From: Planctomycetota bacterium
Lineage (GTDB): Bacteria > Planctomycetota > Planctomycetia > Pirellulales > Pirellulaceae
Assembly: GCA_026692905.1 (NCBI GenBank)
Contig: JAPLNL010000041.1
Location: forward strand, 1 to 64,000
DNA length: 64,000 nucleotides
Direction of reading: 5' to 3'
Part shown: one piece after another, positions 1 through 64,000 of the stretch
Layout of the letters: the number at the start of each line of letters is the position of its first letter
Position numbering within the stretch: the first letter of the stretch is position 1
The notes under the pieces: generated by a model
What the model was told of the DNA's origin: nothing
Seen by the model: the letters and a program-made list of their open reading frames with translations, nothing else
Databases searched by the model: none
Translations under genes and position numbers: made by a program

Positions 1-84
1 ACGACGCGCAAGCTAGTGAATTCCTAGCACGACGCGCAAGCTAGTGAATTTACGCTGTGGGTCACTAGCTTGCGCGTCGTGCTA
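1..84. repeat. Palindromic dispersed repeat, family A
   Basis: A 23-nt arm (25-47) that starts TAGCACGACGCGCAAG is matched exactly by its reverse complement at 62-84, with 14 nt between. A further direct half copy lies at 1-22. A related inverted pair is found at 50322-50379, so this is a dispersed intergenic element. The left end is cut by the window edge. Confidence 0.9.
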
Positions 85-96
85 TGTTACGTTTTG

Positions 97-2037
97 CTAG
101 GTACATTCCGTTCCGCCGCTTGCTGAGTCAGCAAAAAAGACGGACGCATCAACATATCGAGCGCCGATGCTCCGTGCAAATCCAGCGTCGCTATCCATGT
201 CGCCGACCATAACCAATTTTGCCACATCAAGTTTGTATTTGCGACTGAGATAAATCGCCATTCCCGGCATTGGCTTTCGGCAAAAGCAGCCGACCGGGAA
301 GGCTGGGTGCGGGCAATAACAGACCTCTTGAACGGGCAAACCCAGCAGATCGATGGTCCGTTGAAACGCACCGTTTGCGTCGGCTTGACTCAGCTTTCCC
401 GATGATATTCCGCTTTGATTGGAAACGAAAAACAGTGAGTAGCCATTCTCAATCCAACGCATTAGAGTTTCGCGGCGGTTTGGCAGGAGTATGACATCGT
501 CCGCGTGCCGAGGATAAATTTCGCCGCTGAGGGTTGTTCGCAGCGTCCCATCCACGTCGAGCAACAGACCTTTTCCCGTGTGCCCAGCCGGAACTCGTCG
601 AACAAAGGCAATGGAATCAATGGCCGAAAAACCTTCGTCCCATTCCGGTCGTTCCAGTGAGTCGTGCCAGCGTTGCAAAGCGATTGGTGGAGGTAAATTC
701 GGGTCTTGTTTGGTGAGCTCTTTCATTTCGGCAGGTCCAAGCAATTTGCCATAACGATCCAACGTCCGGTGTACCACGTTGATCCGCGCGTCTTCAATGG
801 ATGTTTGCAGGAATCGACAACGAACGGGAACGCCTGCTTGGTGAGCGATTCGAATGACACCGGCTCTTGAAACTCGAGTTGGGTAGGTGTTGTCCAGCAC
901 AACTCGCTTGCCGCCTTCAGCCAGCAATTTTTCCAGGTGGCCATTGAGATCATCGATTTTGCCGCCCATCACATCACGATTGAGTCTCGCGTAGCCTTTG
1001 TCGACGTACGATTGAACAAGTTCGGTTTTGCCAGCCCCCTGAATCCCCATGAGCAAGACAATTTCAGACGAATCGTTAGGGCCTTGGTCGGGCAAAAGAC
1101 TTGCCATGGACGAGGGTTTGGTGGGTGGCTGGATTGCGGCAGCTGCATCGGGATCGGCGTCGAAGGAGTATTTGATGCTGAGGGCAGTCTGATCACTGAT
1201 ATCGAGAACTAGCTTGGTCGCTTGAAGCGACGAGAGCAGACTCGTTGTCTTGGTGGCTCCGACAAGAGGGATTACGTTGTCGCCACCGCTTAGGACAGCA
1301 GCCAAGGCTACTTCGTAGGTTGTGGCGTTGTGCCGCTTTGCTAAGGGCACGAGCACTTTGTTCTTCTCGAGCTTCTCGACTTTCGCATAGCCGCCCAAAG
1401 GTCGATATGCCAAGAATGGGATACCGAGCTCTTTGGATAGCAGAAGCATCCCGTCTGCAGCCGACTTGCGGGCAAGAACGCTGAGTTCGCATTGCAGGGA
1501 CTCGACGGTAAAGTGCCGAGCGGCTTGCCGAACTTCGGACGGCCCCACGTTGCAAAGTCCAAGATGGAGAACTTTTCCGGACTTCTGCAGTTCCGCGAGA
1601 ACGCCAAGGGTTTCTTCGAACGGCACTCGGGTATCTTTGGCATGCAATTGCAGCAGGAAAAGCTGTTCCGAACCGAGTTCTCGCAAGCTCGCATCAACGG
1701 ATTGCCGAAGATGTTTTGGACTACTGTTGGGAATCCATTTGCCACCTGGCCTAACCAAGCCCACTTTCGTAGCAACCCGAATTTCCTCTTTCGGCCCTTG
1801 CCACGAATCGATGGCTTGTTTTGCTAGCGTTTCGCCGTAATGAAAATCGGAATTGTCGAGGCAATAGGAATCGGCCGTGTCGAGGAGTCGGATTCCATTG
1901 TCGAAAGCCAGATGGATCAAGGCGATGGCATCATCGAGGCTGGGTCGACCTTCGGTGGAAAGCCGTAGCAACCCTAACGCAAGCGGCGGGTTAAGCTGGC
2001 CAAATATCCCAAATAGATGGTGAGTTGGTACGTTCAT
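97..2037 (-). CDS. Aldo/keto reductase - P-loop kinase - HAD phosphatase fusion
   Basis: A 646-residue protein with three recognisable domains. Residues about 15-300 are an aldo/keto reductase barrel in which the usual catalytic set can be seen: Asp53 and Tyr58 in DTADSY, Lys91 and His132. Residues about 325-480 form a small P-loop kinase: the Walker A is GIQGAGKTE (331-339), and a later LDNTYPTR segment (391-398) resembles polynucleotide-kinase-type enzymes. Residues about 488-640 are a HAD phosphatase of the HisB/GmhB/PNKP type: DVDGT (494-498), SNQSG from 529, a Cys/His cluster at 563-576 typical of a zinc site, Lys578, and GDMDSD around 602. The kinase and HAD pair looks like a bacterial end-healing or sugar-phosphate enzyme, and I cannot tell which. 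The fused reductase is unusual. No signal peptide, so probably cytoplasmic. The ATG at 2037 is the only sensible start. It is monocistronic, flanked by repeats. Confidence 0.85.
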   Translation of the reverse strand: MNVPTHHLFGIFGQLNPPLALGLLRLSTEGRPSLDDAIALIHLAFDNGIRLLDTADSYCLDNSDFHYGETLAKQAIDSWQGPKEEIRVATKVGLVRPGGKWIPNSSPKHLRQSVDASLRELGSEQLFLLQLHAKDTRVPFEETLGVLAELQKSGKVLHLGLCNVGPSEVRQAARHFTVESLQCELSVLARKSAADGMLLLSKELGIPFLAYRPLGGYAKVEKLEKNKVLVPLAKRHNATTYEVALAAVLSGGDNVIPLVGATKTTSLLSSLQATKLVLDISDQTALSIKYSFDADPDAAAAIQPPTKPSSMASLLPDQGPNDSSEIVLLMGIQGAGKTELVQSYVDKGYARLNRDVMGGKIDDLNGHLEKLLAEGGKRVVLDNTYPTRVSRAGVIRIAHQAGVPVRCRFLQTSIEDARINVVHRTLDRYGKLLGPAEMKELTKQDPNLPPPIALQRWHDSLERPEWDEGFSAIDSIAFVRRVPAGHTGKGLLLDVDGTLRTTLSGEIYPRHADDVILLPNRRETLMRWIENGYSLFFVSNQSGISSGKLSQADANGAFQRTIDLLGLPVQEVCYCPHPAFPVGCFCRKPMPGMAIYLSRKYKLDVAKLVMVGDMDSDAGFARSIGARYVDASVFFADSASGGTECT

Positions 2038-2055
2038 GAAGACAGTCTAAAGCGT

Positions 2056-2183
2056 AAAACGATTGTCCTCAATCGTTTCCTGAGTGCAAAACGATTGTCC
2101 TCAATCGTTTCCTGAGTGCAAAACGATTGTCCTCAATCGTTTCCAGAGTGTAAAACGATTGTCCTCAATCGTTTCCTGAGTGT
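2056..2183. repeat. Four tandem 32-bp units, each a small palindrome (family B)
   Basis: Four head-to-tail units start at 2056, 2088, 2120 and 2152. Each contains AAACGATTG, TCCT, CAATCGTTT, which forms a hairpin, followed by a TCCTGAGTG-type spacer. Only single-base differences separate the units. The unit is palindromic and regular, but no cas genes are near and the spacers are constant, so this is not CRISPR. Confidence 0.95.
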
Positions 2184-2303
2184 CGGACAATTGTTCCCTT
2201 CCTGAAAATTAGTTGTCTTTATGTTGAAAATCAGCTGCCCACGCTCAGCCCCCAAACCGGGCTTAGCAAGAGCAATTTTCTGCCAACGACCTCAAGTGCC
2301 CAC

Positions 2304-2364
2304 GGAGCGATTGAGGACAATCGCTCTACACTTGCGGAGTGATTGAGGACAATCGCTCTACACT
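2304..2364. repeat. Two further family B hairpins, opposite orientation
   Basis: Two 29-bp copies at 2304-2332 and 2336-2364 contain GCGATTGAGGACAATCGC or GTGATTGAGGACAATCGC, the reverse complement of the core at 2056-2183. A degenerate copy is also seen near 5289-5310. They lie upstream of rpsM and may be transcribed as its leader or lie beyond its promoter. Confidence 0.85.
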
Positions 2365-2612
2365 GGACCAGATTTCCTGGAAATATGGCTAAAATGGACG
2401 CTTCGTAGCGATTTTCAACATCAGGGGAATTCGATAGAGGCAAAAATGCGTGCCAAACACGTGGATTAACCCTTGCAGGATTCGGCACTGCATCGCTACA
2501 CTGTGGGGCTTCCCAAAGGGAAAACGCGTATTCTTGCCGTTTCAACGACCAAAAGAACCGCGGAAAAATTATCGTAAAGTTTAGGTAGATAAAGGTTTAG
2601 GAGTAGGCAAGT
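2365..2612 (+). other. Gap upstream of rpsM; no gene seen
   Basis: No convincing coding region is present. In particular rpmJ and infA, which precede rpsM in many bacteria, are absent. A possible ribosome binding sequence, TAGGAGTAGG, lies at about 2598-2607 just before the rpsM ATG. A promoter for the operon is expected here but I cannot place it. Confidence 0.5.
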
Positions 2613-2996
2613 ATGCCGCGTCTTCTCGGTGTTGATATTCCAAATGACAAGCAAGTCATTTATTCGCTACAGTATCTTTACGGCGTTGGCCCCGTTATTG
2701 CACGGGAAGCATGCGTAAAGACCAAAATCAGTCCGACCAAACAGGCTCGAGACCTGGATGAAGACGAATTGAGCCGCTTGTCGACTTTGCTCGAACGCGA
2801 TTATACCGTCGAAGGTCCACTTCGCCGCCAAATCGGTCAGAGCATTCACCGACTGCGCGAAATCAAATGCTATCGCGGTATTCGGCACAAGCAAAGCTTG
2901 CCGGTCCGCGGCCAACGTACCCGTACTAACTCCCGTACCCGCAAGGGACCACGTAAGACGGTTGCAGGCAAGAAGGGCGTTAAGGACTTGCGATAG
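2613..2996 (+). CDS. rpsM: 30S ribosomal protein S13 (uS13)
   Basis: 127 residues, normal length for S13. The protein opens MPRLLGVDIPNDKQ, has the helix-two-turn-helix region around YGVGPVIA, and ends with the basic tail that carries RGQRTRTNSRTRKGP, the part that reaches the decoding region and contacts tRNA and S19. It sits in the head of the small subunit. It is the first gene of rpsM-rpsK-rpoA-rplQ, with a GGAG-type ribosome binding site 8-10 nt upstream of the ATG. The family assignment is certain. The odd point is the operon context: neither rpmJ nor infA is upstream. Confidence 0.98.
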   Translation: MPRLLGVDIPNDKQVIYSLQYLYGVGPVIAREACVKTKISPTKQARDLDEDELSRLSTLLERDYTVEGPLRRQIGQSIHRLREIKCYRGIRHKQSLPVRGQRTRTNSRTRKGPRKTVAGKKGVKDLR

Positions 2997-3118
2997 TTTC
3001 GCAATTCTGACGCTTTGTTTCCGCAATCCGATTTTGGGTTGCGGTTTGTTCGCTCGGCGAACGACCCATTTCGTACACAAGTATTATCCGCATTTCGATT
3101 TGAAGGAACGGTCCCACT

Positions 3119-3529
3119 GTGGCCAAGACAGCAGCAAATACCAGTGCTTCGGTTCAGAACAAGCGACGCAAAGTTCGACGAAACGTCACTTCCGCGGTTG
3201 CTCACGTGAAAGCAACTTTCAACAACACGACTGTTACGATCACTGACGCAAAGGGTGATACCCTTTGCTGGGCAAGTGCTGGTACCAGCGGATTCAAGGG
3301 CTCGCGAAAGAGCACCCCATTCGCTGGCCAATTGGCAGCACAACAAGCCGCTGAAAAAGCCGCAAAGTTTGGTGTCAAGGAGATCGAAGTTCGAGTCAAA
3401 GGTCCTGGCTCAGGTCGCGAGTCGGCGATTACTGCTCTACAAGCAGCTGGAATCACGGTTAAGTTGATCGAAGACATCACGCCGATTCCTCACAACGGTT
3501 GCCGACCTCGCAAGCGACGTCGCGTTTAA
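3119..3529 (+). CDS. rpsK: 30S ribosomal protein S11 (uS11)
   Basis: 136 residues with the conserved S11 core: [15 protein letters not shown], the [17 protein letters not shown] segment and the C-terminal [19 protein letters not shown]11 lies on the platform of the small subunit and helps shape the mRNA exit region. The start is a GTG at 3119, supported by GAAGGAAC about 10 nt upstream. An in-frame ATG further in would cut into the conserved region. It is 122 nt after rpsM and 59 nt before rpoA. In many bacteria rpsD stands between rpsK and rpoA; here it does not. Confidence 0.98.
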
Positions 3530-3588
3530 TTCGTTTGATTCAACAGTCATCAAGATTCAGTTTTAGTTGTTTTTGGAGTACTTAGGCA

Positions 3589-4572
3589 ATGCATATTCGT
3601 TGGCGTGGATTAGAACTACCGAGTCAAGTGAGTATCGATCGATCGACTCTTTCGTCGACCTACGGAAAGTTCACGACCGAGCCTTTTGAACGTGGTTTCG
3701 GAGCTACCATCGGAAACAGTTTGCGTCGCGTTTTGCTATCCAGCTTGGAAGGCAGTGCGGTTACGCAGATCAAGATTCGCGGCGCTCAGCATGAATTTTC
3801 CTCGATTCAAGGCGTTCTCGAAGACGTTACTGAGATCGTTCTCAACGTGAAGAGCTTGGTTGTTAAGAACCACAGCGACAACACCCGCGTTTTGACGGTG
3901 ATGCGAGACAAAGCTGGCCCGATTACCGGCGCTGACGTCCAGACAGACTCCGATGTCGAGATCATCAATAAGGACCATGTTTTGGCCACGTTGACTGCCG
4001 ACGTTCCATTCATGATGGAAATGGTGGTTGAAAACGGACGAAGCTACGTTCCTGCTACTGAACACAGCTCGGGTGATCACGAGATCGGAATTATTCCTGT
4101 CGATGCGGTTTTCAGCCCTGTCGTTCGAGTTCGATACTTTGTCGAAGAGACTCGCGTCGGTCAAAAGACCAATTATGACCGACTGATCATCGAATTGTGG
4201 ACAGACGGTTCGGTTCATCCTGAGATGGCGTTGGTTGAGGGAGCAAAGATCCTTCGCAAGCACCTCAATCCGTTTGTTCAGTCCAGCGAACTCGGCAAGC
4301 AAGTTCACGCTGTTGCTCGTGGCGGACCTGGCAGTGCTGAGGCACAACTCGAAGCCAAGCTGAACACAACAGTAGCCGAATTGAAGCTTTCGGTGCGTGC
4401 GAATAACTGCCTCGAAGCCGAAGGAATCCGACAAGTTCGCGACCTGGTTCAGCGAACTGAAGACCAGTTGCTCGAGGTCAGAAACTTCGGCGAAACCACT
4501 TTGACCGAAGTGCGTGAAAAACTTGGAAACATGGGCTTGCATCTAGGGATGCGTGTTCCATCGTTGCGATAA
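3589..4572 (+). CDS. rpoA: DNA-directed RNA polymerase subunit alpha
   Basis: 327 residues, a normal length. The N-terminal domain (about 1-230) holds the dimerisation and beta/beta-prime assembly surface, seen in [20 protein letters not shown]. An acidic and flexible linker follows, then the C-terminal domain (about 255-327) with the two helix-hairpin-helix elements that bind UP elements and activators ([29 protein letters not shown]). The start ATG at 3589 follows TTGGAGTAC. It is third in the ribosomal operon, between rpsK and rplQ. No unusual residues were noticed. Confidence 0.98.
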
Positions 4573-4641
4573 TTTGACACTAGCCGCGGGCTGGCCGTCT
4601 TACCAACTTATTAATTTGCTAAATCGTTTTGGATAAATGTC

Positions 4642-5220
4642 ATGAGACACCGTAGAAAAGGACGCGTTCTAGGACGCAATTCGTCGCACCGCAAGGCCTT
4701 GTTCGCGAACATGGTTTCCGCAATTTTCCTGACCGAACGGGAGACGACGGAACTCGAACCAAACGCGCCAAAGGTTCCTGGTCGAATCATCACAACTCTC
4801 GAGAAGGCCAAAGAAATTCGCCCGATGGTAGAGAAGTGCATCACGATCGCCATGAAGGGATTGGCTGGAGAGGCTGGTGCCGTAGAGTTCGCAAGCAAAG
4901 CAGAACGCGGTTCGGAAGAGTGGAAGGCATGGCGCAAGAGCGACATGTGGCGCAAGTGGGCAGATGCTCGCTCGCCAGGCATCACCGCTCGACGACGCGT
5001 CTATGCCATGATCCGGGATAAGCAAGCCGTTGAAATTCTCTTCAATCGCATTGCTCCACGGTTCGTCGGTCGCCTCGGCGGCTACACTCGAATCATGCGT
5101 TTGGCCAAGCCTCGTTTGGGTGACAACGGCACGCGAGCAATTCTCGAATTCGTCGGCAAGAACGACCGAGTCAAGAAGGCCAAAGCCGAGAAGCCAGCTT
5201 TTGAATCAGCGGCAAGCTAG
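4642..5220 (+). CDS. rplQ: 50S ribosomal protein L17 (bL17), long form
   Basis: 192 residues against about 115-130 in most bacteria. The start MRHRRKGRVLGRNSSHRKAL and the end segment RLGGYTRIMRLAKPRLGDN are typical L17, which lies near the peptide exit tunnel of the large subunit. The extra length comes from an insertion at about residues 64-120 (rich in W, K and E, with GSEEWKAWRKSDMWRKWA) and from a basic C-terminal tail. Such an insert probably forms a surface extension and may be a planctomycete feature. It is the last gene of the operon, followed at once by a strong terminator. Confidence 0.96.
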   Translation: MRHRRKGRVLGRNSSHRKALFANMVSAIFLTERETTELEPNAPKVPGRIITTLEKAKEIRPMVEKCITIAMKGLAGEAGAVEFASKAERGSEEWKAWRKSDMWRKWADARSPGITARRRVYAMIRDKQAVEILFNRIAPRFVGRLGGYTRIMRLAKPRLGDNGTRAILEFVGKNDRVKKAKAEKPAFESAAS

Positions 5221-5245
5221 TCCATAGCTTCCAGCGAATGAAACC

Positions 5246-5275
5246 AAAAAGGGTGAGCACAGCTCACCTTTTTTT
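5246..5275 (+). terminator. Intrinsic terminator of the rpsM-rplQ operon
   Basis: A perfect 7-bp stem, GGTGAGC (5252-5258) with GCTCACC (5262-5268), has a 3-nt loop and is extended by A/T pairs. It is followed by a run of seven T. It begins about 25 nt after the rplQ stop codon. Confidence 0.93.
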
Positions 5276-5321
5276 CGTTTCAGAGTCGAACGATTGTCCT
5301 AAATCGTTTTTGGGTTTCGTT

Positions 5322-5388
5322 CGTTTAACAGTCAGCCGAAGGCGTACTGTCGAGGAAGTGAAGTACGCCTTCGGCTGACTATTAAACG
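5322..5388. repeat. Long inverted repeat, family C
   Basis: 27-nt arms at 5322-5348 and 5362-5388 pair with one mismatch around a 13-nt loop. The arm contains GTCAGCCGAAGGCGTACT. A half copy with the same GGCGTACTGTCGAG junction is at about 33898-33926, after the RecA-like ATPase gene, so it is a dispersed element rather than a local hairpin. It lies beyond the rplQ terminator. Confidence 0.9.
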
Positions 5389-5860
5389 ACTAGTGCACTT
5401 TTGCGAATTAATACGCAATATTGTGTTGCTGATAGATAATCAGTCTTGCTGCACGCTACCTTCGCGGAGGGCGACATTGTCGCTCGTCGCTCCGCGACGA
5501 TTGGCGCACCGCGTTGTGTTTATCGGAAGAGGGCACGACATTATTGCCTGTGTCGGAGCAGCCAACTTTCGGTGTCTAGCGGCGTGAGATACCATGCAAA
5601 GCGATCGGGGAGAAATTGGTACTTTTTTGGAAGTGCCGGGAATGGCCGTTCGATTTTTTTGCCAAAGTTCAATTGGATTTAGTTGGAAAAAAGATGATCA
5701 CGGAGCTTGTACAATTCGGTCCTGACATCAACGACGAAAAGAAGACAAGTGAATTCACAAAACGATTTAAGCGGCTTAATCGACGGCAGAACAAATTCAA
5801 GAGCTCAAAAAAACTGGGAGAGTGATTTAGTGCGCCCTCGCTAGTTCGGTGGCGATTAGA
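5389..5860. other. Gap with no clear gene; weak 69-codon frame
   Basis: No recognisable gene is present. A plus-strand frame at 5616-5825, starting with TTG and coding a Lys/Phe-rich 69-residue peptide, has no visible ribosome binding site and no family resemblance. It could be a decayed fragment. Confidence 0.3.
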
Positions 5861-6202
5861 TTACCGTTTCGGACGTACCAGTGCAGCAGTCTTCGCGCGA
5901 TTTAAGCAAGCGAACCCCGCCGATACTCCCAAGAAGAACGCGACGATACCTACTGCATTGAAAAAGCTGGAAGGAATCTCCATACCGTTTTTCATCGCGA
6001 TGAGCATCAGGACTGGTGGCATGAAAGCAATTAGCAAGAACGGGATATAGAACGCAAACAGCCCGACGAAATACCACATGAAACCATTGCGATCGGTCGA
6101 TCGCGCAGCCGGAAGCATCTGATAACCAACGTAAACCCAGACGCCAAGGACAAGAAGTTTGCGAATCAACGGCAGGAAAGTTTCCACGCTTTTTCTCCTC
6201 AC
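5861..6202 (-). CDS. Small membrane protein, unknown function
   Basis: 113 residues. Three hydrophobic segments are visible: about 12-30 (LIRKLLVLGVWVYVGYQML), 42-70 (MWYFVGLFAFYIPFLLIAFMPPVLMLIA) and 78-102 (FFNAVGIVAFFLGVSAGFACL), followed by a basic tail ending VRPKR. It is therefore probably an inner-membrane protein with the short tail in the cytoplasm. It lies 25 nt downstream of the large secreted CehA-type gene on the same strand and may be co-transcribed with it. I recognise no family motif. Confidence 0.65.
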   Translation of the reverse strand: MRRKSVETFLPLIRKLLVLGVWVYVGYQMLPAARSTDRNGFMWYFVGLFAFYIPFLLIAFMPPVLMLIAMKNGMEIPSSFFNAVGIVAFFLGVSAGFACLNRAKTAALVRPKR

Positions 6203-6227
6203 AAAAAGCCTAGCTACTCACTGGTTA

Positions 6228-8600
6228 TCATTTTGATTCTTGAATGATCAGATCAAACGCTTGCCGCGCTGAGTCGTAAGCGGCAGTCGCTTCGGCTATT
6301 TCGGTTGGCCGAACCTGCCCCTTCTTTTTTGCCCAACATTGATCCACCGCTTTTCGGCACCAAGTCGCGCTTGCCAAGGATGCTCGTATAGGTGCTTCTG
6401 CAATCTCGACAAAAATTGGGTTGCTGTGCATCGAGGGGAAAATGCGTACGGCGACCCAGCTTGATTTATCCAATTGGATGTCCCATTTCAGATCCCGGAA
6501 CTCGCCGTCCGCTATGAGCTCTTGTTTTGCAACTGCTTCCCCGTTGACGATTAGCTCAACTGGCACCGTGCGAGTTTCACCAATGCGGGCTCGTTCGATA
6601 TGCCAGTATGGCTTCTCATCGAGACGCTTGTTCTTAATCTGCTTCGCTTGTTCGCTGATCAATTCAGGCAGCCGGGCCGTAACGCGAGTCAGCACGTTTA
6701 CTTTTTGGGCGCTCTTCAAATTGAGCTGACTCACTTCGCCATCGTTCCCCATCTTGCCCATGTGGACATCGTTGATACGAAACTGCGATAGATGGCTCAT
6801 TCCATCTCCGACATAGCTACGTCCGTCTTTGAGGCCCGAGACCCAATCCTCGTATTTGAATTCCGGAGTTTTTGGCAATTCGACGTAGATGCGACCTAGC
6901 CCAACGCGTTCGCCATAGATGCATGGATAGTCCGTCTCGCCACTGATTCGAGTTCGATAGCCACAGTTGAGAGTGTGATACCAAATGTTCAATTCCCAGA
7001 TCGCGGGTGTATCGACCGTACTGATAAAGTCACATGCGTCTTGAGTAACGGCGACGATGTATTCGTTTGCACCGATGCCATCGAATGGAGGGATCTCGTA
7101 GTCTGGGAGTCGGTCCGCCGCGCGTCCAACGGTATCCTTGGCTCCGCCTCCATATTGTTGAGGCGTTAAGCCTCGTTTCCCGTTGGGCAAGTAATCGGGT
7201 AATCCAAGCCCCCAACCGCTATGGCTATATCCCACCACGCCACCTTGGCTCTTCCCCCATTTCAAGACAGGCAATGTCCATGTCGGCCAGTCCTCGATCG
7301 AAGTCGTCTTGGGGAAGTCGTCCTCCTTGAGGTTCAAAAGACAAAGATGGCCGGCATGCGAAGAAGGAAAACCGCTCACTTCGACATCGTAACGCATCAA
7401 AGTTCTGTTTTTCGACAGCGAAGAAGTCTGTCCGTCAAAGAATTGCTTTTGGTGATACCAACATGGTCCCCAGCTGAGCACACATCCGACGTTGAGATCC
7501 TCCCCTAAGATATGCCGAAACATATCGGCAGGGGTGACACCTTCCGTAGGGTTCTCGTAGTGAGCGCAACCGGCAGCATGCACATGGTGGTCACCCGAGA
7601 TCCAGCCGAGTTCCGCCATATGGACCCAACGTTCTAAACGTACCGATATGGGTGAAGGGGACTCTCGGCCGTCTACGGTGTACTCCATTTCCAAAGGGAT
7701 ATATTCAGGCCCTCGGGAACATTGGATTTTGTACTTGCCAAGCGGCAACCGAATTCGCTCCTGATCCTCCCGGTAGATTTGGCTGTGAAAGAACATGTCG
7801 GGGGCCAGTCGTCGCGATTGATTCGGGTAGACGCGGCCCAACTCGTCGCGAATAACCATCCAACAGGTGATAGGCGAACTATCAAAATCTAGAATCGATA
7901 GGGGTATGTCGAACGATGCACCGCAATCGAAGAGGATCGGCACTTCGTTTCGAAAACCGAGATCCTGTGTCCCTTGTCCGACATCGAATGCAAGTGTCGC
8001 TTCGCGTTTGCCCGCATCGCGGCTGTACAACTGAATGAGCCGATATTCAAGTGCCACTCCAGAAAGAGCCGGTAGCAACGGCGGGCTGTTCAGACTAGCG
8101 ATGTCGAGCCACCTTCGCTCCGCTTCCGCTGGCGAGATCAACGATTTGGGCCGAGCGCTTGAGCTGCTCTGCTTGACCATTGGCAACGATTGTGGACTGG
8201 AGCATCGAAGCGGTGCTGTCACACCAGCTTGATTGACTACTTTAACGAGAAACGTTTGCCAGCCTGCCTCAACCAGTAAAGCGGGAGCGGGTCCGCGAAC
8301 GACGTGGACACGACTCTCTGCGCTGATCTCGACAGCAACCAAGCAAAGTGGATCGAGCATCGACTGGAGCTCCTTGCTAACCAAGTCATCGCTACTAACC
8401 TGTTCGAGTTCCTTGATCTTGGCTTGAGTCGCACCGGAGAGCGGAGCTCCTGCGACCATCAACGCTTCAGCGAGTCGATTCACCGAAGCTTGGAGAGGCT
8501 GACGAGGTACGTTTTGAACGATGGGCCAATCCGAATTGGTTGAGGCAACCACCTGATGAGCCAAAACGAAAAAACCGAAACAAGCAGTGACGATTCGCAT
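6228..8600 (-). CDS. Secreted CehA/McbA-type metallohydrolase-like protein
   Basis: 790 residues from the ATG at 8600. I chose this start over one 56 codons upstream because it begins a clear signal peptide (MRIVTACFGFFVLAHQVVAS) and has AAGGA at 8606-8610. Residues about 20-320 are beta-rich and of unknown role. From about 335 comes GDHHVHAAGCAHY, with the His-x-His metal-binding start of a PHP-like domain. Further on come a second His segment (GGVVGYSHSGWGLGL) and LNIWYHTLNCGYRTRISGETDYP. The arrangement matches the CehA/McbA family of metal-dependent hydrolases often found in planctomycetes. The substrate is unknown and the protein should act outside the cytoplasm. It is transcribed towards the small membrane protein and divergently from the hydrolase at 8978. 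Confidence 0.75.
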   Translation of the reverse strand: MRIVTACFGFFVLAHQVVASTNSDWPIVQNVPRQPLQASVNRLAEALMVAGAPLSGATQAKIKELEQVSSDDLVSKELQSMLDPLCLVAVEISAESRVHVVRGPAPALLVEAGWQTFLVKVVNQAGVTAPLRCSSPQSLPMVKQSSSSARPKSLISPAEAERRWLDIASLNSPPLLPALSGVALEYRLIQLYSRDAGKREATLAFDVGQGTQDLGFRNEVPILFDCGASFDIPLSILDFDSSPITCWMVIRDELGRVYPNQSRRLAPDMFFHSQIYREDQERIRLPLGKYKIQCSRGPEYIPLEMEYTVDGRESPSPISVRLERWVHMAELGWISGDHHVHAAGCAHYENPTEGVTPADMFRHILGEDLNVGCVLSWGPCWYHQKQFFDGQTSSLSKNRTLMRYDVEVSGFPSSHAGHLCLLNLKEDDFPKTTSIEDWPTWTLPVLKWGKSQGGVVGYSHSGWGLGLPDYLPNGKRGLTPQQYGGGAKDTVGRAADRLPDYEIPPFDGIGANEYIVAVTQDACDFISTVDTPAIWELNIWYHTLNCGYRTRISGETDYPCIYGERVGLGRIYVELPKTPEFKYEDWVSGLKDGRSYVGDGMSHLSQFRINDVHMGKMGNDGEVSQLNLKSAQKVNVLTRVTARLPELISEQAKQIKNKRLDEKPYWHIERARIGETRTVPVELIVNGEAVAKQELIADGEFRDLKWDIQLDKSSWVAVRIFPSMHSNPIFVEIAEAPIRASLASATWCRKAVDQCWAKKKGQVRPTEIAEATAAYDSARQAFDLIIQESK

Positions 8601-8977
8601 AACAAGTCCTTGGTACAAGAGGCGGGAGTACGGGGCACGCGCTTTACCTTCAGGGAAGAGCGGGTTCCCTAGCCGCGATAGCGGCGCCATTTCGTAGTCG
8701 AGGGGCTCGCCCCTCGGCTTACCTGTGCTCGTCGCGGAAGTTGTAAAACTTCCTGGAGTTCGAGGCACTTCCGGAACTCTTACGAGATTCCTCTACATGT
8801 TAATTCAACGCGCTTCGGAGCAAGCTCCAGCAGAATAATTTAACGAACGAGTTTACTGTCTGGAATTTGCAGACCAATACTGGGATAACCTGTGTCGGCG
8901 AAGTTAAATTGTTCTTCCAAGCCCGAAAGCAATGAAACGACCTAAGCTCCATCCATGGAAAGAGAACCAACTTCCTC
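8601..8977. other. Divergent intergenic region
   Basis: This gap lies between the divergent CehA-type gene and the alpha/beta hydrolase, so promoters for both are expected. The only structure I see is a short hairpin, GAGGGGCTCGCCCCTC, near 8699-8714. The open frame reading into the CehA-type gene from 8768 looks non-coding. Confidence 0.4.
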
Positions 8978-9778
8978 ATGCACGGCTATCCGTTTAAAGA
9001 CATCATCCAAGTTGAAGTAGGCGATCGCAAGATTCCCGTTCGAATTGCCGGACGAGGCGAACCGCTTATGTTGTTGCACGGCTATCCGTTGAACAGCAGA
9101 CTTTGGGATCGCGTCGTCCCGTTGTTGTACACTCAGTTCCTTTGCATTGCGCCGGATTTACGAGGGTTCGGATGTAGCGCCGAGGAGCCCAAGTCGTTTT
9201 CGATGTCGAATCTTGCGGATGACTGCATTAAGATTTTGGACGCCCTGCAGATTCGACAGTCGATTGCCCTATGCGGGCTTTCGATGGGTGGATACGTTGC
9301 CATGGAGGTGGCTCAGCGCTACCCGGAGCGACTCGCTCGCTTGATCTTAACGAACACGAGAGCCAATGCAGATGATTTGGCAGGAATGGCGACGCGTCGA
9401 TCTGCTGCCGCTCGAGCGCTGACTGAGGGCGTGCCGAAAGTTGTTTTGCCTATGCTTTCAAAGTTGTTGTGTCAGCATACCATTGCGAATCAGCTAGAGG
9501 TGGTTGAATTGGTCCGGTCCATGATGCTGGAAACCAGGGCGTCGACTATCGCTTGGGCACAGCTGGGGATGGCCTCCCGGGCGGACTTCCAATACAAGAT
9601 GCGAGACTGGACGATGCCGGTTGTGTGCATCGCAGGGGCGGAGGATCCGATCACTCCGCCGGAGGTTCTGGAGCAAATTTCCGGGGCGTTGCCGAATGCA
9701 CAATTTCATTCGGTTGAAAATTCATCGCATTTGACGCCGCTGGAGTGCCCGCAAGAATTTGCCAAGATCATTTCGTAG
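8978..9778 (+). CDS. Alpha/beta hydrolase
   Basis: 266 residues with a full alpha/beta-hydrolase fold. The oxyanion-hole segment is LLHGYPLNSRLWD at about 32-44. The nucleophile elbow is GLSMGG with Ser102, the acid is probably in AGAEDPITPP near 220, and the catalytic His is in SSHLTPLE near 250. It resembles small-molecule esterases, C-C hydrolases or haloperoxidase-type enzymes; the substrate cannot be told. There is no signal peptide. The start ATG lies close to the first strand, so the N-terminus is short but plausible. yacG follows 85 nt downstream. Confidence 0.85.
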   Translation: MHGYPFKDIIQVEVGDRKIPVRIAGRGEPLMLLHGYPLNSRLWDRVVPLLYTQFLCIAPDLRGFGCSAEEPKSFSMSNLADDCIKILDALQIRQSIALCGLSMGGYVAMEVAQRYPERLARLILTNTRANADDLAGMATRRSAAARALTEGVPKVVLPMLSKLLCQHTIANQLEVVELVRSMMLETRASTIAWAQLGMASRADFQYKMRDWTMPVVCIAGAEDPITPPEVLEQISGALPNAQFHSVENSSHLTPLECPQEFAKIIS

Positions 9779-9863
9779 CGAAACGCGTGGAAATCGTGCT
9801 TTGGAATCTGAAATCAGGGAGGCTTACCCGTGACATGTTCGCTAAATTCGCTATCCTCTGAGA

Positions 9864-10085
9864 ATGTCGAAAACTAACTTTTCAGCAAAATGTCCAACTT
9901 GTGGCCGCGATTTCACTGCTGCGGCGACCGCTGCTCATATGCCTTTTTGCTCGGATCGATGCAAATTAGCAGATTTGCATCGATGGATGAGCGAAGAGAT
10001 CGGTATCCCAACGGGCTCCTCGGAACCAGAGGACGAACCTGAACCCGAGCCGCCTCCTTCTCAACGGCAGTGGAATTTCGATTGA
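9864..10085 (+). CDS. yacG: DNA gyrase inhibitor YacG
   Basis: 73 residues. Four cysteines form the zinc site of the YacG family: Cys10 and Cys13 in CPTCGRDF, Cys29 and Cys33 in FCSDRCK. The following RCKLADLHRW segment is also typical. The C-terminal 25 residues are acidic and proline-rich (EPEDEPEPEPPP), as in other members, where the tail binds GyrB. The family in E. coli binds and inhibits gyrase. The gene stands alone between a hydrolase and a membrane protein, not in the coaE-zapD context seen in proteobacteria. Confidence 0.92.
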   Translation: MSKTNFSAKCPTCGRDFTAAATAAHMPFCSDRCKLADLHRWMSEEIGIPTGSSEPEDEPEPEPPPSQRQWNFD

Positions 10086-10137
10086 TATCCCTGGAAAACC
10101 GCTTTGATTCACACCTGACCGAGACACGTTCAACTCA

Positions 10138-11334
10138 ATGAAAGATTCTCCTCTCGACTCCGTAGCAACTCCCAAGGTCGCAATCGACTGGTATCGTGCT
10201 ACTCCCTGGTGGCCGCTCGCATCCCAGAGCATTGTGATCTCTTGGCGTGCGACGCATATATTGTTATGCGCAGCTGCTTTGCTCTTAACTCAAGTGTGGC
10301 TAGCCGTTTGCCATGCGACTTTTGGGCCAGAGAAAGCGATTTTCCATGATTGGCTAAATCCATCAGCGTTTCCACAATCCTTTCCGTTGGGATTAGGACC
10401 ACAGGAAACCGAATCGCCACTTTGGATTTGGCAAAAGTTCCTATTTCCCGTCTTTCAGGCGCTCTCGAATCCGACACTGAGAGAAATCGCTTTTTGCCTT
10501 TCCTCCATGATTGGAATCATCGCGATCTGGTCGTTCGTAGGCGGATGTTTGGCGAGGCGTTCAGTAGTCGAAATGGGGACCAAGATGACTGCCCCCTGGG
10601 CTGCATCCATTCGTCTGGTTTTAGGACGATGGCAATCGATCGCTTGGTCGGTAACAATGCCTAGCGGCTTGATCGTGTTGATTGCGGTCGGCCCATTGCT
10701 TCTTGGTTGGCTCTCCAACATTCCTGCCGTGGGGCCTTGGATCGCTGGATTGCTGATGGTCCCAGTGATCTTCCTTTGTATTGGTATCGGTTGGTGTGCT
10801 GCTATAACGCTGTTTGGCTTTCCGCTTTCCGTGTGTGCGATCGTGACGGAAAAAGGTGCCGACGCTTATGACGGAATATCCAGGTCTGCTGCCTACACGT
10901 TTCAAAGACCTCTCACTCTCGTTCTTTGTGTTCTTGCGGCTGAGTTTCTGAGCAAGGTAGGGGGCATACTCTTGTCCATCGTTCTTACGACCGGTTTTCG
11001 CGTCGTAGAAGCCGCCTTTGACTTAGGTTCGTTCTCGTCACTGCGAGACTTCGAATCGATGTGGGGGCCAATCCTCAGGGGAATCGTTCCGTTGCTTTTG
11101 GCCGCTTATGGTTTGAGCTATTTTTGGACGGCTTCCGCTGCGACGTACTTGATCCTCCGCAAAGACGTGGACCATGCCGAGTTTGATTTGGTCGACATGG
11201 AAATCGAGGAACGCAAGAGTTTGCCAGAACTGCCCAAAGCTGATTTACCAAAAGGTGGAGCGGCCGCACCTGCGAGTGAGGCTCAGAGCAACGATGCTCC
11301 TTCGAATGCTCTACCTGAAAGTACGGCCGAATAG
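10138..11334 (+). CDS. Multi-pass membrane protein, unknown function
   Basis: 398 residues. About six hydrophobic segments can be seen, near residues 38-60, 118-142, 175-198, 205-235, 258-285 and 318-345. The N-terminus is cytoplasmic-looking and the tail (about 355-398) is hydrophilic and rich in Glu, Pro and Ala. The pattern, with long amphipathic stretches such as FPLSVCAIVTEKGADAYDGI, resembles planctomycete membrane proteins of unknown role. No catalytic motif is visible. It starts 52 nt after yacG and may share its transcript. It ends just before a repeat cluster. Confidence 0.75.
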   Translation: MKDSPLDSVATPKVAIDWYRATPWWPLASQSIVISWRATHILLCAAALLLTQVWLAVCHATFGPEKAIFHDWLNPSAFPQSFPLGLGPQETESPLWIWQKFLFPVFQALSNPTLREIAFCLSSMIGIIAIWSFVGGCLARRSVVEMGTKMTAPWAASIRLVLGRWQSIAWSVTMPSGLIVLIAVGPLLLGWLSNIPAVGPWIAGLLMVPVIFLCIGIGWCAAITLFGFPLSVCAIVTEKGADAYDGISRSAAYTFQRPLTLVLCVLAAEFLSKVGGILLSIVLTTGFRVVEAAFDLGSFSSLRDFESMWGPILRGIVPLLLAAYGLSYFWTASAATYLILRKDVDHAEFDLVDMEIEERKSLPELPKADLPKGGAAAPASEAQSNDAPSNALPESTAE

Positions 11335-11385
11335 GAAAGTCACTCTCCCATTGGGAGAGTCGGCCAGAGGCCGGAGAGGGTGCGC

Positions 11386-11510
11386 TGATTTGTGCAAGTG
11401 CAACTGGCACTTCACTCTCCCCTCGCTACTGATTTGTGCAAGTGCAACTGGCACTTCACTCTCCCCTCGCTACGCCTCGCTAAGCTCGCCCCTCCCAGAG
11501 GGAGGGTGAC
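11386..11510. repeat. 44-bp exact tandem duplication within a family D repeat
   Basis: Positions 11386-11429 and 11430-11473 are identical 44-bp units that start TGATTTGTGCAAGTGCAACT and end with CCCCTCGCTAC. They are followed by a hairpin near 11491-11508 (CCTCCCAGAGGGAGG). The same sequence unit, without the duplication, occurs at 29897-29977 (reverse) and 34027-34099 (forward). Confidence 0.95.
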
Positions 11511-11524
11511 TGAACACGCGCCAT

Positions 11525-12364
11525 CTAGGCTGTCTTGTTATCGCGTTCATGCTCAAGCACGCCAGTCACGAGGGTTGTCAAACGAGGTTCCGCATCGTTT
11601 GCAATCGCAATAATCTTCTGCACATCGGCAGGCTCAAGCGCATCTGGCAAACACATGTCGGTAATCACCGAGAAACCTACGCATCGCATGCCGCAATGAA
11701 CCGCCACAATCACTTCAGGGACAGTTGACATACCAACCACGTCAGCACCGATGGCTCGCAAGAAACGATACTCTGCTCGCGTTTCTAGATTCGGCCCGGA
11801 AACCGCAACAAACACTCCCTTGTGCGCCACAATGTCGTGTTTGCGAGCTGTCTTCAAAGCTGCGTCGATCAACGACGGGTCGTAGGGATGGCACATGTCT
11901 GGGAAGCGTGGGCCCAGGCGATCGTCGTTGATGCCGATGAGCGGGTTGCCGCCGAGCAAATTGATGTGGTCGTCGATCAACATGATATCCCCTGATTTGT
12001 AGAACGGGTTCATACCGCCACACGCGTTGGAGACGACCAAAAGCCCAGCACCCATCGCATTCATTACGCGGACAGGAAGCGTAATCTGCTTGAGCTCGTA
12101 GCCTTCATACATGTGAAACCGACCTTCCATCGCCATAACTGGCAGTCCGCAGAGCATCCCGCAGACCAATCGACCACGGTGCGAAGTGGCTGTGGAGCGA
12201 GGGAAGTGCGGAATGTCGGAATACTCCAAAGTCGCTTCCACTTCGATGCGTTGAACGAGTGGTCCGAGACCTGTACCAAGAATGATGCCGGCGTGGGGAG
12301 TTCGCCCCCAAACTTTGCGAATGGCTGCGGTTGCGTCTTGGATCTTGTCGTACAGGTCTAACAT
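11525..12364 (-). CDS. punA: Purine nucleoside phosphorylase
   Basis: 279 residues, the length of the trimeric PNP class that splits inosine, guanosine and their deoxy forms to base and (deoxy)ribose-1-phosphate in purine salvage. Family marks are GIILGTGLGPL near 26-36, SHRGRL (phosphate site), MEGRFHMYEGY, VSNACGGMNP and SGPNLETRAEYRFLR, with GADVVGMSTVPE near the substrate site. Cytoplasmic. The ATG at 12364 gives the full N-terminus. It is divergent from the GlmU-like gene at 12582. The substrate class could in principle be methylthioadenosine, but the SGPNLETRAE motif favours PNP. Confidence 0.93.
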   Translation of the reverse strand: MLDLYDKIQDATAAIRKVWGRTPHAGIILGTGLGPLVQRIEVEATLEYSDIPHFPRSTATSHRGRLVCGMLCGLPVMAMEGRFHMYEGYELKQITLPVRVMNAMGAGLLVVSNACGGMNPFYKSGDIMLIDDHINLLGGNPLIGINDDRLGPRFPDMCHPYDPSLIDAALKTARKHDIVAHKGVFVAVSGPNLETRAEYRFLRAIGADVVGMSTVPEVIVAVHCGMRCVGFSVITDMCLPDALEPADVQKIIAIANDAEPRLTTLVTGVLEHERDNKTA

Positions 12365-12581
12365 TTTTTGCTTCTGGTTTGTGAATGAGAATAGAAAATC
12401 GTCGATTGAGAACGGCCTATTTTACGCAATCGTTTCAAACCCACTACTCATCTTGCCAACGTTTTGTAAGGATTCGAAAAATGCTAGGCAAAACCTCCAA
12501 ATTCGTCACAATTGCGGGTTCGTTTCCGTTTTTTCGTTTGGATCGCTCTCGAAAGAGCATTCCTACCAAAGGTTGAGCCTT

Positions 12582-13904
12582 ATGTCGATTGTCGTATTCG
12601 AAGATCCTCAATGTGAACTCCTGGCTCCGATCACCACTGCCCGACTAGCTGCGGCGGTCACCTGCGGGAGCTTTCGACTCGTGGATTTGCTGGAACCGTT
12701 TGGGAGTGAAGTTTATGGCATTTCTCGCCCCTATCTACAGACCATTCAACGAATCGATTTTCCGGGGTTGAAGATCCCCGATGAAGGTTTTACCGACGAC
12801 AGGCCCGAGCGGCCTATCACTTTGCTGCTCAATGCTCGAATTGCGCCAACCACTCAGAGCTTTGCTCAGATCGAGTCTCTGCTTCGACTCGCAACACAAA
12901 CGACCCGAAGTACCGCTCCGATGGTTGTCTGGGATCGCGAACACGTCGCGGCAGTCATCAACCCTCCCTGGACGGTTGAGCAATTGTTTCACTACGGTTA
13001 TTTAGGGGTAGAAGAATGGTTAGAGAAGGCCAAAGCGTTTGAGGTATACGCATGCGATCTAGCAACGATTGCAGTGCCGCACGAATTGATCGCTTGCAAC
13101 ATGGCTTGCATTGGAGATAGTCTTGAGTGGCGGATCCAACTTGGGCAGAGTGCCGCCGAAGGGAGAATGGGAGTTCCGCAGGTGAGTCAATTGAGACAGA
13201 TGGGCGATGGCTTGTTCCTGGCCGATGGCGCATCGGTGGGTGAGTATGTCTTAACGGATACACGCAAGGGACCTATCGTGATCGATAGCGGTGCTCAGAT
13301 CGGACCGTACACACTTTTGCGAGGACCGATCTACATCGGCAAGAAAGCTCGTATCCTGGAGCACTCCGCTATCAAGGATGCTGTTTCGTTATCGCACACA
13401 ACCAAGATTGGCGGCGAGGTGGAAGCGTCGGTCGTTGAACCTTATAGCAACAAGCAGCACCATGGTTTTCTTGGCCACAGTTATCTCGGCAGCTGGATCA
13501 ATCTCGGCGCTGGGACATGCAATAGCGATTTGAAGAACACCTATGGCACGGTGAACATGGAGTACGGCTTTGGCAAGGCGTCGACCAACATGCAGTTCTT
13601 GGGTTGCATCATGGGTGACTATTCCAAGACGGCGATCAATACAGGAATCTTTACGGGCAAGGTAATTGGCGTTTGCAGCATGATGTACGGATTCGTGACT
13701 AGCAATGTTCCTAGCTTTGTGAACTACGCGAGGTTGTTTGGTCAAATGGCGAGCTTGCCGCCCGAGGTCATGGTCAGCACGCAACAGCGAATGTTTGCAC
13801 GCCGCGATGTGCAACAAAGAGGCTGCGACGTCCAATTGATTTATGACATGCACCGAATCACGCAAATGGAACGCGACCGCTTCGGCGACGCTTTGGCTCT
13901 TTAG
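12582..13904 (+). CDS. GlmU-like sugar nucleotidyltransferase with left-handed beta helix
   Basis: 440 residues from the ATG at 12582, preceded by AAAGG; an open frame extends 100 codons upstream but overlaps punA and lacks coding character. The N-terminal part (FEDPQCELLAPITTARLAA, CGSFRL) and the C-terminal beta-helix (hexapeptide-type repeats from about 225, e.g. GPIVIDSGAQIGPY and GPIYIGKKARILEH) match the alternative GlmU family best known from Bacteroidetes. Enzymes of this type would make UDP-GlcNAc or a similar activated sugar for wall or surface polymers. The C-terminal 60 residues are helical. Whether both uridylyl- and acetyltransferase activities are present cannot be told. Confidence 0.8.
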   Translation: MSIVVFEDPQCELLAPITTARLAAAVTCGSFRLVDLLEPFGSEVYGISRPYLQTIQRIDFPGLKIPDEGFTDDRPERPITLLLNARIAPTTQSFAQIESLLRLATQTTRSTAPMVVWDREHVAAVINPPWTVEQLFHYGYLGVEEWLEKAKAFEVYACDLATIAVPHELIACNMACIGDSLEWRIQLGQSAAEGRMGVPQVSQLRQMGDGLFLADGASVGEYVLTDTRKGPIVIDSGAQIGPYTLLRGPIYIGKKARILEHSAIKDAVSLSHTTKIGGEVEASVVEPYSNKQHHGFLGHSYLGSWINLGAGTCNSDLKNTYGTVNMEYGFGKASTNMQFLGCIMGDYSKTAINTGIFTGKVIGVCSMMYGFVTSNVPSFVNYARLFGQMASLPPEVMVSTQQRMFARRDVQQRGCDVQLIYDMHRITQMERDRFGDALAL

Positions 13905-13946
13905 AGCACTTTCGTAAATTTACCAGGCGCCCATGCGATCCTGCCA

Positions 13947-15389
13947 CTATTTCGATCGCTCTAGAAACGTAAAGAGCTCGTCGAGACAAGCTTGAACGAT
14001 CGTCAAGTGCTCGACGTCCGGGTACTCCGAATACTTGACCTGACAACCAAAGGCTTTCAAGCTATCAGCTAAACGTTTCGCACCACCTTTGCCGAAGTCC
14101 CGTTCGCCCGCCGCGACATAGAACGGGATTTTTTCAAGAGCCCCCGTTCGTTTGGGATTTCCTCCTCCGCCGACGGCTGCCACTGCGGTGATGCGCTCTT
14201 GCGATTTTGAGACTTGCTCGATCGCTTGTGCCGCACCCATCGAGTGCCCGACCAAAAACACTCGATCAAATGAAACACCAAACTCGGTCTCGATCAATGG
14301 AAGCATCGCCGCAGCCGAGAGCGAAAGCCCTGTCAGCGGTTGTCGTGGACAAACGACGAACCAATTGCGTGCCTTGGCCAATTCGATGAGTCGACCTGCG
14401 CCATACGTTTCGAAGAACATGTTTTCACTGCCGCCCGCTCCATGAAAGGCAAAGATCAATGTGGGCTTATCCGGCGCAGGCACAGGCACATGCATTCGAA
14501 CAACTTGTTCCGCTTTTCCGTCCGTGAATACTTGCCATCGACCGCTCGGGCTTATCGGTCGCTGCTCTGGTCGTGAAAATGCAATGGACTCAAACTCACT
14601 CAGCCAAGAATCCAACGGCAGGTCGCATTCGGAACCTTTGCCGCGATCGGCCAACTGCAGTTGCTTGCCGAGCAACCGGGCGGTGCAGAGCGATGACGCT
14701 TTCGCTGTCCGTTTGTTGTTGTCGAGCCAGTCCGAAACCGCCTCAATCCTCGGCTGCCGATCCAACAAAACAGAGACACGAGTACCAACAATCCTAGCTT
14801 TCAATCCATTCTGAATAAGTGTCGCCGTGAGTTCGAATTCACCAGCCTCTCGTTTGCCTAGCTCCCACTCGATCAGGAGTGGCAGCTTCGAAGCCGCCGA
14901 ATTGCTAAAAGACAAGTCAACCGTCTTTGTTTGCGGCTTGGTTGCATCCGTCTTAGAAATTGGACTTAGGGTAAGCTCAAGCGATGCGGAATCGAGCCAA
15001 TCAACATTCGAGGCAGGATAGATGGACATTAAATAGAGCTCGAGCTTGGTCTGATTTGCGTCCATGAGTGGCGGAGCGGAGACCGATAGCGATGCTGCGT
15101 TGCGTTGAAACCCCGAGGGCTCCTTTTGCATCGACAACCAAGCTGCATCGAGGCTCTTTGCAGCCCCGCTCAAGTTGAAGCTAAAGAACTCTTGAACGGC
15201 TCGTTCCATCGTCGCGGTGCTTGCCGCCCGAACTTCTGGACTCGAATTCTCCCACAGCGACTCGTACCTTTGCACGCGTTTGCCAAGCTCATATCGAAGG
15301 TTCGCTTCTTGGGCCATGGATTGTTGTCCAAGCAGCACTGCCATACACAGGCTAACGATCAAGGCACAGACTAGGTTTGTGATTCGCAT
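13947..15389 (-). CDS. Secreted alpha/beta hydrolase, PHB-depolymerase/esterase-like
   Basis: 480 residues from the ATG at 15389, which begins a signal peptide (MRITNLVCALIVSLCMAVLL, then Gln-rich up to MAQ). The ATG 32 codons upstream gives no signal peptide. Residues about 25-280 are a helical and beta region of unknown role. The C-terminal 200 residues are the hydrolase: LIFAFHGAGGSENMF, then FLVGHSMGAAQA with the nucleophile Ser, an AGERDFGKGG acid loop and the DVEHLTIV His. This is the fold of feruloyl-esterase and polyhydroxybutyrate-depolymerase relatives. It lies 89 nt downstream of the giant TPM gene on the same strand, and may be its partner. Confidence 0.8.
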   Translation of the reverse strand: MRITNLVCALIVSLCMAVLLGQQSMAQEANLRYELGKRVQRYESLWENSSPEVRAASTATMERAVQEFFSFNLSGAAKSLDAAWLSMQKEPSGFQRNAASLSVSAPPLMDANQTKLELYLMSIYPASNVDWLDSASLELTLSPISKTDATKPQTKTVDLSFSNSAASKLPLLIEWELGKREAGEFELTATLIQNGLKARIVGTRVSVLLDRQPRIEAVSDWLDNNKRTAKASSLCTARLLGKQLQLADRGKGSECDLPLDSWLSEFESIAFSRPEQRPISPSGRWQVFTDGKAEQVVRMHVPVPAPDKPTLIFAFHGAGGSENMFFETYGAGRLIELAKARNWFVVCPRQPLTGLSLSAAAMLPLIETEFGVSFDRVFLVGHSMGAAQAIEQVSKSQERITAVAAVGGGGNPKRTGALEKIPFYVAAGERDFGKGGAKRLADSLKAFGCQVKYSEYPDVEHLTIVQACLDELFTFLERSK

Positions 15390-15478
15390 TTCAAAGCAAT
15401 TCCGTTCGTCAATCGGATGACCAACCCTTTCACAAGCGATGTTACTGCACGGCGTCATCACAAACCCGATCGATGTCA

Positions 15479-18400
15479 TTACCAACCCGATCGGCTGAAA
15501 CCTGAGGAATCGTCTCCCGATGAAGAGCTTCCGCCGCCGGAAGAACCTCCTCCTGACGAAGAGCCCCCACCGCCGAAGCCACCTCCGCCACCGAAAACTC
15601 CTCCACCAAAACCGCCGCTGTTCGGCCAGGGGCTACCTGAGCCGAAGATAGAAGGCCCGGAGCCGATGAGGATGGTGTCGTTGCGACGCGCTCTGCGTTC
15701 TCGTTCGAGTCGCTCCGCGCTCATTTGGGCTTCGATACGGCGATTTTGGACTTCGCGTTCCATCTTTTGAATGGCGAGTTGCGACGCTTGCAAGGCTTGA
15801 TTGCTCAATTCAAGCACGGCGGAATACTGGCCACGCTGCAGATTAACGCGAGCGGCCTCAAGCTGTCTTACCCCTGGGGAATCGCTGATTCGCAGTCCCC
15901 ACGGCCCTGTCCAATGCTCCGCTTTGTAAACCGATTCCGAGGCTGCTTGGAACGATGTCAGGGCTGCGTTTGCTTGCTGCAGCTCCGAGCTCAATTGGCG
16001 GGAGATCTCGGACAAATCAGACTGCGTCTCGGCCGCTCGTCGTCCGACTTCTTCCCAATCGCCGTGTTCGGCTTCGATGCCGCGCTGCACTGCGATGACC
16101 GCACGCTCCAAACCATCGATACGTCGTACACCTTCCGTGGTTGCAGGGGAATCGGGAATGTTGTCTGTCCGGGACTGCTGTACGAATTGCTTGGCCACAT
16201 TCCATTGCCTCGCCGCCCCATCCACCGCCCTGGCTGCTTCGGCATAGCCATGGCGATCGGATACCACCATCCCCTCAAGTTCCGCAATTCGCTTCTGAAA
16301 GAAAAGCAACAGCTGTGTGAACTCGAACGGATTGGTCCCTTCGGTAGAGTTGCGATATTGCGACTGAACCGACTGAAGTTGTTCACCCAAAGCGTCGATT
16401 TGCTGTATCGTCGGGATCGTGACCATCCTATCTCGGCGGTAGTCTTGTAGGTGCTGGATATCGGAAATGCACTTCACCAGCGACTTTTGATTCTCAACGA
16501 CTTGGCGTTCGAGTTGCTGCAAATGCTCATCGACTCGATCGTGCCTTCGGTCCATTTGTGTCAGGAACCCGCCCGCTTGTTGCAGCTCCCCAACGGCCTG
16601 CAGCACCATCCCTTGTCGGAACTTCGATTGCGCCGACGCGTGCAACCGATCGCACTCTGTCGCATAGTCCCGCGCATGCTCGAGGAGTTGCGAGGCATGA
16701 TCGCCACCCAAATGGAGGACTTGCCGGTCACCATCCTCCACCTCCGCTGTCCCATCGCTGGCTGGCCCATCGCTGGCTGGCCCATCGCTGGCTGGCCCAT
16801 CGCTGGCTGGCCCATGCGGATTTGCAACCGACGGGTTTCGTTCGGGCTCGACCCAGTTCGCGTCCGCGATCGGAGCGACAGAATAGGCCAACTGCAGTGC
16901 TGCGGAGGAGTAATTGCGTTCTGCGTTTCGCACCATCAAGGCTAATTGCTTGCTCCGCTGAACGACCTGCTGCAATCGACTTTGTTCTTTCGCGAGGGTT
17001 GATTCGAACTCTTTTGCTGAGGTCTTGGAAACCTCGATCCATTGTCCAGCACGTTCCATTTCAGAATCACATCCCTGGATTGCTGCGCGGCACGCATCGA
17101 TCTTTCCCTGACGCAACATGGTGACTGCCGCCTCCCAACTCTTTCGAGCGAGCGCGTGCGCTGTATCGGGGTTCCATGCGGGTTCGACGAGGACTTGCGA
17201 TTCGTTCAACTTCAGTTGGCTGGCTAGTTCTTTGCGAGCGGCTTGGATGTCCTGAGGCAGTTGCTCGACGCGCGGTTGCGTGGTGTCGCGCAAAATTTCC
17301 GCCAATTCAAGCGCCTGCTGCGTTTGCCCAACCAATGCGACCATCGACTCCTTTAGCTCCGCAAAGCCACCGTCTATCGATTGGGCGGCGGCTTGTTCGA
17401 ACAATCGATCGGCGATACTCGATCGAATTCGCAGTTCGGATTCCAACCAAGCGGTGGGGTATCCCATCGCCTTAAGTTTGTCTGACATCGATTTGAGTTC
17501 CGGCAATACACCCTTGCGGAACTCAAGGAGCCACTCACCTAACGCTTTGGCCTCATCGAGCTTTCGTCTGGCACGGCGAATAGGTCCTTCCATCGCAGAA
17601 ACCGCATCGAGCGTCGACTGGGACTCCGCATCTGCCAGATCGCTCTGGACCGAAGGGATAAGAACATTGAAGTAGTTCGGAACTGGAAACCATCCACCTG
17701 CGGAAGCATTTGCTATCCTTTTTTCTTGATCGAGCAAGCCTTGAAGGTCGGCTTGGCAACGATTCAGCTCGTCATTGACACGTGTAAGGGAGTCTTCGAT
17801 GAGTTTCAAAGCAGAGCCGGCTCGCTCGCGCCGCGATTGGATGGCTCCGTAGATTTCGTCGAACGTTAGGATCACATGGTCAGGAACTTCGTTAGGAATA
17901 GGTTCGTTCGCATCCTGGGCACGCTTCTTGAGAATGTCCATCGCCACCCGAGGAATCCCGGTAGCCCTCGAAAACTTGAGCGGCTTACCGGAAATCTGTC
18001 GAACACTTTCTTCGAATTTCGCGCTGCTAAAAGCATTGACGATCTGGTCCCACATGCCTTTCGGATTGACCAATCCCTTTGCCTCCGCGAGAACCCGTCG
18101 AATCTCTTTCGACATGATGAATAGGTCGTCAATATCGTTGATAGCTCCCTCGCCAAGCTCCCGTGTTCGTCCAGTGTACCCACGTTGTGCGATCCGCTCG
18201 CGAGAGCCGATAAGGTCGGCGCATTGCGTGAAGAGTTGGTCGAGCCCATCGGTCTCTTTGGATACGGACTCTTCGCGCGTTTTCAAATTATCGATGGCTC
18301 GAATCATGGCTGGTTTGCGTTTGCGATGGAACAACCACAGGATCATAGCCACGATTGCAGTCAGAATACCGGCGATGGTTCCGACGACCTGGCGAACCAG

Positions 18401-19612
18401 CTTCGCATTGGCCTTGTCCGCTTCCATACGGCGATTCTCGTCGTCGATACGGCGATTTCCTTCGGCGATTTTCGTTTCAGCTTGACGCAGAGTCTCGGTG
18501 AGTTCCATGTCTCCATTGCGGTGTTTTTTGTCGGCAGCTGCGAGCAATTCGCGAAGTTCCTTGATGGGGCCTGCGGCCACCCCATTGGGCGCGTTGGCGA
18601 GCGGCCCAAATTCCGACTCAAGTTCCTTGCGATTGGCTTCGTACCCTCGCGATGCTGCGTATGCATTTAAGTACGAATCGATTTGAGTTCCTAGTTGCTT
18701 GATCGTTTGGTGGGACTCCTTGGCATTTTCTAGTTGGAGCGGCACCTCGATCTGGGAAATTCGTTTTCGCCATTCTTCAATATCTGGCTTTGCCAGCGCA
18801 CCGGTCGCTTCAGGACGTTGTGCTCGAAACGCAACGCTTTCTTCCCCGACTTGATCGACTAACTCGGTCAAGTGGCTCAGTCCTTCTTTTGCGGTTTGCA
18901 GGTCCCGTTCTCTCTCCAACGTTTGAGTTCGAGCAGCTTCGGCCTCGGAACTGACCATTCGATTCAATCGTTGGTTGATGGTTCGGACGGTTTCTTTGAC
19001 AGCATCCACCACGCGTCCGCCACCTCGCATCGCGCGAAAGGCGGGTTGGTCCAATTCACCAATCCACTTCGATCGCCCAAGACCGCGGCGATCCTGGGCC
19101 TCCGAGCCAAAGTAACTGAACTTTCGTTCTTTGAGAAACAGGACGAACATTGCGCCGTCGGTTTCATGGGTTAACGGATTCTCTAGCTTGCCAAAGCCAG
19201 TGCGATTAGCGAGTCCTTTGCCGAGCGCGAACTCCACCGCATCCATCCCAAAATAGGAGCGTCCATCTGGAGCCACGTAGTACTCGCCACTCGATTCCTG
19301 CATCAAGACGACGGTCCAATGCAGTCCTTCCCTGTTCAACCACTGCTGCAATTCATCGAGACTCGCATCAGGTACCCCGAGATCTCCTTTGACGTAGAGA
19401 TGTTTATCCTCGCTCCATTGATCCATGACATCGTTGACCGACTCAATCGACACATAGCCAGTTCTCTCTTTGTTTGCCCTCAGCTGTGCCGTTGCGATAC
19501 CTGGATGCACGATGGTATACCCAAGAGCGAGAACAAGAAGGAACGATGCGATGAGATGAAACCGTTTTTTAAACCAAATAGGCCGGTCTCGTAGCACCAA
19601 AATACTAATCAT
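15479..19612 (-). CDS. Very large TPM-domain, coiled-coil membrane protein
   Basis: 1377 residues. A hydrophobic N-terminal segment (about 20-42) is probably a signal anchor. A TPM domain follows (about 50-200, with YVSIESVNDVMDQ and WTVVLMQESSGEYYVAPDGRSYFG). The middle contains a long, strongly helical and charged stretch, broken by a transmembrane segment at about 412-432 (VVGTIAGILTAIVAMILWLF), and continuing as coiled coil to about 1310. A GPASD repeat lies near 940. The C-terminus is Gly/Ser-rich with a final SGFSRSGW, as is usual in TPM proteins. TPM proteins are linked with membrane or cell-envelope maintenance, but this length is exceptional. A 65-codon frame upstream overlaps its start by 4 nt. 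Confidence 0.8.
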   Translation of the reverse strand: MISILVLRDRPIWFKKRFHLIASFLLVLALGYTIVHPGIATAQLRANKERTGYVSIESVNDVMDQWSEDKHLYVKGDLGVPDASLDELQQWLNREGLHWTVVLMQESSGEYYVAPDGRSYFGMDAVEFALGKGLANRTGFGKLENPLTHETDGAMFVLFLKERKFSYFGSEAQDRRGLGRSKWIGELDQPAFRAMRGGGRVVDAVKETVRTINQRLNRMVSSEAEAARTQTLERERDLQTAKEGLSHLTELVDQVGEESVAFRAQRPEATGALAKPDIEEWRKRISQIEVPLQLENAKESHQTIKQLGTQIDSYLNAYAASRGYEANRKELESEFGPLANAPNGVAAGPIKELRELLAAADKKHRNGDMELTETLRQAETKIAEGNRRIDDENRRMEADKANAKLVRQVVGTIAGILTAIVAMILWLFHRKRKPAMIRAIDNLKTREESVSKETDGLDQLFTQCADLIGSRERIAQRGYTGRTRELGEGAINDIDDLFIMSKEIRRVLAEAKGLVNPKGMWDQIVNAFSSAKFEESVRQISGKPLKFSRATGIPRVAMDILKKRAQDANEPIPNEVPDHVILTFDEIYGAIQSRRERAGSALKLIEDSLTRVNDELNRCQADLQGLLDQEKRIANASAGGWFPVPNYFNVLIPSVQSDLADAESQSTLDAVSAMEGPIRRARRKLDEAKALGEWLLEFRKGVLPELKSMSDKLKAMGYPTAWLESELRIRSSIADRLFEQAAAQSIDGGFAELKESMVALVGQTQQALELAEILRDTTQPRVEQLPQDIQAARKELASQLKLNESQVLVEPAWNPDTAHALARKSWEAAVTMLRQGKIDACRAAIQGCDSEMERAGQWIEVSKTSAKEFESTLAKEQSRLQQVVQRSKQLALMVRNAERNYSSAALQLAYSVAPIADANWVEPERNPSVANPHGPASDGPASDGPASDGPASDGTAEVEDGDRQVLHLGGDHASQLLEHARDYATECDRLHASAQSKFRQGMVLQAVGELQQAGGFLTQMDRRHDRVDEHLQQLERQVVENQKSLVKCISDIQHLQDYRRDRMVTIPTIQQIDALGEQLQSVQSQYRNSTEGTNPFEFTQLLLFFQKRIAELEGMVVSDRHGYAEAARAVDGAARQWNVAKQFVQQSRTDNIPDSPATTEGVRRIDGLERAVIAVQRGIEAEHGDWEEVGRRAAETQSDLSEISRQLSSELQQANAALTSFQAASESVYKAEHWTGPWGLRISDSPGVRQLEAARVNLQRGQYSAVLELSNQALQASQLAIQKMEREVQNRRIEAQMSAERLERERRARRNDTILIGSGPSIFGSGSPWPNSGGFGGGVFGGGGGFGGGGSSSGGGSSGGGSSSSGDDSSGFSRSGW
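16751..16810. repeat. Four 15-bp minisatellite units inside the TPM gene
   Basis: Four exact copies of CCCATCGCTGGCTGG (plus-strand reading) lie at 16751-16810, with a partial fifth. On the coding strand they give the pentapeptide repeat PASDG. The unit is a multiple of three, so copy-number change would keep the frame. Confidence 0.97.
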
Positions 19613-19806
19613 TGGATTGCAAATCGCTCTATGCTATGTTTTAAATCGGACGACCATTCGTCTATCCACTCTGAGAAATTCTCGTCGTTCGGGCCGTATA
19701 GGATACACGCGATTTCGTCCACTGTCTCGCAAAATTTTTCGCGAACGAAATCCGTAGTCGGCATTGAACGGATCGTCGCAGAACGCTCCTTCGATTCGCA
19801 TCTCAC
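19609..19806 (-). CDS. Small acidic protein, uncertain
   Basis: 65 residues, with an acidic, aromatic-rich C-terminal half (ETVDEIACILYGPNDENFSEWIDEWSSDL). It ends with a 4-nt overlap with the start of the TPM gene, as translationally coupled genes do. No family is recognised. The N-terminal 15 residues look random. A neighbouring frame (19634-19897) could hold an upstream part, so a single frameshifted gene is possible. Confidence 0.35.
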   Translation of the reverse strand: MRCESKERSATIRSMPTTDFVREKFCETVDEIACILYGPNDENFSEWIDEWSSDLKHSIERFAIQ

Positions 19807-19869
19807 GAAACTTGTTCACCGAGCGGCATAAGGCCGCAGGCTTCTCATGGAACACGAATCGCACAAACA

Positions 19870-21906
19870 CTAAGGTCGTGATTGTTTCAGTGCCCACTTT
19901 TCATCGAAGAAATCGGCGTTCGCGATCTTGCCTGGGAACCTTGAGTCGGGTGGCGTTGTGATGTCGACGATCGCCCAGTCTGGCAGTTTTGGAATTTGCC
20001 GAGCGTTGTTCAGATAATCGTACTCGCGATAGGTAAAACTGCTGTTGAGCACGACATACCGATCGGGGTTCAGCGGATTTGGGAAAATCAAGACTGGGAC
20101 ATGCGTTGCCGAGGGGTATTGGGCTGCACCAGCGGATACGTTTTCTTGATTCCATTGAATCGGCAGTTTGTCAGCAAGCTTTGCGAGAGTCGGATTGCTC
20201 TTGGTGTCCCCCCACAATACCAAATGGTAGTTTTCGATGTCTTCCGGTTTGAGTTCGTCCGATGTTTTAATGATGGCGTCGCCTCGCATTTGGCGATGCC
20301 ATTCTCGGACGGCTCGATTGAACTCCGACTCTACCCATTTGTCCACTTTCGGATGATTGCCAGTCGCTGTCGGCTTTACAAAAAGAAACGGCCCCATGAA
20401 GGCGTCGTCGATCGGCCCTTGCAGGCCATGCTTCTTAACAAGTTCCTTCGCCGGTGGTTCAATCGGTGACACTTGCTCCCAATTGCTACCGAATTTCCGT
20501 AGGCGAATTCCCCAAGAAAGATCAGAGCGCTTGGCGGCGTAAAACTTCTTACCTTGCAAGTCGACCGAGAGCCCCTGAACACTGCTGTTTACGGTATTGG
20601 CATCCAGGTTTAGGCTGAGGTCCGTTACGTTGTCCACTTGGAGACTGATATTGCTTGGGCTGGAAAATTCCGCCGAGATGGTTGCAGGAACCCAGTGCTC
20701 TTTTAACGCATTGATGGTCACCCAATGGGCTTGATTGTATTTCAGGGTCGTCGTAGTGAAGGCAAGTTGCTTGGGCAATTCGGACGAACGCATCTTATCG
20801 AGGATCGCTAATCGTCGTTCGATTTCGACACGGGCCGTTGGGTCGACTTTGTGGGCTGTCTTCGGTGCAATGATGTGGGTCAGTTCGAAACGCACATCCG
20901 CTGGCAGTGATAGGCACGCTTCAGCCATCACGTCAGCTGCTTGTTTCTGCTTGTCGATTTCTCCGCTGTATGCGATCGTTGGCAGCATACGCAAATTGCG
21001 AGCCCATACGGGGCAGTCGTACATCTGCCATAGTTTTTGCTCGAACCAAGTTGGCTTTAATTCCTCGGACTGAAACACTTTTAAGAACTGTGGCGTTTCC
21101 GAGAAGCCCGCACCTGGATTGGCCGCTAGCCATTTGTCTGGATAGTGGACAGCCAAATGCCAAGCGGCTGCTCCCCCCATCGAGAACCCTCGAATCACGA
21201 CACGCTTTGGATCGAGGTTGTACTCTTTGATGGCGTGCTCGAGCACTTCCAACGTGTCGGCTTCTCCGGCTAGCTTATTTGCGTTGCAATAGCGACCGAA
21301 AGGATGGATCATGATCGTGCCTGGTTCGGGAGCTGGGTCGGAGTTTGTCATACGAGTCGCGATGAATTGCAATTCGAGACCCTTTTCGGCTCGGCCACGA
21401 CACCAGATGTCGGCGCGCGGAGTGTCAGTTCGGTCACCGGATTGCGAGGTGACGACACCATAGGGCTGGACGGTTCCGTCCAACTTGGAGCGAAACCCCC
21501 TCACCGTTTGAAAAGAGCCACGATGGTCGCGCCAATGTGTCGCTCCAAGCTTCAGTGCTTCGGCTCGTGCAAGTCCTTCTTGTAGTACTTGCTTGGCTCT
21601 CTCTGCATCTTTGGGTTCAAAGAATCCGTCTTCGTTGAGGGCCAGCTCGACGGCTCTAGCGAAAATCTCGACATCTGGGAGGTATCGCTGAGTGATGGCG
21701 TTTTTCGATTTTCGCAGTTCGCTGATTTGCGACTGAAGCGTTGACAGTTCTTTCTTTAGATTGCTACGCACTTCATCGTCGATTGCGATTCCAGGTGGTG
21801 GAACAGGGCGTACCGATGCCGCTTGATTGTCGGCTGGTCCGTCGGCCATAAGACTTGAGGCAATAGTCAAGAGAAAGAGGGCAACCGAGAACCGAGAAAT
21901 CGTCAT
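19870..21906 (-). CDS. Secreted alpha/beta hydrolase (prolyl-oligopeptidase/esterase type)
   Basis: 678 residues. The signal peptide is MTISRFSVALFLLTIASSLM, cut near ADG. A helical stretch (about 35-130) precedes the hydrolase domain, where PEPGTIMIHPFGRYCN, DPKRVVIRGFSMGGAAAWH (nucleophile Ser in GFSMGG near 247) and SGEIDKQKQAADVM (acid region) are visible. IIAPKTAHKV probably carries the catalytic His. The C-terminal 300 residues contain a beta-sandwich-like part and end VDITTPPDSRFPGKIANADFF. The organisation matches the prolyl oligopeptidase-like planctomycete esterases that act on external polymers. The enzyme's substrate is unknown. A repeat cluster separates it from trxB, which is read divergently. 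Confidence 0.82.
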   Translation of the reverse strand: MTISRFSVALFLLTIASSLMADGPADNQAASVRPVPPPGIAIDDEVRSNLKKELSTLQSQISELRKSKNAITQRYLPDVEIFARAVELALNEDGFFEPKDAERAKQVLQEGLARAEALKLGATHWRDHRGSFQTVRGFRSKLDGTVQPYGVVTSQSGDRTDTPRADIWCRGRAEKGLELQFIATRMTNSDPAPEPGTIMIHPFGRYCNANKLAGEADTLEVLEHAIKEYNLDPKRVVIRGFSMGGAAAWHLAVHYPDKWLAANPGAGFSETPQFLKVFQSEELKPTWFEQKLWQMYDCPVWARNLRMLPTIAYSGEIDKQKQAADVMAEACLSLPADVRFELTHIIAPKTAHKVDPTARVEIERRLAILDKMRSSELPKQLAFTTTTLKYNQAHWVTINALKEHWVPATISAEFSSPSNISLQVDNVTDLSLNLDANTVNSSVQGLSVDLQGKKFYAAKRSDLSWGIRLRKFGSNWEQVSPIEPPAKELVKKHGLQGPIDDAFMGPFLFVKPTATGNHPKVDKWVESEFNRAVREWHRQMRGDAIIKTSDELKPEDIENYHLVLWGDTKSNPTLAKLADKLPIQWNQENVSAGAAQYPSATHVPVLIFPNPLNPDRYVVLNSSFTYREYDYLNNARQIPKLPDWAIVDITTPPDSRFPGKIANADFFDEKWALKQSRP

Positions 21907-22034
21907 GGGGTAGGCCGGATTGGTGGGAGGGAGGGATTCAAAGTGCGGACCCTAATTCTCAATGGTTGGCAATTCTTTGTCCACCGTTTTTTGAAGTTTT
22001 AGTGGTTGGGAGATCCAGGCCTGATATTCTAACT

Positions 22035-22293
22035 CCCCTTCTCCTCCTCGGGAGGAGAAGGGGCCGTCTCACTTTCTTTTTGAAATTGCTTGCAATTTCA
22101 ACGGGAGAGCGAGGCTCCTGCCGAGCTTGATGCGTAAACGGCTCGGCATGAGCCTCGCCCTCCCAAATTACCTCAATGTTTTATCGGGTTCAAAGCAAGA
22201 CGGTCTCCCAGGCCCCTTTTGTAGCGAAGGTCGTCAAGACTTTTGGCTGCATCGCCTAAACGACCGAAACTCTTGACGAGTTTCGCTACGAAA
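22035..22293. repeat. Cluster of four different palindromes
   Basis: In order: CCCCTTCTCC (22035-22044) with GGAGAAGGGG (22054-22063); TGAAATTGCT with its complement (22081-22100); family E GGGAGAGCGAGGCTCCTGCC (22103-22122 on) with GGCATGAGCCTCGCCCTCCC (up to 22164); and family F, about 22217-22293, with arms built on TTTGTAGCGAA, GTCGTCAAGA and TTTCGCTACG. No coding capacity is seen in the 578-bp gap between the divergent 21906 and 22485 starts. Confidence 0.85.
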
Positions 22294-22484
22294 TGATTCA
22301 AAGTGTTAAGGAGAAATCACAAAATATTGTTTATTCAGAGATTCCTTTTCCCTGTCTATTGCTGCCGGTTCATAGCGTTTCCCATTGTCAATTGAGGTGC
22401 GTGTGTTACAAAAGGAATCCAAGGTGCGAGGCCGAATCTACGCCCATTCATTCTTTGTTTTCCCAACCATTTTATTGATCCTTC

Positions 22485-23555
22485 ATGAGTAACATCGAAA
22501 ACTGCGTCATCATCGGTAGCGGACCTGCAGGCTGGTCTGCGGCAATTTACGCGGCCCGCGCCAATCTCCGCCCATTGCTTTTCGAAGGGGCCATGACCGA
22601 AGAAAATCGTGTGAATGGTCGATATCCCATGGGGCAACTCGCTCAAACCACCGAAGTCGAAAACTACGCTGGTTTTCCTTCTGGCAAGCTCAAAGAGTTC
22701 TTGGACTCTGCCATCGGCGACGATCGAAAATACATGCTGCCGCCCATCGAGGAACATGCACACGCTGTCACCGGCCCGGAATTGATGGAGCTGATGCGCA
22801 GACAAGCGACCAACTTCGGCACCCGAGTCATCACCGACGACGTTGTCAGTGTCGATTTCTCGGGCAAACCGCTCAAGCTCAACACGGGCGAGAACGGGAC
22901 TTTCGAAACGCATACAGTCATCCTAGCAACCGGAGCCAGCGCCAATTACTTGGGATTGCCCAGCGAAGAGAAATTCAAGAACAAAGGGGTTAGCGCTTGT
23001 GCCGTTTGCGATGGTGCCTTGCCCCGCTTTCGCAACAAACCACTTGTCGTCGTCGGCGGCGGCGACTCGGCCGTCGAAGAAGCGACTTACCTGAGCAAAT
23101 ACGCTTCGAAAGTGTATTTGATCCTGCGACGAGGCGAGATGCGTGCATCCAAGATCATGCAGGATCGAGCGTTGGGTAATCCAAAAATCGAATTGGTAAA
23201 GTTCTCCGTCGTCGATGAAGTGCTCGGCAACGCTGAGGACATGCGAGTCGGAGTGACCGCTGTTCGCACTAAGCATGTTGAAACCGGCGCGACGACTGAG
23301 CTTGAGGCTGCTGGCATGTTCCTGGCCATTGGACACACGCCGAATACCAAATTCCTCGGCGGCCAAGTGGAAAATCGCGAGAACGGCTATGTCAAATGGA
23401 CGATTCCTGCTCGAACCCATACGAGTGTCGAAGGAGTCTTCGCTGCTGGTGACGTTGCGGATGATTACTATCGACAAGCCATCACTTCCGCGGGGACCGG
23501 TTGCATGGCTGCCCTCGATGCCGAACGCTATCTCGCGAGCGCCGGAGTGCACTAA
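22485..23555 (+). CDS. trxB: Thioredoxin reductase
   Basis: 356 residues, slightly longer than the usual 310-330. The FAD-binding GSGPAG is at 11-16, the redox pair Cys172 and Cys175 lies in CAVCDGA, and the NADPH site [10 protein letters not shown] starts near 188. The C-terminal FAD motif is [23 protein letters not shown]. The redox motif is CAVC where CATC is common; this is a known variant. The enzyme passes electrons from NADPH to thioredoxin in the cytoplasm. It is followed after 3 nt by uvrA, so the two are very likely one transcript, linking disulfide repair and DNA repair. Confidence 0.95.
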
Positions 23556-23558
23556 AGC

Positions 23559-26500
23559 GTGACAGCCCAAGATCAACCGATCGTTGTTCGCGGTGCCCGC
23601 GAGCACAATCTCAAAAGCGTCGATCTCTCTCTCCAACGCAATCAATTCATTTGCTTCACCGGTGTCTCTGGCAGCGGTAAAAGCTCCTTGGCTTTCGACA
23701 CGCTCTACGCCGAAGGTCAACGCCGATACCTTGAGAGCTTATCAACGTACGCTCGACAGTTCGTCGGGCAACTGCCCAAACCCGATGTCGACTTTCTGTC
23801 CGGCCTAAGCCCATCGATCTCGATTAGCCAAAAATCGACAGGAAACAATCCTCGTTCTACCGTCGGTACGATCACCGAACTTCACGATTTTTTGCGAGTT
23901 CTCTTCGCACGTGTCGGTACTGGATTCTGCCCGGAATGCAATTCCGAAATCGCTTCGCAAACCCGCGACCAAATGGTCGAGCGTATCCAGTCCATGGATG
24001 CGAAGACCCCCTTTCTCTTTTTGGCACCCGTCGTTCGCGGTCAAAAAGGGGAGCACAAGGATTTGTTTGATGAACTGCGTCGATATGGCTTCAATCGAGC
24101 AAGAGTGGATGGCCAAATCTACTTGCTCAGTGAGCCTCCAGACCTAGAACGCCAAATCAAACACAACATCGAGCTGGTGGTAGACCGCATTGTCATCGGC
24201 CAAACGTCCCGCCAACGGATTGCCGAAGCAGTCGATAACGCGATGAAGTTTGGAGAGGGAACGATGCTCCTTTCTCCCATCATCGACACCCCAAAAGCGC
24301 AACCAGGCGAAGCACCGGTCAAGAAAGCAAGTCGCAAAAAGAAAACTCTCGCGGCCAGTGAAACCGTTTCTATTGCGACCAACGAAATCTCACCGGTCGC
24401 CTTGAACAAACCGCTGGACACGAGCGATTCTTCTTTGGACGTGGTGTTCTCATCGACCTATGCGTGTGCCAAGTGCGGTCTGTCTTACCCACCACCGACG
24501 CCACAGTTGCTCAGTTTCAACTCCCCTCAAGGCGCTTGCAAGATTTGCGATGGACTCGGTGAAACGTTTACCTTTACCGAAGAACTTCTGGTCACCGATT
24601 CGAACAAATCGCTCAAGAATGGCGCGATTGACTTGATCGGTAAGTCAACGGAAATGACACGTTGGCTTCGTCGTTCGATCACCTACTTTGCCAATTATGT
24701 CGAGCACTTAAAAAAGTTCGACCGCAATTATTTGCTAACGACCCCCTGGAAGAAGCTTGAGCAAGAAGAGAAAAACTGGCTGCTGTTTGGATACCAAGGG
24801 CTTAAAGTCCAAGTCAAAGGGCGAGCCTTGCACGGCCAAGCGTTTACGGGGATCGTTCCGGACTTGTTGGCAACATACCGTGCCTCGAAAAATCCGATGG
24901 TCACGAAACAATACGAAAAGTACATGCAGGTCAGCACGTGCAGCGATTGCAATGGCACTCGACTCAATCCACAAGCCCGCTCGGTTCGTCTTAAGTCGCT
25001 AGCGCCTAGATTCAAAGAGAATTCATGGCTGGCGATCGGAGACTGCTCTCGTTTGCCGCTCGATCAGTGCGCTGAATTCTTTGGTAGCCTCGACTTAACG
25101 CCGTTGCAAATCACTATCGGTGGAGAGGCGATCAAGGAGGTTCGAGCACGATTGCAGTTTCTGCTCGATGTCGGGCTTTCATATTTGTCCTTGGAGCGAA
25201 CGGCGCCAACGCTTTCCGGTGGTGAGTCCCAGCGTATTCGCTTGGCCAGTCAAATCGGTGCGGGCTTGGTTGGCGTTCTCTATGTTCTCGATGAGCCTTC
25301 GATCGGTCTGCACCCGCGAGACAACGATCGATTATTGTCTTCATTGGAAAGGTTACGTGATCTAGGCAATACACTCATCGTCGTGGAACATGACGAAGAC
25401 ACGATGCGAGCCGCTGATACGATCGTCGACTTTGGTCCTGGGCCGGGCGTTCGAGGTGGCGAACTGTTGACGGCCGGCTCTTTAGAAGACATCGCAGCCA
25501 ATCCGAAAAGTATCACCGGTGGCTTCCTCAATCGGACGCGTCATATCCATCGGCCCGCCGAACGCCGCAAAGGGAATGGCAAGACGATCACGGTTCGAGG
25601 TGCTCGGCACAACAACCTCAAGAACATCGACGTTGAAATTCCTCTTGGATGTTTTGTGGCGGTGACTGGGGTCAGCGGCAGCGGCAAGAGTTCCCTCATC
25701 AGCGATATCCTGTCGCCTGCTTTGCGAAACGCTTTGCAACGAGCCGAAGATACGCCGGGTGCACATGACAAGATCGACGGCATCGAGCACCTCGACAAGA
25801 TCATCGACATCGACCAAAGCCCGATCGGCCGTACGCCTCGCAGCAACCCTGCTACGTACGTCAAGCTGTTTGATAGCATCCGCGATTTGTTCGCCGAGTT
25901 GCCCGAGTCCAAGCGACGCGGTTTCACCCCGAGCACGTTTAGCTTCAATACGGAAGCAGGACGTTGTTCGGCTTGCGATGGCCACGGTGCCAATCGCCTC
26001 GACATGGAGTTCTTGGCCGATCTTTGGGTACCATGCGCGATCTGCGAGGGCAAGCGATACAGCCGTCCGACGTTGCAAGTGGAGTTCAAAGGAAAATCGA
26101 TTGCGGATTGCTTGGACCTCGACGTGCAGCAAGCCCTTGAACACTTCTCTGCCTTTCCGAAGATCTACGAAAAGCTGCAAACCCTGCACGACGTAGGGCT
26201 CGACTACTTGAAACTCGGGCAGCCGTCGCCGACCCTTTCAGGAGGCGAAGCGCAACGCATCAAACTATCGCGAGAGCTGAGCCGTCGCGCGACGGGCCGA
26301 ACGCTTTATGTGCTCGATGAGCCAACGACGGGCCTGCATTTTTACGATATCGATTTGCTGTTGAAAGTATTGCAAAGCCTAGTTGATCTCGGTAATACCG
26401 TGATTGTCATCGAGCACAATCTGGACCTTATTCAAGCTGCCGATTGGGTCATCGACATGGGACCGGAGGGTGGTGCAGGTGGTGGCAAGGTACTGTGCCA

Positions 26501-29500
26501 AGGTACTCCAGAGGAGATAGCCAAGCAAAAGAAATCGTTCACGGGCGTGGCATTGAAAAAGTACTTTGAAACGCATACGAGAGCTGATTCGAAAACGAAG
26601 TCGAAGGCCGTTAAGCCACTAACCAAAGCCAAGAAATCCGTCAGTGCAAGTTTGGCTTTGCAGGATATTCACGTCGTCGGTGCTCAGCAACACAATCTGA
26701 AGAATATCGAACTAACGCTACCTCGCAATCAAATGACGGTCTTCTGCGGGCAAAGCGGCAGTGGTAAGACCTCCATGGCAATGGACACGATCTATGCGGA
26801 AGGCCAGCGGCGATTTGTCGAGAGCTTGAGCCCCTACGTTCGGCAATTTGTTGGCCAAATGCCAAAGCCGGTCGTTGAGAGAGTCGATGGCCTTAGCCCT
26901 TCGGTGGCCATCGAGCAACGCAATCTCTCGCACACTCCGCGAAGTACCGTGGGGACCGTGACCGAGGTTTACGATTACTTTCGAGTTCTGTTTGCACGAT
27001 TGGGACAGATGCATTGCACCCGTTGCGATCAGCCTGTTAGCACCCAGACTAGCGATCAAATCGTCGATCGTTTGATGGCCTTGGGCACGGACGCAGGGAC
27101 CAAGGCATTGTTGCTAGCCCCAGTTACTCCACATGCCAACCAAACTCCAGAGCAGTTCTTCGCCGACTTGCAACGCGAAGGCTTCGTCCGAATCCGAATC
27201 AACGGACGAACTCAGGAAATCAATCTCCTGCCGTCATTGCAGAAAAAGAGCCGTTACGAGATCCAGCTCGTGGTCGATCGTATCCGATTAGATGGCAGGG
27301 ATCGCAAGCGGTTGAGTGATAGTGTCGCAACCGCGCTGACCATGGGCAACGGTGTCATCCAACTGGCGATGGTCGATGACAATCGAGCGGAAACGCACTG
27401 GGAGACGCACACGTTTTCCTTGCAATTGGCGTGTGCGCCGTGCGGACTGTCATTTCAACCGCTTACGCCTCACAGCTTTTCGTTCAATACGGCTGTTGGA
27501 TGGTGTCCAAGCTGCAGCGGCTTGGGGACTCAAACCGGAACGGACCCGGCGGCCTCAGTTGACGAACTTCGTTCGCTCGAAGATGGAGCAATGCTGTTGT
27601 GGCCGAACCTTGAGAACCCGTTGGCCCAAGGCATGCTGCGTGCATTTGGTAGAGAGGCTGGGATACCGCTCGATCGGCCGGTTTCGCAGTTGCCGACGGG
27701 ACAGCGTTCGCTGTTGTTTCATGGCATGCCGGACCGTGAGATCGTGGTCTATCAATCCGATATTCATCCGCCAGAATCGACCGACCAGCAAATCAATCGG
27801 ACGGTGGCGATGACGTTTCATTACCGAGGAGTCTTCCCGGCGTTGGAGCTCGCTTCGAATTCGAACATTGGGCTTCGCATGCGACTCTCCCGATTTTTGG
27901 CTGAGGTACCGTGTACTGCCTGCGGTGGTGCTCGAGTTCGAGCGGAAGCAGCGCACTCGCGATTTCGTTCGCATACCATTGCGGACATCGGTCGAATGCC
28001 TATCGGTGAACTGCTTGCGGAAACCAAGACTTGGACATTGGAACGTCGAGAAAAAAAGATCGCCGGCGAGTTGCATCGCGAGATCACTCAGCGATTGCAG
28101 TTCTTGGAGGATGTGGGTTTAGAGTACCTAACGCTCGATCGAGCGGCCAATACTCTCTCGGGTGGCGAGGCTCAGCGCATTCGCCTGGCCAGTCAACTTG
28201 GCAGCGGATTGTGTGGCGTGCTCTATGTTTTGGACGAGCCCACAATCGGTCTACACCCGAGAGACAACGATCGCCTTATAGGAGCCATGCATCGGTTGCG
28301 AGATCTCGGCAATACGTTGCTGGTCGTCGAGCACGATCGCGATGTTATTGCAAGCAGTGACCAGCTTTGCGACTTCGGTCCAGGCTCAGGTCCATTGGGT
28401 GGTACCGTCGTCGCACAAGGGACGCCCAAACAAATTGTCAAGCAGAAGGGCTCCATCACTGGGCCATTTCTTAGTGGTGCAAGATCGATCGAACTGCCGA
28501 GCAAACGTCGGATTGCCATGCCCGTGGACATTTCGGCTTCTAGTAGCGACTGGACTGAGTATTGTGAGCCACCCAAGGGTTGGCTAACGATCCAAGGTGC
28601 TCGGGCCAATACACTTCGCAACGTCAATGTGAGTATTCCTCTCGGATGCTTTACTGCGGTGACGGGACCGAGCGGCAGTGGCAAGAGCAGTCTGATCAAT
28701 GGGATACTTTACCCGTCGTTGGCCCGATCGCTTCACCGCGCCGACATGCAAGCCGGACCGCACGATAGTATCACGGGGACCAAAAACATCAACAAAGTGT
28801 TGCGTGTGGACCAATCGCCGCTGGGCAATTCTCCATCGAGCAACCCGGCGACCTACACGGGTGTTTTTGAGCATATCCGGCATCTGTTTGCGAAACTGCC
28901 TGAGGCCAAGGTTCGAGGTTTGCATGCGGGCCACTTTAGCTTCAACGTGTCAGGCGGCCGGTGTGAAAAGTGCGAGGGGAATGGCCAAATTCGTATTCAA
29001 ATGCATTTCTTACCGGATGTTTGGATCGAGTGCGATGCATGCCATGGCAGTCGCTACTCTGAGGAGATCTTGACAGTCAAGTATCGCGGAAAATCAATCA
29101 GCGATTTCCTGTCGATGTCGATCGGTGAAGCACGCGATCTGACGAGCGAGTTGCCCAAGATCCATGGCATGCTGAAAACGCTTTGCGAGGTGGGGCTGGA
29201 CTATCTCGCATTGGGCCAAAGCGCGCCGACGCTGAGCGGTGGCGAGGCTCAGCGAGTGAAGTTGGCGTCGGAGTTGTGTCGGCCCGCAACGGGGGACACG
29301 CTGTATTTGCTGGATGAGCCGACCACGGGCTTGCATTTCGAAGACATACGAAAACTGATGCACGTGCTCAATGCGCTGGTGGACAATGGAAACAGCGTGG
29401 TGGTGATTGAGCATAACCTCGACGTGATCAAGTGCGCAGACTGGGTCATCGACATGGGACCTGAGGCTGGCAAAGCGGGGGGGCAAGTCGTCTTCGCAGG

Positions 29501-29768
29501 GCCAGCCGAATCGCTCGTCCGTTATGCGAGTGATGTGAGTTACACCATTCCTGTAACGACTGCCGCAACCAAGAAAGGAACAAAAAAGGCTTCAAAGAAG
29601 ACTCCTGCCGGGAAGGCTCCCGCCAAGTTGCAGCAAGTCGCTGAAGCCAGTGTATTGCCAGCAAAATTGCGTTCCTACACAGGCGAGGCCCTGAAGGCCG
29701 CAGTGGAACGGTGTCTCACGCCACCGGCAGTTCTTGTGCCGCCCTCCGGGCTCCGAATTAACCGTTAA
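23559..29768 (+). CDS. uvrA: Double-length UvrA (two fused UvrA copies)
   Basis: 2069 residues, about twice the usual 940. Two full UvrA units follow one another, and each has two ABC ATPase domains, so there are four: Walker A motifs begin at about 35 (GVSGSGKSS), 704 (GVSGSGKSS), 1064 (GQSGSGKTS) and 1703 (GPSGSGKSS). Signature LSGGE motifs and Walker B/D loops ([44 protein letters not shown]) accompany each, and four CxxC pairs can be seen in the zinc modules (CAKCGLS, CSACDG, CAPCGLS, CEKCEG). A Lys/Ala-rich tail ends the protein. UvrA normally dimerises to find lesions in nucleotide-excision repair; here the two protomers would be covalently joined. GTG start at 23559, 3 nt after trxB. 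Confidence 0.95.
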
Positions 29769-29896
29769 AACACATGACGATGCGCTTAGCCAATGTCCAA
29801 TGCTTCTCGATTTGACTGGACGGGAACACCTGGTTTTCAAGTTCGCTTACCGGTTAAATAGCCGGTGGGCGTTAGCCTTGTCATTACGGGTCTAGG

Positions 29897-29977
29897 CACC
29901 CTCCCGCTGGGAGGGTCGAGCGTAGCGAGGGGAGGATGAAGTGCCAACAACGATTGCACAAATCAGTTCACACTCCC
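29897..29977. repeat. Family D repeat, reverse copy
   Basis: This reads as the reverse complement of 34027-34099 with few differences. It includes CACCCTCCCGCTGGGAGGGT (a hairpin), GAGCGTAGCGAGGGGAGGAT and a GATTGCACAAATCAG tail. It lies in the 255-bp gap between uvrA and the convergent selO; no gene is seen in that gap. Confidence 0.9.
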
Positions 29978-30023
29978 CGGGGGGACAAAGCCCCGGTCCC
30001 CGGCAAGAGTCACCCTCCGGTGG

Positions 30024-31622
30024 CTACGAACTGCATGAGAGCATTGAGCATCCAGCCTTGTGCCTTGCCCATTCCGGGCGTTTCATCGCATACGCATCCA
30101 TGCTCTGCTGCGATTGATATGGATTTTTGAGCACTTGCAGGACACGAGCGATTTCGCTGAAGTCGCCTTGCTCAGCCAAATCGATCGCTTGCTGAGCGAT
30201 ATAGTTTCGCAAGACGTATAGAGGATTGGCCGCGTCCATCTGAGCTGTCCGTTCCGCGTCGCTTCGATGATCTTGCGACAATCGGAGTAAGTACGACTTC
30301 ATCCAGTCTTTCGTTTGCGAAAGCACCGCGCCGTTCACCCTATTGAGATCATAGTATGCCTCGTCCAAATGGCGGAGAAGCCAGTCGTCGGTTACCAAGC
30401 CATCGATACCTTCGGGCGAGACTTGATCGAGCGATATTCTCGACAGCCTCCGATAGAAAATTGACATATCGGTCTCAACCAACTGCAAAACCGAATCCAA
30501 TTCTTGAGTCAGCATTGCATCAGAGGCTTCGTGCCATTTGCCCAAGCCAAGTTTATTTGCCATCATAGTTTGGTATGCCGTCCTGAACACATCCAAGTAG
30601 CGATTGAGGCCTTCTTGCAACGGTTCTTCTTGTTCTATTATCGGCCAAAGCGCATTAGCTAACTGCAATAGATTCCAATGTGCGACCTGGGGTTGTTGGC
30701 CGAATGCGTAACGATGGTGCGCGGCGTCGGTGGTGTTGGGGGTCCAGTTCGGATCGTACCCCTCAAGCCAACCGTAGGGGCCATAATCGATAGTTTGACC
30801 GAGAATCGACATATTGTCTGTGTTCATCACACCATGTACGAACCCAACTCGCATCCAATGCACGACCATTTCCGCCGTCCGCACGCAAACTTCGGTAAAC
30901 CATTTTTGCAAAACGTTGGGGGCGTTTGGATCCAAATGCGGAAAGTCATTTGCGATGGTGAAATCGACGAGCATTTTCAGCCTATCGTTTTCATGTCGAT
31001 CCGCAAAGATTTCGAAATTCCCGAATCGCGTGAAGGACTGAGCTACGCGGCAAACGATGGCTCCTGGTTCTTTGCGAGGGCGCCCGTCGTAGAACATGTC
31101 ACGTGTGACTTGCTCGCCGGTTAAGACTAAACTTAATGCTCGCGTGGTAGGCACGCCAAGGTGATGCATGGCTTCGCTGCAAAGAAACTCGCGAATCGAA
31201 GAGCGAAGCACTGCGAGGCCATCACCGGAGCGAGAATAAGGGGTGCGTCCGGAGCCTTTCAATTGCATCGCCCAACGCTGTCCGTTCGGGGCGATAGCTT
31301 CGCCGAGATTGATCGCGCGACCATCTCCAAGCTGGCCGGCCCAGTTTCCGAATTGATGGCCGCCATAACAAGCGGCATAGGGTTTCATCCCAGGCAACAA
31401 TTCATTTCCGCCTAACACTGAGGCGGCTTGTTGGCTTTGCAGCCAGTCTAGCTCAATCCCCAACAGTCCAGCGACTTCGCTAGAAAATGCGATCACCGAG
31501 GGTTGAGAAACCGCAGTTGGCTTAACCAGGGAATAGCAACTGCCAAAAACTTGACGGCAAAAGTTGCGTTGTTCGGCGTCACCCGGCAATTGATCTACGA
31601 ATCGGCTATCAAAAGAAATCAT
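30024..31622 (-). CDS. selO: Protein adenylyltransferase SelO
   Basis: 532 residues, a pseudokinase-fold enzyme that transfers AMP from ATP to proteins, with a role in redox stress. Conserved segments are GDGRAINLGE, KGSGRTPYSRSGDG (nucleotide-binding loop), REFLCSEAMHHLGVPTTRALSLV, NTDNMSILGQTIDYGPYG (metal site) and DPNWTPNTTD. The C-terminal end, GCSMLSCSS, keeps the Cys near the position where animal SelO has selenocysteine; here TGC/TGT codes for it, so no Sec machinery is needed. The normal bacterial length is about 480-490, so this one is a little longer. ATG start at 31622; a lone gene, convergent with uvrA. Confidence 0.93.
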   Translation of the reverse strand: MISFDSRFVDQLPGDAEQRNFCRQVFGSCYSLVKPTAVSQPSVIAFSSEVAGLLGIELDWLQSQQAASVLGGNELLPGMKPYAACYGGHQFGNWAGQLGDGRAINLGEAIAPNGQRWAMQLKGSGRTPYSRSGDGLAVLRSSIREFLCSEAMHHLGVPTTRALSLVLTGEQVTRDMFYDGRPRKEPGAIVCRVAQSFTRFGNFEIFADRHENDRLKMLVDFTIANDFPHLDPNAPNVLQKWFTEVCVRTAEMVVHWMRVGFVHGVMNTDNMSILGQTIDYGPYGWLEGYDPNWTPNTTDAAHHRYAFGQQPQVAHWNLLQLANALWPIIEQEEPLQEGLNRYLDVFRTAYQTMMANKLGLGKWHEASDAMLTQELDSVLQLVETDMSIFYRRLSRISLDQVSPEGIDGLVTDDWLLRHLDEAYYDLNRVNGAVLSQTKDWMKSYLLRLSQDHRSDAERTAQMDAANPLYVLRNYIAQQAIDLAEQGDFSEIARVLQVLKNPYQSQQSMDAYAMKRPEWARHKAGCSMLSCSS

Positions 31623-31793
31623 GGGAGCAATTTACCACGTCGCGGCAATTGTATCTAGATTCCTATCCTCGCCTGGCCATGCCGCAGGCGTTCGTGCTTC
31701 ACAGAAAGTCCATTGGGCCAGTACATTGAAGTCTTGGGGGGGCTATATTAGGAAACAGGACTTCTTAATCATTCAATTATTGGAGCAAAAATC

Positions 31794-32573
31794 TTGTCTA
31801 CAAACACGCCCTACAACTACCAACTCCCGTCCTCGCAACCGCCTCGTTCGGGAATGAGCACGGCCGCTGTTATCGCCGTGATCTTGGCATCCATGCTTGG
31901 CATGATGCTTGTATGTGGTGGGATTCTGGTGGCGTTGCTCTTGCCGGCCGTTCAAGCTGCACGGGAGGCAGCCCGTCGAATGCAGTGTAGCAACAACATC
32001 AGGCAGATTGCTTTGGCGTTTCACAACTACGAATCGGCTTACCAACAGCTTCCACCCGCATATACGGTCGATGAGGAAGGCAAACGACTGCACAGCTGGA
32101 GAACCTTGCTATTGCCTTTCATGGGAGAGCAAGCTTTGTATAGCCGAATCGATTTATCGAAACCTTGGGATGATCCCGCCAACGCCTTCCTTCAAGATAT
32201 TGACAATCCAATATTTCGTTGCCCTTCGTCGACAACCGCCCCTGGAATGACAACGTATCAAGTGATCGACGATCCGACGAGCGCCTTCCCTGGAAGCATT
32301 TCCATGAAGTTTAGCAACATCAAGGACGGCTTGTACAATACTCTGTTCGTCGTCGAATTCGACGAGAACCTCGCAGTGCATTGGGCGGAGCCTAAGGACC
32401 AGAGCTTGTCAAGTTTCTTATCTGTTTCCAAGGGCTCACATACAGGCGGACGAAACGTCGCAATGGGAGACGGCTCAGTGCAATTCATTTCGAACCAAAC
32501 GGACAAGCCAATTCTGCAAGGGATGGCAACTAGCCAGGGTGGGGAAAACCTCATGGGAGTTGTCATTGAATAG
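31794..32573 (+). CDS. DUF1559-family protein without pilin leader
   Basis: 259 residues. The N-terminal 20 are polar. A transmembrane helix follows ([20 protein letters not shown], about 21-40), leading into [20 protein letters not shown], the hallmark of DUF1559. The middle has FRCPSS and the C-terminal [18 protein letters not shown] box that marks this planctomycete family. The class III pilin leader FTLVELLVV of the other members (45657, 60735) is missing, replaced by an ordinary anchor. The start is a TTG at 31794 with GGAG about 10 nt upstream. Function unknown; predicted on the cell surface. It stands alone, downstream of the divergent selO. Confidence 0.85.
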
Positions 32574-32725
32574 CCTCGCTCGAAACTCTTGAGAAACCAA
32601 CATATCGTAATTGAAGGCACTAAGCACATTTCATGTGCAAGCAGCCTAAAGGCGGTACACCAACATCAATACCCTTAGGTCAATTCGATCAACTCATCTT
32701 CCTCTCTGCTTGAAAGACCAAGAGA

Positions 32726-33874
32726 ATGGCCAAAAAGAAAAGTGGAACCCCAACGGATATTCTCGCTTCGCCGACAGCCGGGATGGCACCCTCAAACATG
32801 ATGCCGTCCGCAGTCGCACCTCAAATGGGAATGCCGCAAATGGGAATGCCCGGTGCGCAGATGCCCGGAAATCCGATGGCAGGCAATCCCATGTTTGCCA
32901 TGATGCAAATGATGCAGTCCATGATGGGAGGTGGGATGCCGATGGCTACCGGCGGCATGATGGATCCGTCTGCCATTCCATTTGCAAGCGGTGCAACCGC
33001 AACCGATGACGATGCTGGTCTCAACTCCGATATCATTCGACCGATGCTGCTGAAGAATCGGATCAAGAATCAGCAAGGGATTTCGCTGGGTTGTGTCCTG
33101 GATCACCTTTGTTTGACCAACGATCGCAAGAACTCGCTCGGCGGTGTCCCCAAGGGATGTACGATCGCATTGGCCGGCCCTCCTGGAAAAGGCAAAACGC
33201 GGTCGAGTTTGGCTGGCCTTTCCAAAGTTGCTTTAACAGGTATGCCGGTCGCGTTTGTGATCGCGGAAGAAGGCTTTTACAATCCACCGGAATTTGGCCG
33301 AGATGACCTCTGTAGCCGCATGACCAAAATTGGAATGAAGGTGACCGGGCTGGGTGAAGAAGAGTTTGCCCAAAAGGTCTTGAGTAATATCTTCGTCATG
33401 CAAAGCCAATACCATCGTGGTAAGAGCTGGGATGACTTTGTGGGAAAGTATCGTTATCTGGTCGAAAAGGAAAACATCCGTTTTGTGGTGATCGATTCGC
33501 TGAATATGCTCGATCCAACACGCAATCGAACAGCCGATAATCTTTCGGCATTAAAGACCTATAACCATGAAAAAGGGATCACTTGCATTTGCATTGGTCA
33601 AATTCGAGATACCGGAATGCCGGTTGGTGGCGAAGCGTTAATGCATACCGCGGATGTGGTCTACTTGGTCGAGGAAATGAGTCTTGGTTCGAAAGAAATT
33701 GCGGACTTCTGGGGCGGTAAGTATCGTGAAAAAATTGAAGTCGTATCCGCGATCAAGAGTGTTACCACACCGATTTTGCAGTATCCCATTCGAACGGATC
33801 GCGACCCCGAGACCGGTGTTATGATTGCGCACGCGTCGCAACCCGCGGACTATCCTGTTTTGCCCATTTTGTAA
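32726..33874 (+). CDS. RecA/KaiC-superfamily ATPase with Met-rich N-terminus
   Basis: 382 residues. Residues about 19-80 form a low-complexity stretch of Met, Gly and Pro (many MGMPQMGM-like repeats, MMQMMQSMMGGG), a likely flexible or self-associating tail. A RecA-like core follows: Walker A GPPGKGKT at 151-158, EEGFYNPP near 180, Walker B RFVVIDSLNML around 250, then QIRDTGMPVGGEALMHTADVVYLVE. The general build resembles RadA and KaiC, but the zinc finger and Lon-like part of RadA are absent, so DNA repair or clock-type roles are only guesses. It is flanked by unrelated genes and has no obvious operon partner. A possible RBS is AAAGACCAAGAGA before the ATG. Confidence 0.7.
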   Translation: MAKKKSGTPTDILASPTAGMAPSNMMPSAVAPQMGMPQMGMPGAQMPGNPMAGNPMFAMMQMMQSMMGGGMPMATGGMMDPSAIPFASGATATDDDAGLNSDIIRPMLLKNRIKNQQGISLGCVLDHLCLTNDRKNSLGGVPKGCTIALAGPPGKGKTRSSLAGLSKVALTGMPVAFVIAEEGFYNPPEFGRDDLCSRMTKIGMKVTGLGEEEFAQKVLSNIFVMQSQYHRGKSWDDFVGKYRYLVEKENIRFVVIDSLNMLDPTRNRTADNLSALKTYNHEKGITCICIGQIRDTGMPVGGEALMHTADVVYLVEEMSLGSKEIADFWGGKYREKIEVVSAIKSVTTPILQYPIRTDRDPETGVMIAHASQPADYPVLPIL

Positions 33875-33895
33875 GCGAAAGAGTTTAACCCCGTT

Positions 33896-34099
33896 GAACA
33901 GTCAGCCAAAGGCGTACTGTCGAGTTCCCGTTACCTGGCGGACCATCGTCCGGTTTGATTGCAGGGATTTTCAAAGGGTCACCCTCCCTCGGGGAGGGTC
34001 GGGCCTTCGGTACGGGGAGGGTGAACTGACTTGTGCATCGGTTGTCGGCACTACACCCTCCCCTCGCTACGCTCGACCCTCCCAGCGGGAGGGTGTCTA
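33896..34099. repeat. Family C half copy followed by family D repeat
   Basis: 33898-33926 repeats the GTCAGCC.AAGGCGTACTGTCGAG part of 5322-5388. Then comes a hairpin near 33981-33999 (ACCCTCCCTCGGGGAGGGT), and 34027-34099 is the family D unit (ACTTGTGCATCGG, CCCCTCGCTACGCTCGACCC, CAGCGGGAGGGTG). The 239-bp gap holds no gene. Confidence 0.85.
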
Positions 34100-34112
34100 A
34101 ACCTGACGCTGT

Positions 34113-35483
34113 CTAAACCGGACGCTTGCCAATGTGCTGGACAATGCCTCGGACGACCGTATCCCAGTCACCTACTGCTGGCTGCCGGAAGAGCGTGCAA
34201 GTTGGATACCAGGGACTGTCGGTTCTATTTTGGAGCCAACGCCAGTCGGGTGTATACCCCAACATAACGCAAGCTGGTCTGGCTAACGCGCCGGCCAGAT
34301 GTGCCATGGATGTATCGCTTGTCACAACCAAGTCCAAAAAGTGGAGAATTGCCGACGTGTCCATAAATGCACCGCTGGTTTGGTCGATGCTCTCAGGCAA
34401 ACAATAAATGAGCTTGCTCCCCTTCCAAGTTTTCAGCTGCTCTGTCCCCGCCCCACGCTGCAAGCTAATCAATTGAATTCCGTCAATCTCAGCCAACGGA
34501 GCCAGCTTTTCCAGTGGAACCGACCGAAACATATCCGCCTGATGGTCCGGGTTCCCTTGCCAAACGATCCCGACACGTAACTTTGCTGGCGGCAGCTCTC
34601 GAGAGAGAATTCCTCGCCAATAGTCGATCAGCTGCTCGGAGCACGCGATATAGGGCACTTGGTTTGGGATATTTGTGCTGTCGATGCCCAATACGTATGC
34701 AACATCCAAAAGGGAACAATGGTAATCAAATGGCTGGTCAATTTTGAGCGAGTTGGGAACCAGATAGTCGATCCCTCTGCAGCCTTGCAGCAACGCCAAT
34801 AGTGGTGGCTGAATGTGCACAATCGTTCTTGCGCCACGATCCTTTAGCGCTTTGGCAAATCGAATAAAGTGGATTGTGTCTCCAAGTCCTTGTTCGCAGT
34901 AAAGCAAGATCGTTTTGCCTTCGAGCGGTTCGCCTCGCCATTTCGGCTGGCTATAGTTGTGCTGAATCGCCTCGGAGCATTTCCAGCGATAATCGTACTC
35001 GCGCCAGCCTTCTTGGAAGTTTCCCTGTAAGAGATGAATGACACCTAGGTTGCGATGAAGCTCGGCGTCGTTCGGATTGAGCTGCATCGCCTGACGATAG
35101 TATTTGAACGCAAGATCGACGCGTCCAGTCCATGCATGAAGGGTCCCTCGATTGCGAAACGCGTTGAAGTAGTTGGGCGATTGATCGATTGCCTTTTGAA
35201 AAGCCGCATCGGCTTCTTGGACGCGTCCGAGATAGCGGAGCGAGTTTCCCATGTTGTTTAAGGCGATTGGGAAATTGGGCTGCAATGCCAGCGCTCGCTC
35301 GTAAGCTTGCACCGATTGAGCGTACCTTTTTAAGTCATGGTTCGCGATGCCGAGATAGCACCAAGCGTTTACGTGGTTTGGCTCTTTTTCCAAGACAGCG
35401 CGATAAACTTTTTCCGCGTAGGGAGTGTTACCTTGCTGGTGTATTTGCCAGGCATGGGCTAGTAATTCATCCGAAGTAGGCAT
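34113..35483 (-). CDS. TPR protein with GT9-like C-terminal domain
   Basis: 456 residues. About four tetratricopeptide repeats occupy residues 1-175 (for example AWCYLGIANHDLKRYAQSVQ and NAFRNRGTLHAWTGRVDLAF). The C-terminal part starts with QPKWRGEPLEGKTILLYCEQ and GLGDTIHFIRFAKAL, and later has RVGIVWQGNPDHQ and DTSMAHLAGALARPACVMLG. These are the marks of the glycosyltransferase family 9 type seen fused to TPRs in planctomycetes and other bacteria. A role in transferring a sugar to a protein or glycan is inferred, and the acceptor is unknown. No signal peptide. A repeat-rich region separates it from the PQQ-type gene upstream. Confidence 0.82.
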   Translation of the reverse strand: MPTSDELLAHAWQIHQQGNTPYAEKVYRAVLEKEPNHVNAWCYLGIANHDLKRYAQSVQAYERALALQPNFPIALNNMGNSLRYLGRVQEADAAFQKAIDQSPNYFNAFRNRGTLHAWTGRVDLAFKYYRQAMQLNPNDAELHRNLGVIHLLQGNFQEGWREYDYRWKCSEAIQHNYSQPKWRGEPLEGKTILLYCEQGLGDTIHFIRFAKALKDRGARTIVHIQPPLLALLQGCRGIDYLVPNSLKIDQPFDYHCSLLDVAYVLGIDSTNIPNQVPYIACSEQLIDYWRGILSRELPPAKLRVGIVWQGNPDHQADMFRSVPLEKLAPLAEIDGIQLISLQRGAGTEQLKTWKGSKLIYCLPESIDQTSGAFMDTSAILHFLDLVVTSDTSMAHLAGALARPACVMLGYTPDWRWLQNRTDSPWYPTCTLFRQPAVGDWDTVVRGIVQHIGKRPV

Positions 35484-35530
35484 TGCAATCCATTGTGTTA
35501 GGCAATGTCGAAATTAAACGAGAGTATACG

Positions 35531-35711
35531 GTGGGAGGGTGAGGCCACCGCTGTAAACATCTTTGCAAAGTCAATTCCATTGAAAACCTTAGGGAGGGCG
35601 AGGCTCCTGCCGAGCCAACGGTGCAAAGGTTCGGCAGGAGCCTCACCCTCCTGAGCAATGAATTGCTTAAACTTGTTGGAAACATGTTTACAGCGGTGGC
35701 CTCGCCCTCCC
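35531..35711. repeat. Composite family E repeat, reverse copy, with an extra half
   Basis: 35591-35711 is a composite of GGGAGGGCGAGGCTCCTGCC and its inverse around CCAACGGTGCAAAGG, then GAGCAATG and GGAAACATGTTTACAGCGG. Its reverse complement matches 41655-41781 over about 120 bp with few differences. A further partial copy, GGTGAGGCCACCGCTGTAAA, is at about 35538-35557 in opposite orientation. On one strand it encodes GEAPAEP-type peptides in open frames, none of which appears to be a gene. Confidence 0.9.
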
Positions 35712-35724
35712 GTTCTTGAACGCA

Positions 35725-37086
35725 TTACTTTGTCAATGCACCGATACAATATAACGAAGTACGCGTTCGCACGACTAGATCATCCCCCAAAACAGCGGGC
35801 GATGCCAAACAGCCTGCTTCCAATGTGTTTTCGGCAAGTGCCTTGCCATCTGTCGAATAAACGTGCCCTTTTCCTTTTTCATCAAAGCAATAGATTCGAT
35901 CTCCGGCTAAGACAGGCGAACTGCTGAAATCGCCTCCGAGTCGCTCTTGCCAAACGACGTCGCCGGTAGCACGCTTCATAGCCGTCAATACGCCGCGATC
36001 GTCCAAAGCGCAGATTTGATCGTTGCCAATCAGCAATGGCGATGGTTTGTTTCCGATAGCCTTGGCTGCTTCCCAGGTCACGTGTGTTTGGGTGATGTCC
36101 CCATTTCCTCCGGCTTCAATCGCAAGCAATTTGCCTTTGCTAAAACCTGTGTTGGTGAAAATGTGTTTGCCATCGAAAAGTGGGCGAGTCGCAGAGGAAA
36201 ACTCCGAGTAGCGTACACGCCAAATTTCTTTGCCGGTCATCGGTTCGTATGCTAGCACCGCCTTGGATGTTGTGCTTACCAATTGAAGCTGTTTTTCCGT
36301 CTTGCCAGGAATCGTAACTTCGATGACCTGAGGGGTTCCAAAAGCTTTCTTGACGTCTCCGTCGTCTGTTCCATAATCGACGGTTCGATCCACGCTCCAA
36401 ACGTTTTCGCCCGTTTGCTTGTTGAGTGCGACCACGTATTGCTGATCATGTCCGTCCATGTGAAAGATGAGTAGATTACGAAAGAGAATCGGTGAAGAGC
36501 CCGAACCGCGAAAGTGGTTGCATTTTAGGTCGCGCCGTTGCCAAACTATTTCTCCACTCTCTCTTTTTAGAGCCGCGGTACCGTACGCGCCAAACGAAAC
36601 GTAAAGATGTTCACCGTCGAGAACAGGTGTTGGGGATGCGTACGAATTGAATACGTGGAAATCTTTTTGCGTTTCGGTGTTGGCGAAGACTTCTTTGTCC
36701 CATCGGATCTTGCCCGTCTTTCGATCGATTGCCATCGCCGACATGCTCAATCCATTTTCCGAAGCCGTGGTCAGCCAAAGCGTGTCGCCCCAGGCGACAG
36801 GGGACGACCAAGCTCTGCCGGCGATTTCGGTTCTCCATCGCACATTCTCCGTTTCGCTCCATTTGATCGGTGGATTGGCATTTTGCTTTGCATGGCCGTC
36901 GCCAGCTGGGCCGCGGAATTGTGGCCAAAACGAATCGCCTGCCGACCCAACTTCCTTTGCCGACCATGCCCAACCGACAGCAAAAGGCTCTTGAGCCTGA
37001 GCCGTATTTTGCCCGACGCCATTGATTGCGATCAGAGATGTCAGAGATAAGGAGAAAACAAGGGAGGGACAAGAGAGGCGAGGCAT
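35725..37086 (-). CDS. Secreted PQQ-binding-like beta-propeller protein
   Basis: 453 residues from the ATG at 37086, chosen because it starts the signal peptide (MPRLSCPSLVFSLSLTSLIA) and has AAGGA at 37095-37099; the frame is open for 71 more codons upstream but those look non-coding. The mature part has repeated strand blades with the family pattern (FWPQFRGPAGDGHAKQNANP, VRWRTEIAGRAWSSPVAWGD, FSSSPVLAGDRIYCFDEKGK). This eight-bladed family binds quinone cofactors in some members but is largely structural in planctomycetes. Export to the periplasm or outside is predicted. It is divergent from the pfpI-recQ operon. A close relative is at 42856. Confidence 0.85.
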   Translation of the reverse strand: MPRLSCPSLVFSLSLTSLIAINGVGQNTAQAQEPFAVGWAWSAKEVGSAGDSFWPQFRGPAGDGHAKQNANPPIKWSETENVRWRTEIAGRAWSSPVAWGDTLWLTTASENGLSMSAMAIDRKTGKIRWDKEVFANTETQKDFHVFNSYASPTPVLDGEHLYVSFGAYGTAALKRESGEIVWQRRDLKCNHFRGSGSSPILFRNLLIFHMDGHDQQYVVALNKQTGENVWSVDRTVDYGTDDGDVKKAFGTPQVIEVTIPGKTEKQLQLVSTTSKAVLAYEPMTGKEIWRVRYSEFSSATRPLFDGKHIFTNTGFSKGKLLAIEAGGNGDITQTHVTWEAAKAIGNKPSPLLIGNDQICALDDRGVLTAMKRATGDVVWQERLGGDFSSSPVLAGDRIYCFDEKGKGHVYSTDGKALAENTLEAGCLASPAVLGDDLVVRTRTSLYCIGALTK

Positions 37087-37127
37087 AGAACGGTCCTTGG
37101 AGGTGAGGAGGGGCATTCGCAAAGGTG

Positions 37128-37181
37128 GCATAGGCTTCCGGCCTGTGCGGAAGTGTTTGCACACAGGCTGGAAGGCTATGC
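37128..37181. repeat. Palindromic repeat, family G
   Basis: Imperfect arms GCATAGGCTTCCGGCCTGTG at 37128 on and CACACAGGCTGGAAGGCTATGC up to 37181 face each other. The family also occurs at 40191-40249, where the TAGGCTTCCAGCCTGT core is exactly palindromic. The copy lies between two divergent genes. Confidence 0.85.
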
Positions 37182-37319
37182 GATACATTATATTCCAAAA
37201 GCGACCAGGGTGGCTCTTGGGGGTGCACAATGGCCCTATACTTCCAAGCAAAACCGGTTTAAAAATAGACGGATTGTTACTTCCAAGCCTCAACATCAAA
37301 CCCTGACCGATCGCACATT

Positions 37320-37907
37320 ATGGCTGCAAAACGAATCTTGTTTCTCGTTGGTGACTTCGTTGAAGACTACGAAATTATGGTTCCATTTCAGATGCTTTTG
37401 ATGATCGGACACCAATGTGATGCTGTTTGCCCAGACAAAAAGCCAGGCGACACCATCCTGACCGCGATCCACGATTTCGAAGGTCACCAGACTTATAGCG
37501 AGAAGCCCGGTCACCGTTTCCGAATCAATGCCGACTTCGCGACAATCGATCCAACAACCTACGATGCGCTTGTCGTCCCAGGGGGCCGAGCTCCGGAGTA
37601 TCTTCGCCTGAACGATCGGTTGCTTGACATCGTGCGCCACTTTGATTCGGCCAAGAAGCCGATCGCAGCGATATGCCACGGCCCTCAGATTTTGGCAGCA
37701 GCCGGAGTGCTTACCGGCAAACATTGCAGTTGCTACCCCGCCGTTCGCTACGAAGTTTCGAGCACGGGCGGGACCTACGTCGAACCCTCGGCCGGTTTTG
37801 ATTCAGCGCATACCGACGGCAATTTGGTCTCCGCGCCTGCTTGGCCCGCCCATCCAGCTTGGATCGCTCAGTTTGCGAAGCTGCTAGGCTCCAAGATCGA
37901 GGCATAA
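37320..37907 (+). CDS. DJ-1/PfpI-family protein
   Basis: 195 residues. The fold marks are [18 protein letters not shown] at the start, [13 protein letters not shown] (about 85-97), and the reactive Cys119 in AICHGPQIL with His120 next to it. Members are glutamine-amidotransferase-like and include glyoxalase, protein deglycase and stress chaperone activities; which applies here is not visible. Start is an ATG at 37320. It begins a tight three-gene run with recQ (3 nt later) and an acyltransferase. The two metabolic neighbours give no direct hint. Confidence 0.9.
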
Positions 37908-37910
37908 GCG

Positions 37911-39407
37911 TTGTCGATGTCGAGTAACGCCACCGATCCGATCGATCTCCTCAAGCGACGATTTGGCTACAACAGCTTCCGATCAACCCAACAGAAGATT
38001 ATCGATCGGACGTTAGCTGGCGGCAATAGCTTGGTCATCATGCCGACCGGCGGTGGCAAGTCGTTGTGCTTTCAGCTACCTGCGCTCGTTTACGCTCAAG
38101 AGCATGCAAACAAGTCCGCCGCGGAACGGGCTGCATTTAGACCGCCTCTGACACTTGTTCTGTCCCCTTTGATCGCGTTGATGAAGGACCAAGTGGATGC
38201 ATTGCAAGCCAAGGGAATTGAAGCAACCTTCGTGAACTCGTCGCTCGATCGAGACGAACGCAATCGTCGCTATCGCCAGATCGCAGCAGGTCAATATTCG
38301 TTGCTGTATGTTACTCCCGAACGCTTCCGCAAAGAAGAGTTCGTGGCGGTTCTCCGCGCTCGCGAAATCAAACTGCTTGCCGTCGACGAAGCGCATTGCA
38401 TCAGCGAATGGGGACATGACTTTAGACCAGACTATACGCGAGTGGGCGAATTTCGTCGCGAACTAGGCCTCCCTACCACCATTGCTCTCACCGCCACAGC
38501 CACGCCTGATGTTCAAACGGACATCCTTCGGCAACTTGGCATCGTAGCCTTCGGCGAATCGACGGAACTGTGCCAGCTGTTTCATGAAGGAATCCAACGC
38601 CCGAACTTGTCCCTGCAGGTTCGAGAGGTTTGGGGGCTCGATGAAAAGGTTTGCATCGTAGAAGAAACCTTGAAACGCTGGGGTAATTCTAGCGGTATCG
38701 TTTACTTTACCTTGATTCGAACACTTGAAGAAATGAGCGAACGACTCTTCAAGCAAGGGATCGAGCACGACTGCTATCACGGCGATCTGGCGAGAAACGA
38801 TCGGCGCCGTGTTCAAGATGGTTTTATGCGTGGTCGCAACCCGCTCGTTTTAGCGACCAATGCGTTTGGCATGGGCATTGACAAAGAGGACATTCGATTC
38901 GTTCTGCACGCAGAAGTTCCAGGATCGATGGAGTCGTACTACCAAGAAATCGGCAGGTCTGGTCGCGATGGTTTGCCGTCCGAGTGCATTCTCATGTATG
39001 ACCAGCGTGACTTGAATACACAGGTCGAATTCATGCGATGGAGCAACCCCGACGCCGACTTTTATGAACGCACTTACGATTTGCTATTGCATGATGCCGA
39101 TGCGGTTCGGTCGTTTGGTTTGGAGTGGCTGCGTGAGCGCCTGTGCGATCGACAAAAACGAGATCGCAGGCTTGAAACAGTGCTTGCGATGCTTCAGCGA
39201 TATGGTGTCATCGAAGATGAGATGGATTTAACGAATGTCCGCGTTGACGGCCCCTTGCCGGATTCTCTCTCGGACAACCAGCAGCGAGCGGCCAAGCTTT
39301 TGCGAGACCAGAAGAAACTGTATGCATTGGTCGAGTACTCCAAAGCAGAAGATCCGCGAGAGTTCATTCATTCTTACTTTTCTGCCGCGACGGAGTGTTT
39401 GCCATGA
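37911..39407 (+). CDS. RecQ-type DNA helicase, short form
   Basis: 498 residues (the frame begins TTG at 37911; the ATG at 37917 is two codons in and equally good). The helicase core is complete: QQKIIDRTLAGG (Q-motif region), MPTGGGKS Walker A near 45, VDEAHCISEWGHDFRPDY, TATATPDV, IVYFTLIRTLEE and ATNAFGMGIDKEDIRFVLH. RecQ helicases unwind DNA 3' to 5' in recombination repair. After about 400 residues the usual RQC zinc site (paired Cys) and the HRDC domain are not seen; instead a winged-helix-like part ends the protein. It overlaps the next gene by 4 nt (ATGA). Sits in pfpI-recQ-acyltransferase. Confidence 0.9.
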   Translation: MSMSSNATDPIDLLKRRFGYNSFRSTQQKIIDRTLAGGNSLVIMPTGGGKSLCFQLPALVYAQEHANKSAAERAAFRPPLTLVLSPLIALMKDQVDALQAKGIEATFVNSSLDRDERNRRYRQIAAGQYSLLYVTPERFRKEEFVAVLRAREIKLLAVDEAHCISEWGHDFRPDYTRVGEFRRELGLPTTIALTATATPDVQTDILRQLGIVAFGESTELCQLFHEGIQRPNLSLQVREVWGLDEKVCIVEETLKRWGNSSGIVYFTLIRTLEEMSERLFKQGIEHDCYHGDLARNDRRRVQDGFMRGRNPLVLATNAFGMGIDKEDIRFVLHAEVPGSMESYYQEIGRSGRDGLPSECILMYDQRDLNTQVEFMRWSNPDADFYERTYDLLLHDADAVRSFGLEWLRERLCDRQKRDRRLETVLAMLQRYGVIEDEMDLTNVRVDGPLPDSLSDNQQRAAKLLRDQKKLYALVEYSKAEDPREFIHSYFSAATECLP

Positions 39408-40192
39408 GTCAACGTGAACAAGGCAAGCTGCCAACTTCGACGAAATGGCTGGTCGATGGCTTCTGTTGGTACACCCAACGGATGGTTGCCAAGCAGTTCA
39501 TTTCCTTTGGTGTGCAGAAGGAATTGTTGGACGCACACCCCATCGATGGTTCGACTCCCATCATCGCTTATGCGAACCACGCAAGCTGGTGGGATCCGAT
39601 CGCCGCTATGTTGATGCAACGGGCCTATTTTTCGAATCGAACTTTTTACGCGCCGATCGATGCGGACGCATTAGAGAACTACCGGGTCATGGCCAAGCTA
39701 GGATTCTACGGAGTTCGCATGCAGAGCTTTGATGGCGCGTCCGAGTTTTTGAGTGTGACGAAAACAATTTTAGAGGCCAAGCAGGTCACGATTTGGATCA
39801 CACCCGAAGGTCAGTTCGCGGATGTTCGAGACCATTCCTTGTCCTTGATGCCAGGCCTAGCGCATCTGGCTTGGAAATCCCCTGAAGTAAAATTTGTGCC
39901 CGTTGCGTTCGAGTACGCTTTTTGGAACGAGAGTCGTCCGCAGATTTTTGCTCGCATGGGAGCGCCGGTAAGTTCCTCAACGCCACTATCGAAATCGAGT
40001 TGGAATCAATTGCTCACGGAGCGATTGCGGCAGACGCAATGCGAGTTAGCTGAAAATGTGAAGGCCAGGGAGTCGGCAGCCTTTGAGTATCTGATTGCTA
40101 GTCGACCTGTTCGGCAAAGTTGGTATGACTATGGCCGAAGCTGGTCTGCATGGATGCGTGGCAAGCCGTTTGATCCTCGCCATTCGGCCTAG
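39404..40192 (+). CDS. Lysophospholipid acyltransferase family protein
   Basis: 262 residues from the ATG at 39404, which overlaps the recQ stop. The acyltransferase block is YANHASWWDP, with the catalytic H-x4-D made by His59 and Asp64. A later TPEGQFADVRDHS and PGLAHLAWKSPEVKFVPVAFEYAFW correspond to the glycerol-phosphate and lipid-facing blocks of the PlsC family. There is no long transmembrane segment, so it may be a peripheral membrane enzyme. Its role would be in making phospholipids or a related acylated lipid. The start at 39395 (TTG) is possible but less likely because the ATG makes a standard coupled overlap. Confidence 0.85.
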   Translation: MSQREQGKLPTSTKWLVDGFCWYTQRMVAKQFISFGVQKELLDAHPIDGSTPIIAYANHASWWDPIAAMLMQRAYFSNRTFYAPIDADALENYRVMAKLGFYGVRMQSFDGASEFLSVTKTILEAKQVTIWITPEGQFADVRDHSLSLMPGLAHLAWKSPEVKFVPVAFEYAFWNESRPQIFARMGAPVSSSTPLSKSSWNQLLTERLRQTQCELAENVKARESAAFEYLIASRPVRQSWYDYGRSWSAWMRGKPFDPRHSA

Positions 40193-40249
40193 TGGGATAG
40201 GCTTCCAGCCTGTCGTTTGTTTCGCGACAGGCTGGAAGCCTATCCCACT
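40191..40249. repeat. Perfect inverted repeat, family G, at the acyltransferase stop
   Basis: 25-nt arms (40191-40215 and 40225-40249) pair perfectly around 9 nt. The stop codon of the acyltransferase lies within the left arm. A third partial arm follows. It may act as a terminator for the pfpI-recQ operon, although no T run follows. Confidence 0.95.
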
Positions 40250-40347
40250 GGCGAAGCCTATCCCACGAGGGTTGTGTTACAATGGAGTTGGATGCCACCA
40301 CTTGCGCGATGCAAATTTTTACGCTTGAACCTCTCGGAACCACCTCA

Positions 40348-41616
40348 ATGCGAACCTGCCATTTCCTCCTGTCTGTATCTCTATTGCTGATTGCGAATGC
40401 AAACGCACCAGCCGCCGATCCGCCCGCAATCTCTTGGACAAAACAAGTCCTCGATACGAAGTTTCGATCCGAAGGGGTCGCCGTGGCAGACGTCAATAAG
40501 GATGGAAAAAAAGATGTCTTGAATGGCGAATACTGGTACGAAGCTCCAGATTGGAAGCCTCATGAATTGCAGCCACCGATGGATCACAAAGATGGCCTTC
40601 AGAATTACAGCCGATCGTTTGCATGCTGGTCCGACGATTTCAACAAGGATGGCTATCCCGATCTGATCGTTATCGATTTTCCAGGCGTTCCTTGCTATTG
40701 GATGGAGAATCCCAAAGGCGGCGATGGGCACTGGACTAAGCATACCATTTGGCATAGTGCTTGCAACGAAACTCCAATTTATGCAGACTTGCTCGGGACA
40801 GGAAAACGCGTTTTGATTATGGGCTTTCAACCCAAAGGAGCCAAATCGGATGGCAACGAAGGGCAAATGGCCTACTTCACCCCTAACGAAAATGCTCCCA
40901 ATGAACTTTGGGACATGCATCCAATCAGCGAGCCAACCGAGCCAGGCAAAAACGGAATCCCTGGCACGATGCGGTTTAGCCACGGACTTGGTGTTGGCGA
41001 TCTCAACAACGACAACAAGCAAGATGTGATCTGCACAGGCGGTTGGTGGGAACAACCAGCACAAGCCGATGGTAAGACCGCGTGGGCTTTTCACCCAGCC
41101 AATCTTGGAGACGCATGCGCCGACATGTTTGCATTCGACGTCGACAACGACGGCAAGACCGATGTGATTAGCACTTCGGCTCATAAGTTCGGAGTGTGGT
41201 GGTACAAACAAAGGCCAATCAACAAAGAAGCAAATGAGCTGCACCCAGTCTTTGAAAAGATTGAACTGTTTGGCCGCTTGGCGTCCGAGATGCATGCCGC
41301 TCACTTCGTCGATATCGATGGCGACGGCAACAAAGATTTGGTCACTGGCAAGCGATGGTGGTCGCACGGTCGCTCCGAGCCAGGATCAAGTTGGGATGCT
41401 GCAGTGGTTTGGCTTCGGGCCGAGAAAGAGTCGGATGGCTTTGTAAATTTTGCGCCGAAACGGATCGACTCGGACTCCGGTATCGGAACCCAATTTGAGG
41501 TTACAGACGTGAACGGCGATGGCTTGCTGGATATCGTTTCGTCCAACAAAAAAGGGGTGCGCGTGCTTTTTCAAAATCCCGCTACCGGACCTTTGTTTTT
41601 ACGGGCTCTTGACTAG
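40348..41616 (+). CDS. Secreted FG-GAP/VCBS repeat protein
   Basis: 422 residues from the ATG at 40348, which begins a signal peptide (MRTCHFLLSVSLLLIANANA). The mature protein is a beta-propeller with Asp-rich calcium loops: VNKDGKKDV, FNKDGYPDL, LNNDNKQDV, VDNDGKTDV, IDGDGNKDL and VNGDGLLDI. Such six- to seven-bladed propellers bind calcium and often sit on the surface or in polysaccharide-binding systems of planctomycetes. The function is not further defined. It follows the family G hairpin of the previous gene and is separate from the aldo/keto reductase 226 nt downstream. The upstream 22 codons of the open frame are unlikely to be used. Confidence 0.85.
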   Translation: MRTCHFLLSVSLLLIANANAPAADPPAISWTKQVLDTKFRSEGVAVADVNKDGKKDVLNGEYWYEAPDWKPHELQPPMDHKDGLQNYSRSFACWSDDFNKDGYPDLIVIDFPGVPCYWMENPKGGDGHWTKHTIWHSACNETPIYADLLGTGKRVLIMGFQPKGAKSDGNEGQMAYFTPNENAPNELWDMHPISEPTEPGKNGIPGTMRFSHGLGVGDLNNDNKQDVICTGGWWEQPAQADGKTAWAFHPANLGDACADMFAFDVDNDGKTDVISTSAHKFGVWWYKQRPINKEANELHPVFEKIELFGRLASEMHAAHFVDIDGDGNKDLVTGKRWWSHGRSEPGSSWDAAVVWLRAEKESDGFVNFAPKRIDSDSGIGTQFEVTDVNGDGLLDIVSSNKKGVRVLFQNPATGPLFLRALD

Positions 41617-41654
41617 CTTGTCTCGCTTGGGCCAAAAACCAAGCAATGGTTACT

Positions 41655-41781
41655 CGGGAGGGTGAGGCCACCGCTGTAAACATGTTTCCAACGAGTTAAC
41701 CTAAGTCATTGATTGCTCGGGAGGGTGAGGCTCCTGCCGAACCTTTGCGTCACAAGCTCGGCAGGAGCCTCGCTCTCCCGA
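41655..41781. repeat. Composite family E repeat, forward copy
   Basis: Two motifs in tandem: GGGAGGGTGAGGCCACCGCT with TGTAAACATGTTTCCAAC, then GGGAGGGTGAGGCTCCTGCC with the inverse GGCAGGAGCCTCGCTCTCCC. It matches the reverse complement of 35591-35711 along its length. It lies between the FG-GAP gene and the aldo/keto reductase. Confidence 0.9.
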
Positions 41782-41841
41782 CGAAAACTTACAACACCCA
41801 TTTTTCAAATTCACTCATCTAGGTACCAACAAGCTCCAAGT

Positions 41842-42843
41842 ATGTCGATTTCTACACAAGCGTCCGAACTCACGATTCCCGTCGTCAACTCGAAACCCAT
41901 GCCTTCAGTTGGGCTGGGCTATTGGAAAGTGGAGAAGCCCGCTGCGGCAGCCTTAACAGTTGAGGCAGTCAAGGCAGGCTATCGATTGCTCGATTGTGCG
42001 TCGGATTATGGCAACGAAGCCAACGTGGGAGAGGGGATTGCCGCGGTTGCCAAGCAAGATCTATGCAGTCGCGAAGAGCTTTGGGTAACAAGCAAACTTT
42101 GGAACTCCTATCATCGTCCAGAGCATGTAAAGCCTGCGGTTCAGCGATCGCTTCGGGATTTGCAGCTCGACTATTTGGATTTGTATTTAATCCACTTCCC
42201 CATCGCTACGCAGTACATTCCGTTTGAGACACGCTATCCGGCTGGCTGGTTTGCTGACCCGAATGCTGCCCAGCCGAAGATGGTGCCTGATTCGGTTCCA
42301 ATCCGTGAAACCTGGCAAGCCATGGAGGAGCTTGTGGGGGCAGGACTGGTCAAGTCGATCGGCATCAGCAACTTCTGCGTGTCGCTTGCTCGGGACTTAC
42401 TCACTCAATGTCGGATTCGGCCGAGCGTCCTGCAAATCGAGTCGCATCCCTATTTGGTACAGCCCAAGCTGCTTCGTTTCTGCAGAGAGAACTCGATTGC
42501 GGTTACTGCGTTCTCGCCGCTGGGGGCTCCGTCGTATATTCCAATTGGGATGGCAACCGAATCGGACTCTGTTTTGGCGAATCCAGTGGTGACTGCCATT
42601 GCTGGGGCGCATAGCCGAACACCAGCACAGGTTGTGCTTCGATGGGGCGTGCAGCGAGGTACCGCGGTGATACCGAAAACGGGACGGGTTGAACGGCTTG
42701 GCGAGAATTTGGACATCGCTGGCTTCTCTCTTTCTCAAGAGGAGATGGCGAGTATTAGTGCACTGGACAAGAACCAGCGATTCAACGACCCAGGTGTGTT
42801 TTGCGAATCCGCCTTCGGCTGTTTTTATCCCATTTACGAGTAG
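41842..42843 (+). CDS. Aldo/keto reductase (xylose/aldose reductase type)
   Basis: 333 residues from the ATG at 41842; the open frame runs 43 codons further upstream into the repeat, which is non-coding. The barrel carries LLDCASDYGNEANVG with the catalytic Asp and Tyr, TSKLWNSYH with the Lys, and LDLYLIHFPI with the His. NADPH-binding residues lie in the C-terminal GTAVIPKTGRVERLGENL. The overall pattern, with a long extension ending PGVFCESAFGCFYPIYE, fits aldose/xylose reductase-like members. It would reduce a sugar or aldehyde with NAD(P)H in the cytoplasm. It differs from the reductase domain of the fusion at 97-2037. Confidence 0.9.
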   Translation: MSISTQASELTIPVVNSKPMPSVGLGYWKVEKPAAAALTVEAVKAGYRLLDCASDYGNEANVGEGIAAVAKQDLCSREELWVTSKLWNSYHRPEHVKPAVQRSLRDLQLDYLDLYLIHFPIATQYIPFETRYPAGWFADPNAAQPKMVPDSVPIRETWQAMEELVGAGLVKSIGISNFCVSLARDLLTQCRIRPSVLQIESHPYLVQPKLLRFCRENSIAVTAFSPLGAPSYIPIGMATESDSVLANPVVTAIAGAHSRTPAQVVLRWGVQRGTAVIPKTGRVERLGENLDIAGFSLSQEEMASISALDKNQRFNDPGVFCESAFGCFYPIYE

Positions 42844-42855
42844 GCGATTTTTGAA

Positions 42856-44217
42856 ATGAGTAAACAGAGAAAAAGACACGCTTCGAGTGCCGCATCGCGA
42901 CTTTTGAGCGTTTGTTATCGATTCATTTTGCCGCAGTCAAGAAACCAATTCGTTCAACTGAGTATGTTCGCTTTCTGTGCACTCGCACCCATCGGAATCG
43001 TACGATCCGACGAGACTGTCAAACTGAATGATGGTTTCCAAATTGCAGAAACCGACTGGCCTTGGTGGCGTGGCCCGAGTCGAAATGGAATTGCTTCGGC
43101 CAATCAAACTCCTCCGACCCAATGGAGTATCGAGAGCAATATTGCTTGGCAAGCACCGATCCCTGGACGAGGTCATGGTTCACCGACGTTGTTCGGCGAT
43201 CGCATTTTCTTGCAGACAGCCGACGAATCGACTGGATCGCAATTGGTTCTGTGCCTTGATCGCTCAACTGGCAAACAGCTTTGGGATACGGTGGTACATG
43301 CTAGTGGCGGGATGCGAAAGAACAGCAAGTCGACAGCAGCATCGAGTGCTCCCGCGTGTGATGGTCAACGGGTCTTTGTCAATTTCCCGAATAGTGGTGC
43401 ATTGCTTACCACAGCACTTGATCTCGACGGGAAGCAGCTTTGGCAGACCAAGATTTGCGACTACATCGAACACCAAGGGTACGGATCGTCACCGGCTTTG
43501 TATCAATCGTTGGTGCTCGTTTCTGCCGACAACAAAGCAGGCGGCGCCATCGCTGGTTTGGACCGGAAGACAGGTCAAGTCATATGGAGCCGCGAGCGTC
43601 CGAAGCTTCCGAACTACCCATCCCCGATCTTGGTCAATGTCGCTGGCAAGGATCAACTCATCATGACCGGCTGCGACTTGGTTTCGAGCTTCGAACCATT
43701 GACTGGCAAAACGAATTGGGAGGTTCCTGGAGCGACGACAGAATGCGTCACTTCGACCGTCACGGATGGCAAACGAGTCTTCACCAGTGGTGGCTATCCT
43801 AAGAACCACATGTCGGCCATCTTGGCGGACGGATCAGGCAAGCTTGAGTGGGAGAACGAAAGCCGTGTCTACGTTCCATCCTTGTTGGTTCGTGAAGGTT
43901 ACTTGTATGGTGTTTTGGACGCAGGTATCGCTGTTTGTTGGTCGGTAGAAACAGGCAAAGAACAGTGGAAAGCCCGCCTGGGGGGGACGTTTTCGTCATC
44001 GCCAGTGCTCGTGGGGGATACGATCTTGGCAACCAACGAATCTGGCGAAACGTTTCTCTATCGAGCGGATCCAAAATCGTATGTCGACTTGGGCAAGAAC
44101 AAACTTGGCGATGAAGTCCTGTCGACAATGGTTGTGTGCGGCAGCAAAATCTATTATCGGGCAGCATTGACGAGCGGTGCGGGCCGCAAGGAATTTCTGT
44201 ATTGCTTGAGCAAGTAA
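42856..44217 (+). CDS. Secreted PQQ-binding-like beta-propeller protein
   Basis: 453 residues, with a long basic N-terminal part (about 1-35), then a signal or anchor segment (LSMFAFCALAPIGIV, cut near RSDE). The mature region repeats the propeller blades (TDWPWWRGPSRNGIASANQT, NIAWQAPIPGRGHGSPTLFG, ARLGGTFSSSPVLVGDTILA). It is the same length as the gene at 35725 and is its paralogue by pattern. It lies 13 nt after the aldo/keto reductase, so the two are probably one operon, although no functional link can be seen. Confidence 0.83.
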   Translation: MSKQRKRHASSAASRLLSVCYRFILPQSRNQFVQLSMFAFCALAPIGIVRSDETVKLNDGFQIAETDWPWWRGPSRNGIASANQTPPTQWSIESNIAWQAPIPGRGHGSPTLFGDRIFLQTADESTGSQLVLCLDRSTGKQLWDTVVHASGGMRKNSKSTAASSAPACDGQRVFVNFPNSGALLTTALDLDGKQLWQTKICDYIEHQGYGSSPALYQSLVLVSADNKAGGAIAGLDRKTGQVIWSRERPKLPNYPSPILVNVAGKDQLIMTGCDLVSSFEPLTGKTNWEVPGATTECVTSTVTDGKRVFTSGGYPKNHMSAILADGSGKLEWENESRVYVPSLLVREGYLYGVLDAGIAVCWSVETGKEQWKARLGGTFSSSPVLVGDTILATNESGETFLYRADPKSYVDLGKNKLGDEVLSTMVVCGSKIYYRAALTSGAGRKEFLYCLSK

Positions 44218-44265
44218 GGTTGGCCTTTCATCTCTTCTAAAAAACAACTTTGAATCGAGTAGGAT

Positions 44266-44541
44266 ATGGCACAAGCGATAGTTGACCCGGAGCAGCTTCG
44301 CAATTTCGCGATGCAATTGAAGCGGTTTTCTGGTCTGCTGGGGGACGCGTCAGGCAAACTGTCGCAACAGATGCAGCAGTTGGCAACATCGTGGCGCGAC
44401 CAAGAGCACGTCAAGTTTTCGGCCGAATTTGAGCAGGAAATGAAACAGCTCAAGCGTTTGATCGAGACCAGCGAACGGCATGTTCCCTATTTGATGCGCA
44501 AAGCAGAGCTCATTGAGGAGTATCAGCGCGGCAATGGGTGA
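44266..44541 (+). CDS. WXG100-like small helical protein
   Basis: 91 residues, the length and shape of the WXG100/ESAT-6 superfamily: two predicted helices with a turn at TSWRDQEH. Trp43 is followed by Arg-Asp rather than the usual X-Gly, so the motif is degenerate. Many such proteins are secreted by type VII systems or act as helical dimers, but no EssC/EccC-type ATPase is in this window. The gene overlaps the next by 8 nt (44534-44541), so the two are probably translated together and may bind one another. It follows the PQQ-like gene by 48 nt. Family call is moderate. Confidence 0.65.
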   Translation: MAQAIVDPEQLRNFAMQLKRFSGLLGDASGKLSQQMQQLATSWRDQEHVKFSAEFEQEMKQLKRLIETSERHVPYLMRKAELIEEYQRGNG

Positions 44542-45010
44542 AGCAAACGTCAAGAGCTTAGAAGCTATCGAGATCTTTGTTGAGTCTATTGGCAAATTAC
44601 GGCACGATACGCGAAAGCAGATCGACGAGATCCGTCAACAGTTGCAACGCGTTACGACTTGGATTGAAAAGGAGTTGCCTGAATACTGGTCCAACGAAAA
44701 GCGAATTGCCGAGACACGCTGGGTAGAAGCCCGCGAAGAACTCTTGCGATGCACCGCCAAGTCGCGGGCTGAGGACGAAACCTCCTGCTCGGTTCAACGC
44801 AAAATGCTTCGGAAGGCCACTGAGCGTCTGGCACTTTGCGAAGATAGAATGCGTGCCATTCCAAGGTGCCTCATGCAATGGAATCAGTTTTTACAGGAAA
44901 TTGCAACGGATGTCAGGCAGGTTGATGATCTTGCCGAATCGACGTTGCTCAACGCTGGGACACGTTTGCAGTCGACGCTCGAAACTCTCAAAAAATACGC
45001 AAACCAGTAG
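44534..45010 (+). CDS. Coiled-coil protein coupled to the WXG100-like gene
   Basis: 158 residues from the ATG at 44534. It is almost wholly helical, with many charged residues and few glycines, and several Cys and Trp. Heptad-like patterns run through QIDEIRQQLQRVTTWIEKEL and DDLAESTLLNAGTRLQSTLE. The gene overlaps the WXG100-like gene by 8 nt. No motif was recognised. The pair may form a helical complex, possibly a secreted or envelope partner set. The open frame begins earlier at 44513, but the later ATG has the coupled position. Confidence 0.6.
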   Translation: MGEANVKSLEAIEIFVESIGKLRHDTRKQIDEIRQQLQRVTTWIEKELPEYWSNEKRIAETRWVEAREELLRCTAKSRAEDETSCSVQRKMLRKATERLALCEDRMRAIPRCLMQWNQFLQEIATDVRQVDDLAESTLLNAGTRLQSTLETLKKYANQ

Positions 45011-45157
45011 TGTCGAACAATTGTCCCAATTGCTCTCGCCCTGCGTCGCTATGCCAAAGCACAACTTTCGGCACATAATCTGCGATCTAGCGTTCTATTG
45101 AGCCTGAACAACTGCTTTTGCTCTCGGTTCCCGCTTTGCGCAAACACCCCGCTTTGA

Positions 45158-45349
45158 TCACTTGGTTAAGATCAACTTACCCTGTTTCGTTCGTCGCAGT
45201 CGATAAATCTGCCCGTCGTTTTCGATCCAAATTTCTTCGCCGCATCGACATAGGTCCTTGAAGGCGACGATCTTTGGAAACTTTGGGAAATCGGGTGCTG
45301 GTGTTCCATCGGACTTCGGCGGTTCCCCATGGGTGAGGAAATCGTTCAT
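45158..45349 (-). CDS. hemP: Hemin uptake protein HemP
   Basis: 63 residues. The C-terminal 15-20 residues, GQIYRLRRTKQGKLILTK, are the signature of the HemP family, small regulators or accessory proteins of haem and siderophore uptake. The N-terminal half has CRCGEEIWIENDG, with two Cys. The family's exact biochemical role is not settled; in some bacteria the protein activates haem-uptake gene expression. No haem receptor is next to it here, so it may act at a distance. It is read on the minus strand, convergent with the coiled-coil gene. No regulator motif was identified. Confidence 0.85.
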   Translation of the reverse strand: MNDFLTHGEPPKSDGTPAPDFPKFPKIVAFKDLCRCGEEIWIENDGQIYRLRRTKQGKLILTK

Positions 45350-45656
45350 TTGGTACTTTCCGGGAGTAGCGAAACCTCATTTTTCGCAATCCGCCATGCG
45401 AAAACCGAAGCCAGTATTGACGAATCAACCGCAAAACGCAATACTGTAATGAGACTGATTCTCAGTAGCAACAGAATCGGTGAGAACGCAGCAAGCGATT
45501 GGGCTCTTTCGCCAGTTGGTGTACCGGCTTTAGCCGGCTAAAGCCGGTACACCAACTAGCGAGAGATAGAACTCCTCAGCCAGCCACGTAACGCCAGCGA
45601 GTGTCGATTGGGACGCTCGGGCAATCCGTTACTTGGTCAATAGGGGAGTTTTTACG
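45350..45656. other. Gap before the DUF1559 gene; holds one palindrome
   Basis: No coding region is evident. A perfect palindrome is at 45514-45557. AGGGGAG near 45642-45648 is the probable ribosome binding site of the DUF1559 gene starting at 45657. Confidence 0.5.
45514..45557. repeat. Perfect 44-bp palindrome
   Basis: The sequence from 45514 (AGTTGGTGTACCGGCTTTAG) to 45557 is fully self-complementary with no loop; the centre is CCGG. It lies 100 nt before a DUF1559 gene. No other copy was noticed in the window. Confidence 0.95.
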
Positions 45657-46706
45657 ATGAATTCAAAACGGTATTTTCCCAACAGCAGTGCTTCGACATT
45701 GGCCGTTACGCGAGGCTTTACGCTAGTGGAGCTCCTGGTAGTCATTGCGATTATTGGAATCCTAGTTGGGCTGCTATTGCCGGCCGTTCAGGCGGCCAGA
45801 GAGGCTGCTAGGCGAATTCAATGTGCCAACAATCTCAAGCAAATCGGCCTTGCCATGCAACTCTACGGCGATGCCCACCGAGGCTTACCTCCAAATGGAA
45901 ACTACGCTTGGAGCGGCTCTGCAGTTGTGACGAAGAACGCTTGGTCCGGCTTAGCCAGAATCCTCCCGTACATCGAACAGGAATCGCTGTTCCGTGGTAT
46001 CGACTTCAACATTGGCTACAACCTCCAGCCCGGGATATCATCAAGGCGCGTTGGTACATTCATCTGCCCGAGCGAAGTGAATGATCGCGGCTATGGTACC
46101 GATCCCACATTTGGAAATAAGTACTGGCCGGTCAATTATGCTTTGAATCAAGGTACGTGGGCTGTCATGACGGCCAAGTCGGCGGGGATGCGATTGGGAG
46201 ACGGTCCTTTTAGCCCAAACCGGTCTAGCAAACTAGCTGAGTCCGTCGATGGCTTGAGCAACACTATGGCGTTAGCCGAAGTAAAGGCATACACCAATCG
46301 CATTGGCGGCGCGAGCAATGCAGCAACTTTCGCTCTGGCTCCTGAGCCACCCAACTCGCTCTTTGAAATCGGTCTCGGTGTTTTCAACCCAACGTCATTT
46401 ACCCATGTGGAATGGGTTGATGGAAAAGTTCATGAGACAGGAGTTACGACGGTATTCAGCCCTAATACCAAAGTCATGTACAGTAGCAGCGATGGCAAGA
46501 AGTTTGATGTCGACATTGTTTTGGCCACGGAAACAAACCCCGGAGACACTTATGCGGCTGTGACCTCGCGGAGCTATCATGGGGGAGTCGTGAACATCGT
46601 AATGTTAGATGGCTCAGTTCACGCGATCAGCAACAGCGTTCGAAGAGAAGTCTGGAGAGCCTTGGGTACACGAGCAAGCGGCGAAAGCGCCAGTGTGCTT
46701 GAGTAA
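45657..46706 (+). CDS. DUF1559 protein with pilin-type leader
   Basis: 349 residues from the ATG at 45657. The leader is a class III (type IV pilin) signal: basic N-terminus, then RGFTLVELLVVIAIIGILVG, with cleavage after Gly and the essential Glu at +5. [21 protein letters not shown] then marks DUF1559. C-terminal SRSYHGGVVNIVMLDGSVHA is the usual second box. The family is greatly expanded in planctomycetes and is thought to make pseudopilin-like surface or periplasmic proteins, perhaps in a type II-like export system. Function is unknown. A family F repeat follows. The AGGGGAG upstream is a good ribosome site. Confidence 0.92.
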   Translation: MNSKRYFPNSSASTLAVTRGFTLVELLVVIAIIGILVGLLLPAVQAAREAARRIQCANNLKQIGLAMQLYGDAHRGLPPNGNYAWSGSAVVTKNAWSGLARILPYIEQESLFRGIDFNIGYNLQPGISSRRVGTFICPSEVNDRGYGTDPTFGNKYWPVNYALNQGTWAVMTAKSAGMRLGDGPFSPNRSSKLAESVDGLSNTMALAEVKAYTNRIGGASNAATFALAPEPPNSLFEIGLGVFNPTSFTHVEWVDGKVHETGVTTVFSPNTKVMYSSSDGKKFDVDIVLATETNPGDTYAAVTSRSYHGGVVNIVMLDGSVHAISNSVRREVWRALGTRASGESASVLE

Positions 46707-46766
46707 AATTTTTGCTCCATCGTTCTTGTTTTGGGTAAGCCACAATGCCCCTCAACGTGTGAAGCA

Positions 46767-46840
46767 TTTTGTAGCGAAACTCGTCAAGAGTTTCGGTCGT
46801 TTAGGCAATGTAGCCGAAAGTCTTGACGATTTTCGCTACA
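46767..46840. repeat. Family F repeat, second copy
   Basis: TTTTGTAGCGAAACTCGTCA with AAGAGTTTCGGTCGTTTAGGC continues to a partial inverse AAGTCTTGACGATTTTCGCTACA. It is the reverse complement, with few changes, of about 22217-22293. It lies 60 nt after the DUF1559 stop. Confidence 0.9.
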
Positions 46841-46886
46841 CAAAAGCCTGCTTTTCGTAACGCAAGATGCTTCATGGCGTTGCTTC

Positions 46887-48011
46887 TTATTCATCATTCC
46901 TGTTTCGCAAGACTGAGTTCCAGAGCCGTTTGCCTGACGAGCTCAGCGCAAGTTTGGAAAGTTCATCGACATCGGCCCAAAGGGTTTCTACCTCTTCTTT
47001 CCACCTAGCACGCACCGACGAATCAATCTCCGCTTCGTAGCTCTTGAGTTGGATTCGATACCGAGTCACTGCATGTTTGAGTTCATGGATCTTTTGGCCA
47101 ATCCGTACGGACTTGCCGAACCGTTCTCGGAATTGCTCTGCCACATGTATTGCTTCTGACGCTTCCGTTTTGCAGGGAGTAACATCAAATCGGGGGAAAT
47201 CCCAAAGTCCGGCCCACCGTTCTTTCGAACCGCAGCGGCGCATGAGGAACCTGCCTTTGGAATCGTAGATCACCAATGCGACTTCGCGAAGGTCGGTAAA
47301 ATCCTTCGGCGGTTTTGGCACTGGAATCATGGCTTGCGAACCTGACTTGAACGTAGGACAAAGGTCGCTTAATGGACATACCAAGCAAAGCGGGTTCTTC
47401 GGCAGGCATACTTGCGAGCCAATTTCCATCAATGCTTGGTTGACGCTGCCGCTCCCCTTTCGCTTCGGTAGTACAAGCTTAGCAAACGACCATAGATGCG
47501 ATTGTCCAGTCTTGGAAGTCGTTTCCTGTTTGAGATGCAACAAGCGAGCATAGAGTCGCTGCGTATTGGCTTCCACAATCGGCTGCCGTTGGTCCGCCGA
47601 AAAAGACAGAATTGCTCCAGCAGTGTAACGACCAATCCCAGGCAATTCACGTACGCTTTGGAAGTCGGTTGGGAAGACTCCTGCATGTGCCTCTTTCACC
47701 AACTGGGCCGTTTGGTGCATTTGCCTCGCACGTCGATAGTAACCAAGCCCAGCCCAATGTCGGTACACATCGTCCAGCGAGGCTTCGGCCAAAGAGACTA
47801 CATCAGGGAAGGATGCAAGAAAGCGATGGTAAAAGGGAATGACAGTTGCCACTTGCGTTTGCTGCAGCATGATTTCGCTCACCCAAATGGCATACGGATC
47901 CGATGTGATCCTCCACGGCAACTTGCGACCGTTTTCAGAAAACCACTTGATCGCAAGTCGTCTCAAACGACTTAATCCCTCTGGATTCCAGACTTCCATT
48001 TTGTCCTGCAT
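46887..48011 (-). CDS. mutY: A/G-specific adenine glycosylase MutY
   Basis: 374 residues from the ATG at 48011; a GTG one codon upstream is also possible. MutY removes adenine mispaired with 8-oxoguanine. Counting from the GTG, the helix-hairpin-helix catalytic part has SEIMLQQTQV with Glu47, ELPGIGRYTAGA (116-134), and a [4Fe-4S] loop with Cys203, 210, 213 and 219 in the proper C-x6-C-x2-C-x5-C spacing. The second catalytic site, normally Asp in LDGNVKR of E. coli, reads VEANTQR, with Glu148. The C-terminal NUDIX-like domain (LVIYDSKGRFLMRR, WAGLWDFPRF) is present. It starts with a TGATG overlap with the PDZ gene upstream, so the two are coupled. Confidence 0.92.
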   Translation of the reverse strand: MQDKMEVWNPEGLSRLRRLAIKWFSENGRKLPWRITSDPYAIWVSEIMLQQTQVATVIPFYHRFLASFPDVVSLAEASLDDVYRHWAGLGYYRRARQMHQTAQLVKEAHAGVFPTDFQSVRELPGIGRYTAGAILSFSADQRQPIVEANTQRLYARLLHLKQETTSKTGQSHLWSFAKLVLPKRKGSGSVNQALMEIGSQVCLPKNPLCLVCPLSDLCPTFKSGSQAMIPVPKPPKDFTDLREVALVIYDSKGRFLMRRCGSKERWAGLWDFPRFDVTPCKTEASEAIHVAEQFRERFGKSVRIGQKIHELKHAVTRYRIQLKSYEAEIDSSVRARWKEEVETLWADVDELSKLALSSSGKRLWNSVLRNRNDE

Positions 48012-49324
48012 CACCTGTCCCGGGTGATGTCAGAGCGTTTTCCAAGCGTCACTGGTACCTGAAGCTTCTTTAGTTCGTATGGCCCTTGCATCGGAAAGTC
48101 GAATCGAAATTCAAGTGATGGAGCCTTTTCTTGTCCATCGCTGATGCGCTCTTTTCTTTCAATCTCGATGACGACAGACTCCCCATCGGCAAACTTGGCA
48201 AGCTGCTTTCTGAGGTCGTCGAAAAGTTGGATTGGTACTCCGTTGACCGAAAGCATTCGGTCGTTCTTCCTAAGTCCAGCGGCTTCTGCAGCGCCACCTC
48301 GCACGACTTCGTTAATGACAGCAGAATTTCCGTTGGCTTGCACACCCAAAAAACCGCCGCGGGAAATAAACAACTCAATACCATCCAGTTGAGATTTCAG
48401 CGACTGCTGACCGCTTGAAGAAAGCTTGGTGCCAAACAGATAGAGATTGCCCCACACCGGCAATTTTAGAAGTAGATCGACCGACTCGTCGCCAATCGGT
48501 GAATACACGAACTCCAGTAAATCTAAGTCTGGAGCGTCCTTCAGAATGACTAAGTCCTCCACCGTCAGATTGGTTTCGATCAATTGAAGTTTCCTAAGGT
48601 GCGGCAATGCAATCACATGCTTTAAAACTTGTCGACTGATTTGTGTCCCCTCCAATCGGGCGAACTCAACGTCCGTCAACCACTTTAAACAAGCCAAATC
48701 ATCGCCAGTCCCTGTGAACTTCCTATCGATCACCAAAGGCTGCTTCTCATAGACTCTGCTGCTCATAACTTGGAGCTCGCGATCTCTTAACGATACCTTG
48801 AGAGTATCCAGCAATCGGACCGCAGCCTCGCGTTGTTCGGCACCGATGACCCGTAGAATCTTTTCAGCCCGGATCGCTTTGCCCGTGGTTCTTGACGCTG
48901 CTAATTCATTCAACGAGTCGAATGCCCGTTTGCCTGAGTCACTGTAAGGGTCCGAAGCGACTGACGACAGAAATTGAAAGAGACGATCTGACTTTTCGCC
49001 CGTCGCAACGCTGGCCGCCTCGGTCAAGAACGGAATCGCGTCTTCTTTGCATTTGCTCAGCCTCAGGGCAGCTACCTGTCGGGTTGAGTAATTGTCGGAA
49101 CCAAGGTCTTCGATCCAGGATTTCACTTCCTTTTTAAATGAATCTGACACATCGTTCTGTGATAGGCACAACTGCGTATGGCAAAGCGAGAAAATCGCAA
49201 GGAAAAACGCATTTGCCAACCAACGAATTCGACAAATGGGGGTTTGACCGCTTGCTATGTGTTGGTTGCGTGGGACACAATACGTCCCAAATCGAATGGA
49301 GTGTTGGTTCACTTTGGATTTCAT
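48011..49324 (-). CDS. Secreted or anchored PDZ-domain protein with repeat region
   Basis: 437 residues from the ATG at 49324. I chose this start because the frame further upstream overlaps thiL. A basic N-terminal stretch precedes a hydrophobic segment, LANAFFLAIFSLCHTQLCLS, which serves as signal or anchor. A helical domain follows (about 60-190), then leucine-rich-repeat-like strands (FARLEGTQISRQVLKHVIAL, LLEFVYSPIGDESVDLLLKL), and a PDZ domain at about 335-420 (FLGVQANGNSAVINEVVRGG). PDZ domains bind C-terminal peptides. The end overlaps mutY (TGATG), and 40 nt separate the start from the divergent thiL, so they probably share a promoter region. Confidence 0.75.
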   Translation of the reverse strand: MKSKVNQHSIRFGTYCVPRNQHIASGQTPICRIRWLANAFFLAIFSLCHTQLCLSQNDVSDSFKKEVKSWIEDLGSDNYSTRQVAALRLSKCKEDAIPFLTEAASVATGEKSDRLFQFLSSVASDPYSDSGKRAFDSLNELAASRTTGKAIRAEKILRVIGAEQREAAVRLLDTLKVSLRDRELQVMSSRVYEKQPLVIDRKFTGTGDDLACLKWLTDVEFARLEGTQISRQVLKHVIALPHLRKLQLIETNLTVEDLVILKDAPDLDLLEFVYSPIGDESVDLLLKLPVWGNLYLFGTKLSSSGQQSLKSQLDGIELFISRGGFLGVQANGNSAVINEVVRGGAAEAAGLRKNDRMLSVNGVPIQLFDDLRKQLAKFADGESVVIEIERKERISDGQEKAPSLEFRFDFPMQGPYELKKLQVPVTLGKRSDITRDR

Positions 49325-49364
49325 TCCGCGTTTTTCACTTTTTTTGGAACTTGCAGCAGCTCCG

Positions 49365-50285
49365 ATGGAACACAGTTTTATAGCATGGGTCAAGCAAAGA
49401 GCAGCCCGATTGCCCAAGGTTAAGTTAGGAATTGGCGACGACTGCGCTCTGATCGGCGGGGAGTCGTTGGATTTGGTCCAATCGGATTTGGTAATCACAA
49501 CGGACTCTCTTTGCGATGGAACCCATTTTATTCTAACCGAATGTGGAGCCCAGGCGGCAGGTAGAAAACTAATGGCCGTCAACTTAAGCGATTTAGCTAG
49601 CATGGCCGCTACACCGATTTCGGTCTTCCTTTCGCTCTGCTTACCCAAGGAAAACGCTGGCGATATCGCTGCTGGGGTGTTCGAAGGGGTCTACGAATTG
49701 GCCGATCGATTCCGCGTGGCCATTTCGGGCGGCGATACCAACGTGTGGAACGGCCCCCTTGTGATCCACATGACGGCACTTGGGAAAGTCGCAACGGGTG
49801 GAAGCTGGCTTCGAAGCGGAGCTTCGGCGGGGGATGCGATCTTCGTAACCGGGAAACTTGGTGGTAGCATTCTTGGAAAACATTTGACATTCGAGCCACG
49901 ACTCGAGCTCGCAACAGAGCTTCATCGGTTTGGTGCTGTGTCTGCTGCGACAGACATCAGCGACGGACTCGGCATCGATTTGCTCAACATGACAGTCGCC
50001 AGTAAATGCGGTGCGGAGGTTTGGCTAGACCAAATTCCTATCAGCGACGAAGCCAAAGAACTCTCAAAAACATCTGGCCGAAGTCCGCTCGAACACGCGC
50101 TGGGAGACGGCGAGGACTTCGAATTGCTGCTGGCAGTGCCTCAAGAAAAATTAGCCTCTCTACCTCGCGAGATCTTGGGAGTGCCTCTGACACGTATTGG
50201 AACGTTTGTAACTCGAACAGGACTCTGGTCCAAAGACAAAACCGGCGTGAAGCAACTAGCGCCAAAAGGCTACGTCCATGGCTAA
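49365..50285 (+). CDS. thiL: Thiamine-monophosphate kinase
   Basis: 306 residues from the ATG at 49365. ThiL phosphorylates thiamine monophosphate to the active cofactor thiamine pyrophosphate. The ATP and metal motifs are all there: GIGDDCAL (23-30), SGGDTN, VTATDISDGLGIDL-like (ATDISDGLGIDLL) and HALGDGEDFELLLAV. The long open frame upstream (36 codons) runs across the divergent PDZ gene and is not coding. The gene is alone, divergent from the PDZ-mutY pair. Regulation by a thiamine riboswitch was looked for and not seen in the 40-nt leader. Confidence 0.92.
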   Translation: MEHSFIAWVKQRAARLPKVKLGIGDDCALIGGESLDLVQSDLVITTDSLCDGTHFILTECGAQAAGRKLMAVNLSDLASMAATPISVFLSLCLPKENAGDIAAGVFEGVYELADRFRVAISGGDTNVWNGPLVIHMTALGKVATGGSWLRSGASAGDAIFVTGKLGGSILGKHLTFEPRLELATELHRFGAVSAATDISDGLGIDLLNMTVASKCGAEVWLDQIPISDEAKELSKTSGRSPLEHALGDGEDFELLLAVPQEKLASLPREILGVPLTRIGTFVTRTGLWSKDKTGVKQLAPKGYVHG

Positions 50286-50321
50286 GTCTGTTTAGGAGAG
50301 CGGCAAGAGGAAAGCGACCTC

Positions 50322-50379
50322 AGCACGACGCGCGAGCTATTGAATGGGATGGTCGATTCACTAGCTTGCGCGTCGTGCT
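50322..50379. repeat. Family A palindrome, second copy
   Basis: Left arm AGCACGACGCGCGAGC begins at 50322, and the right arm, ending GCGCGTCGTGCT at 50379, is its near-complement. It is the same family as 1-84, with slightly diverged left arm. It lies between thiL and the convergent TIGR03790-type gene. Confidence 0.9.
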
Positions 50380-50489
50380 AGGCGCCTTGGAACCCGCCCG
50401 CTCGCCTTAGTCGCCCAAATCGTTAGCAAGTCCAAAACAAATCCCGGCAACACGTCTTCCCCGGAAAGCGATACTGGTTCTGCCAACAC

Positions 50490-52577
50490 CTACAACTCCA
50501 CTTGCACCACAGTCGGCAAGCTTCTTACCGCTTGACCACTGCTCAGCTGGTATTCAGCATGCAGTCGAACAGGACCGTAGCCGATCTTGGACGGAGAAAT
50601 CTCAAGCGAACTCTCATTTCCCGTCAGCGTGCCGATCACTTCATAGTCATGAACGATTTTGATTTCGCCAAATTCTCCCTTGCGAGCGACCGAGACAATC
50701 AGTGGCTTGCCATCTCCAAGTTGCCAGTTCTTTGGAGCCACGAGACTAATTTGCTCATCTTCTTTTCCGATAGATATCCAGAACGCTTGCTCAAATCGTT
50801 GTTCGATGGGTTTAGCAGCTTTGGTTATCAGGCGAACTTCATGTGCGCCGACGTCGGACTTATTGAAACGCATTTGCAAGTTCGGATCGAACGGATCTTG
50901 GGTTCGAAGCAATCCATCCAGCAACCCTTGAAGCACTTCAGGTTCGGTGGTAGACGGTGACTCTTCTGCTTGGAGAGTCAGCACCATTGGTTTGTTGTCC
51001 AGGTCCTTGTCGTTTTTCATTTCGATCGCAAATCGAGGCGGGTTGCAATAAGGCTGGCATAAAGGATCGCCGACGATGAGTAGTTGATAAGGGCAAAGGA
51101 CGGAACTATAAAACGCTTCGGCGGTAGTGAGTCCATCAACATAATGGACATGGATCATCGGGTGAGGAAATTTCTGTTGAATAGAATACGGCTCGGTGAC
51201 AGCTCCGCTGCTCGCAGCTGCCCCAAATCGAAGCAGCTCGGTCGCTTTGGTTTGCGAAGTTGTCGTCATGGCACCGCCGAGGCTGGTCAAGTTATCAGCG
51301 ATAGAACCAGGTAGCAGCTTGGCGCCACTTTCGTTCCATTGGAATTGTGGGGTACCAAACATAACGCCCGAACATTCAGCTCCGCGAGGAGGCAGATCTT
51401 TTTCAACGATCTTGGCCGTGAAGCCTCGCGATTGAAGTCCGTTGATGGCAATCGCGAAATGAGGCTCTCTTGTTTTGGTACGCACGTCATCCGTCTTGGT
51501 GAAGTAGAAAGCCCCTTTCGGATGACTGTAGTCCGCTCGAACGGACGATTGCAGATTTTGCTTGGCCTCGAATTGCGAAATACCGAGATCGCGGGTGACT
51601 GCCAGTACCATCGAGAGCATGTAGGAGACACCTATCTGTGGATTACTACTGCCAAGGGTATTTGCGTTGTAAAAAGTCCGTGCATCAAATCCACGGCTTG
51701 GTAAATAATCAAACGGGAGTTCAGGAGCACGTTTTGCAATCCGTTTGAAGTCTTTGTCATCGACGAGGTTAACAAAGGCTGGGTCTTCGAGCAGGTGCGA
51801 GCGATAGGCCCAGCCACCTTGAATCGATTTCTCGATTCTCTTAATGGCAATCTTGGCGTCGTCTGCTAGAGCCCATTGCTGTGCCGCAAGATACTGCATT
51901 GGATAACGCAGATCCTTATCAAGCGTTTCGCAAATGGTATCGAGTAGCTTGGCGACTTCCTCATGTTTCATTTGCGAGAGACAATCAGCCAGCTCTTTGG
52001 CTTGCTCGCTGTTTAGAGTCAACGGACGCAATAGTTGGCTGGGGGGCTGAGTCGCGTAGAGATTGCAGTCGAACCCGATGTAGCTTGGATTCTTCGCGAG
52101 CACGAATCGAAAGAGATAGGTCATACCGTTGATGGAGCCTACGGGTGTGAGGTAGGGCGATTTGTTTGGCACGGCATCGATATCGGCTCCTATTGCAACG
52201 GCGGTCGGAAAATCGGCAGAATAGGCGACCCCTTGGATGTGATTAGTCAGGCCGCGGACTTCGATTTCTTTGAGGACGGGGGTAAGGATCAATTCGCGAA
52301 ATTGATCGACGGTGATTTGATCGGAATCTGGGATTTTGGACAAAACGATCACGTTTCGGCAAGGAATATTGCGGGCGGTGCAATAGACATTGGCGATTGT
52401 GCGTGAGTTAAGGGAATCGCCGTTTACGACGACGACCCAATTGCTGGCGGTGGCCCCTGCGAAAGCGGATGATTTTTGAAAGTTTGGGAGCAGGAAAGCG
52501 AATGCGAAAACGAGCGAAAAGCAAAGCAAACGCAACGAATTGGCGGGTAAAACGGGGTGGTTTTGCATTCGAGCCAT
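50490..52577 (-). CDS. TIGR03790-type secreted protein
   Basis: 695 residues from the start at 52577 (ATG-containing MARMQNH); the frame also opens at 52610. The N-terminus is a signal peptide (LLCFSLVFAFAFLLPNF). The mature protein starts SNWVVVVNGDSLNSRTIANVY and has RNIPCRNVIVLSKIP, and QGVAYSADFPTAVAIGADID, features I associate with the TIGR03790 family, a widely scattered group with no known activity. The central part contains PYQLLIVGDPLCQPYCNPPRF and the C-terminus is a beta-rich domain. A possible role outside the cytoplasm is inferred from the signal only. The start was chosen without a clear ribosome site. Confidence 0.7.
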   Translation of the reverse strand: MARMQNHPVLPANSLRLLCFSLVFAFAFLLPNFQKSSAFAGATASNWVVVVNGDSLNSRTIANVYCTARNIPCRNVIVLSKIPDSDQITVDQFRELILTPVLKEIEVRGLTNHIQGVAYSADFPTAVAIGADIDAVPNKSPYLTPVGSINGMTYLFRFVLAKNPSYIGFDCNLYATQPPSQLLRPLTLNSEQAKELADCLSQMKHEEVAKLLDTICETLDKDLRYPMQYLAAQQWALADDAKIAIKRIEKSIQGGWAYRSHLLEDPAFVNLVDDKDFKRIAKRAPELPFDYLPSRGFDARTFYNANTLGSSNPQIGVSYMLSMVLAVTRDLGISQFEAKQNLQSSVRADYSHPKGAFYFTKTDDVRTKTREPHFAIAINGLQSRGFTAKIVEKDLPPRGAECSGVMFGTPQFQWNESGAKLLPGSIADNLTSLGGAMTTTSQTKATELLRFGAAASSGAVTEPYSIQQKFPHPMIHVHYVDGLTTAEAFYSSVLCPYQLLIVGDPLCQPYCNPPRFAIEMKNDKDLDNKPMVLTLQAEESPSTTEPEVLQGLLDGLLRTQDPFDPNLQMRFNKSDVGAHEVRLITKAAKPIEQRFEQAFWISIGKEDEQISLVAPKNWQLGDGKPLIVSVARKGEFGEIKIVHDYEVIGTLTGNESSLEISPSKIGYGPVRLHAEYQLSSGQAVRSLPTVVQVEL

Positions 52578-52720
52578 TGGGGAAGGGAAAATGGGTGAAA
52601 AACAAAGCATAAAACGAACCCCTTCAAAATTTCGGTGACATTGGTAATATCATCGTATTCCTTGGGAGGAGAACTTGGTTGAGGCGCAGGCGGAAACTGA
52701 GTAACGAATTCGAAGAAAAT

Positions 52721-52793
52721 GAGAGCGTAGCTCAGTTGGTAGAGCAAGGGACTTTTAATCCCTGGGTCCTGGGTTCGAGCCCCAGCGCTCTCA
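52721..52793 (+). tRNA. tRNA-Lys (anticodon UUU)
   Basis: 73 nt fold into a full cloverleaf: acceptor GAGAGCG with CGCTCTC, D stem GCTC/GAGC, anticodon stem AGGGA/TCCCT around loop CTTTTAA (anticodon TTT), and T arm CTGGG/CCCAG with TTCGAGC. The discriminator base is A. CCA is not encoded. It borders the accessory island, as many integration sites do. Confidence 0.96.
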
Positions 52794-52985
52794 TTGCCCC
52801 CAAACCCTGGTTTTTCTCGGTTAATCCCTAAGAAATCAGGGTTTTTTCATGCCCAAAGAAACAGGCAAAAAGGATCGAAAACGGGTGTAGTTCAGAAAGG
52901 CTACACCGGTGACTACACCACCAAAATCCCCTCTCTCATTGCCCCCAAACCTTGGTTTTCTGGGTTAATCCCTTACAAATCAGGG
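52788..52985. repeat. Direct repeat of the tRNA-Lys 3' end, possible attachment footprint
   Basis: CTCTCATTGCCCCCAAACC at 52788-52806, which includes the tRNA 3' bases, recurs at 52933-52951. The flanking sequences (TTAATCCCT, AAATCAGGG) remain similar for about 50 bp, with some mismatches. A repeat of a tRNA end beside an island is the usual trace of a site-specific integration. No integrase is seen nearby. The remaining sequence up to 53107 is without a supported gene. Confidence 0.65.
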
Positions 52986-53107
52986 GGGTATGCTCATATC
53001 GGACAGTTCGAATGGACACAGTCGACAAAAGTAGCAGGTACGGTCCGTCGTGCAGTCCGCCGAAGTGAATTGCCAATGACTCCTAGTGATCAGCACATGG
53101 AATATGC

Positions 53108-53651
53108 CTAAACCGATTTGTGATCGCGCAAAGCCTCATAGAGCTTTGCCGGCCCCAGCAAGATTGCCTTCAAACCTTTTCGAATGGCTTCGGAACTAAG
53201 CGTTTGTCGATGTACATTCCGCACAAAAGCGGTTGATCGAAGCCGGTTTGGAATTTGTTTGCGACCAACAGTATTTGATACTCGTCCTCTTTGAACGCCT
53301 CTCGTATATCGCGACCCTTTAAATTCGGGTTCAGCGTTTTGCTGTTTTCGGTGAATGGGTCCGGTGATGTTTCGGTGTCGGTCACTTCACCCGAGAAAGC
53401 GACCAAGGCTTTGAGCGGATAACGATCACTTCACCAGCGTTAGCGCCATGGCTCTTGGTCGCAGCATCCCAAGCATCCGGTTGCGATTCCCGAAGCCAAG
53501 CAATCACATCGTCAGGAAATATCGCTCGAGCCCGATCGTATCTACTTGCATCGCTATCGGCGTAGAGCCAACTGTGGTCTGCAAGATGCTCGCAGATGGC
53601 GTTTTCGAAGTGGATTTCGGTGTGGATGGTCATATATTGCTGGGCTTGCAA
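53108..53651 (-). pseudogene. hsdR: Degraded hsdR (type I restriction R subunit)
   Basis: A remnant of a roughly 1000-residue gene. Its N-terminal piece (about 53633-53382) reads TEIHFENAICEHLADHSWLY and RARAIFPDDVIAWLRESQPD, typical of the nuclease-domain start of HsdR. It then jumps, in another frame, to VAFSGEVTDTETSPDPFTEN and EDEYQILLVANKFQTGFDQP (53406-53170), part of the helicase domain. A further shift gives AIRKGLKAILLGPAKLYEAL before a stop at 53108. Walker A and the DEAD-type box are gone with the missing middle. The strain is not expected to restrict via this gene. It sits on the same strand as hsdM and hsdS. Confidence 0.85.
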
Positions 53652-53866
53652 TCGATTAGTTTTTCATTTTCTGTCTGCGGCAACATAACGCCATCCAATA
53701 GTAACTTCTGCCACGATCCAGCGGTTTTGTGACTCGTCTGTGAGTTACAAAGTGATTTGTGAATCGTAAAAGGCAAAAAACGAGACACAAATAGTTTCGG
53801 GTACTCGACCGCACTGTTTAGTATGTCGCCCATTAATTCCGAAAGCGCTTGGTTGTAACGGCCTAA

Positions 53867-54266
53867 CTAACACTCCCAATCTTCGCAAATTAGCCCGGGT
53901 ACCCGCGAAAACTCAGATATGTTATGCGTGACTACAACAAGTTGGTTGGCCTTGGCAATCGCTGCAATCTGCATATCGAATGGTCCAATGGGACGTCCAG
54001 TTCGTTCCAATTCTGCGCGAATTTCACCGAATTGGTATGCCGCCGCAAGATCGAAATCAAAAAATCGAAAGCAAGCCATGAACTTGCCAAGTTGATTCAA
54101 CGTGTCCTGTTTCCTTTGCGACTTAGCTGCACCGTACAGCAGCTCGGCAGCGACAATCGAACAAATGCACTTTTCCCTGGGCCGAAACTGAATTGAATCG
54201 CTTTAATAAGTTGTCGCTGCGTCCTTGAAGGAAACGAATGCATACGTTGGTGTCTAATAGGTACAT
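53867..54266 (-). pseudogene. vapC: vapC-type PIN toxin with one frameshift
   Basis: The start at 54266 overlaps the end of the antitoxin (TGATG). The first frame gives MYLLDTNVCIRFLQGRS, the PIN start with its Asp. Near 54165-54180, at a GGGAAAAG run, the frame shifts by one, and the second frame continues CSIVAAELLYGAAKSQ and ends with RPIGPFDMQIAAIAKANQLV and EFSRVPGLICEDWE. All PIN acidic residues (first-strand Asp, VAAEL Glu, PFDMQ Asp) are kept across the two frames. Thus the gene was recently intact, or programmed shifting restores it. VapC toxins are RNases held off by VapB. Confidence 0.8.
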
Positions 54267-54517
54267 CAGGTCAATTCCAGGCGCGAGTCGCACTCTCCTT
54301 GAGCCGTTCGCTCCGGAAAGTCTGGGATTGAACCAAAGAACTCGACTGCCGAGTGGTTACTCGTGTCGGGCGCTGGACTGTCCTGCTCCTCCGTCCCGGA
54401 GTTAGGTGGCGCACTGTCCATTGCCAAGAAGATAACTTCGGTTTTTCGATTGCGCAGTTCTGGCGGGACCTCAATCACGTCGGCAAGATGCTCATGAATT
54501 TGTCGAATAGCGATCAT
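54266..54517 (-). CDS. vapB: VapB-type antitoxin
   Basis: 83 residues from the ATG at 54517 (MIAIRQIHEHLADVIEVPPE), preferred to the start 13 codons upstream. The N-terminal 35 residues have the AbrB/SpoVT-like strand pattern IEVPPELRNRKTEVIFL. The C-terminal half, with FGSIPDFPERTAQGECD, would wrap the toxin. Antitoxins of this kind bind their own promoter with the toxin. The stop overlaps the vapC start by 1 nt. The toxin is frameshifted, so this could be an orphan. Confidence 0.7.
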   Translation of the reverse strand: MIAIRQIHEHLADVIEVPPELRNRKTEVIFLAMDSAPPNSGTEEQDSPAPDTSNHSAVEFFGSIPDFPERTAQGECDSRLELT

Positions 54518-54702
54518 TGGAAATCTCTCCGCGGACTGATTGTAAGCTTGACGCAATACAGCTAATTATACACTGACAGGAACAAAACCTGAATCATGAT
54601 TGCTCAGTTTCCAGCAATCCTCGTATGTCGGTCCAGCCGATTGCGACGGCGTAATGGAAATCACGGCGATCCGGCTTTGGTGCGTGAGAACGATGTGAAG
54701 TG

Positions 54703-55152
54703 TCATTCTTCGTCATCTTCGTCAGCTTCATCATCAAACGAAGGATATTGCCTAGGCGTTGTTCCCAATTCGCTTTCCACTCTGGGGTAGTTAACTCCGG
54801 GCGAGGCTTGCTGGAGGCTTTTTCGCATCTTCGATATTTTGAAAACCCACTCGTCTCCCCAATCAAACAGGTAATACAAAGATTGTTTGTCAGGGAGCGG
54901 AAACATGTTCTTAACGGTGTTCGAATCTACGGACTCGTCTTCGTCGTGAAAATACTGACGAGTTCGGCTACGATCGGTGCGCGACACGAAGAAGCTAAAA
55001 GAGTGATCGTTATCAAAGCCGACAGCCATTTGAATTGCATCGTGAAGCTCTGCTAGCGTCGATGCTTCGTCCAACTCGATGTTAGCGGTCCAGTTATCCT
55101 CAAAATACCTGCCACGTACGAGTGTTAACTTCAGCGTCGCGATCATAGTCAT
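54703..55152 (-). CDS. pRiA4b ORF-3-like protein
   Basis: 149 residues. The N-terminus TLKLTLVRGRYFEDNWTANI and ELHDAIQMAVGFDNDHSFSF match the plasmid pRiA4b ORF-3 (IS1096 TnpR passenger) family, small proteins frequent on plasmids and islands. The C-terminus is acidic (FDDEADEDDEE). SLYYLFDWGDEWVFKI is a second conserved part. The function is unknown. The ATG at 55152 makes an ATGA overlap with the end of the hsdS remnant. The 146-nt gap downstream holds no clear gene. Confidence 0.8.
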   Translation of the reverse strand: MTMIATLKLTLVRGRYFEDNWTANIELDEASTLAELHDAIQMAVGFDNDHSFSFFVSRTDRSRTRQYFHDEDESVDSNTVKNMFPLPDKQSLYYLFDWGDEWVFKISKMRKSLQQASPGVNYPRVESELGTTPRQYPSFDDEADEDDEE

Positions 55153-56262
55153 GTCTTCTCCGATTCAAAGAAGTCTCTAACATCGAACTTGCCGGTGACG
55201 GCGGCGGAGATCAGGGCGGTTCTGCGTTCTTGCAGCAGCTCGATGGCTCGCTCGGCCTCGGCGGTTAGGGCGTCGAGCTTCAAGCTGCTTTCCGAAACGA
55301 ACCGGATTATTGAAGTTTGTTCGTTAGCAGGCGGAAGCACGACCGGAAGTTCCATGAGGTTGCTTGACGAGATGGAAGCAAGATTTGTGCTCTGCTTCGA
55401 TCTGCTCATGAAATAGAACTGGGCGTAATCCGAACTGGTAATCGTATTCAGCCACTGTAGTCTCGCCGGTCAAGTCCTTCCCCTTTGCTACTCCTGTTTG
55501 GACGGAAGCGATTCGCTTTAGTGCAACCACCTCCCAGTGTTTAGGCACATCGCCGAGCCATTCGATGCCGGAGGGCTTTAGGGGGGCGTGAGGGTTCAAG
55601 CCTTTGGTGACGGCGTGGGAGATGACGGCTTGGCGCTTTTCTTTCAGCAGTTCTATCAGCCGACGCTGCTCTCCCACCAACGCGTCTATCTTCGAGGTTT
55701 CACGGTCGAGAAAGGTTGCGATCAAATTTTGTACTGTAATTGGCGGAAATGCCGTTGCGAAGTTCCGAACAAATGCATCGGGAACTCGCTTCTGTCCTCC
55801 GGCGCCGTACATGTGTGATTCGCCCAGACTGCGAAACTCGGTTGAGATGAAAAGGTAGTGGAGATATGTGCCGATTACTTCATGGGGTTTTGGGCGCACA
55901 ACTATCAATTCTGTTGTACCAAAACCGATTCCATGGGTAAGCCCGCACATCAATGCACCTTTGCCGTTCTCAAAGCATGGTGTAATTTTCGCTACAGTGA
56001 CGTCACCATTGCGAAAGTAGGTGTATCCAGTTTCCACTTCGGCGATCGGTTTTTCCTTTGCTAAGTTCAACGTTCCGTCATCCCCAATCGCCTCCATTGG
56101 CAAAAACGAGACGGCGGTTTCACGAGGAAGGTGGCTGATCTCTGATTTTGACGGATTGATTTCTGTAGCGAAACGCAGTCGTTTAACATTCCAATTTGCT
56201 GGAACTTCACCAAGCCATTCGACGCCGCTGTCTTTGTACTTTGGGTATGTCGGAAAGCTCAT
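55149..56262 (-). pseudogene. hsdS: hsdS specificity subunit, damaged in the second target domain
   Basis: The first frame starts at 56262 (MSFPTYPKYKDSGVEWLGEV) and holds a full first target-recognition domain and the central coiled coil (ETSKIDALVGEQRRLIELLK, KRQAVISHAVTKGLNP). The second domain begins with SGIEWLGDVPKHWEVVALKR, but after about 45 residues it loses its frame. The other frame (up to 55149) gives the C-terminal end, LMELPVVLPPANEQTSIIRF and LLQERRTALISAAVTGKFDV. Most of the second target domain is missing, so the subunit should not recognise a full bipartite site. HsdS normally directs HsdM and HsdR to DNA. Confidence 0.85.
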
Positions 56263-56286
56263 TTGTCGACTCCAGGAGTACCGATT

Positions 56287-56349
56287 TTCACGCGGAGACG
56301 CGGAGTTTTGAGATGCATTCTCTCCGCGTCTCCGCGCCTCCGCGTGAAA
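56287..56349. repeat. Family H palindrome, one of several in the island
   Basis: TTTCACGCGGAGACGCGGAG faces CTCTCCGCGTCTCCGCGCC, with an extra CTCCGCGTGAAA. A near-identical element, including the flank TTTGAGATGCATTCTCTCCG, is at about 60421-60489. A third partial copy is at about 56825-56848 (TGCGTCTCCGCGCCTCCGCGTGA). They border the GxxExxY gene and the damaged genes. Confidence 0.9.
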
Positions 56350-56372
56350 CTTATTCATAGAACCGAGAACGA

Positions 56373-56810
56373 TCATTCTTTGACCTCCGGACTATTCCGG
56401 TTCACACGTAATACCGTTGAATCCGACGCAGAAAGTTTATTCACAATGCGATGTAGCCCTTCCTTTAACGTCGCTTCTCCGAAATTGATCAACAATCCAA
56501 CTTGCAGATTTGTCAACCGAAGGTAGGTAAGTAACTGTTTACTGTGAACAGGAGCAAGTTTTTCGACCGACTTGAGTTCGACTATCACTCGCCCCTCCAC
56601 AAGTAAGTCGATTCGGAATCCCTCTTCGAATACCATACCATCGTATTCAAATCGAATCACCTGCTGCCGTTCGACTCGTAACCCACGTCTCTCCAACGCA
56701 CGAGCCAACACAGCTTCATAGACCGATTCAAGCAACCCCGGCCCAAGTTCAATATGGATCTTGATCGAGCAATCAATAATCGCCCCAGTGATTTCATCCA
56801 GTTCCATCAT
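56373..56810 (-). CDS. GxxExxY protein
   Basis: 145 residues. The family motif is visible as GPGLLESVYE (about 23-32), with the start DEITGAIIDCSIKIHIELGP, and it is followed by a PD-(D/E)xK-like core (FEEGFRIDLLVEGRVIVELK, with Asp-Lys spaced as in nucleases). Members are small proteins of unknown role found in many islands and often next to repeat elements, as here. The start has two ATGs, at 56810 and 56807. It stands between the DUF1016 remnant and hsdS, on the same strand, with family H repeats on both sides. Confidence 0.85.
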   Translation of the reverse strand: MMELDEITGAIIDCSIKIHIELGPGLLESVYEAVLARALERRGLRVERQQVIRFEYDGMVFEEGFRIDLLVEGRVIVELKSVEKLAPVHSKQLLTYLRLTNLQVGLLINFGEATLKEGLHRIVNKLSASDSTVLRVNRNSPEVKE

Positions 56811-56868
56811 TTGCTCCCACCCTCTGCGTCTCCGCGCCTCCGCGTGATCCCGTTTGAATATTCAGTTC

Positions 56869-57772
56869 TCATGACTCGCCCTCTGTGGTCAAATCCTGTG
56901 ACAATTCGGCTTCAATGTCTTCAATGCTTGGCAGACTGGACGCGAGTTTTTCGGGTAATGCTCGAGTCAGTTCATAGTCCGCCACCCCGATCGGCTTGTC
57001 GATGTCTCTCAATGAATATTCCGCAATGATCCGATCTTTGGTTTGACACAGGATTAGACCAAGCGTTGGTTGATCTTGGGGATGTCGTAGTTGGTCATCG
57101 ACTACCGAGCAATAGAAATTCATCTTGCCGGCATACTCCGGTTTGAACTCCCCCTTCTTCAAATCCACCACGACGAAACAGCGAAGTTGCAAATGGTAAA
57201 ACAGCAAGTCGCTGGTGAGCCTGTGATTTGATTTGAGCCGTCAAAACGTCGCGGCTCCAGCCTTGCTCGATGGTCTGTCGAGCGTACCATAGCCGAATGG
57301 ATTTATCCTTTACCATTTGCATCAAAGCAATGTTGTGGCTCCAGCTCACCTGCAGAAGCAAAGCCGTACTTAGATTTTCGGTTGCGAGCTCACTTAATTG
57401 GCGCACGGTCTGTGCGCTAATTTCGGTGCCGCCCACGGAAGATTTGTCGCCAGCAATTTGGCGCACGGGCCGTGCGCCAATTGAAGAAAACTCAGGGGTT
57501 TCGTTCCAAAATCGAACCATTCGCTTCAAATTCGCTGGTGAAAACCCTTTTTCTTCCGGAAGCTCATTCTTCAAATCAACGGCTAGCCGTGGAATCACTT
57601 TTGCCCCCCAGCCTTCGCGTTCCTGCCGAGACGCAATCATTCGTCCCACGTCCCAGTACATCAGGATCATCTCAGCGTTGGCAGACAAAACCGCCCGTTG
57701 CTGAGCTTGTCGAACACGAGCTTTGATTTCAGACAGCAGTTCTGAATAGAGAGATAATTCGTTTTTGTTCAT
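56869..57772 (-). pseudogene. DUF1016-type (PDDEXK) nuclease with internal deletion
   Basis: The first part (from the ATG at 57772) reads [20 protein letters not shown] and GRMIASRQEREGWGAKVIPR, the helical N-terminal domain of the YhcG/DUF1016 family. At IKSQAHQR the sequence jumps in another frame to LLFYHLQLRCFVVVDLKKGE and GKMNFYCSVVDDQLRHPQDQ, the nuclease core's C-terminal half, and ends at 56869. The middle, including the beginning of the nuclease fold, is missing. Its ATG makes an ATGA overlap with the stop of hsdM. The family is often tied to type I restriction-modification loci. Confidence 0.83.
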
Positions 57773-59610
57773 TTGGACAATCCTCCAATCATTTTCAAGA
57801 TGCGATCGGTAACCCCTTTCAGTTCGGCGTCGATCTCGGCAAGTTCCCTTGGTGGCTTGAAGACGTAGAAGTGGCGGTTGAATGGGATTTCGTAGCCGAC
57901 TTTGGTCTTTTCGTGATCGATCCAAGCGTCGGGTGCGTGAGGCAATACTTCGCGTTTGAAATAGGTCTCGACTTTCTCGCTCAGTGGCACGTTCTCCGTG
58001 TCGCGTAGGTTGGCGTCCGGTTGCGGTTTGCCTTTCAGCTTGCCTTTGGTTGAGAGCACGATGTTGCCGGCTGCGTCACGTTCGGGGCGTTCTACGGTGA
58101 TGGTGTGGTAGCCGAACTCTTCGTTTTTGAAAATGCGGCTAATGGGTGTCGCGTTCGTATGCCCCTCACCCCCAGCCCCGTAACTCACAGTTCTCCCCGA
58201 AGCGGGGCGAGGGGAGCCAGATTTGATTTTGATAGGCTTGCGGGTTTCAGGATCGATGGAGACTTCTTTGCATTCACCGAATAGTCGAGTGATCTCGACA
58301 ATGTGTTCGGGACTGAGTTCCTTGCGCTTGCTGCCAAGGCTCTTTCGCATCTTCTGCCACATGCCGCTTGCGTCGATGAGTTGCAATTTGCCTTGGCGAT
58401 GTGCCGGCTTACGGTTGCTAACGATCCAAACGTAAGTGCTAATTCCAGTATTGTAAAACATGTCGGTGGGCAAGCCGATGATCGCTTCCACCAAATCGTT
58501 TTCTAGCACGTAGCGACGAATCTCGCTTTCGCCTGAGCCCGCTCCACCGGTGAACAGCGGTGAGCCATTGAGGACGATGCCGAATCGACTGCCACCATCT
58601 TTGGCGGGACGCATCTTTGATATGAGATGCATCAGGAACAGAAGTGAGCCGTCACTAACTCTTGGTAGACCGGGACCGAAGCGACCGTTGAAGCCTTGCT
58701 GTTCGGCTTCTTTGCGGATGTCCTTTTCGATCTTCTTCCACTCGACACCAAAGGGTGGATTCGACAGCATATAGTCGAACTCTTTTCCTGGGAGTCCATC
58801 GTTCGAGAGTGTGTTGCCGAACTTAATGTTGGCGATGTCTTGTCCCTTGATCAGCATGTCGGCTTTGCAGATGGCGTAGGACTCTGGATTGAGCTCTTGC
58901 CCGTACATGACTAAACGTGCGTCTGGGTTCAGCTCGGCAAGATGCTCGCCACCAACCGAAAGCATACCCCCAGTTCCCGCCGTTGGATCGTACATCGATC
59001 TGACCACGCCGGGTTTGGTGAGAGCATCGTCGTCTTCGATGAAGAGCAAGTTGACCATGAGCCGGATGACTTCGCGGGGCGTGAAGTGCTCTCCGGCGGT
59101 TTCGTTGGAGATTTCAGCGAACTTGCGAATGAGTTCCTCGAACACGGCGCCCATGTCTTCATTGCTGACAGCTTCTGGGTGAAGATCGATGTTGGCGAAC
59201 TTCTCAGAGACCTGGTAAAGCAAGGCTGCTTTGTCCAGCTTTTCGATCTGCGTGTGGAATTCGAACGATTCGAAGATGTCGCGGACTGCCGGCGAAAACG
59301 CTTGGATGTAGGCGAACAGGTTTTCCTTGATGTGATCTTGGTCCCCCATCAATTTCTTCATATCCAGCGGGGATGTATTGAAGAACAGTTGCCCCGACTT
59401 CCTGAGCAGAAACGGTTCAGGGGCAATGCCGGCTGCGGTTCGCTTCTCGAGTTCCTTCAGTACCGCTTCTTTGGTCCCATCGAGCACGCAGTCCAGGCGT
59501 CGAAGGACAGTGAATGGCAGAATGACTTTGCCGTACTCAGATTGCTTGTAGTCGCCACGCAGAAGATCGGCAACGGACCAAATAAAGGACGAAAGGTTGG
59601 GTTGATTCAT
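57769..59610 (-). CDS. hsdM: Type I DNA methyltransferase HsdM
   Basis: 613 residues, apparently intact. The N-terminal helical domain begins [20 protein letters not shown]. The S-adenosylmethionine site is DPTAGTGGM at 208-216, and the adenine-N6 catalytic motif is NPPF at 284-287. Unlike close relatives, it carries a segment of about 26 residues at 465-490 ([18 protein letters not shown]) that comes from an inserted palindromic repeat in frame. The C-terminal region is complete up to KMIGGLSK. HsdM methylates adenines when joined with HsdS; the local hsdS is damaged, so activity needs another specificity subunit. Stop overlaps the start of the DUF1016 remnant. Confidence 0.93.
58140..58218. 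repeat. Repeat element inserted in frame inside hsdM
   Basis: CCCCTCACCCCCAGCCCC (58162-58179) and CTCCCCGAAGCGGGG with CGAGGGGAGCC (58193-58217) form a hairpin-type element of REP-like composition unlike the surrounding gene. It adds about 26 codons and keeps the hsdM frame. The rest of the gene looks undisturbed. Confidence 0.75.
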
Positions 59611-59793
59611 CTAGATTCCAGGCAAACGGAAGGGAGAAGTCCGTGTAGTATACTTGATTCTTGAAACAATCGATCTCTCCTTGAAAAATGGCAACGACGA
59701 AACTTCCTTGGTTTCCGGCCTGATATCGTAAGCCAACTCCGGCTTACCAAATTTGTTGCTCCAACCCGAAACGAAAACGATGCCGAACTCCAT
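59611..59793 (-). CDS. Small protein just upstream of hsdM, uncertain
   Basis: 60 residues, with a stop codon directly before the hsdM ATG (TAG then ATG). The sequence MEFGIVFVSGWSNKFGKPEL has normal codon character, but I recognise no family. It may be a real small gene of the operon, or the 3' piece of a lost gene. Upstream the frame is closed by a stop about 10 codons further. Confidence 0.4.
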   Translation of the reverse strand: MEFGIVFVSGWSNKFGKPELAYDIRPETKEVSSLPFFKERSIVSRIKYTTRTSPFRLPGI

Positions 59794-59812
59794 CTTCGTA
59801 TTGAATGGCGAA

Positions 59813-60019
59813 TCACACCCCGTAGCGGTGAATCAAGCCGCTTTTGATCTGGAGAGCGATCTGCAAACGCTTATCGCACAGTACCCCAATCTCCTTAACG
59901 ACGCGTTGAAGTAAACCGTCATACCGCGCGATAGCAGCGTTTGCAGTGCCGACTTTTTTGATCAATCGTCGGATATCAAGGCAGGTCAAAGGCAATTCAT
60001 CGGGAACATATGGCGTCAT
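59813..60019 (-). pseudogene. fic-family gene remnant (N-terminus)
   Basis: The ATG at 60019 begins MTPYVPDELPLTCLDIRRLI and ANAAIARYDGLLQRV, the usual start of Fic/DOC proteins found in type I restriction loci. After about 40 residues the sequence changes to VKEIGVLCDKRLQIALQIKS and ends at 59813. The HxFx(D/E)GNGRxxR catalytic motif is absent, so this is a short remnant. Its start overlaps the end of an hsdS tail at 60016, as in complete hsdS-fic pairs. Confidence 0.75.
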
Positions 60020-60117
60020 TGTTTTGCTCCTTGCAAGGCGAGTTCGCGGACGTCGATTTTCCCGGTCACGGCAGCGGAGATTAGGGCGGTCCGGCGTTCG
60101 TGCCGTAGCCAGACCCT
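60016..60117 (-). pseudogene. Second hsdS remnant (C-terminal tail)
   Basis: The frame gives HERRTALISAAVTGKIDVRE and ends ALQGAKQ at 60016. This is the same C-terminal block as in the hsdS gene at 55149-56262 (QERRTALISAAVTGKFDVRD), so it is a tail of a second specificity gene. A stop lies just upstream at 60118-60120. It overlaps the fic start. Confidence 0.85.
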
Positions 60118-60119
60118 TT

Positions 60120-60734
60120 AACTGCGACACAAATTGATTCCTTCGATTGAAGTTCTGATTTCGTATCAGGATTATAGCAGATGGCGAAAATTGGCAAAAT
60201 CGCCGGAAAAAGCTTAGTTTCATCGGAATAAAATCAGCGACCAATACTTCTCGCTGCACAAAACACGGCTTTTTGGGTGCCCGTTTTGCGATCATCAGGT
60301 CGACAGTTCAACAATTTCCCCTTCCGCGTCCCTCAGTCCTGACAAGATTGGTCTAAGGACTCTCATCGAGTGGAGATCATCCTGAGCAATAGAGTCGAGC
60401 AGTTTTTCAGCCGCCATGAGTATCGATTCTCACGCGGAGGCGCCGAGACGCGGAGCTTTGAGATGCATTCTCTCCGCGTCTCCGCGTGATCCCCGCGTGA
60501 TCCCCTTTGAAAATTGGCGATCATAACTAGCCCGCTGTCGTCAAATCCTTCGGCATCCCACCGGAACAATTGTCCGAATCGGAGCAGATTCTAGGCAAAA
60601 ATTGGGAATCGATTTGCTGAACCGTTGACAAGCCTTGGCCGTAATCGATATGATAAACAAACGCAATTCGATTGCATTTGCGTTTTAAGCGGTTTTGAGC
60701 GGCAGTCTGGCCTTCCCTCTTTTCGGTACAAAGT
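60120..60734. other. Gap with island debris and a family H repeat
   Basis: Family H element at about 60421-60500. On the minus strand near 60533-60560 a short frame reads MPKDLTTAG then stop, similar to the end of the DUF1016 gene (LTTEGES), and like that gene it is followed by a family H repeat. It is probably the last trace of a second DUF1016 copy. No supported gene is present. The start of the DUF1559 gene is at 60735. Confidence 0.5.
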
Positions 60735-61631
60735 ATGAAAACGAACTCCCTAAATAAAATGCAGAAGCGACGCGGCTTTACCTTGGTTGAGCTATTGGTG
60801 GTAATTGCGATCATTGGGATCTTGGTGGGATTGTTGTTGCCGGCCGTTCAAGCGGCCAGAGAAGCAGCTCGCCGAGCTCAATGCATGAACAACGTACGCC
60901 AAATCGGTTTGGCTTTGACGAACTACGAATCGGCGTACAAACGATTTCCAAGCGGCTGGGTCGATTGGAAGCAAACGACCAAGCCGGGCTGGAGCATGAG
61001 CCAAGCGATCCTTCCTTTTATGGAGCAAACCAATCTTTCCAACCGATTGGACACCCATTTTTCGATCGATTCGATCGTGAATCGCCCGTTCCTCGAAACG
61101 GTCATCCCGACCTTTATCTGCCCCTCCGATCCGGCTCCCTCGATTTTCGAAATTGCGGAAGACTCGGGCTTGGATGAGGATGGAGGACAGAATATCGACA
61201 TCGGCAATAAACTCTTTCGCATTGCAAAGTCGAATTACGTTGGAGTGTTCGGTACGCTCGAAATCGATGATGTCCCATACAGAGGGGACGGTGTCTTTTT
61301 TGGCAATTCCTTCATTCGAATGCGGGACATGACGGACGGCGTTAGCAATACCATTATCTTTGGTGAGCGAGGCAGCCGATTGGGCGGCTCTCTATGGCAC
61401 GGATACATTTCCGAAGCGTCTGGTGCATCGGCAAGGTTTCTTGGGACGACCGACCACGTTCCCAACAGCCCCATCGGACATTTCGATGACTTTTCCAGCT
61501 ATCATACTGGCGGTACGCACTTTGTGAATGGCGACTGTTCGACCAAGTATTTGTCCAACAGCATCGACTTGGAAGTGTACCAAGCGCTTGCAACACGTGC
61601 GGGCGGAGAAGTTCCGAAGTCCGTCGACTAA
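60735..61631 (+). CDS. DUF1559 protein with pilin-type leader
   Basis: 298 residues. Class III leader: KMQKRRGFTLVELLVVIAII with cleavage after Gly and Glu at +5, then [20 protein letters not shown]. The DUF1559 body has PTFICPSDPAPS (Cys), RMRDMTDGVSNTIIFGERGS and ends with the SSYHTGGTHFVNGDCS box. It is the third DUF1559 member in the window and differs from that at 45657 by about 50 residues in length, mostly in the middle. The gene lies between the decayed island and a sugar isomerase-like gene. A role in surface or periplasmic structures is inferred from the leader only. Confidence 0.92.
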   Translation: MKTNSLNKMQKRRGFTLVELLVVIAIIGILVGLLLPAVQAAREAARRAQCMNNVRQIGLALTNYESAYKRFPSGWVDWKQTTKPGWSMSQAILPFMEQTNLSNRLDTHFSIDSIVNRPFLETVIPTFICPSDPAPSIFEIAEDSGLDEDGGQNIDIGNKLFRIAKSNYVGVFGTLEIDDVPYRGDGVFFGNSFIRMRDMTDGVSNTIIFGERGSRLGGSLWHGYISEASGASARFLGTTDHVPNSPIGHFDDFSSYHTGGTHFVNGDCSTKYLSNSIDLEVYQALATRAGGEVPKSVD

Positions 61632-61731
61632 CATCAGTCGAGTTCAACGATTTGTTTCGAAGTTGGCCGCAGATGTATTCCACTGTGACTAAGACAGTCT
61701 GCTGGCGAGCGAACATTCATTCTCAGTTTGG

Positions 61732-62556
61732 ATGGTTATGAAATTTGCGATTTGCAACGAAACCTTCGGCGATTGGCCAATCGAACGAGGGTTTCAAGCG
61801 GCAAGAAAGTACGGGTACGCGGGCATCGAAGTTGCCCCGTTCACTTTAGGCCCCAATGTTTACCAAATATCCGATTCCCAGCGTTCCGAATACAAGCAAT
61901 GCGCTGCCGAACATGGGCTTGAGATTGTCGGGCTGCATTGGCTGCTTGCCAAAACCTCGGGCTACCATCTCACCACCGAGGACCTCAACATTCGCTCCAA
62001 GACTAGCGAATACCTTTGTGCCCTGACTCAACTTTGCAGTGACATAGGTGGCAAACTGATGGTGCTGGGTTCGCCTTTGCAAAGGAATTTCCCTGCCACC
62101 ATGAGCCACGAACAAGCGATGGCAAACGCGGCGGACCTTCTTGCTGGCGTCGTTCCATGCCTAGAGATGTACGGAATTCAAATCGCGGTCGAACCGCTCG
62201 GACCTCAGGAAGGAAACTTCCTGAATCATGCCTTCCAAGCCCGCGAGTTGATTGACATGATTGGCAGCCCTCAAATCCAATTGCATCTTGATGTCAAAGC
62301 TATGAGTAGCGAAGGAGAACCGATCGACTCAATTATCCGCAAGCACGAAGACTTGATGATTCATTTCCACGCAAACGACCCGAACCGGCTTGGGCCAGGC
62401 ATGGGCGATGTCGATCAAAAGCCCATCTTTGCTGCCCTCAAGGCAATTGATTATGCGGGCTGGGTCAGTGTCGAGGTGTTCGACTATGCGCCCGGTGTTG
62501 ATACGATTCTTGGCGAAAGCATGGCAAATATGCTCAACGCTCTAGGTGCGATCTAA
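61732..62556 (+). CDS. Sugar-phosphate isomerase/epimerase-type TIM barrel
   Basis: 274 residues. It belongs to the xylose isomerase-like barrel superfamily: KFAICNETFGDWPIERGFQA, AGIEVAPFTL, EIVGLHWLLA, VLGSPLQRNF, IAVEPLGPQE with a metal-binding Glu, LHLDVKAMSS, MIHFHANDPNRLGPG and WVSVEVFDY. These residues match the metal and sugar sites of hexulose-3-phosphate epimerase-like and inositol-catabolism enzymes. The specific sugar cannot be told. Two ATGs are close together (61732 and 61738). It stands alone in the intact part of the chromosome. Confidence 0.88.
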   Translation: MVMKFAICNETFGDWPIERGFQAARKYGYAGIEVAPFTLGPNVYQISDSQRSEYKQCAAEHGLEIVGLHWLLAKTSGYHLTTEDLNIRSKTSEYLCALTQLCSDIGGKLMVLGSPLQRNFPATMSHEQAMANAADLLAGVVPCLEMYGIQIAVEPLGPQEGNFLNHAFQARELIDMIGSPQIQLHLDVKAMSSEGEPIDSIIRKHEDLMIHFHANDPNRLGPGMGDVDQKPIFAALKAIDYAGWVSVEVFDYAPGVDTILGESMANMLNALGAI

Positions 62557-62736
62557 ATTCATGACGGACAGAATTGTCTTTTTGGAAGAACGCGTTGTCA
62601 GCGTTGAGTGTTCGTTGATTTGGTTACGCTCAAACTAATTGCGATCCCCGATGAAGTTCGGGCTGCGTTTCAATTAACCAAAAAAGCCTTGCCGTGAAAA
62701 AACGCCAACACTTTGTCTTCTTCAACAGCTACCTGG
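62557..62736. other. Gap between convergent genes; no gene seen
   Basis: No coding region or clear hairpin terminator was recognised in this 180-bp stretch between the TIM-barrel gene and the membrane protein read towards it. Confidence 0.5.
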
Positions 62737-63576
62737 CTATCGCCTAGGCTTTCGTAGCCACTGCTTGAATCCGAGGTAGGCCATGCACAGAACAGCCAAC
62801 GTGCAAATGGTGAGCGTCCAGTTCGTTCGCGCTCCGATTTCTTTTGCGATCGGCTCGACCACGACATTCGCAGCGACACCCGCCAAATCCCTCGTTCCGT
62901 TAATAAACGGTTCTGGATCCGCGATGAACGCGACGAGCGCCGTTCCAACCAAAAGCGAGCCTTTGTTTTTCCAAACGAAATTCATGGCATCGTCGCCATA
63001 CTTTCCAACAACATTCATGAGCTCAGAAGTTTTACCTATTTTTGCCAATACCCCATCGTCTAACATCATCTTGAGTTGTCGCCCACCCTTGGTCGAAACG
63101 TTTCTTAGGGCGGCCGCACCGGACTGTCCGGCTAGCTCCAAGATAGGCTCCGCGATCTCTCCATGCTTCATCATGGCTTCCGCGGCCTCGTCGCCGAGCT
63201 TAGACGCGATCGCTCGTCGGCTTTGATTCGCGACGACCCAAATCGCATCGTCACCATGCTTGGCTAAGAGTCTAGCGGATTGTTCGACCCCTTCCGCAGC
63301 TGCGTTATCTAGCAATTGAACGGATCGAGGACCGACCTTCCGAACCGCTGCCGCTACATCGTCTCCATACTTAACGAGTAGTGACTCGACCTTGCGAGTT
63401 AGAATCTCACTCCCTTCTTCTGCGACCTCTTTTCCGAATCGGCGAGATATAAACTCAACCAACTCGCGTGCCATGACGGCCTTTCCTTGCGCAAAAAGAG
63501 CAGAGCATTGACACACGTTCAGGCCACACATGACGAGGCAGGCTGGCACAAGCCATAGCTTTGAATTCGGACTCAT
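62737..63576 (-). CDS. Membrane protein with KxGDD-type helical repeats
   Basis: 279 residues. A signal or anchor lies at about 8-28 (WLVPACLVMCGLNVCQCSAL). The soluble part is helical and has three similar units: LLVKYGDDVAAAVRKVG, LLAKHGDDAIWVVANQS and VVGKYGDDAMNFVWKNK. Two hydrophobic segments follow near 212-226 (LLVGTALVAFIADP) and 252-270 (WTLTICTLAVLCMAYLGF). Repeats of this kind are known to me only as hypothetical planctomycete proteins. The next gene on the same strand starts upstream of it with a 15-nt gap, so they form an operon. Function unknown. Confidence 0.7.
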   Translation of the reverse strand: MSPNSKLWLVPACLVMCGLNVCQCSALFAQGKAVMARELVEFISRRFGKEVAEEGSEILTRKVESLLVKYGDDVAAAVRKVGPRSVQLLDNAAAEGVEQSARLLAKHGDDAIWVVANQSRRAIASKLGDEAAEAMMKHGEIAEPILELAGQSGAAALRNVSTKGGRQLKMMLDDGVLAKIGKTSELMNVVGKYGDDAMNFVWKNKGSLLVGTALVAFIADPEPFINGTRDLAGVAANVVVEPIAKEIGARTNWTLTICTLAVLCMAYLGFKQWLRKPRR

Positions 63577-63591
63577 ACTAAACCTCGCGAA

Positions 63592-64000
63592 TTACTTCGT
63601 AGACGGAATGGAATCGGGGGCTGCACCGAGCAATTTCGAAACGGCAACACGCCGTAGCTCGGCTCGCGACTTGGCGATCTCTTCAAAATGCTGCACTAAT
63701 CCTTTGGTGTCTTTGTCGCCAAAACAAATCAGCCTCTGCATCACCTTGAGCTGGATATTGAGCTCTTCCTCCAGGTTCTTTTGCGGATCGCTAATGTGAG
63801 TCCAGATGGCGGAAACTATTTGGTCGATGACAAGGCCAACGATAACGCCTACGCCCAAAGTGAACCATCCTGACGCCGCGCCTGTACCAAGGATACCAGC
63901 GGACACCCCCAATCGAATCGCCACCTGAGTCAGCACTTCGCCAACAACGATGGATACGAGCTGAGAGCTGATATTCGATTGCAGGTCATTGCCTGAAATC
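63592..64000 (-). CDS. Membrane protein, partial at window edge
   Basis: The frame is open to the right edge (64000), so the start is outside. About 136 residues are visible: LQSNISSQLVSIVVGEVLTQ, then a hydrophobic hairpin (GVSAGILGTGAASGWFTLGV, VIVGLVIDQIVSAIW), and a helical charged tail, DPQKNLEEELNIQLKVMQ, ending DSIPSTK. No family was recognised. It lies 15 nt upstream of the KxGDD protein and is very probably co-transcribed and perhaps in one complex with it. Confidence 0.65.
   Translation of the reverse strand, partial: ISGNDLQSNISSQLVSIVVGEVLTQVAIRLGVSAGILGTGAASGWFTLGVGVIVGLVIDQIVSAIWTHISDPQKNLEEELNIQLKVMQRLICFGDKDTKGLVQHFEEIAKSRAELRRVAVSKLLGAAPDSIPSTK

Follow-up and report, generated by a model that had tools for sequence, protein, structure and literature searches.

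A conserved fusion of an aldo/keto reductase with a PNKP-like kinase and an HAD phosphatase in several bacterial phyla, a possible healing enzyme for 5'-aldehyde ends

The window analysed here comprises 64,000 nucleotides from a Planctomycetota bacterium of the family Pirellulaceae and begins at base 1 of its contig (69,857 bases). Near this end lies a single open reading frame with an ATG start and no internal stops (Table 1). As the window starts at the first base of the contig, the downstream neighbour of the gene lies outside the sequence; on the other side, a divergent ribosomal block (rpsM, rpsK, rpoA, rplQ) was recognised by reading the translations by eye. The encoded protein was found to contain three Pfam domains, all above their curated cut-offs: Aldo_ket_red at residues 19-286 (E 3.2e-44), AAA_33 at residues 327-427 (E 3.5e-10) and PNK3P at residues 493-614 (E 9.4e-09). 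The presence of three domains in one chain, claimed in an earlier note on this DNA, was thus borne out. A frameshift or an assembly fusion, which that note had considered, was ruled out, as the identical layout occurs in other genomes: a second MAG (G177, locus L022) encodes the same protein at 93% identity, and 44 aligned proteins from several phyla are built in this way.

Table 1 Features of the three-domain gene in the window (positions in nucleotides of the window, residues in the encoded protein)
Feature	Positions	Strand	Remarks
Whole gene, AKR - PNKP-like kinase - HAD phosphatase	97..2037	-	646 aa; layout common to 44 aligned proteins, window included
Aldo/keto reductase (AKR) domain, AKR13-like, residues 15-290	1168..1995	-	
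AKR catalytic Asp53 (tetrad D53, Y58, K91, H132)	1879..1881	-	invariant in 44/44 AKR-bearing sequences
PNKP-like P-loop kinase domain, residues 322-482	592..1074	-	best PDB sequence match mammalian PNKP; fold
Walker A / P-loop GIQGAGKT, residues 331-338	1024..1047	-	K337 invariant in 44/44
N-R-D motif, residues 353-355	973..981	-	aligns with mammalian PNKP NRD; R354 and D355 invariant in 44/44
HAD-IIIA phosphatase domain, residues 487-635	133..579	-	Pfam, NCBIfam, sequence and fold comparison
HAD DxDGT motif, residues 494-498	544..558	-	D494, D496 and T498 in 36/36 core and N-terminally extended members; motif absent in 8/8 pseudo-HAD members
Zinc-type cluster C575 H577 C584 C586, then R587 K588, residues 575-588	274..315	-	sequence only

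With regard to the catalytic residues, the assignments made earlier for D53, Y58, K91 and H132, which we take to be the AKR catalytic tetrad, for the P-loop (G331-T338) and for D494 and D496 are correct. The HAD lysine and distal aspartate had been placed at K578 and D603, which is off by ten; in the alignment, the HAD domain carries D494, D496, T498, K588, D613 and D617. The zinc-type cluster C575-H577-C584-C586 is a feature absent from the earlier description. AlphaFold models, of the whole protein with 20 sequences (pLDDT 87.0, pTM 0.79) and of the kinase-HAD part alone (pLDDT 88.9, pTM 0.83), were used for fold searches. The best 50 matches of the whole model were all AKRs, and the kinase-HAD part was searched with its own model.

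The N-terminal domain combines an AKR barrel with the D-Y-K-H tetrad, as seen by Pfam, fold and alignment. Its closest relatives, both in fold and in sequence, are members of the AKR13 family (AKR13B2, perakine reductase) and the pyridoxal reductase PdxI, at 27-31% identity; unlike the protein described here, these are stand-alone enzymes of small carbonyl compounds, with no such fusion. The kinase possesses the P-loop, the PNKP-type NRD motif and the catalytic residues. Mammalian PNKP is its nearest solved sequence and is also a significant match for the HAD domain, with the NRD motif and a TT-SG run in common. In mammalian PNKP, however, the phosphatase precedes the kinase, there is no AKR, and the CHCC cluster is absent from the aligned stretch; the full-length enzyme also has an FHA domain. 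T4 polynucleotide kinase/phosphatase (Pnkp) likewise has the kinase followed by the HAD domain, and both domains could be aligned (Foldseek, VIA-align). Nevertheless, it lacks an AKR, presumably also lacks a zinc-type cluster, shares only 14-19% identity with the window protein in the structural alignments, and differs in the relative orientation of its domains (rmsd about 12-13 A). The kinase domain of Clostridium thermocellum Pnkp, an enzyme linked to an RNA ligase rather than to a reductase, also matches by fold, and the Pnkp1/Rnl/Hen1 entry again names an RNA ligase as partner and no reductase. Both sequence and fold therefore support reading the kinase and phosphatase as a PNKP-type pair, as had been suggested from the letters of the DNA.

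The HAD domain, with DxDGT, the conserved lysine and the distal aspartate, stands on the same chain as the kinase, as in PNKP. Its closest folds are the HAD-IIIA phosphatases GmhB and HisB-N, with which it shares a C-x-H...C-x-C-R-K-P stretch and, within the HAD-IIIA fold, the CHCC cluster, which is putatively of the zinc type. In contrast to the window protein, GmhB and HisB-N are, by their names, small-molecule phosphatases and have no kinase, and the three GmhB/HisB chains that were aligned lack the PNKP-like TT-SG run. None of the corresponding family cut-offs was reached, neither for GmhB (PRK08942, 74.3 versus 178 bits) nor for HisB (hisB_Nterm, 42.3 versus 140 bits), nor for the NCBIfam equivalog of PNKP (TIGR01663, 107 versus 502.8 bits). 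The latter shortfall speaks against a PNKP equivalog as modelled, not against a PNKP-like mode of working. With its GmhB/HisB-like zinc-type loop, the HAD domain differs from a standard PNKP phosphatase.

The search of planctomycete genomes for this architecture, proposed in the earlier note, revealed a conserved family rather than a one-off. The 44 aligned proteins (25 core, 11 N-terminally extended and 8 pseudo-HAD members, window included) originate from Planctomycetota, Myxococcota, Verrucomicrobiota and Pseudomonadota, with identities down to about 31%; second locus ids of one and the same gene, fragments at contig edges (L020/L024, L021, L010/L027, L050) and seven kinase-HAD rows labelled as lacking the AKR were left out. 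Members from named strains include those of Nannocystis exedens DSM 71 (L039) and Minicystis rosea DSM 24000 (L034). A scan of GTDB contigs yielded 23 loci, 21 close relatives (54-95%) and two weak ones, in Pirellula-type planctomycetes, Nannocystis, Minicystis, other Polyangia, one unclassified MAG, a Verrucomicrobiales MAG and two Lysobacterales MAGs. Matches at E 1e-20 or better were found in 8 of 27 genomes of the window's genus, its own included, one being a contig-edge fragment (G189) and another split across two contigs (G211). In the family sample 10 of 199 genomes matched, five of them beyond the AKR. The kinase-HAD query matched 150 of 294 Planctomycetota genomes at 1e-8; among the matches listed, only G000, G374 and G401 spanned kinase and HAD, G402 was a short fragment, and nearly all others covered the HAD alone. 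Outside this phylum, matches were obtained in 21 of 282 Myxococcota genomes at 1e-60, some not over all three domains, and in 1 of 288 Verrucomicrobiota genomes, the starting genome itself. Of 274 genomes from the class that includes the Lysobacterales genome, three matched at 1e-50, one with three domains (again the starting genome) and two with the AKR alone. In a quick AKR tree, the Verrucomicrobiales row clusters with planctomycetes from a different class, and the Lysobacterales rows join one from Myxococcota (supports 89 and 93, neither starred). This patchy spread over phyla, together with the groupings in the tree, suggests that the gene may have been transferred horizontally.

Among the seven kinase-HAD rows so labelled, L092, L093 and L094 start at contig ends, and an AKR tail is visible in L094. 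Only L091, L095, L067 and L098 were taken as AKR-free, and L095 is doubtful because its D382-N383-T384 aligns as A-N-G. Two of them belong to huge phages, L067 (LR756511) and L098 (LR756500); these proteins of 311 and 318 residues keep the CHCC cluster and share 40% and 30% identity with the window protein, respectively. Other phage records gave AKR-only matches. A phage origin was rejected, since two scans of viral contigs yielded only the same two HAD-only matches; against PHROGs, the only match of the window protein was an AKR-side family of unknown function. No plasmid matches for the kinase were found at 1e-5, and a defence system was likewise rejected, with no PADLOC match among the 4 proteins scanned. 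In 11 Myxococcota members, a domain of about 150 residues precedes the three others (L083:3784-4227 and 10 other loci). It gave four weak Pfam matches among the 11 members, each in a single member (best E 0.023), a best E of 0.17 against the PDB, and no PHROGs match for the three members compared; to the eye it has something of a helix-turn-helix, a likeness on which we base no claim.

In the 22 first-tier homologues, window included, all with three domains, the tetrad, K337, N353-R354-D355, D494, D496, S539, K588, D613, D617 and the CHCC cluster are invariant, so that the catalytic residues stood up to the alignment that the earlier note had named as a possible refutation. Across all 44 AKR-bearing proteins, R391 and R424 are invariant, in addition to the tetrad, K337, R354 and D355. 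In one Myxococcota group (L086, L087, L088 and L105-L109), all eight members lack DxDGT. L106 and L108, in which N383 is also replaced by alanine, retain an aspartate aligned at 494, the placement at this position differed between two alignments for the other six, and L109 is cut by a contig end, which puts the distal HAD residues outside its sequence. In the AKR tree, a single branch (99, starred) separates the eight rows from the rest. The kinase tree requires two changes for this group, so the kinase alone gives no sign of a single origin. The mean pairwise identity within this group is 0.49 for the AKR, 0.50 for the kinase and 0.32 for the HAD, versus 0.46, 0.48 and 0.50 in the 11 N-terminally extended, motif-bearing proteins. 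This drop and the loss of DxDGT indicate that constraint on the phosphatase has loosened, whereas reductase and kinase have been preserved, and the latter two therefore look like a coupled pair that probably acts in series. The idea that one substrate needs all three steps remains plausible, but it was too strong as formulated earlier, given these eight relatives with intact reductase and kinase residues. All eight have kept the CHCC cluster, which suggests a role of the zinc-type loop apart from phosphatase catalysis; conversely, L082 and L097 have lost the cluster and kept DxDGT.

Of the two roles named in the earlier note, repair or a sugar-phosphate pathway, we favour repair. We propose, with a probability of roughly 0.4, that the protein heals nucleic-acid ends in the manner of PNKP and carries, in addition, a reductase for 5'-aldehyde ends. 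C5' oxidation yields a 5'-terminal nucleoside aldehyde, which the AKR would reduce with NAD(P)H to a 5'-hydroxyl; the neighbouring kinase domain would place a phosphate on this hydroxyl, and the HAD domain would remove the 3'-phosphate on the opposing side of the same break. The result would be a nick with 3'-OH and 5'-phosphate which a ligase could seal. We infer DNA or RNA as the substrate, a 5'-aldehyde as the aldehyde, and the order of the steps. The chemistry is suggestive: reduction of an aldehyde gives a primary alcohol and a kinase turns it into a phosphate, so that, if the kinase acts on 5'-OH ends, the natural aldehyde would be a nucleic-acid 5'-aldehyde. Each of the three expected activities would then answer one of the three chemical problems posed by a C5' break, and evolution appears to have kept together those two which would act on one 5' end. 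That the enzyme is dedicated to C5' breaks, reversing an oxidised DNA or RNA terminus directly by 5'-aldehyde reduction, 5'-OH phosphorylation and 3'-phosphate removal, is advanced slightly more tentatively.

The proposed substrate is known from several sources. Strands broken by hydroxyl radicals or enediynes can carry a 5'-aldehyde (PMC4227780, PMC12564780, PMC3950721), which is the major hydroxyl-radical product in the RNA studied in PMC4227780, and most neocarzinostatin lesions are described as single-strand breaks with 3'-phosphate and 5'-aldehyde (PMC3950721). In a bench protocol in the same source, borohydride converts the neocarzinostatin 5'-aldehyde into 5'-OH; PNKP comes later, for other steps and not on the reduced 5' end (PMC3950721). 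PMC3825254 calls the mammalian resolution of 5'-aldehydes at zinostatin and calicheamicin double-strand breaks "essentially unknown" in 2012, and the passages of PMC12564780 consulted name only lesion-unspecific repair in vitro for the DNA 5'-aldehyde, whose half-life is given there as days. On the other hand, non-enzymatic decay may make an enzyme unnecessary: the majority of blocked ends produced by radicals break down spontaneously to 3'- and 5'-phosphates (PMC3825254), and 5'-aldehyde ends can beta-eliminate to 5'-phosphate on heating (PMC4227780).

The protein itself also provides arguments against end healing. The HAD domain is as close or closer to the small-molecule phosphatases GmhB and HisB, six of the 44 proteins have another residue in place of R428, the second lid arginine, and the PNKP cut-off was missed by far. 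AKRs mostly act on small molecules, and we know of none that acts on DNA ends. Alternatively, the three domains may form a small-molecule enzyme: the AKR would make an alcohol from a metabolite aldehyde, the kinase would add a phosphate to this alcohol, and the HAD domain would take off another phosphate or the same one for recycling. The Verrucomicrobiales copy (L035) precedes a gene of the Phos_pyr_kin family, and owing to this neighbour and to the small-molecule phosphatases among the nearest HAD relatives, we retain a metabolic role as an alternative, albeit an unlikely one. However, the nearest solved relatives of the kinase by sequence are PNKPs, the T4 and Clostridium enzymes match by fold, and a kinase and a phosphatase together would be futile unless they act at different positions. 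Moreover, no broadly recurring metabolic operon was observed: outside a single genus-level group (Nannocystis, Pirellula), no neighbour family was seen at three or more loci in a survey made with a simple gene caller, which may miss small genes, and 8 of 10 chosen neighbours matched Pfam families of mixed function. The same lack of a recurring neighbour also weighs against the end-healing proposal.

The neighbourhood bears on a second, more improbable alternative, in which the protein does serve DNA repair, with the AKR acting on other break aldehydes (abasic sites, 3'-unsaturated aldehydes or the beta,delta-elimination enal) and the PNKP half healing 3'-P/5'-OH ends separately. The pseudo-HAD homologue L087 lies 21 bp directly downstream of a gene whose product has Fapy_DNA_glyco, H2TH and zinc-finger domains, an Fpg-type glycosylase, and in its relative L086 (= L110) an Fpg gene is three called genes away; phmmer against 54 sources found no Fpg gene near other loci. 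These two related loci represent at most one independent event and lend weak support to a role in DNA repair. Fpg itself leaves a 5'-phosphate, which counts against the 5'-aldehyde proposal. The break aldehydes of the present alternative are among the DNA ends listed in PMC12564780. Nevertheless, they sit on the 3' side or are free, and this alternative therefore leaves the retention of AKR and kinase after loss of the phosphatase motif unexplained. It is very unlikely that the AKR is instead a redox sensor gating the kinase through NADPH/NADP+, by analogy with the Kv-beta AKR, which may gate potassium channels in this manner, since the matches behind this reading are generic AKR matches at 21-22% identity and the full tetrad, including the histidine, is invariant in 44/44, which fits catalysis.

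In the literature searched, we found no description of an AKR-kinase-HAD fusion and no reductive repair enzyme for 5'-aldehyde ends, and to our knowledge no enzyme has been described for the reductive reversal of nucleoside 5'-aldehyde ends. As far as this search reaches, the family is a conserved and undescribed fusion, whose known part resembles a PNKP-like end-healing enzyme and whose new part would be the reductase module. If the 5'-aldehyde reading holds, this would be the first dedicated enzyme for this lesion known to us. A reductase coupled to a PNKP-like kinase would be a candidate for repairing such ends directly by reduction, as an enzymatic counterpart of borohydride treatment, and would offer a testable route to surviving damage from enediynes or radicals. 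Nature also supplies an internal control for which of the activities belong together, in the group that has lost the phosphatase motif but retained reductase and kinase.

Finally, two types of repeats were observed in the window. The palindromic repeat CGATTGTCCTCAATCG is found at 2056-2182 and 2303-2364, with four 32-base tandem units and inverted copies nearby. With 81 exact matches in the genome (40 forward, 41 reverse) and none for the reversed control, it looks like a dispersed REP-type element. CACGACGCGCAAGCTAGTGA forms an inverted pair near the contig start (28-81) and a second one at 50 kb (50324-50377), with two mismatches in one arm, and is another dispersed hairpin element.
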